Below, one piece after another: positions 1-30,817 of a DNA stretch of 30,817 nt. Where the stretch lies: the IMG/VR virus record IMGVR_UViG_3300007276_000187, positions 1 through 30,817 of that record; one strand, given 5' to 3'. Numbering within the stretch: position 1 is the first letter of the stretch; each line of letters starts with the position of its first letter. Made by a program: the position numbers and the translations under genes. Source of the DNA: a virus. The notes under the pieces are model-generated. The model was not told where the DNA came from. It saw only the letters and a program-made list of their open reading frames with translations, and did not search any database.

Positions 1-1
1 C

Positions 2-958
2 TACGAACAAGGCGGCTTCACTGATCCTGAGTTGCAACGTAAGGTACTAGAGCGAGCTAAGGTATTACGTGTGGAGGGTGAGCGCACCTCGAAAGAGAAG
101 CAGCTGGACGCGTCAGATAAGACCAGAGCTGATATCGATAACATAGTTAAAGATAAGTTAGGTGAAGAATTCTGGGATGTAGACTTTCAAAAGCTGCGCA
201 CAGACGACCCTAAAACCTTTGAGCGTGTTAGCAGCGAGATAAACCGCCTAGAGAAGCTAGCTGGTGTTGGTCTAGACTCTGTCTACGACAAGAAACAAGT
301 GCGCAGCATTAGACAACTATTATCATTAGGTCAGAATGTAACTGGTGCACTAGGCGAAGACGGTAGTCTATCTGGCGGTATCACAAAAGAAGAAACAGGT
401 ATTATAGATAACATCACTAGTCGTGTTGGTAAGTACATATCAGATGACGTAGACGGTGTTGCAGGTCGTGCTTCTTTCAGTGCTTATCGTAACATGCTTC
501 GTAACTCATTGTACGGTGCTACTCTAACGCCAAATGAAATGCGAGCGTTCGATGATCAGTTTGGTAACTTAGGTGAACAAGCTGGACCTGTAGCTGCTCA
601 GTTTAAAGTGGCACTAGAACAACTTAAGTCTGACATACAAACTGTCAACGACTTAGGCGATCCTCGAATCACTCACTTCCGTCTAGGTGTACCACAAGAA
701 GACATTGAGGACATGCTAAGTGCTATTGATGAGAACATTAGCTATTTGAACACTAAGATAGATAGCGGCGGTGGAGTTGCTCCTCCTGGTGATGCTGTAT
801 CTACTGGGCGTATAGGTGCTACTTCTACTCCTGCGCCTGCTGATGCACCTGTTGTTGATACTAGCGTACCTCCTAGAAACTCAGCAGTGTCCTCACCTTC
901 TGTAGACGATGATACACGAGCCAAAGCAGACGCAATACTGCAAGGACTAGGTTTATAA
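2..958 (+). CDS. Putative internal virion protein, 5'-truncated by the window edge
   Basis: The frame is open from base 2 to a TAA at 956-958, so the start lies upstream of the window. The first possible in-window start is a TTG at 32 without a ribosome binding site, and the reading frame before it looks continuous with it. The visible part (about 318 residues) is mostly charged helical sequence, followed by a Pro/Ala/Ser/Thr-rich low-complexity stretch (roughly the last 65 residues) and a short C-terminal helix. It overlaps the portal gene by one base (TAATG), so the two are translationally coupled. Position immediately before the portal and the helical composition suggest a virion or assembly protein, for example an internal/ejection or scaffold-like protein. 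I do not recognise the family, and the functional part is inference from neighbours. Confidence 0.6.
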   Translation, partial: YEQGGFTDPELQRKVLERAKVLRVEGERTSKEKQLDASDKTRADIDNIVKDKLGEEFWDVDFQKLRTDDPKTFERVSSEINRLEKLAGVGLDSVYDKKQVRSIRQLLSLGQNVTGALGEDGSLSGGITKEETGIIDNITSRVGKYISDDVDGVAGRASFSAYRNMLRNSLYGATLTPNEMRAFDDQFGNLGEQAGPVAAQFKVALEQLKSDIQTVNDLGDPRITHFRLGVPQEDIEDMLSAIDENISYLNTKIDSGGGVAPPGDAVSTGRIGATSTPAPADAPVVDTSVPPRNSAVSSPSVDDDTRAKADAILQGLGL

Positions 959-2796
959 TGAAGACTGATGTACAAACACTAAGAGACTCGTTCCACATGG
1001 GTTACGATACGTTTTACAACTCTCGCATGGAAAGTGAAGAGATTTGGAATGCCTATCACAACCGACAGTGGACCTCAGACCAAGAGCAAGTCTTAGCGAA
1101 TCGCGGGCAACCTAAAGAGACGTTCAACGTTATTAAGTTGTTCGGTCGTATGCTTGTTGGTTACTACTCCACAACAGTTAATGCTATACGTGCAGAGCCT
1201 GTACAACTTGCAGATCAGACTGTAGCCAGTTTAATGACTGATACTGTCACTTCTATCTTTGCTAGGAACCGCATGGAGACCGAAGGAGACGAGATAAAAT
1301 TATGTGGTATTATCTCAGGTATCATGGCCGCTCAAGTCATCCCGGAGCCTACAGGAGCTCGAGATCAATTCGGTAGACCTCTTTACGAGATTAAATTAGC
1401 TCAGGTGTACGACTACGAATTAGTTCTAGACCCTTTGAGTACTGACGCAGACTATGAAGATGCTCGATTTTTACATCGCTTCAAATGGATACCTGAAGAG
1501 ACCCTACTACGCACCTGGGGCGAAGCTAAGACAAAAGATCTAGTATCGCATGACAACTTCCTAGAGATCGAAGAAGCTGATTTTGAGTACAGTCATAACG
1601 CTTCCTTCCAAGGTCGCTACAGAGTATTTGATAACTATCTAGTTGTACAGACTGTTATTGAAGACGACAACGGTGAGCGTTGGGAGATCTGGTGGTCAGG
1701 CACTACAGAGCTTGAACGTAAGAAGATAACTTACAAAGAAGTTAAGTGGCCTTACCGCGTAGCTAAGTTGCATAAGTCTAGCCGCACTGAGTACTATGGT
1801 ATCTTCCGCGAAGTCATTGAGTCGCAAAAGGCTATCAACCAAGCGCTGGTCAAACTGCAGTTGATGTCTAGCACTCAGAAGGCATTTGTTGAGACTAATG
1901 CTTTAGCTACAGACTTGACCGACTTCACAGATTCATTCAACAGAGTGAACGGTGTCATAGCTGTTAAGTCTTTGAAAGGTATTCGTGTTGAGAACCTAAC
2001 AGCCGATGCTATCGCTATGTATACTATCATAGATAAAGCCTTTGATCGCATCCAACGCGTGTTGAGTATCAACGACAGCTTCTTAGGTCAAGCTTTTGCA
2101 TCTGACAGTGGTCGCAAGGTTAAGTTGCAACAGAACGCAACCATCATGGCTCTTCGCTATTTAACTGTTAGAATCCAATCGTTCTACGAGTTGTTGGGTG
2201 CGGACGTAGTAGCATTAGTTAGACAGTATTACACTGCAGAGCAAACGTTACGAGTCACAGATGAGATTGTAGGACGACGATTCATCGAGCTAAACAAACC
2301 AGCTATGAAGTGGTCTGGCGAGATGGACGAACAGGGTCAACCTATTATGGAGCCTATGTTTGAGCAAGTCTACAATCCTGAGACTGGTAAACCTGAAGAG
2401 ACTGAAGAGGGTAAATTGGTATTTGCACCTATCCCTGAGTCTGGTTCTGAGTTTGCCTTCACTGAGTTCGACATCACCATCGAGTCTGTATCATACAACG
2501 ATGAAGATGAACGCACGCAGTTAATGCTTGAACAAGTGATGTCTGGTTCTATAGGTACTTTGTTGAGCCAAGTGAACCCAGCTGGTTTCTTCCAGACTTC
2601 AAGCTTGTTAATGCGTACCTTTAAGACTAAGTACAGTCCTGAGGTTGCTAAGATACTGCAAGAAACCGCTGCTATGTTAGGTCAGAACCCTGAAGATGAA
2701 GAAGCAGCTGCCCTACTAGCTGGAAACAATCCTCAAGGTGGTCAAGGCTCGCACGGCACTGATACTAAACTACCAACCAATACAAACGAAGGTTAA
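958..2796 (+). CDS. Portal protein, P22-like (podovirus type)
   Basis: A 612-residue protein, expected to form the dodecameric ring at the head vertex through which DNA is packaged and ejected. Residues about 30-75 carry the pattern seen at the start of P22-type portals: a YHNRQW motif, then an R-G-Q-P segment and an F-N-V-I-K segment that leads into the core fold. The middle is alpha/beta with a K-x(n)-Q-K-A-I-N-Q-A helix typical of portal stem regions, and the C-terminus is Gln/Gly-rich and probably disordered. The length is close to that of podoviral portals. The ATG overlaps the previous stop (TAATG), and the next gene starts 4 bases after this stop, which fits a virion-gene operon. Family assignment is from motif memory, not from an alignment. 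Confidence 0.8.
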   Translation: MKTDVQTLRDSFHMGYDTFYNSRMESEEIWNAYHNRQWTSDQEQVLANRGQPKETFNVIKLFGRMLVGYYSTTVNAIRAEPVQLADQTVASLMTDTVTSIFARNRMETEGDEIKLCGIISGIMAAQVIPEPTGARDQFGRPLYEIKLAQVYDYELVLDPLSTDADYEDARFLHRFKWIPEETLLRTWGEAKTKDLVSHDNFLEIEEADFEYSHNASFQGRYRVFDNYLVVQTVIEDDNGERWEIWWSGTTELERKKITYKEVKWPYRVAKLHKSSRTEYYGIFREVIESQKAINQALVKLQLMSSTQKAFVETNALATDLTDFTDSFNRVNGVIAVKSLKGIRVENLTADAIAMYTIIDKAFDRIQRVLSINDSFLGQAFASDSGRKVKLQQNATIMALRYLTVRIQSFYELLGADVVALVRQYYTAEQTLRVTDEIVGRRFIELNKPAMKWSGEMDEQGQPIMEPMFEQVYNPETGKPEETEEGKLVFAPIPESGSEFAFTEFDITIESVSYNDEDERTQLMLEQVMSGSIGTLLSQVNPAGFFQTSSLLMRTFKTKYSPEVAKILQETAAMLGQNPEDEEAAALLAGNNPQGGQGSHGTDTKLPTNTNEG

Positions 2797-2800
2797 GGTT

Positions 2801-5620
2801 ATGCCTACAGCAAGAGAAGCATTAGAACAATCTGGTCAGTTCTCAACAGAGCAGGTAGACGTAATAATCGGTGAGAAGCGTAAGCAAGCTATAACTGGAC
2901 TTCGTGCACAGTCAGACATGTCTGAAGAGCAAATAATTACTTACACTGATGAGCGCTACGGCGTTTCATCGGTGGACATAGTTACGCCTACAGATCCTGT
3001 GTACCCTAGACCTTCTCTCAACGACTTCACTCTCAATACAGATAGACATTTAGGTATCATACCTAGATCTAAGCCTGGAGTGTTTGAGAAGCCTGGTGGA
3101 GGTCTGTTTGACGATAAAGAGTACGTACAGCCGAAAGACTATTCAGAGCTACAACGTACAACTGCTGCTAACTTGACAGACGAAGACTTCAAGTTATTAT
3201 CCAGGGAGCAGGTCGACTCTTACTCTGCCTCTATTGGTGCTGATCCTACCTCTCAAGGTGGTATCGACGCAGTGTATAACCACGCACGTCGTTTAGAAGA
3301 AGGTGAAGTTGCAGACAAAGAACAGTTGCTAACTAGACTGAAAGCTTACCACGAAGTTCAACGACCTGTAGAGTGGATGCATTCTAAATTCAACGACGGC
3401 GCTAAAGCCGAATTGGAAAGTATCAGACTGAACAACGCTAAATCTATAGTTAACATGGGTAACGAGCGAGACATCAAGATCGAATATGATCCCGTTACCT
3501 CTGACTTCCACATACAGTTAGAGAACGGTGAATGGCGACTGGCTGAACCTGACACGCTACAAGAGCTTGGCATGTCTAAGTACGAGATGGCAGGTGGTAT
3601 GGCAGGCGGCGTCGCAGGTGCAAAGCTTGCATCTAAATTACCCTTAGTTGATCCTAAACTTAAAGGTATTGCGGCGGCAGGTGGTGCAGCCATAGGCGGT
3701 TTAGTAGGTTTAGCAAGTGGAGCACCTATAGATTACTTAGAGCAAGCAATACGTCTTAATGAAGAGTTCAACTCTAAGATAGCTATTGAGAAAGCAATAG
3801 GTGCTGCTGAACTTGGCGCTGTAACTGGTGTTGCTGCTAAAGCAGGCTTTGTACTAACTAAGGCTATGATCCAACCGATCACAGCCAGCTACAGACTGTT
3901 TAAGAACAACAACGCCACTGGTGCATACGATGCATTGAAGCGTACTACTAACATGTCTGATGATAACATAGACGAACTGTTGAACAAGTGGGAGACTCTG
4001 AATAACGTTAAACTAACAGGACCCCGACAAGATAACGCTTTACGAGTTATCCCTGGTTTGGTTCCAGGCGGTGATGAAGCTATTCGTGGTGGTGGTGCTT
4101 TAAGTCCAAGCGTATTACAGATATCTAAGCAACTGGTCAACGACAGAGCAAGAGCATTCACTACTCCTCTTACAACAACCAGACGCGAGATGACAGAAAC
4201 ACTAGCCTCATCTATTAAGACTTATGAGACAGCTGTCAAGAAGCAGTTCGACACGGTTGAGACTGTTGGCATACATACATTAGCTCCACCTAATTATAGC
4301 TTTAACTTCAACACTAATCCCTTAGCTCCTGCCATCAATAAAGCAGTTGCAAAGGTTATCGATTCGCCTAACTTAGGAGACGCAGCAACAGCTCTTAAGA
4401 TGATCCATGAACCTAAAGCACTAAACTCTCTTGGTGACGTGTTCGCTCTACGTAAGATCTTAAACAAGACTTGGACTCAAGCTGACAGATTGACAGGGTC
4501 AGAGAAGTTCGAAGTGCGTAAGGCGTTGACTGACGCTGTTGAAGCAGTTGATAAAGAAATAAACACAGTGGCTAGAAAGACTGAAGGTGGTTCTGACTGG
4601 CTAAAAGCTTGGAAGTCTGCTAAGAGCGATTATGCAGACTTTGCATCTAACCGCGATTCTAAGGTGTGGAAGTCACTTAAGAATAAAGAATCCTCGCCTC
4701 AGGAAGTAGCCAGAGCTATTGTTAAAGCCGGTAGATCTAGTGCTGAGCATGAAGTAAACCAACATACAAAGCTGATGGCTCAGCTACCAGTTGGAGTAGT
4801 CCGTGAGGTTGAGTCTCACATGGTTGATGCTTTAGTTAGTGCTCGTACCATATCTACTCAAGGTCTTGAAGGTATAGACTTTGTTAAGTTGGCTGCAGAC
4901 ATGGACGACTTTGCATTCACTACATCGAAGAGTAAAGCGATGCAGAAAGCCACTAAAGCAATGGCTGAAGTATATACAAACGATGCAGCCTTGGCTAAGC
5001 TTGGTGCTCCTGTGGCTAGTACTATTGGTGACGGTTTTGCTACAAGTCCTTGGACACGATTCAAGGTTCGTGCTACTAACTTATGGTACAAGAAATTCCA
5101 ACGTATTGGTGGAGACCCTGATAAACAGTTAAACGCTCTTGCTGCTAACATTACACGATTTGCTGGAGATCCTTTAGATGCAGGTATCGCAGCCAAAGTG
5201 CTAAAAGCAGCTGAAGGAGACGAGCAACTGGTTGAATCCATTAAACAATATCAAGTAGAAGCAGCTAAAGGTTTCGTACGGGATCACTCACTACCTCGCA
5301 TTAAGACCTACTCAGACAAGGCTGGTAAGTTCTATTGGCAAGGTGGCGCAGGCCGAACACCTAATAAATCTAACACAATTAACTATAGCTCACTTGTACC
5401 TGAGAGTGCGTTAAAAGCGAGGTTTGGAGCTGGTTTAGGACCTCATACAGACATGGACGAATGGTTAGCCATACCAGGCCAAGTAGGCAATAGGGTATTT
5501 AAGAATGGCTCATCATTGACAAAGCAGGAACGAGCGGAGCTTCTAAAGGAAGGTAAGAAGTTCATAACTATAGAAGATGGTTCAATACACAAGATACCTG
5601 GGATACACGATGTCAAATGA
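2801..5620 (+). CDS. Large ejection/internal virion protein
   Basis: I choose the ATG at 2801 (939 residues), 4 bases after the portal stop and preceded by an AAGGTTAAGG purine-rich site. An upstream GTG at 2738 would overlap the portal by 59 bases and adds residues of no visible character. About residues 260-325 form a Gly/Ala-rich hydrophobic segment (GGMAGGVAGAK and AAAGGAAIGGLVGLASG), the kind of membrane-interacting stretch found in DNA ejection proteins of podoviruses. The rest is long charged helical sequence with many Lys/Ala, consistent with a packed, unfolding-competent internal protein. No lytic transglycosylase or peptidase motif was seen. Role: probably released from the head into the host envelope with the DNA. 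An alternative is a large tail-tube or tail-associated protein. Confidence 0.6.
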   Translation: MPTAREALEQSGQFSTEQVDVIIGEKRKQAITGLRAQSDMSEEQIITYTDERYGVSSVDIVTPTDPVYPRPSLNDFTLNTDRHLGIIPRSKPGVFEKPGGGLFDDKEYVQPKDYSELQRTTAANLTDEDFKLLSREQVDSYSASIGADPTSQGGIDAVYNHARRLEEGEVADKEQLLTRLKAYHEVQRPVEWMHSKFNDGAKAELESIRLNNAKSIVNMGNERDIKIEYDPVTSDFHIQLENGEWRLAEPDTLQELGMSKYEMAGGMAGGVAGAKLASKLPLVDPKLKGIAAAGGAAIGGLVGLASGAPIDYLEQAIRLNEEFNSKIAIEKAIGAAELGAVTGVAAKAGFVLTKAMIQPITASYRLFKNNNATGAYDALKRTTNMSDDNIDELLNKWETLNNVKLTGPRQDNALRVIPGLVPGGDEAIRGGGALSPSVLQISKQLVNDRARAFTTPLTTTRREMTETLASSIKTYETAVKKQFDTVETVGIHTLAPPNYSFNFNTNPLAPAINKAVAKVIDSPNLGDAATALKMIHEPKALNSLGDVFALRKILNKTWTQADRLTGSEKFEVRKALTDAVEAVDKEINTVARKTEGGSDWLKAWKSAKSDYADFASNRDSKVWKSLKNKESSPQEVARAIVKAGRSSAEHEVNQHTKLMAQLPVGVVREVESHMVDALVSARTISTQGLEGIDFVKLAADMDDFAFTTSKSKAMQKATKAMAEVYTNDAALAKLGAPVASTIGDGFATSPWTRFKVRATNLWYKKFQRIGGDPDKQLNALAANITRFAGDPLDAGIAAKVLKAAEGDEQLVESIKQYQVEAAKGFVRDHSLPRIKTYSDKAGKFYWQGGAGRTPNKSNTINYSSLVPESALKARFGAGLGPHTDMDEWLAIPGQVGNRVFKNGSSLTKQERAELLKEGKKFITIEDGSIHKIPGIHDVK

Positions 5621-5933
5621 CTTAGACGAAGTAAGTCTTGCGTTAGGGAGGATAGAGGCGACACAAACTGTGATAATGCATACAGTTAGAGAGACAAGTG
5701 TCTCGATAGAAAACCTAAAGGAAAAACAGTACGAGACTGATAATAGTCTAGGGAAATACAAAGCTGAATTAGAAAGTCTTCAAAAAGATCTGACGACCAA
5801 TATTAAGCCTGCACTAGATGACATAAACAAACTAAAACAGCGTGGTATTGGTGTCTTAGTGTTGTTTGGGTTGTTTAGTGCGAGTGCCAGCTCTGTGATT
5901 CACAAATTCATCAAACAATTATTTGGAGCATAA
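5610..5933 (+). CDS. Small coiled-coil protein with one C-terminal membrane segment (holin/XhlA-like)
   Basis: The start is the ATG at 5610 (107 residues), overlapping the end of the preceding gene by 11 bases. An in-frame upstream start at 5577 lies deeper inside the neighbour. Residues about 8-75 are heptad-rich charged helix, and residues about 79-96 form a single hydrophobic transmembrane helix followed by a short basic tail. This layout (soluble coiled coil, then a C-terminal membrane anchor) resembles XhlA-type or small haemolysin/holin-associated phage proteins. No lysozyme is adjacent; the lysozyme gene of this window lies at 26366. A role in lysis is therefore possible but unproven, and a membrane-anchored virion accessory protein is equally open. 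Confidence 0.6.
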   Translation: MSNDLDEVSLALGRIEATQTVIMHTVRETSVSIENLKEKQYETDNSLGKYKAELESLQKDLTTNIKPALDDINKLKQRGIGVLVLFGLFSASASSVIHKFIKQLFGA

Positions 5934-5934
5934 C

Positions 5935-6378
5935 GTGTCTAAACTAATAGAGAAGGCCTTACTAGCCGCAGAGGACATGGACTTAGGAGCTGGTACCAGT
6001 TCTCAAGTCCGCCAAGGACAAGTTGTCACCACAACTCGCATAGACGCCTCTTGGGTGATGCGCACTAGAGCACAGATTCGTGCGTTGGATATAAACAGAA
6101 TAACTCAGGTTACTTTAGTTAACAGCCTTGGTACTGTGGACTTCCTATACAAACCGGATCTAGAGGCTACTGATGACGACAACATAATCTTAAAACCTAA
6201 TGATTTTAATGGTTCTTGGATTATGACTGGTGGGCAGTTACAGACGGCCACAGTTGATAGACCTCAGTTGTATCCTATATTTGAACATCTAGGCATGCAG
6301 TTTTTCGACGTAACAATAAACAAACCTATCTACTGGACAGGTTCTATTTGGGTAGACGCATTGGGAGTGCAAGTATAA
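5935..6378 (+). CDS. Short tail protein sharing its N-terminal domain with the next gene
   Basis: I choose the GTG at 5935 because GGAG at 5925-5928 sits six bases before it; a TTG at 5923 would overlap that site. The 147-residue product begins with a block (SK-x-I-x-KAL, then EDMDLGAG, then QVRQGQVV) that matches the first 35 residues of the following 731-residue tail protein. Both also share a later W-V/Y-L-Y-K/Y-P-D pattern up to about residue 100. It therefore looks like the attachment domain of a tail fibre or spike on its own, perhaps an adaptor that binds the tail or mixes with the long fibre. The gene ends in TAATG, overlapping the next start. The function is inferred from paralogy and position. 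Confidence 0.6.
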   Translation: MSKLIEKALLAAEDMDLGAGTSSQVRQGQVVTTTRIDASWVMRTRAQIRALDINRITQVTLVNSLGTVDFLYKPDLEATDDDNIILKPNDFNGSWIMTGGQLQTATVDRPQLYPIFEHLGMQFFDVTINKPIYWTGSIWVDALGVQV

Positions 6379-8573
6379 TGGCGAAGACAATCAGTAAGGC
6401 CTTAATCGGCATGGAAGACTTAGCATTAGGTAATGGTTCACAACAACAATACAGAGGTGGCGTAGCTGTCCCTGTGTCGGAATTGAATTTGCCTTGGGTG
6501 TATAACACTACTGAAGCAATATCAGTAGCACCTGTTATTGGTATCGAGTTGTTGTACTACAAGACAACAACTTCACTAGGTGTCTATGAGTACAGACCAG
6601 ACAGTTTTGAAGCTGAAGATGAAGAGGTCTTCATCGACTCTATTTACGGCGGTCAGTGGGTTAGACTACAGGACTTACTAAACCCTGCAGGTAATGACGG
6701 TGTAGCTCCTTCTTGGTTTCACACTGCTGCATCTACTATACAACTGAGCACAACTCATCACAATCGCTATGTGGCTTTATCTGCGCCTGGCGCTTCAGCT
6801 ACACTGTTTTCGGATGCTACCACTAGTCTATTCGATAATGGTTCTGTGTTTGGTGTGTACGCTGACGGTAACAATATAACTGTGTTTAAAGGGGAAGCTG
6901 AATGGCAACTACAAGGTTTCGTAGACGACACCGAAACAAGCTTTGTACTTCCCGCAGGCAAGTTCGTTACGTTTTCGTTAAAGGGCAGCGCAGGCGGACC
7001 TAGTAATACCTGGGTAATGGAACACTCTGCAGGTTCTACCGGCTCTGGCGATAGTGACTTCACTGGCTACAGCGGTTCTGTGTTGTGGTCTATCTTAGAT
7101 TACAACATCTCAGCTATTGATGCTGGAGCCTTGATTCGTGTAGACTATGACGGTACTGTTAATCTGCCTGCTCTAGATGTCATGGATAACGGTACAGTTG
7201 TGTCATTCATGTTGACAGACAACCTAACACCTGCTCTAGGCAACGTAGCACTGAATGAAGGTCCTTGGACTGTGCACTACCCTGCTGATATGGGTACGGG
7301 CCGCCTAGGCTTATACAACGCAGGCGACAGAGTACAGATTACTTTCATTGGTAACACTGACGCGTATATTTCTTTAGCTCAGTCAGCTATAGGTTCTCTG
7401 TACGCAGTCAACTTTGATATACTAGGCGACTCTGCGGTAGTCAAAGGCTACAACAACGGAGGTGCAGGTTTTGAATTGACAGGTGCTATGTTCGGTGATA
7501 ACTTATTGATAGCTAGTGATATTCAAGACGACTCTACCGATAACCTTCGTGCTGTCGTAGGCGGCGGAGGCGGTAACTCCATACTATTTAAAGCCGATGA
7601 CGACACTGAAGACCTCACCACTAAAACACAGTTCACTGACAAGAACGGTCTAGCACGTTTAGAAGTGTCTGATGCAGGCGTCAAGCTAGATGATGAGTTG
7701 TTAGCTGTAGGGTTCTCGGGTATTGGTATTTTTGGATCTGGTGATCTACAGTATGACGTTACTAGTGCAGACAATGGAAGACTAATACGAGTCCAGTCTC
7801 TATTGAACTCTGTAGTTGTTGACTTCACGCCTAGGACTGGTACCGACGGCCTGACAATACCTATCGGCGCCAAGTTTACCTTTGTGTTAGAATCTGTGCT
7901 ACACCCTCAAGCTGAAGTTGTTGTAGTGACCGGTAATAGCTGGACGTTTAAAGATGCGTTAGGTAACGTTGTAACTACTTTAGGTCTAACTCGCCAAGGC
8001 GACATGGCAACCTGTGTGCGAACTAGTGAAACTGAGATTACTATCTATTCAATAGCTAGAACTGTGTCACCTGAGCGCGTACTAGCACAAAATGGTGCAC
8101 ACGTACGAGGACCTCAATATCACGCTTTCAGTAAAGCAGAATACCAGACTCATGAATTTGATATACTATCTGTTGTTGGCGCTAACGCACTATCCGTCTT
8201 TACTGTCTCAGACTCTGCCGGCTCTGGTTCTGTCAAACACCCTGGGTTAGACAGTGTACCTAGAACAGCTACGACTGTAGTACTCAAGGTAGTGTTTGAG
8301 TTTCTCGCCGATCTCAATTCTCACTACGTTTGGGATCTACGACAGTCAGTGCCTAAGGACAACGCAGGAATAGACGATGTGTCCGCTGATAAGTTAAACA
8401 CCGTTCCGTTCCTTGGTACCGGTGTTACGCAGACCTTACACGCTACTGTAGACTGTTTTGCCGCAAGAGATGATGGTGGTATGCAGTTGGGGTGTCAGCT
8501 TATTTACCAAGCTGGAACTACTGGGCTGACTAAGAACTCGGTGAACGTGGCTGTGCTTGGTTATTATGATTAA
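6378..8573 (+). CDS. Tail fibre/spike with three internal beta-domain repeats
   Basis: The ATG at 6378 (731 residues) overlaps the previous stop. Residues 1-105 are the putative virion-attachment domain shared with the upstream gene. Then come three diverged copies of a 95-100 residue, beta-rich Gly/Thr/Asn domain at about 111-215, 233-335 and 455-560. Copies two and three share the pattern D-x-G-x-LIRV, a later G-x-x-V/F-x-F-x-L strand, an aromatic W-T strand and a final strand set. Residues 560-731 form a separate C-terminal part, plausibly receptor-binding. No catalytic depolymerase signature was seen. It is the last gene of the rightward virion block and stops just before a bidirectional terminator. 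Tail fibre is the likely role; a head decoration protein is less likely. Confidence 0.7.
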   Translation: MAKTISKALIGMEDLALGNGSQQQYRGGVAVPVSELNLPWVYNTTEAISVAPVIGIELLYYKTTTSLGVYEYRPDSFEAEDEEVFIDSIYGGQWVRLQDLLNPAGNDGVAPSWFHTAASTIQLSTTHHNRYVALSAPGASATLFSDATTSLFDNGSVFGVYADGNNITVFKGEAEWQLQGFVDDTETSFVLPAGKFVTFSLKGSAGGPSNTWVMEHSAGSTGSGDSDFTGYSGSVLWSILDYNISAIDAGALIRVDYDGTVNLPALDVMDNGTVVSFMLTDNLTPALGNVALNEGPWTVHYPADMGTGRLGLYNAGDRVQITFIGNTDAYISLAQSAIGSLYAVNFDILGDSAVVKGYNNGGAGFELTGAMFGDNLLIASDIQDDSTDNLRAVVGGGGGNSILFKADDDTEDLTTKTQFTDKNGLARLEVSDAGVKLDDELLAVGFSGIGIFGSGDLQYDVTSADNGRLIRVQSLLNSVVVDFTPRTGTDGLTIPIGAKFTFVLESVLHPQAEVVVVTGNSWTFKDALGNVVTTLGLTRQGDMATCVRTSETEITIYSIARTVSPERVLAQNGAHVRGPQYHAFSKAEYQTHEFDILSVVGANALSVFTVSDSAGSGSVKHPGLDSVPRTATTVVLKVVFEFLADLNSHYVWDLRQSVPKDNAGIDDVSADKLNTVPFLGTGVTQTLHATVDCFAARDDGGMQLGCQLIYQAGTTGLTKNSVNVAVLGYYD

Positions 8574-8586
8574 GTAGGGAAGTAAA

Positions 8587-8612
8587 GGCAGCAAGGATGC
8601 TGCCACTTTATT
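8587..8612. terminator. Bidirectional terminator between convergent operons
   Basis: GGCAGCA (8587-8593) and TGCTGCC (8598-8604) form a perfect 7-bp stem with an AGGA loop, flanked by AAA on the left and a T-rich CTTTATTA on the right. It separates the + strand virion genes, ending at 8573, from the - strand replication genes, ending at 8615, so it can serve both directions. Confidence 0.75.
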
Positions 8613-8614
8613 AG

Positions 8615-8917
8615 TCAGAAGTCTTCTAGCCCTTCGCGTAAACAACTAACTACAAACGCTCTGAACTCCGCTACTGATGTGCACCAAGTAGCAAGACCTC
8701 TAGCCTCTCTTATTTTCTTTAGTTTGTACAGTTGCATCGGCGTAGGCTCTTCACCTTCAACTTTAACTTCGATAGACATGAATCGACCGTTAGCACACAT
8801 ACATAGATCACCGTTACCCTTCTTACCTGATACAACTATATTGTAAACTATGAAACCCATGGCTTCAGCTTCGGCCACGATAGCTGCTTGTATCTTACCT
8901 TCTTTATGCTTGCTCAT
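8615..8917 (-). CDS. VRR-NUC family nuclease
   Basis: A 100-residue protein that is essentially a stand-alone VRR-NUC domain (PD-(D/E)XK superfamily). Visible motifs are G-K-K-G-N-G-D at 31-37 (metal-binding Asp37), then S-I-E-V-K at 48-52 (Glu50 and Lys52 of the E-x-K core), and P-T-P-M-Q at 58-62, where the Gln is typical of the family. An N-terminal helix carries a conserved-looking Glu. Phage VRR-NUC proteins are predicted structure-specific or Holliday-junction nucleases acting on replication or packaging intermediates. It is the last gene of the leftward operon: its start overlaps the ligase stop by four bases. Assignment is strong by motif; the substrate is unknown. Confidence 0.85.
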   Translation of the reverse strand: MSKHKEGKIQAAIVAEAEAMGFIVYNIVVSGKKGNGDLCMCANGRFMSIEVKVEGEEPTPMQLYKLKKIREARGLATWCTSVAEFRAFVVSCLREGLEDF

Positions 8918-9750
8918 AGGTCACCTCTAAAACCTTTAAACACCGGGAAGCGAGGCACGCCATAAGTTGTGACCTCTTGATAAGTGAAGGTGATAGTCTT
9001 ACCTACTAACTTATCCTTAATAGCGTACAGTTCGCGACGTTGTGCCGCCTTAAGGCCTGAACCTACGTTAAAGATCTTACCTTTCCATCGCACTGTAAAA
9101 GATCCTACAGCGTCTTCATAGACAAGATTATGGAGACACTTAGTGCTCGTATCTAAGTTGCGAGCTAATTGTTTAACGTCTAGAATAACAGCCTCATCGT
9201 CGCTAAAGTCTTTTATCTTCAACAGTATGCCTTGCTTAGCAGTCGAACGACCGTGTTTATACTCACCATCAGGACGTCTAACCATAGAACCTTCGTAGCC
9301 TGCTGCACAATACTCTTTGTGTTTAGCCGCTGCTTGTTCTGCATTTGTAACTAGTGAGTGATACACTAGGCGCAGTCTACCGCCGAAGGTTTCTACTGCG
9401 TTCTGAGCGTGACGAAGGCGAGTGGAGAAGCCTTGAGTGTTGATAACATCAAAGACGTTGAACGTAAAATCAGGTTCGCCGCTGTTACTCATAATGGCAG
9501 ACTGCACTGAGTTAAAGTCGCCATCAACCATTAGCTCACCGTCTAGGATTAAATTATTGTGTATATCCTTTAGCTCACGCTGGACAAACAAGTTAGGTAT
9601 TACTTTACCTGCTCTGCTGTGTGGCACTCCATCTATTAAGATACAGCGAATGCCATCTAACTTTGGCGACATAAGAACTGGATACTTGATAGAATCAAGA
9701 ACAGGAGTTTTACTATGAGCAAGTAGCGGCTTCGGGAATGTGACTTTCAT
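8914..9750 (-). CDS. ATP-dependent DNA ligase, compact phage type
   Basis: A 278-residue nucleotidyltransferase that seals nicks in DNA through a lysyl-AMP intermediate. Motif I is K-L-D-G-I-R at 30-35, with Lys30 the adenylation site. Motif III is L-D-G-E-L at 69-73, motif IIIa is FNVFDVI at 98-104, motif IV is E-G-S-M-V at 153-157 and motif V is L-L-K-I-K at 176-180. The C-terminal 90 residues fit an OB-fold. It is shorter than T7 ligase (about 359 residues), lacking extra insertions. The ATG overlaps the helicase stop by four bases, so it is coupled to it in a replication/repair operon. Confidence 0.92.
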   Translation of the reverse strand: MKVTFPKPLLAHSKTPVLDSIKYPVLMSPKLDGIRCILIDGVPHSRAGKVIPNLFVQRELKDIHNNLILDGELMVDGDFNSVQSAIMSNSGEPDFTFNVFDVINTQGFSTRLRHAQNAVETFGGRLRLVYHSLVTNAEQAAAKHKEYCAAGYEGSMVRRPDGEYKHGRSTAKQGILLKIKDFSDDEAVILDVKQLARNLDTSTKCLHNLVYEDAVGSFTVRWKGKIFNVGSGLKAAQRRELYAIKDKLVGKTITFTYQEVTTYGVPRFPVFKGFRGDL

Positions 9751-10943
9751 AAAGTTTCCTTGGTGAACCTCGCGTCCACGTAGTTGGTTTTGTTTACGGA
9801 TACTGTGTTATATACTTGAGCAGATACGCCTTTCTCTGTCAATAAGAAATGTACGATAATCTCAGTGTCGCGAGCCATATTAGCTTGCCTGGCTCTACGT
9901 TGAGTATGTCTAGCAGTACTAAAGTCTTGAGACAGTATAATTAAGTGTTTGATGTGTTTAAGATCTATACCTTCAGCGTGAGACGTACTTTGCAATAGTC
10001 TGGCGCGCTTAAAGATCGCAGTCAGCTTAATCAACTCGGCCTTATAGTTATAGAATATTGCTACATCAGGTGTGTCGCCCCACGTGTTCAGTATATAGTC
10101 TATCTTCTCTCTATTAGGTAATACAAAGTACTTATCTTGTATCTTAGCTACACCGCCTTCTAACATATGCAACGAAGTACGCAGCTTCATAGGCGTATCG
10201 CACACTAGATCCATTCCAGTGTCGGAGTAGTCTTCAACTATATTGTGTTTGACTAAGGTGTTATACAGCTCCTTGGTGCCATCTGACAAATCTATGTAGT
10301 GCAACTTATCTGTAGGTTCGTGTTCAAAACCAAGCTCAGCACGAGTACCTCTGATAAACAAGTGTTCACATTCGCCTCTTACACTATCTAAGACTTGTGT
10401 ATACGTCTCTCTTTGGCCCGTGGTCGTGTAGATTTTATTCGGGATTCCATACGATCTAAACCAAGAATAAAACGTCTTATACGATCTCCAGGGAGACCAC
10501 GCACTCAATGCGAATTGATGATAGAGCATATGATAGCCCTGAGCACACGGTGTGGCCGATAGATAGATTATAGGATTGCCCCAAGTCAAACGCTTGACCT
10601 TCTTCCAGATCTGAGAGGGTTGAGGTGAGGAGCTAATATAGTTGTGTGCTTCATCCAGTATGACGAGATCGTAGACTGCTTCTAACTTGTTGGCTTGGTG
10701 GTAATTAGTGACGTGATAATCTTTTGTGTGTTTGTAAGCTTCTAAGGTCTCGTGCCAACCGTCTCGTGCTGACTTCTTAGTTAGTACTAATACTTTCTTT
10801 ACCTTAGGGCATCGTTCTGCCATTAGGATTGAGGTTAGAGTTTTACCTGTCCGCTCTTGCATTTCTAAGTAGACTATGCCGAAGTCATTTAGAGTTGCAA
10901 AACCGGAGGCAGATTTTTCAAGCTGACCCGGTTTTGGTATCAT
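9747..10943 (-). CDS. SF2 (SNF2-like) DNA helicase/translocase
   Basis: A 398-residue superfamily 2 ATPase. Motif I is Q-E-R-T-G-K-T at 29-35, a variant of G-x-G-K-T. Motif II is DEAH at 97-100, motif III is S-A-T at 129-131, and motif VI is the Q-R-R-A-R-Q segment near 350, close to the QxxRxxR of SNF2 proteins. It is short, with both RecA-like lobes but no added domains. Such small phage SNF2 proteins (compare T4 UvsW in role) are thought to remodel forks and recombination intermediates. It sits between a Cas4/RecB-like nuclease (2-base gap) and the ligase (ATGA overlap), so an end-processing or recombination role is reasonable. Confidence 0.85.
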   Translation of the reverse strand: MIPKPGQLEKSASGFATLNDFGIVYLEMQERTGKTLTSILMAERCPKVKKVLVLTKKSARDGWHETLEAYKHTKDYHVTNYHQANKLEAVYDLVILDEAHNYISSSPQPSQIWKKVKRLTWGNPIIYLSATPCAQGYHMLYHQFALSAWSPWRSYKTFYSWFRSYGIPNKIYTTTGQRETYTQVLDSVRGECEHLFIRGTRAELGFEHEPTDKLHYIDLSDGTKELYNTLVKHNIVEDYSDTGMDLVCDTPMKLRTSLHMLEGGVAKIQDKYFVLPNREKIDYILNTWGDTPDVAIFYNYKAELIKLTAIFKRARLLQSTSHAEGIDLKHIKHLIILSQDFSTARHTQRRARQANMARDTEIIVHFLLTEKGVSAQVYNTVSVNKTNYVDARFTKETL

Positions 10944-10945
10944 GA

Positions 10946-11848
10946 TTATGCCTTATCTAATTTAACATTAGCCATTTCAGTGTTCTCTAGCACCTTAACG
11001 ATTTGAGCTTCTTCGTTCTTAGAGGCAGCATACTTAGCAGCTGCTCCAGGACCTTTAACGAAGTCACAGGTATTATAGAACGCACAGAACTTCTCTGAGC
11101 AGAACATATAATTAGGGTTACCTCTAAACAAGACGTCAGGTCTAACTACGTCTTGAGCCATAACATCTAGAGTGTCTAGCAGGTTGTTAACTAAAGCTTT
11201 AGACTGTACAACGTCAATGTTTGCATCCAACAGCATGCCTTCAGCCTTACCAGACTTTCTAAACACTACACCTTGTATCTGACCTTCAGTGATGTTCTCA
11301 CCATTAGCATTAGCTAAGATACGATAGATACTCTGTTGAGTTGTATAATTACCAACAGTTGGCTTTCGTGTAGATGTCTTAACATCCGCGATACAACTGC
11401 CTTCAATGTAATCCACAGTACCACTAAGGGCTTTAACAACAGAGTGACCTGGAATGTTGATTGTATAACGTTTCTCAACTGCCTTTGGAATAGTGACGAA
11501 AGGCACAATATCTTCAACAAAGGATTCAGTACCGACTAGGATGTCTTTCTGAGCTGTGCCCTTGTTTTCGCCGTCTTTAAACTGAAGCCCTAACTTCTCT
11601 TCTTCGGCAAATGCTTCCATAGCGCAGTCTACAACATGACTATAGCTTTCAAGCTTCTCGCCTGTCTTCATAGCACCTTCCCAGTACTCAGCTACGCCAG
11701 CATGTACCGCAGTACCAATGGCAGCTCGTGCATTAGGGATAGACCGCTCACCTAAGATAAATACACGGTACCACTGTTGTGCGCAACCCGTGAAGTTATC
11801 AATGGATGAAGGGCGGATAATAAGTTTGTCGTCGTCATTATAATTCAT
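10946..11848 (-). CDS. Cas4/RecB-like PD-(D/E)XK nuclease with probable Fe-S cluster
   Basis: A 300-residue exonuclease-like protein. Visible nuclease motifs are H49 in A-I-G-T-A-V-H, D146 in S-G-T-V-D-Y, D155-V-K157 and Q171/Q172 with Y175 in Q-Q-S-I-Y. Four cysteines are placed as in the Fe-S clusters of Cas4 and AddB proteins: C22 near the N-terminus, and C250, C255 and C261 in the C-terminal C-x4-C-x5-C. Residues after 262 are an Ala/Lys-rich tail. In phages such proteins degrade or resect DNA for replication and recombination. Lack of cas1/cas2 and CRISPR repeats here argues for a replication role rather than adaptation. The stop lies two bases before the helicase start, and the gene overlaps the deaminase end by 11 bases. 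Confidence 0.85.
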   Translation of the reverse strand: MNYNDDDKLIIRPSSIDNFTGCAQQWYRVFILGERSIPNARAAIGTAVHAGVAEYWEGAMKTGEKLESYSHVVDCAMEAFAEEEKLGLQFKDGENKGTAQKDILVGTESFVEDIVPFVTIPKAVEKRYTINIPGHSVVKALSGTVDYIEGSCIADVKTSTRKPTVGNYTTQQSIYRILANANGENITEGQIQGVVFRKSGKAEGMLLDANIDVVQSKALVNNLLDTLDVMAQDVVRPDVLFRGNPNYMFCSEKFCAFYNTCDFVKGPGAAAKYAASKNEEAQIVKVLENTEMANVKLDKA

Positions 11849-12272
11849 GTGAAGTCTCTGTATAAGTTACGCCAGCTTCTAGTAGTATGCTTCGAGCCAC
11901 GATGCATGATTCTGTCCACGAGCTATTTAGGTCAAGTTCTTTAGTTACTACTGCAGATATACCTGCTTGAGCAATCGCACACGCACAAGTTACGCATGGT
12001 GCTTTGTTTACAAACAAGGTCCAACCTGTTACATTTTGCCTCGCATTAAGTAAGGCGTTTAATTCGGCGTGGACCATTAGATTCAGCTTAACAGTCCTAT
12101 CCCTAAGTCTTTCATCGTCTTCCACACCTGCTGGGAATCCGTTATATCCATAAGAGAACTGTCTTTTGTCTGGAGAGACTAGAACAGCTCCTACCTTAGC
12201 CTTAGGATCCTTACTCCAAGAAGCAACTTCTTCTGCAAGCTTATAGAACCTAGTGATCCACTTACTATCCAT
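11838..12272 (-). CDS. dCMP (deoxycytidylate) deaminase
   Basis: A 144-residue zinc deaminase converting dCMP to dUMP. The zinc site is H-A-E at 68-70 (His68 ligand, Glu70 proton shuttle) with P-C-V-T-C at 92-96 (Cys93 and Cys96 ligands). The K-V-G-A-V-L and G-Y-N-G-F-P motifs of the family are present. The ATG at 12272 is preferred over a more distal in-frame start near 12308 because the protein then begins right at the conserved fold. It lies four bases after the dNMP kinase stop. Together with the kinase and the Asp177 thymidylate-synthase-like enzyme it forms a pyrimidine module; in T4 the equivalent enzyme helps supply dTMP and is controlled by hydroxymethyl-dCTP. Confidence 0.92.
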   Translation of the reverse strand: MDSKWITRFYKLAEEVASWSKDPKAKVGAVLVSPDKRQFSYGYNGFPAGVEDDERLRDRTVKLNLMVHAELNALLNARQNVTGWTLFVNKAPCVTCACAIAQAGISAVVTKELDLNSSWTESCIVARSILLEAGVTYTETSHEL

Positions 12273-12276
12273 AATA

Positions 12277-12966
12277 TTAACTCTCGGTTTTAGCCTTACT
12301 TGCAGCAAGTTTAGCGGCTAGACTCATTTTAGCAGTATCGAAAGCTACAGTTTTAGCAGCTGGATCCATGTTGGCAGTACTGAAAGCTGCAGGAGTTGAA
12401 TTAGCAACTACAACTTTAGGCAGTTCTGTCTTAGGTTCAAGTTTAATGTCTGTCAACACTGTCTTAGAAGGTTTAGCGCCCGCTCTTACTAAAGCTGCGT
12501 AAGATCGCTTCATGCTCAGGGCAAAGTCTTCAGGTTTATAATTGTTAACTATAACATAGTCTGCATCATCTTCCGTAAGTTCCATGATGCCTTCAGACTC
12601 TGGATTTACGTAAGACACTAACGGATCAGGCTTAACCCAGATTACCATGTCTGCTAATGGACGCATGGCTTCAAACTCTACTCTACGTCTTACACCTACA
12701 TAAATATCACTTTGTTCAAATGCCAACTTAGCTAAGGCTGCAGGATCGTCTGAACAATACTGAGCAATTAACTCTTTCCACTCTTGACGATGGTTAACAC
12801 GATCTTCATAACACTCTTCAACACTAGGATAATCTAATGCTTCCATGATGATGTGCTCTGCTGACAACATGCTAGTCTTTACAAACTTAAGACTGTAGTG
12901 ATGGCTAAACAACTCAGCTAGAGTGTCCTTGCCTGTTTGTGCGTTACCTATGATGATCAGTTTCAT
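12277..12966 (-). CDS. Deoxynucleoside monophosphate kinase-like P-loop protein
   Basis: A 229-residue protein. Residues 7-15 (GNAQTGKDT) form the Walker A loop with the Gly-Lys-Asp-Thr ending seen in phage dNMP kinases such as T4 gp1. A conserved-looking G-V-R-R-R-V-E-F-E segment near 93-101 supplies the arginines expected at the nucleotide-binding site. The last 60 residues are Ala/Lys/Thr-rich, contain two related A-x-x-T-A-x-M segments, and look disordered. The start overlaps the stop of the thymidylate-synthase-like gene by four bases, so the two are coupled. If the latter makes modified dCMP, this kinase is the natural candidate to phosphorylate it; substrate preference cannot be read from the sequence. 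Confidence 0.75.
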   Translation of the reverse strand: MKLIIIGNAQTGKDTLAELFSHHYSLKFVKTSMLSAEHIIMEALDYPSVEECYEDRVNHRQEWKELIAQYCSDDPAALAKLAFEQSDIYVGVRRRVEFEAMRPLADMVIWVKPDPLVSYVNPESEGIMELTEDDADYVIVNNYKPEDFALSMKRSYAALVRAGAKPSKTVLTDIKLEPKTELPKVVVANSTPAAFSTANMDPAAKTVAFDTAKMSLAAKLAASKAKTES

Positions 12967-13775
12967 GCTACTACCTCAAAGTTATATTTAGTTTCGGAAG
13001 GCTTATAGCCAACCAGTTCGATTGTGTCACGGTTAAAGTCTGTGACAGACTTTATATTTGTCATGGTCCATCTAGGTAGGTCGAACGGTTCCGTCGTCGA
13101 ACCCTCATCTAGAGTCAAGTACAGTAGCGCTTGTGTGGCATGCTGACTGTAGATGTGAACGTCACCCATCATGAACGTCATAGATCCTGGCTCTAATCCT
13201 ACTAGTTTACAAATGACCAGTAGTAAAGCTGCAGCTAATATGACATCTGAAGGTAGGCCAACCAACACATCAACAGACCGCATATACCAAATGCAATCTA
13301 GCTTACCGTCTCGTACATAGAACTGATAAAGTATGTGACAGCAAGGTAGCGACAACGAGTCTAGTCTGTCAGGTCTCCAGCCTGAGATTATGTGTCTTCT
13401 ACTTGTAGGGTCTTCTTTTAACGATTTTATCAGTCGTTCGAACTGGTCTACGCCATTCCAGTCAAACCAAGCATTGCCATAGTCTAACTCTAGGCTGCCG
13501 TCTTCATTAGCCCACTGCTCCCAGTAGTGGCAACCTGCTTTGGTGAAGTCGTCCACGTGCTTTGGTTGGTTAAGAAACGCAGCTAACTCACCAAGCACAC
13601 CTTTGTAGTACATCTTCCTACCTTTTAATATAGGGAACCTAAAGCTGTTAAGACAGTCAATCTTAAGTGTCTTAGCAAACACAGACAATGAATTCTTGTC
13701 GTTTCTAGTGTTCCTAAGTTGCGGTTTATCTATAATCTCCGCAACTAAGGCCCTGTAGTCGTCTTCATAGCTCAT
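12963..13775 (-). CDS. Thymidylate-synthase-family enzyme with Asp177: predicted dCMP methylase/hydroxymethylase
   Basis: A 270-residue protein with the full thymidylate synthase fold. Visible are R-R-H-I-I-S at 126-131 (phosphate-binding arginines), L-P-C-C-H at 143-147 with catalytic Cys146, R-S-V-D at 166-169, and G-D-V-H-I-Y-S at 204-210. The key deviation is G-L-P-S-D at 173-177. True thymidylate synthases have Asn at the last position (E. coli GLPFN, Asn177), which selects dUMP. T4 dCMP hydroxymethylase has Asp there, and an Asn-to-Asp change is known to shift the family to dCMP. I therefore infer a dCMP-modifying enzyme, methylating or hydroxymethylating C5 using methylene-tetrahydrofolate; which of the two is undecided. 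Neighbours are dNMP kinase (overlap) and DNA polymerase (1-base gap). Confidence 0.85.
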   Translation of the reverse strand: MSYEDDYRALVAEIIDKPQLRNTRNDKNSLSVFAKTLKIDCLNSFRFPILKGRKMYYKGVLGELAAFLNQPKHVDDFTKAGCHYWEQWANEDGSLELDYGNAWFDWNGVDQFERLIKSLKEDPTSRRHIISGWRPDRLDSLSLPCCHILYQFYVRDGKLDCIWYMRSVDVLVGLPSDVILAAALLLVICKLVGLEPGSMTFMMGDVHIYSQHATQALLYLTLDEGSTTEPFDLPRWTMTNIKSVTDFNRDTIELVGYKPSETKYNFEVVA

Positions 13776-13776
13776 A

Positions 13777-15459
13777 TTAATATGTCCTCGAATAATCTGT
13801 TATACCTTTTTCAATGTCTCCCCAGTTGCTTCCTACGCCAACCTCAACAGGCATTTGTAGGTCTTTAACTAAGGTCATCTTACTGAACTCAGACCATGCG
13901 TCTTTCATAGCCTCAGCCAATAACCGTGCAACTCTTTGATAGATCACAGGATCATCAGGAGTCTCGATCTTGTATGAATCGTGAATGAAGTTAACCATCA
14001 TTGAATCATTGGGCTTCAAGTCGTCATATACATACTGCATCGCTAACTTAGCTACATCAGCACCAGAAGCCTGGTTGTATATGTTCATATGATCTGTTAT
14101 TCTTGCTGCTTTGTACTTACGACCAAAAGGCGACTCTCCTAACCTGCCCGCCTTAAAATCCCTAATACTATCAGTTTGCCACTTAACAATGCCAGGAAAC
14201 GCACGCTTCCAAACACGGATAAGTTTTGCGACTTCATCTGTCTCAAGCCATACATCAGCTTGCATGAGAAGGATGGATTGCAACATACCAGCAGAACCAC
14301 CATAAAGTAAGTTAAAGTTTTCTGTCTTGGCAATACGTCTTTGTTCAGGAGTATAGCCAGCACCAAACGTCTTCTCTGCGGTGTAACCATGAGGATCCTC
14401 TCCCATTCTAAAAAGATTAACTAAGGTTCTGTCGTTGATACTAGCAGCGATTGTGCGTAGCTCTAACTGGGCGAAATCGGCAAACACTATCTTGCGACCT
14501 TCAGGTGCTCCAAAGCAACCTTTAGATGCTCTAGGTATCTGTTGCAAGTTTTGATCTTTACAAGTGAATCGACCAGACTTAGCATACGGCCCGAACTTGC
14601 CATAGATTCTACCTTCGTGATCTTTAGTTCTATCGAACTTATCTAAGAATGATATTAGCTTAGTTGCTTTACGAGTAGCTCTAACTGCTGCGGCTTTATC
14701 ATTGCCACCTCTAACAAACCTCGCTAAGTCTAAATCAGTAGATTCGTCTTCACCTATGTAAGGTCTAACCTGTTGCCAACTGTTACAATTGATAGGTAAT
14801 GCTATCTCTCTTATTTTCTGGACGTTCGCATTACGCAACTCGTCTAACCTGTCACCTACGACATATAGACCGTTGGTTTGGAAGTCTAAAGCACGTTTCA
14901 AGGCTCGTATATCGATTTGATAAGACAGCTGAGACTTGAATGACTTGATCTTATCGAACGTATCCAACAGGTAGAACACATCAATAGCTGCGTACGTCAG
15001 CACATCAGGAGTCAGTTCTACTTTACCCCAAGCAAGCTTCTGATACTTTGACTTGGCTATGCCATGTGCTGCATAAGGGTCAAACTCCAGAGCGAAAGCC
15101 ATAATGTTATCTAGACTGAAAGATTCCAATCGAGGGTACGCATGTCTCGCTAGCAGTAGAGTATCGTCTAGGTTCTTAGGTACTAACTTCATACCGCTTT
15201 GGGTTTGTACAGCACTAACATCATATGCTACATTTTGCATAACTAGGTTTGCATTTGTAGTAGTGAGTAGAGCGAGTAGTAAGAAAGGTTCGGGGCGAAC
15301 AACCATGAGAGCTTCGTCCCAGTGTTGTTGATAGAATTGAGCTAAGATTGTGGTACCGTAGAAGCCGTCGGCCTCAGTATCGAAGGCAACATCAAAGTCT
15401 TCATTGATTGCTGCTTTTACTTCTTCAAGCGTAACTAATTTGTACTTTAGTTCTCTCAT
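13777..15459 (-). CDS. Family A DNA polymerase with 3'-5' exonuclease
   Basis: A 560-residue replicative polymerase lacking a 5'-3' exonuclease domain. Proofreading motifs are D-T-E-A-D at 27-31 (Exo I), N-V-A-Y-D with D80 (Exo II) and Y-A-A-I-D with D160 (Exo III). Polymerase motif A is D-F-A-Q-L-E-L-R with catalytic D328. The O-helix has R374, K378, F382 and Y386; Phe382 corresponds to E. coli Phe762. Motif C is H493-D494 in F-I-H-D-S. At 560 residues it is shorter than T7 gp5 (about 704). A good ribosome site (AAAGGAAAC) precedes the ATG. It is the first gene after the terminator downstream of SSB, so it may need its own promoter or terminator read-through. Confidence 0.95.
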   Translation of the reverse strand: MRELKYKLVTLEEVKAAINEDFDVAFDTEADGFYGTTILAQFYQQHWDEALMVVRPEPFLLLALLTTTNANLVMQNVAYDVSAVQTQSGMKLVPKNLDDTLLLARHAYPRLESFSLDNIMAFALEFDPYAAHGIAKSKYQKLAWGKVELTPDVLTYAAIDVFYLLDTFDKIKSFKSQLSYQIDIRALKRALDFQTNGLYVVGDRLDELRNANVQKIREIALPINCNSWQQVRPYIGEDESTDLDLARFVRGGNDKAAAVRATRKATKLISFLDKFDRTKDHEGRIYGKFGPYAKSGRFTCKDQNLQQIPRASKGCFGAPEGRKIVFADFAQLELRTIAASINDRTLVNLFRMGEDPHGYTAEKTFGAGYTPEQRRIAKTENFNLLYGGSAGMLQSILLMQADVWLETDEVAKLIRVWKRAFPGIVKWQTDSIRDFKAGRLGESPFGRKYKAARITDHMNIYNQASGADVAKLAMQYVYDDLKPNDSMMVNFIHDSYKIETPDDPVIYQRVARLLAEAMKDAWSEFSKMTLVKDLQMPVEVGVGSNWGDIEKGITDYSRTY

Positions 15460-15502
15460 TTGATTGTTTCCTTTATACTCTGTAGGTGTTAGAGTCTATA
15501 GT

Positions 15503-15524
15503 AAAAAAGCGACCGAAGTCGCTT
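15503..15524 (-). terminator. Rho-independent terminator after the SSB gene
   Basis: Read on the - strand, AAGCGAC-TTCG-GTCGCTT forms a perfect 7-bp stem closed by a UUCG tetraloop and followed by a T run (stem arms at 15518-15524 and 15507-15513). It lies between SSB (stop at 15546) and the DNA polymerase (start at 15459), and probably lets SSB be made in excess over the downstream enzymes. Confidence 0.85.
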
Positions 15525-15545
15525 GTTAGAAATTACTTTATTTGC

Positions 15546-16226
15546 TTAGTCTAGTCTTGGAGACTCGTTAGTAGTTGCGGCTTCTTGAGGCTCTTCAACT
15601 ACGCCACCAAACTCGCCAACACCTTCGAAAGCTTCTTCGTCTTCATCTTCAACAGCATCAAAGCCATCAGAGAATTCTACAAACTTCGTTAACTGTACGC
15701 TGTTCAAGTAAAGTGCAACACCCATAGAAGGGCTGAAGTTATAGATACCCATAGCACCTTTAATACGTCCGCGAGAACCGTTACCTATCTTCTTACCTTG
15801 TAAGCTAATAGGTGCGCCTTTAGCATTGGCCACTCCGATAACCTTAGCCTTACCATCGGTAAAAGTAGTGCCAGTTTTAAACGAGAGGCTATACTTACCA
15901 GTTTCAGTATAGATCTTGTCGCCATGTTCATCTTTCTCGCCAGAATCCACAGAGTGCTTGTAGATGCCATTAGACTTAGCATTAGCGAACTTACCTTTTG
16001 CAGCAGCTGGTTTATTAGCTTCCCAGAAGTCTTCGACACTAGCAATGAATGCTTTAGCATTTGCAGCTTGCGCGTCCGTAGTGGTCTCATCTACTTGATC
16101 AGGATCGACAACCACGTTGGCTACGAATTTAGAATTACCTTGTAGGTCTTCTTTACCATTACCATCGATAAAAACCCACTCGAATGTACCGATTGGAGAT
16201 TGAACGTTTTCTTTTGCATTAGCCAT
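15546..16226 (-). CDS. Single-stranded DNA-binding protein, T7 gp2.5-like
   Basis: A 226-residue protein with the layout of T7 gp2.5 (232 residues). An OB-fold core spans about 1-180, including a K-F-x-x-x-V-V-V-D-P strand near 33-43 and an R-G-R-I-K-G strand with Y-N-F near 150-165. A strongly acidic tail begins near 190 (E-D-E-D-E-E) and carries a Glu-rich run. The acidic tail of this family contacts the DNA polymerase and helicase. It sits alone between two terminator-like hairpins and is separated from the polymerase, as expected for an abundant stoichiometric protein. Primary assignment rests on fold pattern, acidic tail and neighbourhood. Confidence 0.75.
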   Translation of the reverse strand: MANAKENVQSPIGTFEWVFIDGNGKEDLQGNSKFVANVVVDPDQVDETTTDAQAANAKAFIASVEDFWEANKPAAAKGKFANAKSNGIYKHSVDSGEKDEHGDKIYTETGKYSLSFKTGTTFTDGKAKVIGVANAKGAPISLQGKKIGNGSRGRIKGAMGIYNFSPSMGVALYLNSVQLTKFVEFSDGFDAVEDEDEEAFEGVGEFGGVVEEPQEAATTNESPRLD

Positions 16227-16267
16227 ATATTTATTACTCTTTAGATTGTTTAGATTATTGTTTAGTC

Positions 16268-16303
16268 AAAAAAATAGACTGACTGGTTGGGGCCCAGCCA
16301 GTC
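16268..16303 (-). terminator. Probable terminator upstream of SSB
   Basis: GACTGGTTGGG (16281-16291) and CCCAGCCAGTC (16293-16303) pair with one G-U wobble. On the - strand the stem is followed by AGTCTA and then seven T (16268-16274). The T run is offset by six bases, so termination may be partial. It would end transcripts of the 16452-17006 gene before SSB. Confidence 0.5.
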
Positions 16304-16311
16304 TAAAGAAA

Positions 16312-16440
16312 GTTCATGGAGACTAATCATGAACAACTGCAGCACAAGTAAAAATGTCGGTAAAAACTTGCACTACATCAATAGACTCTACGAAGTGTTA
16401 TATGCGTAGAGTCTATTAATGTAGTCCCTATTGCTAGGGA
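16312..16440. repeat. Cluster of three further hairpins between SSB and the next gene
   Basis: Within the 225-base gap at 16227-16451 lie three inverted repeats besides the terminator: GTTCATG/CATGAAC (16312-16318 and 16328-16334), a long stem of 7+13 bp with a single mismatch (16372-16392 with 16405-16425, 12-base loop), and TCCCTA/TAGGGA (16425-16430 and 16435-16440). No reading frame of note occurs here. The long stem is strong enough for an RNase III-type processing site, a transcript 3'-end stabiliser or a small structured RNA; the sequence does not decide which. Confidence 0.7.
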
Positions 16441-16451
16441 GCTACTAGCAC

Positions 16452-17006
16452 TTAACCTTCAGAAGCTGCAGCAGCATCTTCAGATTCAGCTTGAGCTACT
16501 TCAGCAGCTTCAGCTTCAGCAGCTAAGATTGCTTCATAGTCAGGACCGGTCAAAGCAGAAGCTTCATCAATAGTATCAACACCTAAAGAATGAGCTGGGC
16601 GAGAAAGGCGATCAGCTTCTAACTTTTCGATAGCGCCAGGCAAGTCAGCAGGATTCAAATCGCCAGTGACTACTTGATCCAACAACAGATCACGACCTTT
16701 GTTGTAATCACGTTGACGCTTGCTGAAAAGGTTGGTACCTTCTTTAGACATAGGAGCAAAGCCAGAGCTTGTGTTAGGCTTGACAGCAAACTCAACGAAG
16801 TTAACAGGTAACCACTGTTTGAAGAAGCCACAACGAACGTGAGTTACAACACCATCGATGTTACGCAATACAGTTGTTACAGCAGAACCAGCACCTTTAG
16901 TTTGGCACATAGCTTCAACGTCTGCAAGGATTGTTTTAACTTTCTTGTCTGCGTTTTCAGTCAAGAAGTCGATTAAAGGTGAAAAGATTTTTTTAACGTT
17001 AGACAT
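16452..17006 (-). CDS. Unknown protein, paralogue of the 30023-30499 product
   Basis: The ATG at 17006 (184 residues) has GGAGAC placed ideally upstream; an in-frame start at 17048 lies before that site and is rejected. The N-terminus (MSNVKKIF) is followed by a mixed alpha/beta core and, from about 165, an Ala/Glu-rich acidic tail. It aligns by eye with the 158-residue product at 30023-30499: both start MSN-I/V-K, and share K-x-N-T-x-x-G, M-x-K-x-G-T-N, K-x-Q-R and G-D-L-x-x-x-D-L in the same order. As the first gene of the leftward operon, right after the promoter and a leader hairpin, it is probably expressed early and strongly. Its acidic tail hints at a nucleic-acid-protein partner or decoy; no function is recognised. 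Confidence 0.75.
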   Translation of the reverse strand: MSNVKKIFSPLIDFLTENADKKVKTILADVEAMCQTKGAGSAVTTVLRNIDGVVTHVRCGFFKQWLPVNFVEFAVKPNTSSGFAPMSKEGTNLFSKRQRDYNKGRDLLLDQVVTGDLNPADLPGAIEKLEADRLSRPAHSLGVDTIDEASALTGPDYEAILAAEAEAAEVAQAESEDAAAASEG

Positions 17007-17039
17007 TATAGTCTCCAATAAAGTTTTAGTAAGTTTAAT

Positions 17040-17108
17040 CAAAATCATTTTTATTTCGTAATAATGATTTTGAGATTGAATTATACAAAGTTTTTGAGAT
17101 CCTGTATA
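17040..17108 (-). promoter_or_regulatory. Leftward sigma70-like promoter and 5' leader hairpin
   Basis: On the - strand TATACA (17103-17108), a 17-base spacer and TATAAT (17080-17085) give a plausible sigma70 promoter, with the start predicted near 17073. Immediately at that start CAAAATCATT and AATGATTTTG (17040-17049 and 17063-17072) form a perfect 10-bp inverted repeat with a 13-base loop. The transcript would therefore begin with a stable hairpin and continue to the GGAGAC ribosome site of the 16452-17006 gene. Confidence 0.6.
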
Positions 17109-17166
17109 CGATTATTCTTAATAGATTTAATATTATCTCAAAAAATTGTCTTATAAATAGTCGTTT

Positions 17167-17202
17167 CTTAGATCAAAAAGATATAATCCTTAGATCAAAA
17201 AG
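17167..17202. repeat. 14-bp direct repeat in the divergent control region
   Basis: CTTAGATCAAAAAG occurs at 17167-17180 and again at 17189-17202, starts 22 bp apart, about two helical turns. The second copy runs into the AAAAAGTTAT block of the rightward promoter. Position between divergent operons and helical phasing suggest an operator. Confidence 0.6.
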
Positions 17203-17235
17203 TTATTTCCATTTCTTAATTAATTAATTTATAAT
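17197..17235 (+). promoter_or_regulatory. Rightward promoter E of the AAAAAGTTAT family
   Basis: AAAAAGTTAT (17197-17206) lies exactly 33 bp, start to start, before TATAAT (17230-17235), the same geometry as at 22281, 25392, 28255 and 29590. It would drive the small genes from 17326 and the primase-helicase. Confidence 0.65.
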
Positions 17236-17325
17236 GATATTCTAGACAAAATAAAAATATTAAATTTATTACGTCTTGAGTATTGAAGTCAAATTAACTG
17301 TACGTTTACAACAGGAGTTAGTATA

Positions 17326-17484
17326 ATGGAACCCACAACTGTAGCAGACTTAAGCCTAATAGCTTTACTGGGCTTGTTGTGTATCTTGGCAAGTGTTAGA
17401 CTTAGACGATCTTCTAAGTCTAAGACTGAAAGACGTAAAGCAGCAAAAGCATTAAAAACAAAACTAAACAATAACTTTAAATAG
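17326..17484 (+). CDS. Small membrane protein (52 residues)
   Basis: The ATG at 17326 has GGAG (17314-17317) eight bases upstream. The product has one hydrophobic helix at about residues 8-24 (L-S-L-I-A-L-L-G-L-L-C-I-L), then a very basic soluble tail (Arg/Lys-rich, residues 25-52), so the tail is predicted to be cytoplasmic. It is the first gene after the rightward control region, and the next gene starts 11 bases beyond its stop. Small single-helix proteins at this position in phages often interfere with host membrane functions, but no family is recognised and the role is open. Confidence 0.75.
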   Translation: MEPTTVADLSLIALLGLLCILASVRLRRSSKSKTERRKAAKALKTKLNNNFK

Positions 17485-17495
17485 AGACTAAGAAA

Positions 17496-17891
17496 ATGAA
17501 CAAATTAAATTCGGTAGTAACGTTACAACAAATCCAAAGCGGTGTTAAGTTTTACAAGTGTAAGTTCTATGGTTCTGCAAAGAATACTTATACTTACAAA
17601 AGTTGTTTGGACCTTGAAGCTGGCGACTCTGTTATCGTTGAGACTCAAGGTCGTGAACCTGGCTATAAGGTTGTTGAAGTAATGAGTGAAGTGGATGGCG
17701 GTGATGTGCCTATCGGTACAGACGTATCGTTCACTCACTATGTTTGGATTGTTGACAAAGTAGACGAAGAACAGTACCATACTAATGTCAGAGCCGAACG
17801 TTCAGTGATCAACAAATTGAAGCTTAAGAATGCAGAAGTTCAGTATGCTGCTGACGTTGAACACATCTCAGAATCTAAGTGGGGTATCTAA
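17496..17891 (+). CDS. Unknown 131-residue beta-rich protein
   Basis: The ATG at 17496 follows an AGAGAC site. Residues 18-65 alternate charged and hydrophobic residues (F-Y-K-C-K-F-Y, then L-E-A-G-D-S-V-I-V-E-T), and a G-Y-K-V-V-E-V strand follows. The pattern L-x-x-G-D-x-V-x-V followed by a strand suggests a small beta-barrel, as in several short early phage proteins. The C-terminal third is helical and charged. The stop overlaps the next start (TAATG). No family recognised; probably an early host-takeover or accessory protein by position. Confidence 0.7.
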   Translation: MNKLNSVVTLQQIQSGVKFYKCKFYGSAKNTYTYKSCLDLEAGDSVIVETQGREPGYKVVEVMSEVDGGDVPIGTDVSFTHYVWIVDKVDEEQYHTNVRAERSVINKLKLKNAEVQYAADVEHISESKWGI

Positions 17892-18112
17892 TGTTCATTA
17901 ATTGTGTAGCTGTTATCGTGCTTGGTTTTGGATACCTGGCTCATGAGAAGTTGTTAGGATTCCTAAGTGCTTCTAGTATAATGGATGCAGCCACTAACTA
18001 TACAGGTCTATACAGTGTAGGCTTGTTAGGTATAACTATTACGGCTGTAATTGTTATTCAAATATCCATCGAGATTGACTATAGAAGGACACATAAAAAT
18101 GTTACTAAGTGA
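17891..18112 (+). CDS. Small membrane protein with two hydrophobic helices
   Basis: The ATG at 17891 (73 residues) overlaps the previous stop as TAATG; an upstream GTG at 17879 adds three residues and is not needed. Hydrophobic helices run at about 3-18 and 42-61, linked by a soluble loop, and the end is basic (Y-R-R-T-H-K). This is a holin-like or membrane-modulator topology, but the gene is far from the lysozyme and sits in an early-type cluster, so lysis is not favoured. Confidence 0.7.
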   Translation: MFINCVAVIVLGFGYLAHEKLLGFLSASSIMDAATNYTGLYSVGLLGITITAVIVIQISIEIDYRRTHKNVTK

Positions 18113-18389
18113 TTTGTTAGACCGTTGTATCGAGCACCACGTTGAAGAGTTCGCTAAAGACCCAGATATTATTCGTATCAACCCTGAAGATTTCGACAGT
18201 CTTGTAGGAAATAAGTATTTTACCGAAGCCGTTCCTAACAGTCCACCGTTCTACAAAGGTGTTGCACTGATGACATCTTACCAAGTACCTTCGGCTAAAC
18301 ACGTTGATTTAGACAATCCACCAGGAGTTAAACATGCATCAAAGAGTAGTGAGGGCGAAGCGGAAGCTAATAGCCCGACCTCTGCTTGA
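18099..18389 (+). CDS. Unknown 96-residue acidic protein
   Basis: I choose the ATG at 18099, with AAGGA at 18085-18089 upstream; an earlier TTG at 18051 lies inside the previous gene without a ribosome site. The gene still overlaps the preceding one by 14 bases. The N-terminal 50 residues are helical and acidic (L-L-S-D-L-L-D-R-C, then D-P-D-I-I-R). The C-terminal part is a low-complexity Ser/Glu/Pro tail that overlaps the next gene in another frame, so its sequence is constrained by both. No family recognised. Confidence 0.65.
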   Translation: MLLSDLLDRCIEHHVEEFAKDPDIIRINPEDFDSLVGNKYFTEAVPNSPPFYKGVALMTSYQVPSAKHVDLDNPPGVKHASKSSEGEAEANSPTSA

Positions 18390-18654
18390 GACCCTGACAG
18401 AGGCCGCCTTGTTAGGTGTGCCTCTGGCCAGACTCATTAGAGATTACGACTTGGATATAACAGGACCTGGACTAGCACCTTTAGTTCGCTACTGTTCATC
18501 CTTGAAGCTGCCAGGAAATGATGACGAAACTATTACAGATAGTTTGTTCCCATCCTGGATATCAAACAATAACAAAGTGCAAGTAATGCCTGCAGGTTGG
18601 TACTACGTCGGACACTTTCCTTTAGGTAATTGGCACAAAGATGAAGACGATTGA
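18334..18654 (+). CDS. Unknown 106-residue protein preceding the primase-helicase
   Basis: The ATG at 18334 has GGAG (18324-18327) six bases upstream. The gene overlaps its neighbours on both sides (56 bases and 14 bases). The first 45 residues are basic and helical, with an A-L-L-G-V-P-L-A-R-L-I-R-D-Y segment that could be a helix-turn-helix-like DNA contact. The end contains W-Y-Y-V-G-H-F and an acidic H-K-D-E-D-D tail. Coupling to the primase-helicase gene suggests a replication accessory role; this is inference from position only. Confidence 0.65.
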   Translation: MHQRVVRAKRKLIARPLLETLTEAALLGVPLARLIRDYDLDITGPGLAPLVRYCSSLKLPGNDDETITDSLFPSWISNNNKVQVMPAGWYYVGHFPLGNWHKDEDD

Positions 18655-20884
18655 ACCTTTTGTTAATTTAGGCTGGTATACAGTACCTTTGCTAGGAGAG
18701 TTAAAGCGAGATGTTACTGGTAAGAAGACACTACCGTCATTTTCTAAGGATTGGAACAATGTCTATTTGAATAAACGCAATGATGTAAGCACCCCGTTAG
18801 GTGGTACATTAACTGGAGTTTGTTCTGGCATCATAGCTATTGACTGTGACGACACCGCAACATATAAGATGTTTAAAGCACTAGACCCTGATTACAAGTT
18901 TCATTTTGTCAGCACAGGTAAGAAGAATCCTTTAGGTGAAGATATCGAAGCTGGTACCATTATCTATAAGTATACTCCTGAACTATGTGATGGTTATAAG
19001 ATTCACACTTCCAGCCTACAATTAGATTTCTATAGTAACGGAGGCTTTGTTTACCTTCCTACAGAGGCTAATAGTACTAAGGCGCATTTCGAACTGTGTG
19101 AACTTAAAGAAGCTCCTCTCACTGTTAAGAACCTGCTTATATCGTTAGTACCTGTTAAGGCTACTGTCGGTGAAGCTGCATTGACTGACAGAGTCTGGAA
19201 GCACAACCTACACCATCAAGTACAAAACTTTGTTAACAGTAAGAAGCTGTCACCTGGTCTGTTTAAGATCATCACACCGAAAGACTTTAGAGATCTGCCT
19301 GCGTTTGCAGCAAAGCGATACCTTAGTCCTAGCGAAGTACCAGACGGTAGAGGTAGTGAGTACCTATCTAAGATCTCTAGTATCTTAGGTGCTGATTGTA
19401 GTATTGATGAAGGTCTGTACTTAGAAGCTATTCACTTAGTTAATGAGTTGTTTGACCAGCCTATGAAAGCTAATAGGTTACAGTCTACTATCATAGAGCC
19501 TATGGTGGAAGGCGGTGCTTCTATTGATGGCAAGATCATCTGGGACTACGATGAGAATTGGCAAGACGACAAGTTACAGGTACTAACCAAACGTGGTACT
19601 GTCTTAGACTGCTTCTATGATGACGAACGTATGCAATATGCAGCAGTCAACGTAGAATCTGAGAAGACTTACACTTTTGGTAAAGACGTAGAGCTTGTCT
19701 CTCACCTTGATGCTATTAGTGTCGAAGCCATACCCAAGAAAGAGTTTAAGTCAAGGCTTCCACTCATTCAAACTGTTAGCACACCAACAAAGAAGTTTGG
19801 CTTCCATTCAGACCATGAGAGTCTCATCTTCAATAGCTTTAGTCTGTCAGTACCTCTATCAATCTTTAGAGAGCCTGAGGCCTATAAGCTCAAGTACAAG
19901 AAGCCTACCTTGACGTTAGAGTACTTAAAGACCTTGGTACCTGATACGTTCATGCGTAATTATCTTATAGGATTCATGAGACGTAAGTTTGACTTGTTTG
20001 AGTACAGTCCTACTGTGTTATACTTCTTAGGTGTTCCTGGAGCAGGTAAAGATTTGTTTGTGTCTATCTTAGAACTGTTTATTGGACCTTCTGGTGTTGC
20101 TAGACCGTCTACAAAAGAGTTCTTAGATGTCTATAATGGTTGGTTGCTCGATAAGTATATTGTCCAGTTGGATGAGTATGGTAATCAGTTAGTTAAATTT
20201 GACGACAAAGAGAACGCACTAGGTAAGATTAAAGCCTATACTGGTAAGAGTGAGTTCCAGGTACGACTCATGAGAACAGACGGTTATAACTCTGCACACA
20301 GTGCTACGTTCGTGGCCACAGCTAACAAGAACCCTTTGTTCATTGAAGGTGATGATAGACGTATGTCGTTGTTTGATTGTCCTAATAAACTGGAAGATCA
20401 GGCTTGGGTTAGAGAAGCAGGTGGTATGAGCCAAGTGCATGATACTATCATAAGTGAGATTAATGACTTTGCGTATTATTTGTCTACAGAGATTAATAAC
20501 TTACCTAAAGATTCATTCATGTCACCGCCTTGTACACATGATAAGAAAGCTCTTATAGCTAGTAAACTAAGTGCAGGTCCTAAGCTTGCTTACTTCTTTA
20601 GTAATCAGATGTTTATTGAAGTTGAGAGTCTGGCTAAGATGCATGATGTAGAGCATGTGTTAGAGGGTTGGGGTGAAGGTCGTGTTTATAGTAATAATCT
20701 ATTCGACCTATACTATGAGATGACTGAAGGCCAAGGTGTGCCTCGTGGTCTTGCCATAGCAATGAACGCGTTCTCTAAGGTGCCTACAACATACAAACAG
20801 GCCAAGTCTTACTACTACGCAATACCAAACTTGAGATATCACATACAAGAAGGAAATGAATTTGAGGCCACAGATGAAGTCTAA
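18641..20884 (+). CDS. Primase-polymerase fused to SF3 (D5-like) helicase
   Basis: A 747-residue replication protein. Residues 1-170 resemble the bifunctional primase-polymerase (Prim-Pol) domain: a G-W-Y-T-V-P-L start, K-K-T-L-P with W38, and the metal-binding D68-C-D70 in A-I-D-C-D-D, followed by an S-T-G-K motif near 92. The C-terminal half is a superfamily 3 helicase: Walker A G-V-P-G-A-G-K-D at about 463-470, Walker B Q-L-D-E-Y near 508-512, sensor T-A-N-K-N near 560 and an arginine-finger D-D-R-R segment near 572. It would both prime and unwind DNA for the family A polymerase, replacing the T7 gp4 type of enzyme. SF3 helicases usually load at origins with repeated sites, of interest for the repeats near 29400. 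Confidence 0.88.
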   Translation: MKTIEPFVNLGWYTVPLLGELKRDVTGKKTLPSFSKDWNNVYLNKRNDVSTPLGGTLTGVCSGIIAIDCDDTATYKMFKALDPDYKFHFVSTGKKNPLGEDIEAGTIIYKYTPELCDGYKIHTSSLQLDFYSNGGFVYLPTEANSTKAHFELCELKEAPLTVKNLLISLVPVKATVGEAALTDRVWKHNLHHQVQNFVNSKKLSPGLFKIITPKDFRDLPAFAAKRYLSPSEVPDGRGSEYLSKISSILGADCSIDEGLYLEAIHLVNELFDQPMKANRLQSTIIEPMVEGGASIDGKIIWDYDENWQDDKLQVLTKRGTVLDCFYDDERMQYAAVNVESEKTYTFGKDVELVSHLDAISVEAIPKKEFKSRLPLIQTVSTPTKKFGFHSDHESLIFNSFSLSVPLSIFREPEAYKLKYKKPTLTLEYLKTLVPDTFMRNYLIGFMRRKFDLFEYSPTVLYFLGVPGAGKDLFVSILELFIGPSGVARPSTKEFLDVYNGWLLDKYIVQLDEYGNQLVKFDDKENALGKIKAYTGKSEFQVRLMRTDGYNSAHSATFVATANKNPLFIEGDDRRMSLFDCPNKLEDQAWVREAGGMSQVHDTIISEINDFAYYLSTEINNLPKDSFMSPPCTHDKKALIASKLSAGPKLAYFFSNQMFIEVESLAKMHDVEHVLEGWGEGRVYSNNLFDLYYEMTEGQGVPRGLAIAMNAFSKVPTTYKQAKSYYYAIPNLRYHIQEGNEFEATDEV

Positions 20885-21044
20885 TAAATTAGTTGCACAA
20901 GCTTGGAAGGCAGTTCGCCTCGTTGCAGGAGTGCTGTTGTATATAGCATTATTCGCTGTCTTGTCAACCGCAGTAGTCTACAATGTAAAACACGTAAAGA
21001 CTGCACCACAATTTAAAACTTACACCAAATATAGAACTTGTTAA
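20874..21044 (+). CDS. Small single-helix membrane protein
   Basis: I choose the ATG at 20874 (56 residues): GAGG (20864-20867) lies six bases upstream, while the earlier in-frame ATG at 20856 has its purine tract too close. The gene overlaps the helicase end by 11 bases. Residues about 18-37 form a hydrophobic helix (V-A-G-V-L-L-Y-I-A-L-F-A-V-L), flanked by Lys/Arg-rich ends. It is unlike spanins, since no lipobox or long periplasmic helix is visible. Function unknown. Confidence 0.65.
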   Translation: MKSNKLVAQAWKAVRLVAGVLLYIALFAVLSTAVVYNVKHVKTAPQFKTYTKYRTC

Positions 21045-21056
21045 TCGGAGAGCGTA

Positions 21057-21788
21057 ATGAAACACGAATTATCAGTAGCAAAACGAACAGTGCAAATGTT
21101 GCAACGTCAAGAAACCTTACAATGTCACTTAGACCCTAATTGGGTTGAAGCCGACAATGATCATATATTAGCTGCAGTCATTGAACTTGGTGAGATGTGT
21201 GATTGGCTTGGCTATAAGTGGTGGAAGCACGTAGAATTTAATGTTACTTCCTATGAACAGGCTCAATTAGAGTTGGTTGATGTATGGCATTTCGTAATGA
21301 ATAAGGCCTTAACTCATACAAGTCCTGAGGCTTATATAGACTTCGGTATTGGCATGCAGAAAGCCTTTGAAGCATTGGATGATCCAAACTGTGAACGTGT
21401 AGATATTCTGTTCAACAAAGAACACAGAGCTGAGTACACTAGCCTGGTTAAGCACTGTATGACGCTATTGTTGTCAGGTACTGTAGACTTATATATCTTG
21501 GCTTGTCTAAGTGTTAACATCGGACTAGACTTTGATACTCTGTACGGTAAGTACATGGCTAAGAGTACTCTCAATCTGTTTCGTTGGAATAATGGCTATG
21601 GTAACGGCACTTATGGAAAGATATGGTACAGTGTTTACAGTACATACACTCTTGAAGATAACGAAGTAATGCTAGCAATCATAGCCGCTAAGGAGTTCGA
21701 CAGTTATGAAGAGTTATATACATTGTTAGGAGTTGCATATGCCCATGATGAAACTATGAGACAAATTCAGGAAGAAGTGCGAATATAG
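21057..21788 (+). CDS. dUTPase/dCTPase of the dimeric all-alpha NTP-pyrophosphatase family
   Basis: A 243-residue enzyme of the dUTPase_2 type. Metal ligands are the E-L-G-E of A-V-I-E-L-G-E (E43, E46) and the E-x-x-D of L-E-L-V-D (E72, D75). A later F-R-W-N-N-G-Y-G-N-G-T-Y-G-K-I-W stretch near 178-193 matches the substrate loop of dimeric dUTPases. The E-L-V-D-V-W-H-F-V-M-N segment closely resembles T4 gp56 (ELVDIFHFVLN), which hydrolyses both dCTP and dUTP. Start: GGAG at 21045-21048 before the ATG at 21057. With the Asp177 dCMP-modifying enzyme, removal of dCTP would be the logical job. Sequence alone cannot separate dCTPase from dUTPase. Confidence 0.85.
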   Translation: MKHELSVAKRTVQMLQRQETLQCHLDPNWVEADNDHILAAVIELGEMCDWLGYKWWKHVEFNVTSYEQAQLELVDVWHFVMNKALTHTSPEAYIDFGIGMQKAFEALDDPNCERVDILFNKEHRAEYTSLVKHCMTLLLSGTVDLYILACLSVNIGLDFDTLYGKYMAKSTLNLFRWNNGYGNGTYGKIWYSVYSTYTLEDNEVMLAIIAAKEFDSYEELYTLLGVAYAHDETMRQIQEEVRI

Positions 21789-21811
21789 GATTGTTAAGTT
21801 ACAAGTAATAA

Positions 21812-21846
21812 AAAGCCCGCAAGTCTTAAGAAGTGCGGGCTTTCTT
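21812..21846. terminator. Bidirectional terminator
   Basis: AAAGCCCGC (21812-21820) pairs with GCGGGCTTT (21835-21843) around a 14-base loop, followed by CTT on the + strand and by TTTATT on the - strand. It lies between converging genes ending at 21788 and 21858. Confidence 0.8.
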
Positions 21847-21857
21847 AACTCTAAAGA

Positions 21858-22166
21858 TTACCATATATCTAGGTTGTCTAAGTCTCCTGTTAATTCTAAC
21901 TTGCGGACTAAATAGTTATAACCACACAACCCGTTAGATTTAGCTCGGCTGATAGATGCTTGTTCTGCTGTGACTGATCGCACTACGACACTTACTGTAC
22001 TTCCATTAGTCCATCTGTATTTGTACGGTTCATTTAGTTTTAGTCTGCTAGGTACTACAGAAGACTTAGGGTATGTTTTAACAACTGTAAGATTATCTCT
22101 TACGTATTTACCAGTCTCTAGACTCTTTACACTAAGATGAAACTTTAGTTCAAACTCTAAACGCAT
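21858..22166 (-). CDS. Unknown 102-residue protein
   Basis: The ATG at 22166 has GAGAG seven bases upstream on the - strand; an earlier in-frame start at 22232 would add a hydrophobic segment encoded by AT-rich promoter DNA and is rejected. The product is beta-rich: an N-terminal R-L-E-F-E-L-K-F-H-L-S strand, central Y-K-Y-R-W-T-N-G and T-V-S-V-V-V-R strands, and an acidic end. It is the only leftward gene within the rightward half, isolated between a bidirectional terminator and a promoter region, like a separately acquired single-gene unit. A TATAAT at 22216-22221 (- strand) could be its -10 box. No family recognised. Confidence 0.65.
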   Translation of the reverse strand: MRLEFELKFHLSVKSLETGKYVRDNLTVVKTYPKSSVVPSRLKLNEPYKYRWTNGSTVSVVVRSVTAEQASISRAKSNGLCGYNYLVRKLELTGDLDNLDIW

Positions 22167-22280
22167 GTTAAACTCTCTATTGGTTATCAGTAATAAAATA
22201 ATTATTATTTGTGTTATTATAAGATAAAACACTCATAATTTATAATATTAAAAAGTTATAAAAAATGTTATTTTTATTAT

Positions 22281-22319
22281 AAAAAGTTATTTTAAAAATA
22301 TAGATAATAATGTTATAAT
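22281..22319 (+). promoter_or_regulatory. Promoter A of the AAAAAGTTAT family
   Basis: AAAAAGTTAT (22281-22290) and TATAAT (22314-22319) have the 33-bp start-to-start spacing of the family. A second AAAAAGTTAT-like block lies about 30 bp further upstream. The leader ends with AGTAAATCAATATCAACTAA and an AAGAG ribosome site, resembling the leaders at 27620 and 28330. It drives the operon 22391-25165. Confidence 0.7.
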
Positions 22320-22390
22320 GAATTTCATTAATAAATTATTTATTGCTGACTATCAACAAGTAAATCAATATCAACTAAGAGTTCATAATA

Positions 22391-22633
22391 ATGAATAGAA
22401 AACCAAGTGCTAGTGAAATAGTGTTGAAGAGCTATACTGTAGACTTACAAACTAAAACTTCTATCTTTGTGTCCTTGCATAATGGTGTGGAATATACCAC
22501 TGTGTATGACGAACAGGATGAACCTGTTAATGCAACTGCTGAAGGCTCCATTGAAAGAGAGATAGAGCAGCATATCATGGATCTTATCGGTGACTACTGC
22601 CTAGGTGGTATGGCTATTGGATATGACCTATGA
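22391..22633 (+). CDS. Unknown 80-residue protein, first of a coupled operon
   Basis: The ATG at 22391 follows the shared leader. The sequence suggests a small alpha/beta protein: a V-D-L-Q-T-K-T-S-I-F-V strand, an acidic turn (Y-D-E-Q-D-E-P), then a helix (I-E-R-E-I-E-Q-H-I-M-D-L-I) and a Gly-rich end. The stop overlaps the next start (ATGA), as at most junctions to 25165, showing tight translational coupling. No family recognised. Confidence 0.7.
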   Translation: MNRKPSASEIVLKSYTVDLQTKTSIFVSLHNGVEYTTVYDEQDEPVNATAEGSIEREIEQHIMDLIGDYCLGGMAIGYDL

Positions 22634-22833
22634 GTAAGAACAAAGATTATTCAGAAGCGAAAAAGTTGTTACCTAAACTTAAGAAAGAGTTAGACAGGAT
22701 GCGAGCCGCTAAAGTTGAAGAGATAGACCTTGCTCCTACACTCTGTATGATCCATGTATGTAAGTTAACTATGCAAGATAGCAGTTATGCAGAGTTTCAA
22801 CTTGAACTTGGCTTGTACAACGACACAAAGTGA
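22630..22833 (+). CDS. Unknown 67-residue protein
   Basis: ATGA overlap with the previous gene sets the start. A basic amphipathic helix (K-K-L-L-P-K-L-K-K-E-L-D-R-M-R) is followed by a short beta region with two cysteines (C48 and C54 by rough count). Small size and strong coupling suggest a partner of an operon neighbour; no function recognised. Confidence 0.65.
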   Translation: MSKNKDYSEAKKLLPKLKKELDRMRAAKVEEIDLAPTLCMIHVCKLTMQDSSYAEFQLELGLYNDTK

Positions 22834-22838
22834 TTGAC

Positions 22839-23273
22839 ATGAACATAACATCAAACTTAAATCACATTAGACACCTAAATAAACTAAAAGAAGGTTTTTA
22901 TTCAGGTGTTTCCATAGTAAAACTAATAGAAGACTGTGAGGAAACTGAAATGGCTGGTGAATTGAAATTCTTAACTAAAGTATTGCGTTATAAGACCTTG
23001 TCTATTGAGAATAATTTAGAAGTGATACTGTACAACAAGGACGACATTCAGTCTACTGATGCTTTGGTGACTGTGTCTAATAAGTCGATTGGTACACTAC
23101 GTACTCAGTTGGCTTACAATGATTTAGCTTTGGTGTTGTGTTTTGATAACAGAGATCAGTTAACTGCTTCTCATGTTATGTATGATGCTGATGCAACTTA
23201 TGAACAGTTGAGTGCATATTGTCTTGAGCAAGGCACTAACCTAAGATTGCCATACAGGACTATCATATTATGA
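22839..23273 (+). CDS. Unknown 144-residue protein
   Basis: The ATG at 22839 is preferred; a GTG at 22830 overlapping the previous stop (GTGA) is a real alternative and adds three residues. The protein is mixed alpha/beta, with an N-terminal amphipathic helix region (I-R-H-L-N-K-L-K), a central strand set (L-E-V-I-L-Y-N and L-A-L-V-L-C-F-D), and no recognisable catalytic motif. The stop overlaps the next start (ATGA). Confidence 0.65.
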   Translation: MNITSNLNHIRHLNKLKEGFYSGVSIVKLIEDCEETEMAGELKFLTKVLRYKTLSIENNLEVILYNKDDIQSTDALVTVSNKSIGTLRTQLAYNDLALVLCFDNRDQLTASHVMYDADATYEQLSAYCLEQGTNLRLPYRTIIL

Positions 23274-23491
23274 TTGAGCTGCTTAATGTCACTTCTAGTC
23301 CTAACAGCAACCCTACTGTATGGTTTAAGGTTGCTGATGCTCGTTATGGTATTGTAGTGAAAAGAGGAGACGAGGTAGAACGTGTAGACCGTAACGGTAA
23401 ACCTTGTCGTAAACTAAGTGTTCCCTGGGAGCAACTTATTCCATTGGCTCGTAGAGTCGTTAAAGAAGATAGCTATCGGAAGATTAAATGA
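23270..23491 (+). CDS. Unknown 73-residue basic protein
   Basis: Start set by ATGA overlap. Short beta strands (V-W-F-K-V-A-D-A-R-Y-G-I-V-V-K) are followed by a charged turn and a basic helix (L-I-P-L-A-R-R-V-V-K). The basic charge could fit nucleic acid binding, but no motif proves this. It couples to the next gene by another ATGA overlap. Confidence 0.65.
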   Translation: MIELLNVTSSPNSNPTVWFKVADARYGIVVKRGDEVERVDRNGKPCRKLSVPWEQLIPLARRVVKEDSYRKIK

Positions 23492-23694
23492 ATTTAAGAG
23501 CGAGACAAGACTGTCTAAAAGCGTACAGTAGAAAACTTAAACGCAATCAAAGAGAAGAAGAGCTGCGACTTAAAGAAGCTGCTTTTAATGCCAAACTAAG
23601 TGTGTTAAAGAAGCTGATATTCATATCTTTTGTGGCACTGTTAGGTTACTGTGGGTATAAAGTTATTGTGTATATTAAGGCGTTAATACTATGA
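23488..23694 (+). CDS. Small coiled-coil membrane protein
   Basis: 68 residues. The N-terminal half is a highly charged helix (R-K-L-K-R-N-Q-R-E-E-E-L-R-L-K) suited to a coiled coil, and residues about 43-60 form one transmembrane helix (I-F-I-S-F-V-A-L-L-G-Y). It overlaps both neighbours by four bases. The next gene also encodes a membrane protein, so the pair may act together at the inner membrane. Confidence 0.7.
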   Translation: MNLRARQDCLKAYSRKLKRNQREEELRLKEAAFNAKLSVLKKLIFISFVALLGYCGYKVIVYIKALIL

Positions 23695-23963
23695 GAGAAA
23701 TACAGGAAACGTTGCTCATTATGCAAGACATGGTGTGCACTGCAGTAATTGAAGAACCCGCAGAGACAACAGAAGTAGTAGAACATGTTGAGTTCTTAGA
23801 TCGTCCTACAGAAGAGATACTAATAATTAGTCTCGCAGTCTTATGTGCGTTCTATGTACTAGTTAAGATGTTCTGTGGTTTTGTTATACACGGTATAGCA
23901 CTTATAATTGCCATATTTGAAGGCTACTCAAACATACGTAAACTAAAGAAGAAACTAAAATGA
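23691..23963 (+). CDS. Small membrane protein, probably two helices
   Basis: 90 residues. The first 40 are soluble and acidic, with a Thr/Glu/Val-rich stretch (E-E-P-A-E-T-T-E-V-V-E). Two close hydrophobic segments follow at about 43-58 and 60-77, then a basic tail (R-K-L-K-K-K-L-K). Coupled by ATGA to the preceding membrane gene and to the DUF4116-like repeat gene downstream, which suggests that the solenoid protein could be recruited to the membrane. This last point is inference. Confidence 0.7.
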   Translation: MREIQETLLIMQDMVCTAVIEEPAETTEVVEHVEFLDRPTEEILIISLAVLCAFYVLVKMFCGFVIHGIALIIAIFEGYSNIRKLKKKLK

Positions 23964-25165
23964 AAAACATAATTGATTTAGGTGTTGCAGCAGGTCTAAG
24001 TGAAGAGCAAATAAAAGGCGCAGACCTCATGTTGCGAAATGTGACTGGTGAAGGTTTAGACTACCAACCTACAGGTGTAGATCCGAGAGACTTAGCACTG
24101 TTACGTAGAAATGTAGCTCAGACGGAAGAGTTCGCTCTAGCATCTGTTGCTATAGATGGTATGAGATTGAAGTTTGTTCGGGAGCAAAATCAAGCGATAT
24201 GTAAGGCTGCAGTAGAACAAAACGGTCTTGCTATACAGTATGTAAAGGTTGATAATAATTCTCTTAATATGCTTGAGTTGTCTATCATGGCAGTCAAACA
24301 AAACGGTTTGGCTCTTCAATACCCAACGTGCTGCGATATAGATGAGGTGCATCAAATCGCAGTCAAACATGACGGCATGGCTCTTGCGTTCTGCACCTAT
24401 CCTACCCTAGAAACATGCGAACTTGCGGTCCAACAGAATGGTCTAGCTATACAGTATGTACAACATCCTAACATAGAACTGTGTAAAATGGCAGTGGCTC
24501 AGACTGGTGCAGCATTTCCGTTGTGTGTTAATGTTATGCACACAAGTGGCAGTCATGACACAGTTATGGCTGACATACTGAGTCTTAATGAGCTTGCTCT
24601 ACTAGGCGATGGTAACAACATAAGATACATTGACCATCCTAGTGCACAAGAAAAACGTATTGCAGTCGAAGAAAATGGTCGGGCTCTTAAGTACATTGGT
24701 TTTGCAGATCTTGAAGTCCAGAAGGCTGCAGTTAAACAAAACGGCTTGGCTATACAATTCATACACAACCCTAGTGAGGAAGTCGTAGATATTGCAGTTG
24801 AACAGAATGGCGGCGCACTAGTCTATGTTAAATACCAACTAGACCGCCAAAGACTTATAGCAGTCAAGAATTATGCATACGCCTTACCGTATTGTACTCA
24901 GCAAAGTATAACAGTAGTCATGGCTGCTGTTATGACTGACGGCTTGGTTCTTCAATACGTACTTAGACCAACTCCTGAAGTGTGCCTTGCAGCAGTGATG
25001 GAAGACGGCAATGCATTACAATTTGTTCCTGCTGCGTTGCAGACTGAGGCCATATGCATAGCTGCAATAAAACAGTCTAAGTTTGCATTACAATACGTAG
25101 ATCATTCTCTGTTTGTTGAGTTTCATACAGGCTACAAATTTGACGATGACGACATACCTTTCTAG
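23960..25165 (+). CDS. DUF4116-like solenoid repeat protein, about 13 repeats
   Basis: A 401-residue protein made of about 13 copies of a 22-24 residue unit with the consensus A-V-x-Q-N-G-x-A-L-Q-Y-V followed by a short turn and x-x-x-x-C/E-x-x-A-V. This matches the DUF4116 family, known mainly from Legionella, giant viruses and protists, where the role is unclear. One unit near 175-215 has an insertion (V-M-H-T-S-G-S-H). The repeats are diverged at DNA level, unlike those at 28366. The last residues are acidic. It ends a six-gene coupled cluster and is followed by a strong terminator. Probably an alpha-helical protein-binding scaffold; the partner is unknown. Confidence 0.8.
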   Translation: MKNIIDLGVAAGLSEEQIKGADLMLRNVTGEGLDYQPTGVDPRDLALLRRNVAQTEEFALASVAIDGMRLKFVREQNQAICKAAVEQNGLAIQYVKVDNNSLNMLELSIMAVKQNGLALQYPTCCDIDEVHQIAVKHDGMALAFCTYPTLETCELAVQQNGLAIQYVQHPNIELCKMAVAQTGAAFPLCVNVMHTSGSHDTVMADILSLNELALLGDGNNIRYIDHPSAQEKRIAVEENGRALKYIGFADLEVQKAAVKQNGLAIQFIHNPSEEVVDIAVEQNGGALVYVKYQLDRQRLIAVKNYAYALPYCTQQSITVVMAAVMTDGLVLQYVLRPTPEVCLAAVMEDGNALQFVPAALQTEAICIAAIKQSKFALQYVDHSLFVEFHTGYKFDDDDIPF

Positions 25166-25185
25166 TCATTGAGCTTGTTATAATC

Positions 25186-25208
25186 AGGCCACTTCGGTGG
25201 TCTTTTTT
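25186..25208 (+). terminator. Terminator after the first DUF4116-like gene
   Basis: AGGCCAC-TTCG-GTGGTCT (25186-25203) forms a 7-bp stem with one G-U pair and a UUCG loop, followed by six T in all (25203-25208). Confidence 0.9.
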
Positions 25209-25391
25209 ACGTCTGTTATTTAGCTCTCCTATATTAGCGGACCTTAAATCTTGCTCTTTTCAGGCCCTGGTGTTAGTATAGATTTTATTTTAAAATTCCG
25301 TGACGGCTCTTATATAAGACCGAAATTTGTCTAAAATCTCAAAAATCGATTTTATATGAATTTCGGTTATATAAATCAATGTTTTTATAAC
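25209..25391. other. Gene-free stretch with a structured element
   Basis: No reading frame of note. It holds a block at 25291-25325 (AAAATTCCGTGACGG, then TTATATA) that resembles 29182-29216. A nested hairpin follows: ACCGAAATT/AATTTCGGT (25319-25327 and 25359-25367) enclosing TAAAATC/GATTTTA (25332-25338 and 25348-25354). Confidence 0.6.
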
Positions 25392-25430
25392 AAAAAGTTA
25401 TTTTATTTTTATAATTAAAAACGTTATAAT
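25392..25430 (+). promoter_or_regulatory. Promoter B of the AAAAAGTTAT family, with leader hairpin
   Basis: AAAAAGTTAT (25392-25401) and TATAAT (25425-25430) have the 33-bp family spacing. Thirteen bases after TATAAT, AGTTGT-ATTT-ACAACT (25444-25459) forms a hairpin expected at the 5' end of the transcript. An AAGAGAC ribosome site precedes the ATG at 25492. Confidence 0.75.
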
Positions 25431-25491
25431 AGATTTTACAAACAGTTGTATTTACAACTACTACTTAAAAGTAAATGATAAGAGACTGAAC

Positions 25492-25908
25492 ATGAAAAAT
25501 TTAGATTTATTGATGGACGTTGCGAACACTGTTGAACGTGATGGATTGGACCTGTGGATGGCTTGTTTCAGAGTTGATGATGATAAAAGACCTACTAAGT
25601 TTGTCGATCGTACCACCTGCGGTACTACAGGTTGTCTATTGGGTTGGTGTCCTGCTGTTGGTGAAGGTGCCCTTCGGACTGATAAAGTAATTTCTATGTA
25701 CGAAGGTTACACCTGGGACCAGTATTGTTTGGACACGTTTGACATCGATGTAATGAGTAGTAACGACGAGTGGAATTTCTTGTTTAACAGCGATTGGTCA
25801 GACCGTATAGGTCATGCGAAGTTACGCATTCAATACCTAATTGACCATGGTAAAGTACCTGCCGACTTCGAAGAGTGTGAATACACCTGGCGAGAGGATG
25901 ACGCGTAA
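25492..25908 (+). CDS. Unknown 138-residue phage protein with a C-G-T-x-x-C-x-x-G-W motif
   Basis: The start follows the promoter B leader. A central T-C-G-T-T-G-C-L-L-G-W motif near 42-52 is one I have seen in uncharacterised phage proteins (CGTxxC followed by a hydrophobic G-W). The rest is acidic with many aromatic residues (Y-T-W-D-Q-Y, W-N-F-L-F). The two motif cysteines could bind metal or form a disulfide. The stop overlaps the next ATG (TAATG). No function is established. Confidence 0.7.
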   Translation: MKNLDLLMDVANTVERDGLDLWMACFRVDDDKRPTKFVDRTTCGTTGCLLGWCPAVGEGALRTDKVISMYEGYTWDQYCLDTFDIDVMSSNDEWNFLFNSDWSDRIGHAKLRIQYLIDHGKVPADFEECEYTWREDDA

Positions 25909-26369
25909 TGGGTGAGATGAGTGATTACTTTAACGAGGACATAGAAGCGTATGAGTCTTTACGAGACGATTATGTAAGTGGTGATATGTCTATACATGAC
26001 GCATACGACCACGGCTTCTTGGATGAGACAGGTTGTGAGACTGCAGGTATGAGTGCTGCCTGGGACAGGTCAACTCTACACACCTTTGAAAGTGCACAGG
26101 AAGCTCTACTAATAGCTGAAACACAACTATCCCAACCGCACTGGCGCGGGCAGGGAGCTCGTACAGAGGGGCTAAGGTCTCCTGACGTAGGGCTAAACGA
26201 CCAAGCAATACTTAATCTATACAAACCAGGTCCTACTTGTAATTGGTGCAGTGAGGCTATGCATGAACGAGAAGGTAAGTTCGGCATATTCTTTTGGTGT
26301 AAATGCCCTGAGCAGGTTACAGTAAGTAAGAAGTATTGGGATTCAATTAAACGCAGGAGAACTAAATGA
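25908..26369 (+). CDS. Unknown protein with a C-terminal zinc-finger-like motif
   Basis: The ATG at 25908 overlaps the previous stop; an ATG at 25917 is a fair alternative. 153 residues. The first 50 are acidic and helical (D-Y-F-N-E-D-I-E-A-Y-E). Residues about 113-135 hold C-N-W-C, then 16 residues and C-K-C, a plausible zinc site. The tail is basic (K-R-R-R-T-K), so nucleic acid binding is conceivable. Coupled to the lysozyme gene by an ATGA overlap. Confidence 0.65.
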   Translation: MGEMSDYFNEDIEAYESLRDDYVSGDMSIHDAYDHGFLDETGCETAGMSAAWDRSTLHTFESAQEALLIAETQLSQPHWRGQGARTEGLRSPDVGLNDQAILNLYKPGPTCNWCSEAMHEREGKFGIFFWCKCPEQVTVSKKYWDSIKRRRTK

Positions 26370-26875
26370 ACAGACAAATAGTTAAAACTAAGTTTGAAGA
26401 AGGCGATGAAGCCAAAGCATATAAGTGCACGGCTGGCAAGTGGACTGTAGGTGCAGGTATTAACATCGAGCAGCAACCTCTACCGAAGGCAGTCAGAACA
26501 CTCTGGGAGCACACTGAGCATGTCCCTGACAACTGGGTTATCATGTTACTTGGAGGTGGTGAGATGCCACAGAAGGTGCGTGATTTGTGGTTAGATATTA
26601 TACTGTCAGAGTTGGAGGCTGAATTAGAGTGTGAGCATATCTCTTGTGCGTTCACTCCAGGTTTTGAAGATCTAGACTTGGTACTACTAGATATGGCGTA
26701 TCAGATGGGCATTGAAGGTTTATGTGGCTTTAAGAGGATGATAGCAGCTATTAACTGTTGTAGCTATAACGTAGCTGCACTTGAGTTACTGGATTCTAAG
26801 TACGCTCGAGAAGACTCACCCAATAGAGCACGTCGTAACGCCGAACTATTGAGAGGGCTGCAACGATGGCAGTAA
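26366..26875 (+). CDS. Endolysin, T4-type lysozyme (GH24) with E-C-T catalytic triad
   Basis: A 169-residue muramidase that cleaves peptidoglycan for host lysis. The catalytic pattern is Glu12-x8-Cys21-x5-Thr27 in E-G-D-E-A-K-A-Y-K-C-T-A-G-K-W-T. The Asp20 of T4 lysozyme is replaced by Cys, an accepted variant of the E-8-D/C-5-T signature, and T4 D20C is reported as active. The C-terminal A-Y-Q-M-G, G-F and P-N-R-A-R-R-N motifs match the family. No signal peptide or SAR segment is visible, so export needs a holin; none sits next to it. It overlaps both neighbours (ATGA before, 10 bases after). Confidence 0.88.
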   Translation: MNRQIVKTKFEEGDEAKAYKCTAGKWTVGAGINIEQQPLPKAVRTLWEHTEHVPDNWVIMLLGGGEMPQKVRDLWLDIILSELEAELECEHISCAFTPGFEDLDLVLLDMAYQMGIEGLCGFKRMIAAINCCSYNVAALELLDSKYAREDSPNRARRNAELLRGLQRWQ

Positions 26876-27246
26876 GAGTATTCAGTTCGTATTATGAATT
26901 CAAATGTAGAAAGGACAAAGCTGTAAATGGTGTTAGTAGTCATTTTGCTAAGGTGCATCCCAACTGGGCTGAGCTAAGTGACACTAACAAAGGTTGTTGG
27001 AATTGTCTAGAGTGTCACGGCTGTACTGATTGTGCGTGGTGTAGCTACTGCTCTTACTGTTCAGGGTGTAGTATGTGTTCTAACTGCTCCCGTTGTGAAT
27101 CGTGTGAGTCTTGTAAGTATTGCGTATATGCAACTACGTTACGCCACAAGGACAGTGTAGGTGGTGACATAGATCACGATAAAGGTTCATTGATAGGTCG
27201 CATGTTTAAAGCAATTGGTTCGGCATTAAAAGGATGGCTAAAATGA
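26866..27246 (+). CDS. Cysteine-ladder protein: 15 cysteines at exact three-residue spacing
   Basis: 126 residues, ATG with GAGAGGG upstream. Residues 44-86 contain Cys at every third position (44, 47, 50 and so on to 86), 15 in all, with varied residues between; codons are mixed (TGT and TGC), so this is not a simple DNA repeat. The N-terminal 40 residues are soluble and basic/aromatic. The last 18 residues (L-I-G-R-M-F-K-A-I-G-S-A-L-K-G-W-L-K) form a cationic amphipathic helix like membrane-active peptides. Three-residue periodicity would stack all thiols on one face of a solenoid or polyproline-like helix. Similar CxxCxxC repeats occur unannotated in other viruses. It follows the lysozyme directly, so a lysis or membrane role is possible. 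Confidence 0.75.
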   Translation: MAVRVFSSYYEFKCRKDKAVNGVSSHFAKVHPNWAELSDTNKGCWNCLECHGCTDCAWCSYCSYCSGCSMCSNCSRCESCESCKYCVYATTLRHKDSVGGDIDHDKGSLIGRMFKAIGSALKGWLK

Positions 27247-27518
27247 TTGCAAAAACAACCCTGGTTTGTAAAGGGTGTCACTGGATATTTCATCGCATTC
27301 ACTCTGATAAGTGTCCTCGCTGTGGTGGAGCTACTCTCACGATGCCTGTGTTGTACCCTAGCAGTCTTGGACAACCTATCTGGCGGACACGTAAGCTAGA
27401 AGAGGCTCGGGCTCGTATTGATGCAGCAGCTAAACAAACTGTGTGTTGTTATACAAGCACTAGCTCCGGTGGTTGGCGTCATGACACTGACTGTCCGCAA
27501 TATGTAATGTGCTACTAA
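27243..27518 (+). CDS. Small zinc-ribbon protein
   Basis: I choose the ATG at 27243, giving the ATGA overlap usual in this cluster and an AAAAGGA site eight bases upstream; the ATG at 27234 has no room for a ribosome site. 91 residues. C-K-G-C near 9-12 and C-P-R-C-G-G near 24-29 form a four-cysteine zinc ribbon. A second cysteine set (C-C at about 68-69, C84, C90) lies in the C-terminal part. The Arg-rich helix between them (R-K-L-E-E-A-R-A-R) could contact nucleic acid. Function unknown. Confidence 0.7.
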   Translation: MIAKTTLVCKGCHWIFHRIHSDKCPRCGGATLTMPVLYPSSLGQPIWRTRKLEEARARIDAAAKQTVCCYTSTSSGGWRHDTDCPQYVMCY

Positions 27519-27546
27519 CGTAGTATAAGCTAATTGAAATTAATTA

Positions 27547-27584
27547 TAATAATTGTTTTATTTTTATAATTTATATGTTATAAT
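27547..27584 (+). promoter_or_regulatory. Promoter C, diverged copy of the family
   Basis: TATAAT (27579-27584) is preceded by TTTTATTTTTATAATT as in promoters B and D. The upstream block is TAATAATTGT and one base closer. Fourteen bases after TATAAT, ACTGA-AATG-TCAGT (27599-27612) forms the leader hairpin, then AACCAGTAAGTCAATCAACC and an AAAGAG ribosome site. Confidence 0.65.
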
Positions 27585-27655
27585 TAATTATCAATTATAC
27601 TGAAATGTCAGTTAATTATAAACCAGTAAGTCAATCAACCAAAGAGTAATAAAAT

Positions 27656-28156
27656 ATGTCACTAGATATGAACAAATTAATTAAGATGTCAGGATCTGCT
27701 TATGTGCTTGAAGATGAAGTTCAAATACTGTCTGATTTCAATGGTGCTGCAGTACAGACTGAAGAAATGGCTATGGAAGCTGTATCACTAAACGCAGACC
27801 ACTTAGAATTTGTCCACGATCAAACTGCTGATGTGTGTGGGATGGCTCTGGCATGTGACGCGACAACACTACGTCATATTCGTCGACAATCTGGTGAATT
27901 GTGCTTCTTCGCTATTTATCAGAATGCGATGGCTCTTCAGTATGTTCACAATCAAAACCATGCCATGTGTATAGCAGCTGTTAAACAAGAAGGTATTGCT
28001 CTTCGATACGTTAGACATCAAACTGAAGCGATATGTATAGCTGCTGTGTCAGAGAATGGTCTTGCTCTTCAGTATGTTCGTGATCAAACACAAGATGTAT
28101 GTGAAGCCGCTATCATACAGAACAATCAAGCTATTAATTATGTGCGTGTTGGTTAA
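27656..28156 (+). CDS. DUF4116-like solenoid repeat protein, six repeats
   Basis: 166 residues. After a 30-residue N-terminal part beginning M-S-L-D-M-N-K-L-I come six 22-residue repeats with the consensus R-x-Q-T-x-x-x-C-x-x-A-V/A-x-x-N-x-x-A-L-Q-Y-V, matching the DUF4116 pattern of the 401-residue protein and the R-N-Q-T-E-E form of the next gene. The first residues are nearly the same as those of the next gene (MSLDxNxLI), as are leader and terminator, so the two genes are duplicates that have since changed repeat number. Probably a helical protein-protein interaction scaffold; partner unknown. Confidence 0.8.
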   Translation: MSLDMNKLIKMSGSAYVLEDEVQILSDFNGAAVQTEEMAMEAVSLNADHLEFVHDQTADVCGMALACDATTLRHIRRQSGELCFFAIYQNAMALQYVHNQNHAMCIAAVKQEGIALRYVRHQTEAICIAAVSENGLALQYVRDQTQDVCEAAIIQNNQAINYVRVG

Positions 28157-28183
28157 TATATATTAGCTATGTTGTTATTAATT

Positions 28184-28205
28184 AGATCGCTTAGGCGGTC
28201 TTTTT
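28184..28205 (+). terminator. Terminator, copy 1
   Basis: AGATCGC-TTAG-GCGGTCT (28184-28201) forms a 7-bp stem with one G-U pair and is followed by TTTT. The same stem-loop recurs at 29048 after the sister gene. Confidence 0.9.
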
Positions 28206-28254
28206 AATATCTACTGACATAATTAGAAGTTATAAAAATAATATTAATTATAAC

Positions 28255-28323
28255 TAAAAGTTATTTTATTTTTATAATTATTTATGATATAATATAAAAT
28301 ATAAATGAACTGAAACGTCAGTT
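28255..28323 (+). promoter_or_regulatory. Promoter D of the family, with leader hairpin
   Basis: TAAAAGTTAT (28255-28264) and TATAAT (28288-28293) have the 33-bp spacing. AACTGA-AACG-TCAGTT (28308-28323) is the leader hairpin, almost identical to that of promoter C, followed by AACCAGTAAATTAAATCAAC and an AAGAG ribosome site before the ATG at 28366. Confidence 0.75.
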
Positions 28324-28365
28324 GTTTATAAACCAGTAAATTAAATCAACTAAGAGAACTAAAAT

Positions 28366-29019
28366 ATGTCGCTAGATAAGAACGAACTAATTGCTTTATC
28401 AGGTATGTCCGATGACGAGATTCTTAAACTGAGAGAGCAAACTATTAATAACGATTGCGACGATCTGCTTCATGCTGTTGAGCAAACTGAAGAGCAGTGT
28501 ATGAATGCTATCGAAGAGAGTGGTGCTAACCTTCTAACCATTCGCGATCAAACTGAAGGGTTGTGTGAGTTTGCTGTCGCGTACGATCCTGACAACCTTC
28601 GATATGTTCGTAATCAAACCGAAGAGTTATGTACTCTTGCTATTGAGCTTGTTCCGGCGTTTCTAGGGCATGTTCGTAATCAAACTGATGAGTTGTGCGA
28701 ACGTACTGTAAGACGTAATCCTTATACTATTCAGTTCGTTCATAATCAAACCGAAGAGTTATGTCTTCTCGCTGTCGGTATTGATCCTTCAACTCTGTCA
28801 GTCATTCGTAATCAAACCGAAGAGATATGTCTATTAGCTGTCAAGAATTATGCATTCGCTATTCGTGAGGTTCGTAATCAAACCGAAGAGATATGTCTTG
28901 CTGCTGTTAAGATAGACGGTCTAGCTCTGGCGTATGTTCGTAATCAAACCCAAGCAGTCTGCGAAGCTGCTATCGAGAATAACCCTGAAGCAATATCGGT
29001 CATCCGCTTCCCTAGTTAA
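28366..29019 (+). CDS. DUF4116-like solenoid repeat protein, eight R-N-Q-T-E-E repeats
   Basis: 217 residues: an N-terminal MSLDKNELIALSG segment, then eight tandem 22-residue repeats with consensus R-N-Q-T-E-E-L/I-C-x-x-A-V-x-x-x-P/G-x-x-L-x-x-V. At DNA level the repeats are 66 bp units sharing the near-identical core CGTAATCAAACCGAAGAG, for instance around 28609, 28744, 28807 and 28873. This indicates recent expansion, or gene conversion between repeats, while the second half of each unit varies. That pattern (fixed scaffold, variable surface) suits a binding protein under diversifying selection. Promoter, leader and terminator match those of the previous gene. Confidence 0.8.
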   Translation: MSLDKNELIALSGMSDDEILKLREQTINNDCDDLLHAVEQTEEQCMNAIEESGANLLTIRDQTEGLCEFAVAYDPDNLRYVRNQTEELCTLAIELVPAFLGHVRNQTDELCERTVRRNPYTIQFVHNQTEELCLLAVGIDPSTLSVIRNQTEEICLLAVKNYAFAIREVRNQTEEICLAAVKIDGLALAYVRNQTQAVCEAAIENNPEAISVIRFPS

Positions 29020-29047
29020 TAAGCACCAACCTTTATAGTTATTAATA

Positions 29048-29070
29048 AGATCGCTTAGGCGGTCTTTCTT
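29048..29070 (+). terminator. Terminator, copy 2
   Basis: AGATCGC-TTAG-GCGGTCT (29048-29065) is followed by TTCTT. The stem-loop is identical to that at 28184, which supports duplication of the entire cassette. Confidence 0.85.
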
Positions 29071-29340
29071 ACGTGTGGACTAAATTAATGCTGATTCAGT
29101 ACAAAATCTGAACTGGGAGCTCCTGAGAGGACGGTGGTCGGATTTTAAAACGAATTTAATATAATTATATATATATTTATTTAAAATTCGATGACGATCT
29201 TTATATACGATCTGAAGTCAATATTTTATACAATATATCGTACGAATAGCATGAACTAAAAGGGAGACCGCGTGAGCTAATATAGGATGCGGGAATAGTA
29301 GACGCAAGTGTTGTGATGCTTTGTCTGTTAGTTGATGTGC
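29071..29340. other. Gene-free stretch with nested hairpin
   Basis: No supported gene. It contains a block at 29182-29216 resembling 25291-25325 (AAAATTC, TGACG, TTATATA) and a nested inverted repeat TACGAT/ATCGTA (29206-29211 and 29237-29242) around ATATT/AATAT (29221-29225 and 29232-29236). An alternating AT tract lies at about 29160-29180. Confidence 0.5.
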
Positions 29341-29345
29341 TTGAC

Positions 29346-29490
29346 AGTTCATGACAATTCATGATAGTTCACGATAGAGGGGATGTGGATGTTCTTTGAA
29401 TGTGTGTGGAATGTACTCTGAATGTTCTTTGAATGTGCTGAGCATTAGTTGTGGGCGCACTCTGAATGTACTCTGAAGATGCTTTGAGTG
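29346..29490. repeat. Helically phased 10-11 bp repeat array (possible iterons)
   Basis: Three 10-bp units (AGTTCATGAC, AATTCATGAT, AGTTCACGAT) span 29346-29375. From 29381 units of exactly 11 bp follow: GGATGTGGATG, TTCTTTGAATG, TGTGTGGAATG, TACTCTGAATG, TTCTTTGAATG, two degenerate units, CACTCTGAATG, TACTCTGAAGA and TGCTTTGAGTG, ending at 29490 without loss of phase. A non-multiple of three argues against coding. It fits a protein-binding array on one DNA face, such as a replication origin or control site. Confidence 0.75.
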
Positions 29491-29554
29491 AGTTGAATAA
29501 TAGCTCTACATGACCTGTCCAAATCCAATGAATCCGGAGCTTCAAAAAAGCGAG

Positions 29555-29671
29555 TCCAAAAAATCCGACTTCTGGCCATCCGTATAAATTAAAGGCTATA
29601 TATTAGAGTTAGTTAGATAGTATATAATAGGATTTAAAGATCCAAAAAAAGAGGTCCTCGGATTTTTTGGA
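29555..29671. repeat. 14-bp inverted repeat pair, 89-bp gap
   Basis: TCCAAAAAATCCGA (29555-29568) is the exact reverse complement of TCGGATTTTTTGGA (29658-29671). The right arm also belongs to a local hairpin (29640-29672), so two alternative foldings are possible in a transcript covering both. Confidence 0.7.
29590..29628 (+). promoter_or_regulatory. Promoter F of the family, in gene-free DNA
   Basis: TAAAGGCTAT (29590-29599; 8 of 10 bases as in promoter D) and TATAAT (29623-29628) keep the exact 33-bp spacing. Eleven bases after TATAAT a hairpin ATCCAAAAAA/TTTTTTGGAT (29640-29649 and 29663-29672) begins, as in the gene-bearing members, yet no gene follows. Confidence 0.55.
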
Positions 29672-29767
29672 TTTTTGAGTCCCATTCGCTTGCACACTTA
29701 GCTTATAACAATCAATTCTTCACTTAGTTATGAGACTTTCAAGCACTTCTCTATTAGCGAGCACGAT

Positions 29768-29976
29768 TTCGTACGCTGACATTCCAGAAATCCGCAAGTC
29801 TCTTTAGTTCGCTATGTCAGTATCAGCATTCTTTCGTACGCCGACATTCCAGAAATCCGCAAGTCTCTTTAGCTCTACTATGTCAGTATCAGCACTTTCA
29901 CTGTGTCAGTAAAGAGAGCTCAACCGACATTCCAGAAACCGGCAAGTCTCTTTAGCTCTACTATATCAGCATCAGC
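29768..29976. repeat. Three tandem copies of a 61-bp repeat
   Basis: Copies at 29768-29828, 29833-29894 and 29921-29976 share GACATTCCAGAAATCCGCAA followed by GTCTCTTTAG and a TATGTCAGTATCAGCA end. Copy 3 has AACCGG for AATCCG and ATATCAGC. In copy 1 CTGACAT (29776-29782) pairs with ATGTCAG (29814-29820), and copy 2 keeps GACAT/ATGTC, so each can close a roughly 30-base loop. Irregular spacers of 4 and 26 bp rule out a CRISPR array. Confidence 0.85.
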
Positions 29977-29989
29977 AAATTTTGGATAT

Positions 29990-30015
29990 AAAAAAAGAAC
30001 CTTTCGGTTCTCTTT
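29990..30015. terminator. Bidirectional terminator
   Basis: AGAACC-TTTC-GGTTCT (29996-30011) has on the - strand a GAAA loop and then six to seven T, ending the 30023-30499 gene. On the + strand it is followed by CTTTAGTT and could end the candidate non-coding transcript. Confidence 0.85.
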
Positions 30016-30022
30016 AGTTACT

Positions 30023-30499
30023 CTATTTTGATATTGCCTTGTCTTCTGGTTCAACTGATATCTCAGTCAGGTCAGGATAACCTTGGTTGTCCAGTCTTGG
30101 TACAATTACTTCCAGTTCCAGTTGATTGGTCTCGATATAATCAGTTAGATCAGTCGCTTCCAGATCTCCAGACATTACCAACTGAAGAGCAGTCTCTTTC
30201 ACTTTCTTCAGTTCTCTCTGTTTCTTGGTCCAGGAATTTGTACCAGTCTTGCACATCGTGTTCAAACCAGTCTTCGTGTTAACCTTACTTCCGTATGCAA
30301 CTACTTCAGTATTTTCCCACATCTTATGGTAGTAACAATATACCCACAGATTCCCGTCAGTATCAGTTACTGATGTCGCACTTACGGTCTTACCCGTACA
30401 TAGCTCCAGAATCTGCTCCATAAGCGACTCAACTGTACTATCAGAATTATTGGATAGTAGGTTGAAGATGGTTTTGTGCGTAGATTTAATATTTGACAT
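30023..30499 (-). CDS. Unknown protein, paralogue of the 16452-17006 product
   Basis: 158 residues, ATG at 30499 with a GAGAAAC site. It starts MSNIKSTHKTIF and shares with the 16452-17006 product the ordered motifs K-x-N-T-x-x-G, M-x-K-x-G-T-N, K-x-Q-R and G-D-L-x-x-x-D-L, but has a shorter, less Ala-rich tail ending in acidic and Lys residues. The central part is rich in aromatic residues (W-V-Y-C-Y-Y-H-K-M-W). It stands alone between a strong terminator and a large leader hairpin, the same promoter-hairpin arrangement as its paralogue. No function is recognised; both are probably abundant early proteins. Confidence 0.75.
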   Translation of the reverse strand: MSNIKSTHKTIFNLLSNNSDSTVESLMEQILELCTGKTVSATSVTDTDGNLWVYCYYHKMWENTEVVAYGSKVNTKTGLNTMCKTGTNSWTKKQRELKKVKETALQLVMSGDLEATDLTDYIETNQLELEVIVPRLDNQGYPDLTEISVEPEDKAISK

Positions 30500-30511
30500 T
30501 TTTAGTTTCTC

Positions 30512-30570
30512 GTTTTGTTTGTATGGTAGATATATACTATTATTAATATATATCTGAATACAAACAAAAC
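30512..30570 (-). promoter_or_regulatory. Long leader hairpin before the last gene
   Basis: GTTTTGTTTGTAT (30512-30524) and ATACAAACAAAAC (30558-30570) form a perfect 13-bp stem. Inside, AGATATATA/TATATATCT (30528-30536 and 30547-30555) add nine pairs with a 10-base loop. It ends 12 bases before the start codon, overlapping or abutting the ribosome site, so it may stabilise the transcript or affect translation. Confidence 0.75.
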
Positions 30571-30817
30571 AATATCAAAATTCTGACGAATTTTTAAAGA
30601 TCTTATTAATCGTAAAGATTAATAATTTAAATAATTAATTATTTAAAAACTTATTATATATTATAAATTATAAAAAAGATATAGATATTTTATATTATTT
30701 ATAATAATTATTTATTTAATTAATAATTATTTAAAAACTTATTATATATAAATAATTATAAAAAAGATATAAATATTTAATATAAATATAAATAATTATT
30801 TAATATATTAATAATTA
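30571..30817. repeat. Very AT-rich gene-free DNA with an 88-bp spaced direct repeat
   Basis: No gene is visible. AATTATTTAAAAACTTATTATATA occurs at 30637-30660 and 30725-30748 (24 of 24 bases), each followed by a similar TATAAA-type tract and AAAAAAGATATA, so about 55 bp is duplicated. Many TATAAT-like boxes occur on the - strand and could serve the 30499 gene; none can be singled out. An easily melted region such as an origin is another possibility. Confidence 0.6.

What the first reader, a model, noticed from the sequence alone, without database searches (positions are those of the whole stretch)
12963..13775. Thymidylate-synthase homologue with Asp177: phage DNA may carry modified cytosine
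The G-L-P-S-D motif replaces the G-L-P-x-N of thymidylate synthases, with Asp at the position equivalent to E. coli Asn177 and to Asp179 of T4 dCMP hydroxymethylase. Catalytic Cys146 and the phosphate-binding arginines are intact. This substitution is known to shift specificity from dUMP to dCMP. The window therefore probably encodes a dCMP methylase or hydroxymethylase, implying partial or full cytosine replacement in the virion DNA of a small podovirus-like phage.
Basis: partly seen in the sequence, partly recalled or inferred. Interest (0 to 1): 0.82.

Follow-up and report, generated by a model that had tools for sequence, protein, structure and literature searches.

The report
Phage enzyme predicted to methylate cytosine nucleotides
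A small short-tailed phage carries a thymidylate-synthase relative whose key residue has switched so that it should modify cytosine instead of uracil nucleotides, and a whole family of aquatic phages shares the switch, so these phages probably build chemically altered cytosine (most likely 5-methylcytosine) into their DNA.

Summary
Window 12963-13775 (minus strand) encodes a 270-aa thymidylate-synthase (TS) homologue with Asp at E. coli position 177 and the rest of the catalytic set intact. It is not a one-off: 77 of 80 viral-contig relatives and seven named podoviruses/siphoviruses (KF-1, PH1, VPMS1, Amaethon and others, six annotated 'thymidylate synthase') share Asp177. The other three carry Asn177 and are nested inside the clade.

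The published hydroxymethylase signature (acidic residue 3 before the catalytic Cys; Ser/Thr 2 before the active-site Tyr) is present in 80/80 T4 gp42 relatives. It is absent from the window and its clade, which keep TS-like residues and the C-terminal tail. The better model is a dCMP methylase (5-methyl-dCMP), as inferred for phage XP12, in a lineage distinct from T4 gp42.

Flanking genes (dNMP-kinase-like, dCMP deaminase, distal dUTPase_2-family protein) fit a modified-nucleotide pathway. The clade avoids 6-bp palindromes only weakly, like modified-DNA phages and unlike control podoviruses.

Substrate, product and virion DNA are inferred, not shown. The Asp177-modified-cytosine link is already published (MetaGPA 2021): a new variant of a known kind.

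The parts
12963..13775 (-). TS-fold enzyme with Asp177, predicted dCMP methylase (270 aa)
   Evidence: Pfam PF00303 215 bits; Asp177 and the other catalytic residues; AlphaFold2 pLDDT 93, nearest solved structures are TS
13245..13247 (-). codon of Asp177, the cytosine/uracil specificity position
   Evidence: alignment to EcThyA Asn177 and T4 gp42 Asp179; coordinates computed from the ORF
13338..13349 (-). codons of Leu143-Pro-Cys145-Cys146: catalytic Cys146 and the TS-like Leu at -3 (Asp in hydroxymethylases)
12277..12966 (-). P-loop kinase, probably a deoxynucleoside monophosphate kinase resembling T4 gp1; overlaps the 3' end of the TS gene
   Evidence: phrog_139 8e-10; profile match to T4 gp1 at both the P-loop and the C-terminal region; below the Pfam DNMK cut-off; kinase fold, not discriminating
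11838..12308 (-). dCMP-type deaminase (a start at about 12272 is more likely than the listed TTG)
   Evidence: PF00383 1e-19; phrog_174 1e-41; Trp equivalent to XP-12 W128
13777..15459 (-). family A DNA polymerase with 3'-5' exonuclease, adjacent upstream
   Evidence: PF00476 3e-40, PF01612 9e-9
21057..21788 (+). dUTPase_2-family pyrophosphohydrolase, candidate dCTPase/dUTPase
   Evidence: PF08761 6e-17; T4 gp56 dCTPase matches the same family above cut-off

Best explanation
The gene encodes a TS-fold dCMP methylase. Asp177 recognises the cytosine base (shown for T4 gp42 and for engineered TS, inferred here). Cys146 attacks C6, methylene-THF adds a one-carbon unit at C5, and, because the hydride-transfer side of the pocket is TS-like, the product is 5-methyl-dCMP plus dihydrofolate (inferred). 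The neighbouring dNMP-kinase-like protein and the dUTPase_2-type (dCTPase) enzyme would raise 5-methyl-dCTP and deplete dCTP, so that the adjacent phage polymerase builds 5-methylcytosine into phage DNA as protection against restriction (inferred). The adjacent deaminase would balance the pool and could turn 5-methyl-dCMP into dTMP, as XP-12 does at the triphosphate level (inferred).
For: Asp177 in 77/80 relatives and seven named phages; Asp here is the established switch to dCMP and marks cytosine-modified contigs (PMC8670742). Hydroxymethylase signature absent in the whole clade but invariant in 80 gp42 relatives; Trp80, Trp83, Leu143 and the C-terminal tail are TS-like. XP12-type enzymes, from phages with 5-methylcytosine, also have Asp177 without the acidic residue. 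Kinase, deaminase and dUTPase_2 neighbours. No ThyX. Palindrome O/E of the clade 0.91 against 0.53-0.75 in three control groups.
Against: No biochemical or mass-spectrometric data for any member. Invariant Asp98 (EcTS 93) lies where T4 has Ser94 and could activate water. His147 is kept, whereas position 147 differs in the modified contigs of MetaGPA. Few members encode DHFR, which a methylase would benefit from. The kinase assignment is moderate. VPMS1 DNA has been run after HhaI treatment, outcome unclear.
Confidence: 0.5

Rival explanations
1. dCMP hydroxymethylase with a non-T4 active site: water rather than hydride attacks the exocyclic methylene, perhaps activated by the invariant Asp98 (EcTS 93), giving 5-hydroxymethylcytosine DNA.
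For: Asp177 fits either product; invariant Asp at the position said to be equivalent to T4 Ser94; most members lack DHFR, which hydroxymethylation does not need; kinase, deaminase and dUTPase_2 neighbours are also the T4 set.
Against: No Asp/Glu at -3 and no Ser/Thr at -2, both invariant in 80 gp42 relatives, and T4 D145N is inactive; TS-like tail and tryptophans; no carbamoyltransferase and no recognised sugar-transfer gene among the window proteins scanned.
Confidence: 0.2
2. dCMP methylase that serves thymidylate supply rather than DNA protection: 5-methyl-dCMP is deaminated to dTMP by the adjacent deaminase, and virion cytosine stays normal or nearly so.
For: Deaminase present in 33 of 37 records and 47 of 62 Asp177 loci, but in none of the three Asn177 loci; dCMP deaminases accept 5-methyl-dCMP and XP-12 makes dTTP this way; methyl-facing Trp conserved.
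Against: Does not by itself explain weak palindrome avoidance or the dUTPase_2 and kinase genes; that Trp is also present in PBCV-1, which has no such route; Asp177 members without a deaminase exist.
Confidence: 0.12
3. Ordinary thymidylate synthase: the clade tolerates Asp177 and still methylates dUMP to dTMP.
For: Fold, His147 and all other TS residues are conserved; nearest solved relatives are TS; the deaminase next door is the classic source of dUMP.
Against: Asp177 is fixed in a divergent clade, whereas Asn is the dUMP determinant; engineered TS with Asp prefers dCMP (PMC8670742); the Asn177 members lack the deaminase, the reverse of what this model expects (few cases).
Confidence: 0.1

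Closest known systems
XP12 / Bosavirus-type TS homologue (studied through AXL1 gp63), phages with 5-methylcytosine
   Same: Asp177; no acidic residue at -3; co-located dCMP deaminase and pyrophosphohydrolase
   Different: 26% identical; Pro147 instead of His147, Asn at -3 instead of Leu; separate well-supported clade; encodes DHFR
T4 gp42 dCMP hydroxymethylase
   Same: Asp at the base-recognition position, catalytic Cys, phosphate-binding Arg pair; also accompanied by dNMP kinase, deaminase and dUTPase_2-family dCTPase
   Different: 22% identical; window lacks Asp145 and Ser94 equivalents and has a TS-type C-terminal tail
E. coli ThyA (canonical thymidylate synthase)
   Same: Same fold (TM 0.9) and, apart from 177, the same catalytic residues
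   Different: Asn177 to Asp; Val93 to Asp; Ala144-Pro145 to Pro-Cys; Phe176 to Ser
Asp177 TS homologues of cytosine-modified environmental phage contigs (MetaGPA, PMC8670742)
   Same: Asp177; co-occurring dCMP deaminase and DNA ligase domains
   Different: Those also differ at position 147; the window keeps His147. Whether this clade was among them was not checked

Membership tests
T4-type dCMP hydroxymethylase | Asp at EcTS 177 / T4 179 | tested here: met
T4-type dCMP hydroxymethylase | Asp/Glu three residues before the catalytic Cys | tested here: not met
   Leu143 in the window and 80/80 relatives; Asp in 80/80 gp42 relatives
T4-type dCMP hydroxymethylase | Ser/Thr two residues before the active-site Tyr | tested here: not met
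   Leu97 in the window, V/L/I in the clade; Ser in 80/80 gp42 relatives
T4-type dCMP hydroxymethylase | groups with gp42 in a tree | tested here: not met
   the window clade (100/99) is separate from the gp42 clade (100/98); long branches noted
dCMP methylase (XP12-like function) | Asp177 with TS-like hydride-transfer pocket | tested here: met
   Asp177, Trp80, Trp83, Leu143 and C-terminal tail
dCMP methylase (XP12-like function) | makes 5-methyl-dCMP; 5-methylcytosine in virion DNA | not testable with these tools
   needs enzyme assay and nucleoside mass spectrometry
dCMP methylase (XP12-like function) | same lineage as the XP12-type enzyme | tested here: inconclusive
   separate clades, but the order of TS, XP12-type and window clades is unresolved
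Canonical thymidylate synthase (dUMP) | Asn at EcTS 177 | tested here: not met
   Asp177
TS superfamily | PF00303 above cut-off, TS fold, catalytic Cys and Arg set | tested here: met
   215 bits against cut-off 24.3
CMP hydroxymethylase (MilA) | Lys and Ala at the Arg126 and Ser167 positions | tested here: not met
   Arg126 and Ser167 present
T4 gp1-type dNMP kinase (12277-12966) | PF21448 above cut-off | tested here: inconclusive
   15.7 bits against 27.1; profile match to T4 gp1; kinase fold not discriminating
dUTPase_2 / dCTPase family (21057-21788) | PF08761 above cut-off, as for T4 gp56 | tested here: met
   62.8 against 22.9 bits; T4 gp56 25.4 bits; dCTP against dUTP preference not testable

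The most novel reading that the evidence does not exclude
A widespread group of aquatic podoviruses converged, independently of T4 and probably of XP12, on a cytosine-specific TS with its own active-site pattern (Asp93, Cys145-Cys146-His147, Asp177). It replaces cytosine by 5-methylcytosine throughout the genome and also draws thymidylate from 5-methyl-dCMP through the linked deaminase; members that reverted to Asn177 lost both traits.
Probability: 0.25. Interest if true: 0.72.

Novelty: new variant of a known kind. Interest (0 to 1): 0.5.

Why it matters
To my knowledge, phages with cytosine fully replaced by 5-methylcytosine are known essentially from XP12 and its relatives. If this prediction holds, many podoviruses now labelled as carrying an ordinary thymidylate synthase, including cultured ones such as KF-1, PH1 and VPMS1, have modified DNA. 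That would change expectations for restriction, type IV defence, CRISPR and sequencing-library bias, and it would provide simple cultured models. The two-residue test gives a quick way to separate methylase from hydroxymethylase among annotated phage TS genes, and the natural Asn177 reversions are a built-in control.

Tried and rejected
The single-protein viral-contig scan with the window TS found nothing; the alignment scan worked. XP12 itself (MT664984) is not in the collection, so its relative AXL1 was used. The ct1fd225 'bifunctional DHFR-TS' (L003:329-1339) is not TS-like (no PF00303 match there). Carbamoyltransferase (5cmC route) and ThyX were searched and not found. PF21448 across the clade gave one sub-threshold hit. 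For published restriction data on clade members only the VPMS1 HhaI gel was found; I judged it inconclusive, because the figure is not held and full digestion should leave no fragment above about 1.8 kb in the 34 kb held. The KF-1/IW-1 paper has no modification data. The kinase fold search did not single out dNMP kinase. In the palindrome test T7-like controls alone were unfair (enterobacterial hosts), so cyanopodovirus and N4-like controls were added; the two usable Asn177 loci did not differ significantly from the clade (p=0.36). Glycosyltransferase families were not searched across the clade, so absence of sugar decoration is not established there.

Full report
Observation. The window is a 30,817-base virus record held as one contig; such records are often fragments. 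The ORF at 12963-13775 on the minus strand encodes a 270-aa TS homologue. Every catalytic residue of E. coli ThyA that I examined is present, with Asp in place of Asn177. The AlphaFold2 model (mean pLDDT 93) superposes on E. coli TS at 1.7 A.

It is a clade property. Seven named phages (Edwardsiella KF-1, Dickeya Amaethon, Pseudoalteromonas PH1, Vibrio VPMS1, Pelagibacter Kolga, and two podovirus genomes from a Florida spring) and 77 of 80 viral-contig relatives carry Asp177. Invariant across the 80 are also Leu143, Pro144, Cys145, Cys146, His147, Tyr94, Trp80 and an unusual Asp at position 93. Three members have Asn177; the tree nests them at separate places inside the clade, and well-supported branches force at least two separate changes. 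Six of the seven named phages are annotated simply as thymidylate synthase; one is labelled 'pyrimidine hmase'.

Substrate. Asp at this position is the known determinant of cytosine recognition: it is Asp179 in T4 gp42, and Asn-to-Asp shifts TS towards dCMP (PMC8670742; PMC5175136; PMC6400193). Arg126 and Ser167 argue for a deoxyribonucleotide rather than CMP. The step from residue to substrate is inference from these families.

Methyl or hydroxymethyl. PMC6400193 proposes as hydroxymethylase signature an Asp/Glu three residues before the catalytic Cys and a Ser (or Thr) two residues before the Tyr. I tested this on 80 gp42 relatives: D145, S94 and D179 are invariant. The window clade has Leu143 and V/L/I there, keeps Trp83, and has the C-terminal tail that gp42 lacks. 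The XP12-type group has Asp177 without the acidic residue at -3, as here; XP12 itself has 5-methylcytosine in place of cytosine (PMC7653180) and AXL1 DNA resists most enzymes with G/C in their sites (PMC9206674). That the XP12 TS homologue is the dCMP methylase is itself an inference. The mechanism most consistent with all this is reductive methylation to 5-methyl-dCMP. A caveat is the invariant Asp93, which lies where T4 is said to have Ser94 and might activate water; hydroxymethylase is therefore kept as a rival.

Pathway context. Next to the gene lie a family A polymerase and, with overlapping ends, a P-loop kinase resembling T4 gp1 dNMP kinase and a dCMP deaminase. A dUTPase_2-family protein, the family that includes T4 gp56 dCTPase, lies at 21057-21788. 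Relatives mostly place a MazG-like pyrophosphohydrolase and a deaminase after the TS gene. Among 37 records (36 of the clade plus AXL1) 33 have a dCMP deaminase, none has ThyX or a carbamoyltransferase, and each has a single TS homologue, split by the contig ends in one. The deaminase carries the Trp that in the XP-12 enzyme faces the 5-methyl group (W128; PMC12088426), though PBCV-1 has it too. The kinase assignment is moderate only: its Pfam score is below cut-off and the fold search does not discriminate.

Genome-scale hint of modified DNA. Phages exposed to restriction tend to lose palindromic sites (my own knowledge of that literature). For C/G-containing 6-bp palindromes, with a maximal-order Markov expectation, observed/expected is 0.91 in 52 dereplicated Asp177 loci and 0.95 in the window. 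It is 0.99 in gp42-type loci and 0.88 in XP12-type loci, against 0.53 in T7-like, 0.75 in cyanopodovirus and 0.74 in N4-like loci (p below 1e-7 against each of the three controls). The clade thus behaves like phages with modified cytosine. Hosts differ between groups, the loci are related, the controls are presumed rather than proven unmodified, and the Asn177 loci are too few to contrast, so this is supporting evidence, not decisive.

What is shown and what is inferred. Shown: the gene, Asp177, its conservation, the absence of the hydroxymethylase signature, the neighbours and the palindrome statistics. Inferred: dCMP as substrate (about 85%), methyl rather than hydroxymethyl product (about 70% given dCMP), and incorporation into virion DNA (about 75%).

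Novelty. The general link between Asp177 TS and modified cytosine is published (MetaGPA, 2021). I found no paper in the held library describing modified DNA or Asp177 in this podovirus group, but most subscription papers are not held. It is therefore a new variant of a known kind: a separate lineage with its own residue pattern and a specific, testable prediction.

Noticed in passing
window 23960-25165, 27656-28156, 28366-29019 (+): Three proteins built of DUF4116 (PF13475) repeats in one small phage genome; function unknown.
   Followed up: no
L019, L031, L047 (TS genes): Three relatives have Asn177 and are nested inside the Asp177 clade, suggesting reversions; none of the three loci shows a recognisable dCMP deaminase, against 47 of 62 Asp177 loci with enough flank.
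   Followed up: partly
L001:17611-18219 (KF-1 ORF27): dCMP deaminase fused to a dATP/dGTP diphosphohydrolase domain (PF00383 + PF18909); similar matches in Amaethon and PH1.
   Followed up: partly
L006 (VPMS1), L005 (PH1): Extreme GATC depletion: 1 site in 34 kb of VPMS1 and 3 in 28 kb of PH1, against about 69 and 50 expected; the window is not depleted.
   Followed up: partly
window 12963-13775, residue Cys145: A second cysteine directly before the catalytic Cys146 (PCCH), invariant in 80/80 relatives, where TS has Pro145; role unknown.
   Followed up: partly
window 26866-27246 (+): Small protein with a run of closely spaced cysteines (repeats of the type CxxC), possibly metal-binding.
   Followed up: no
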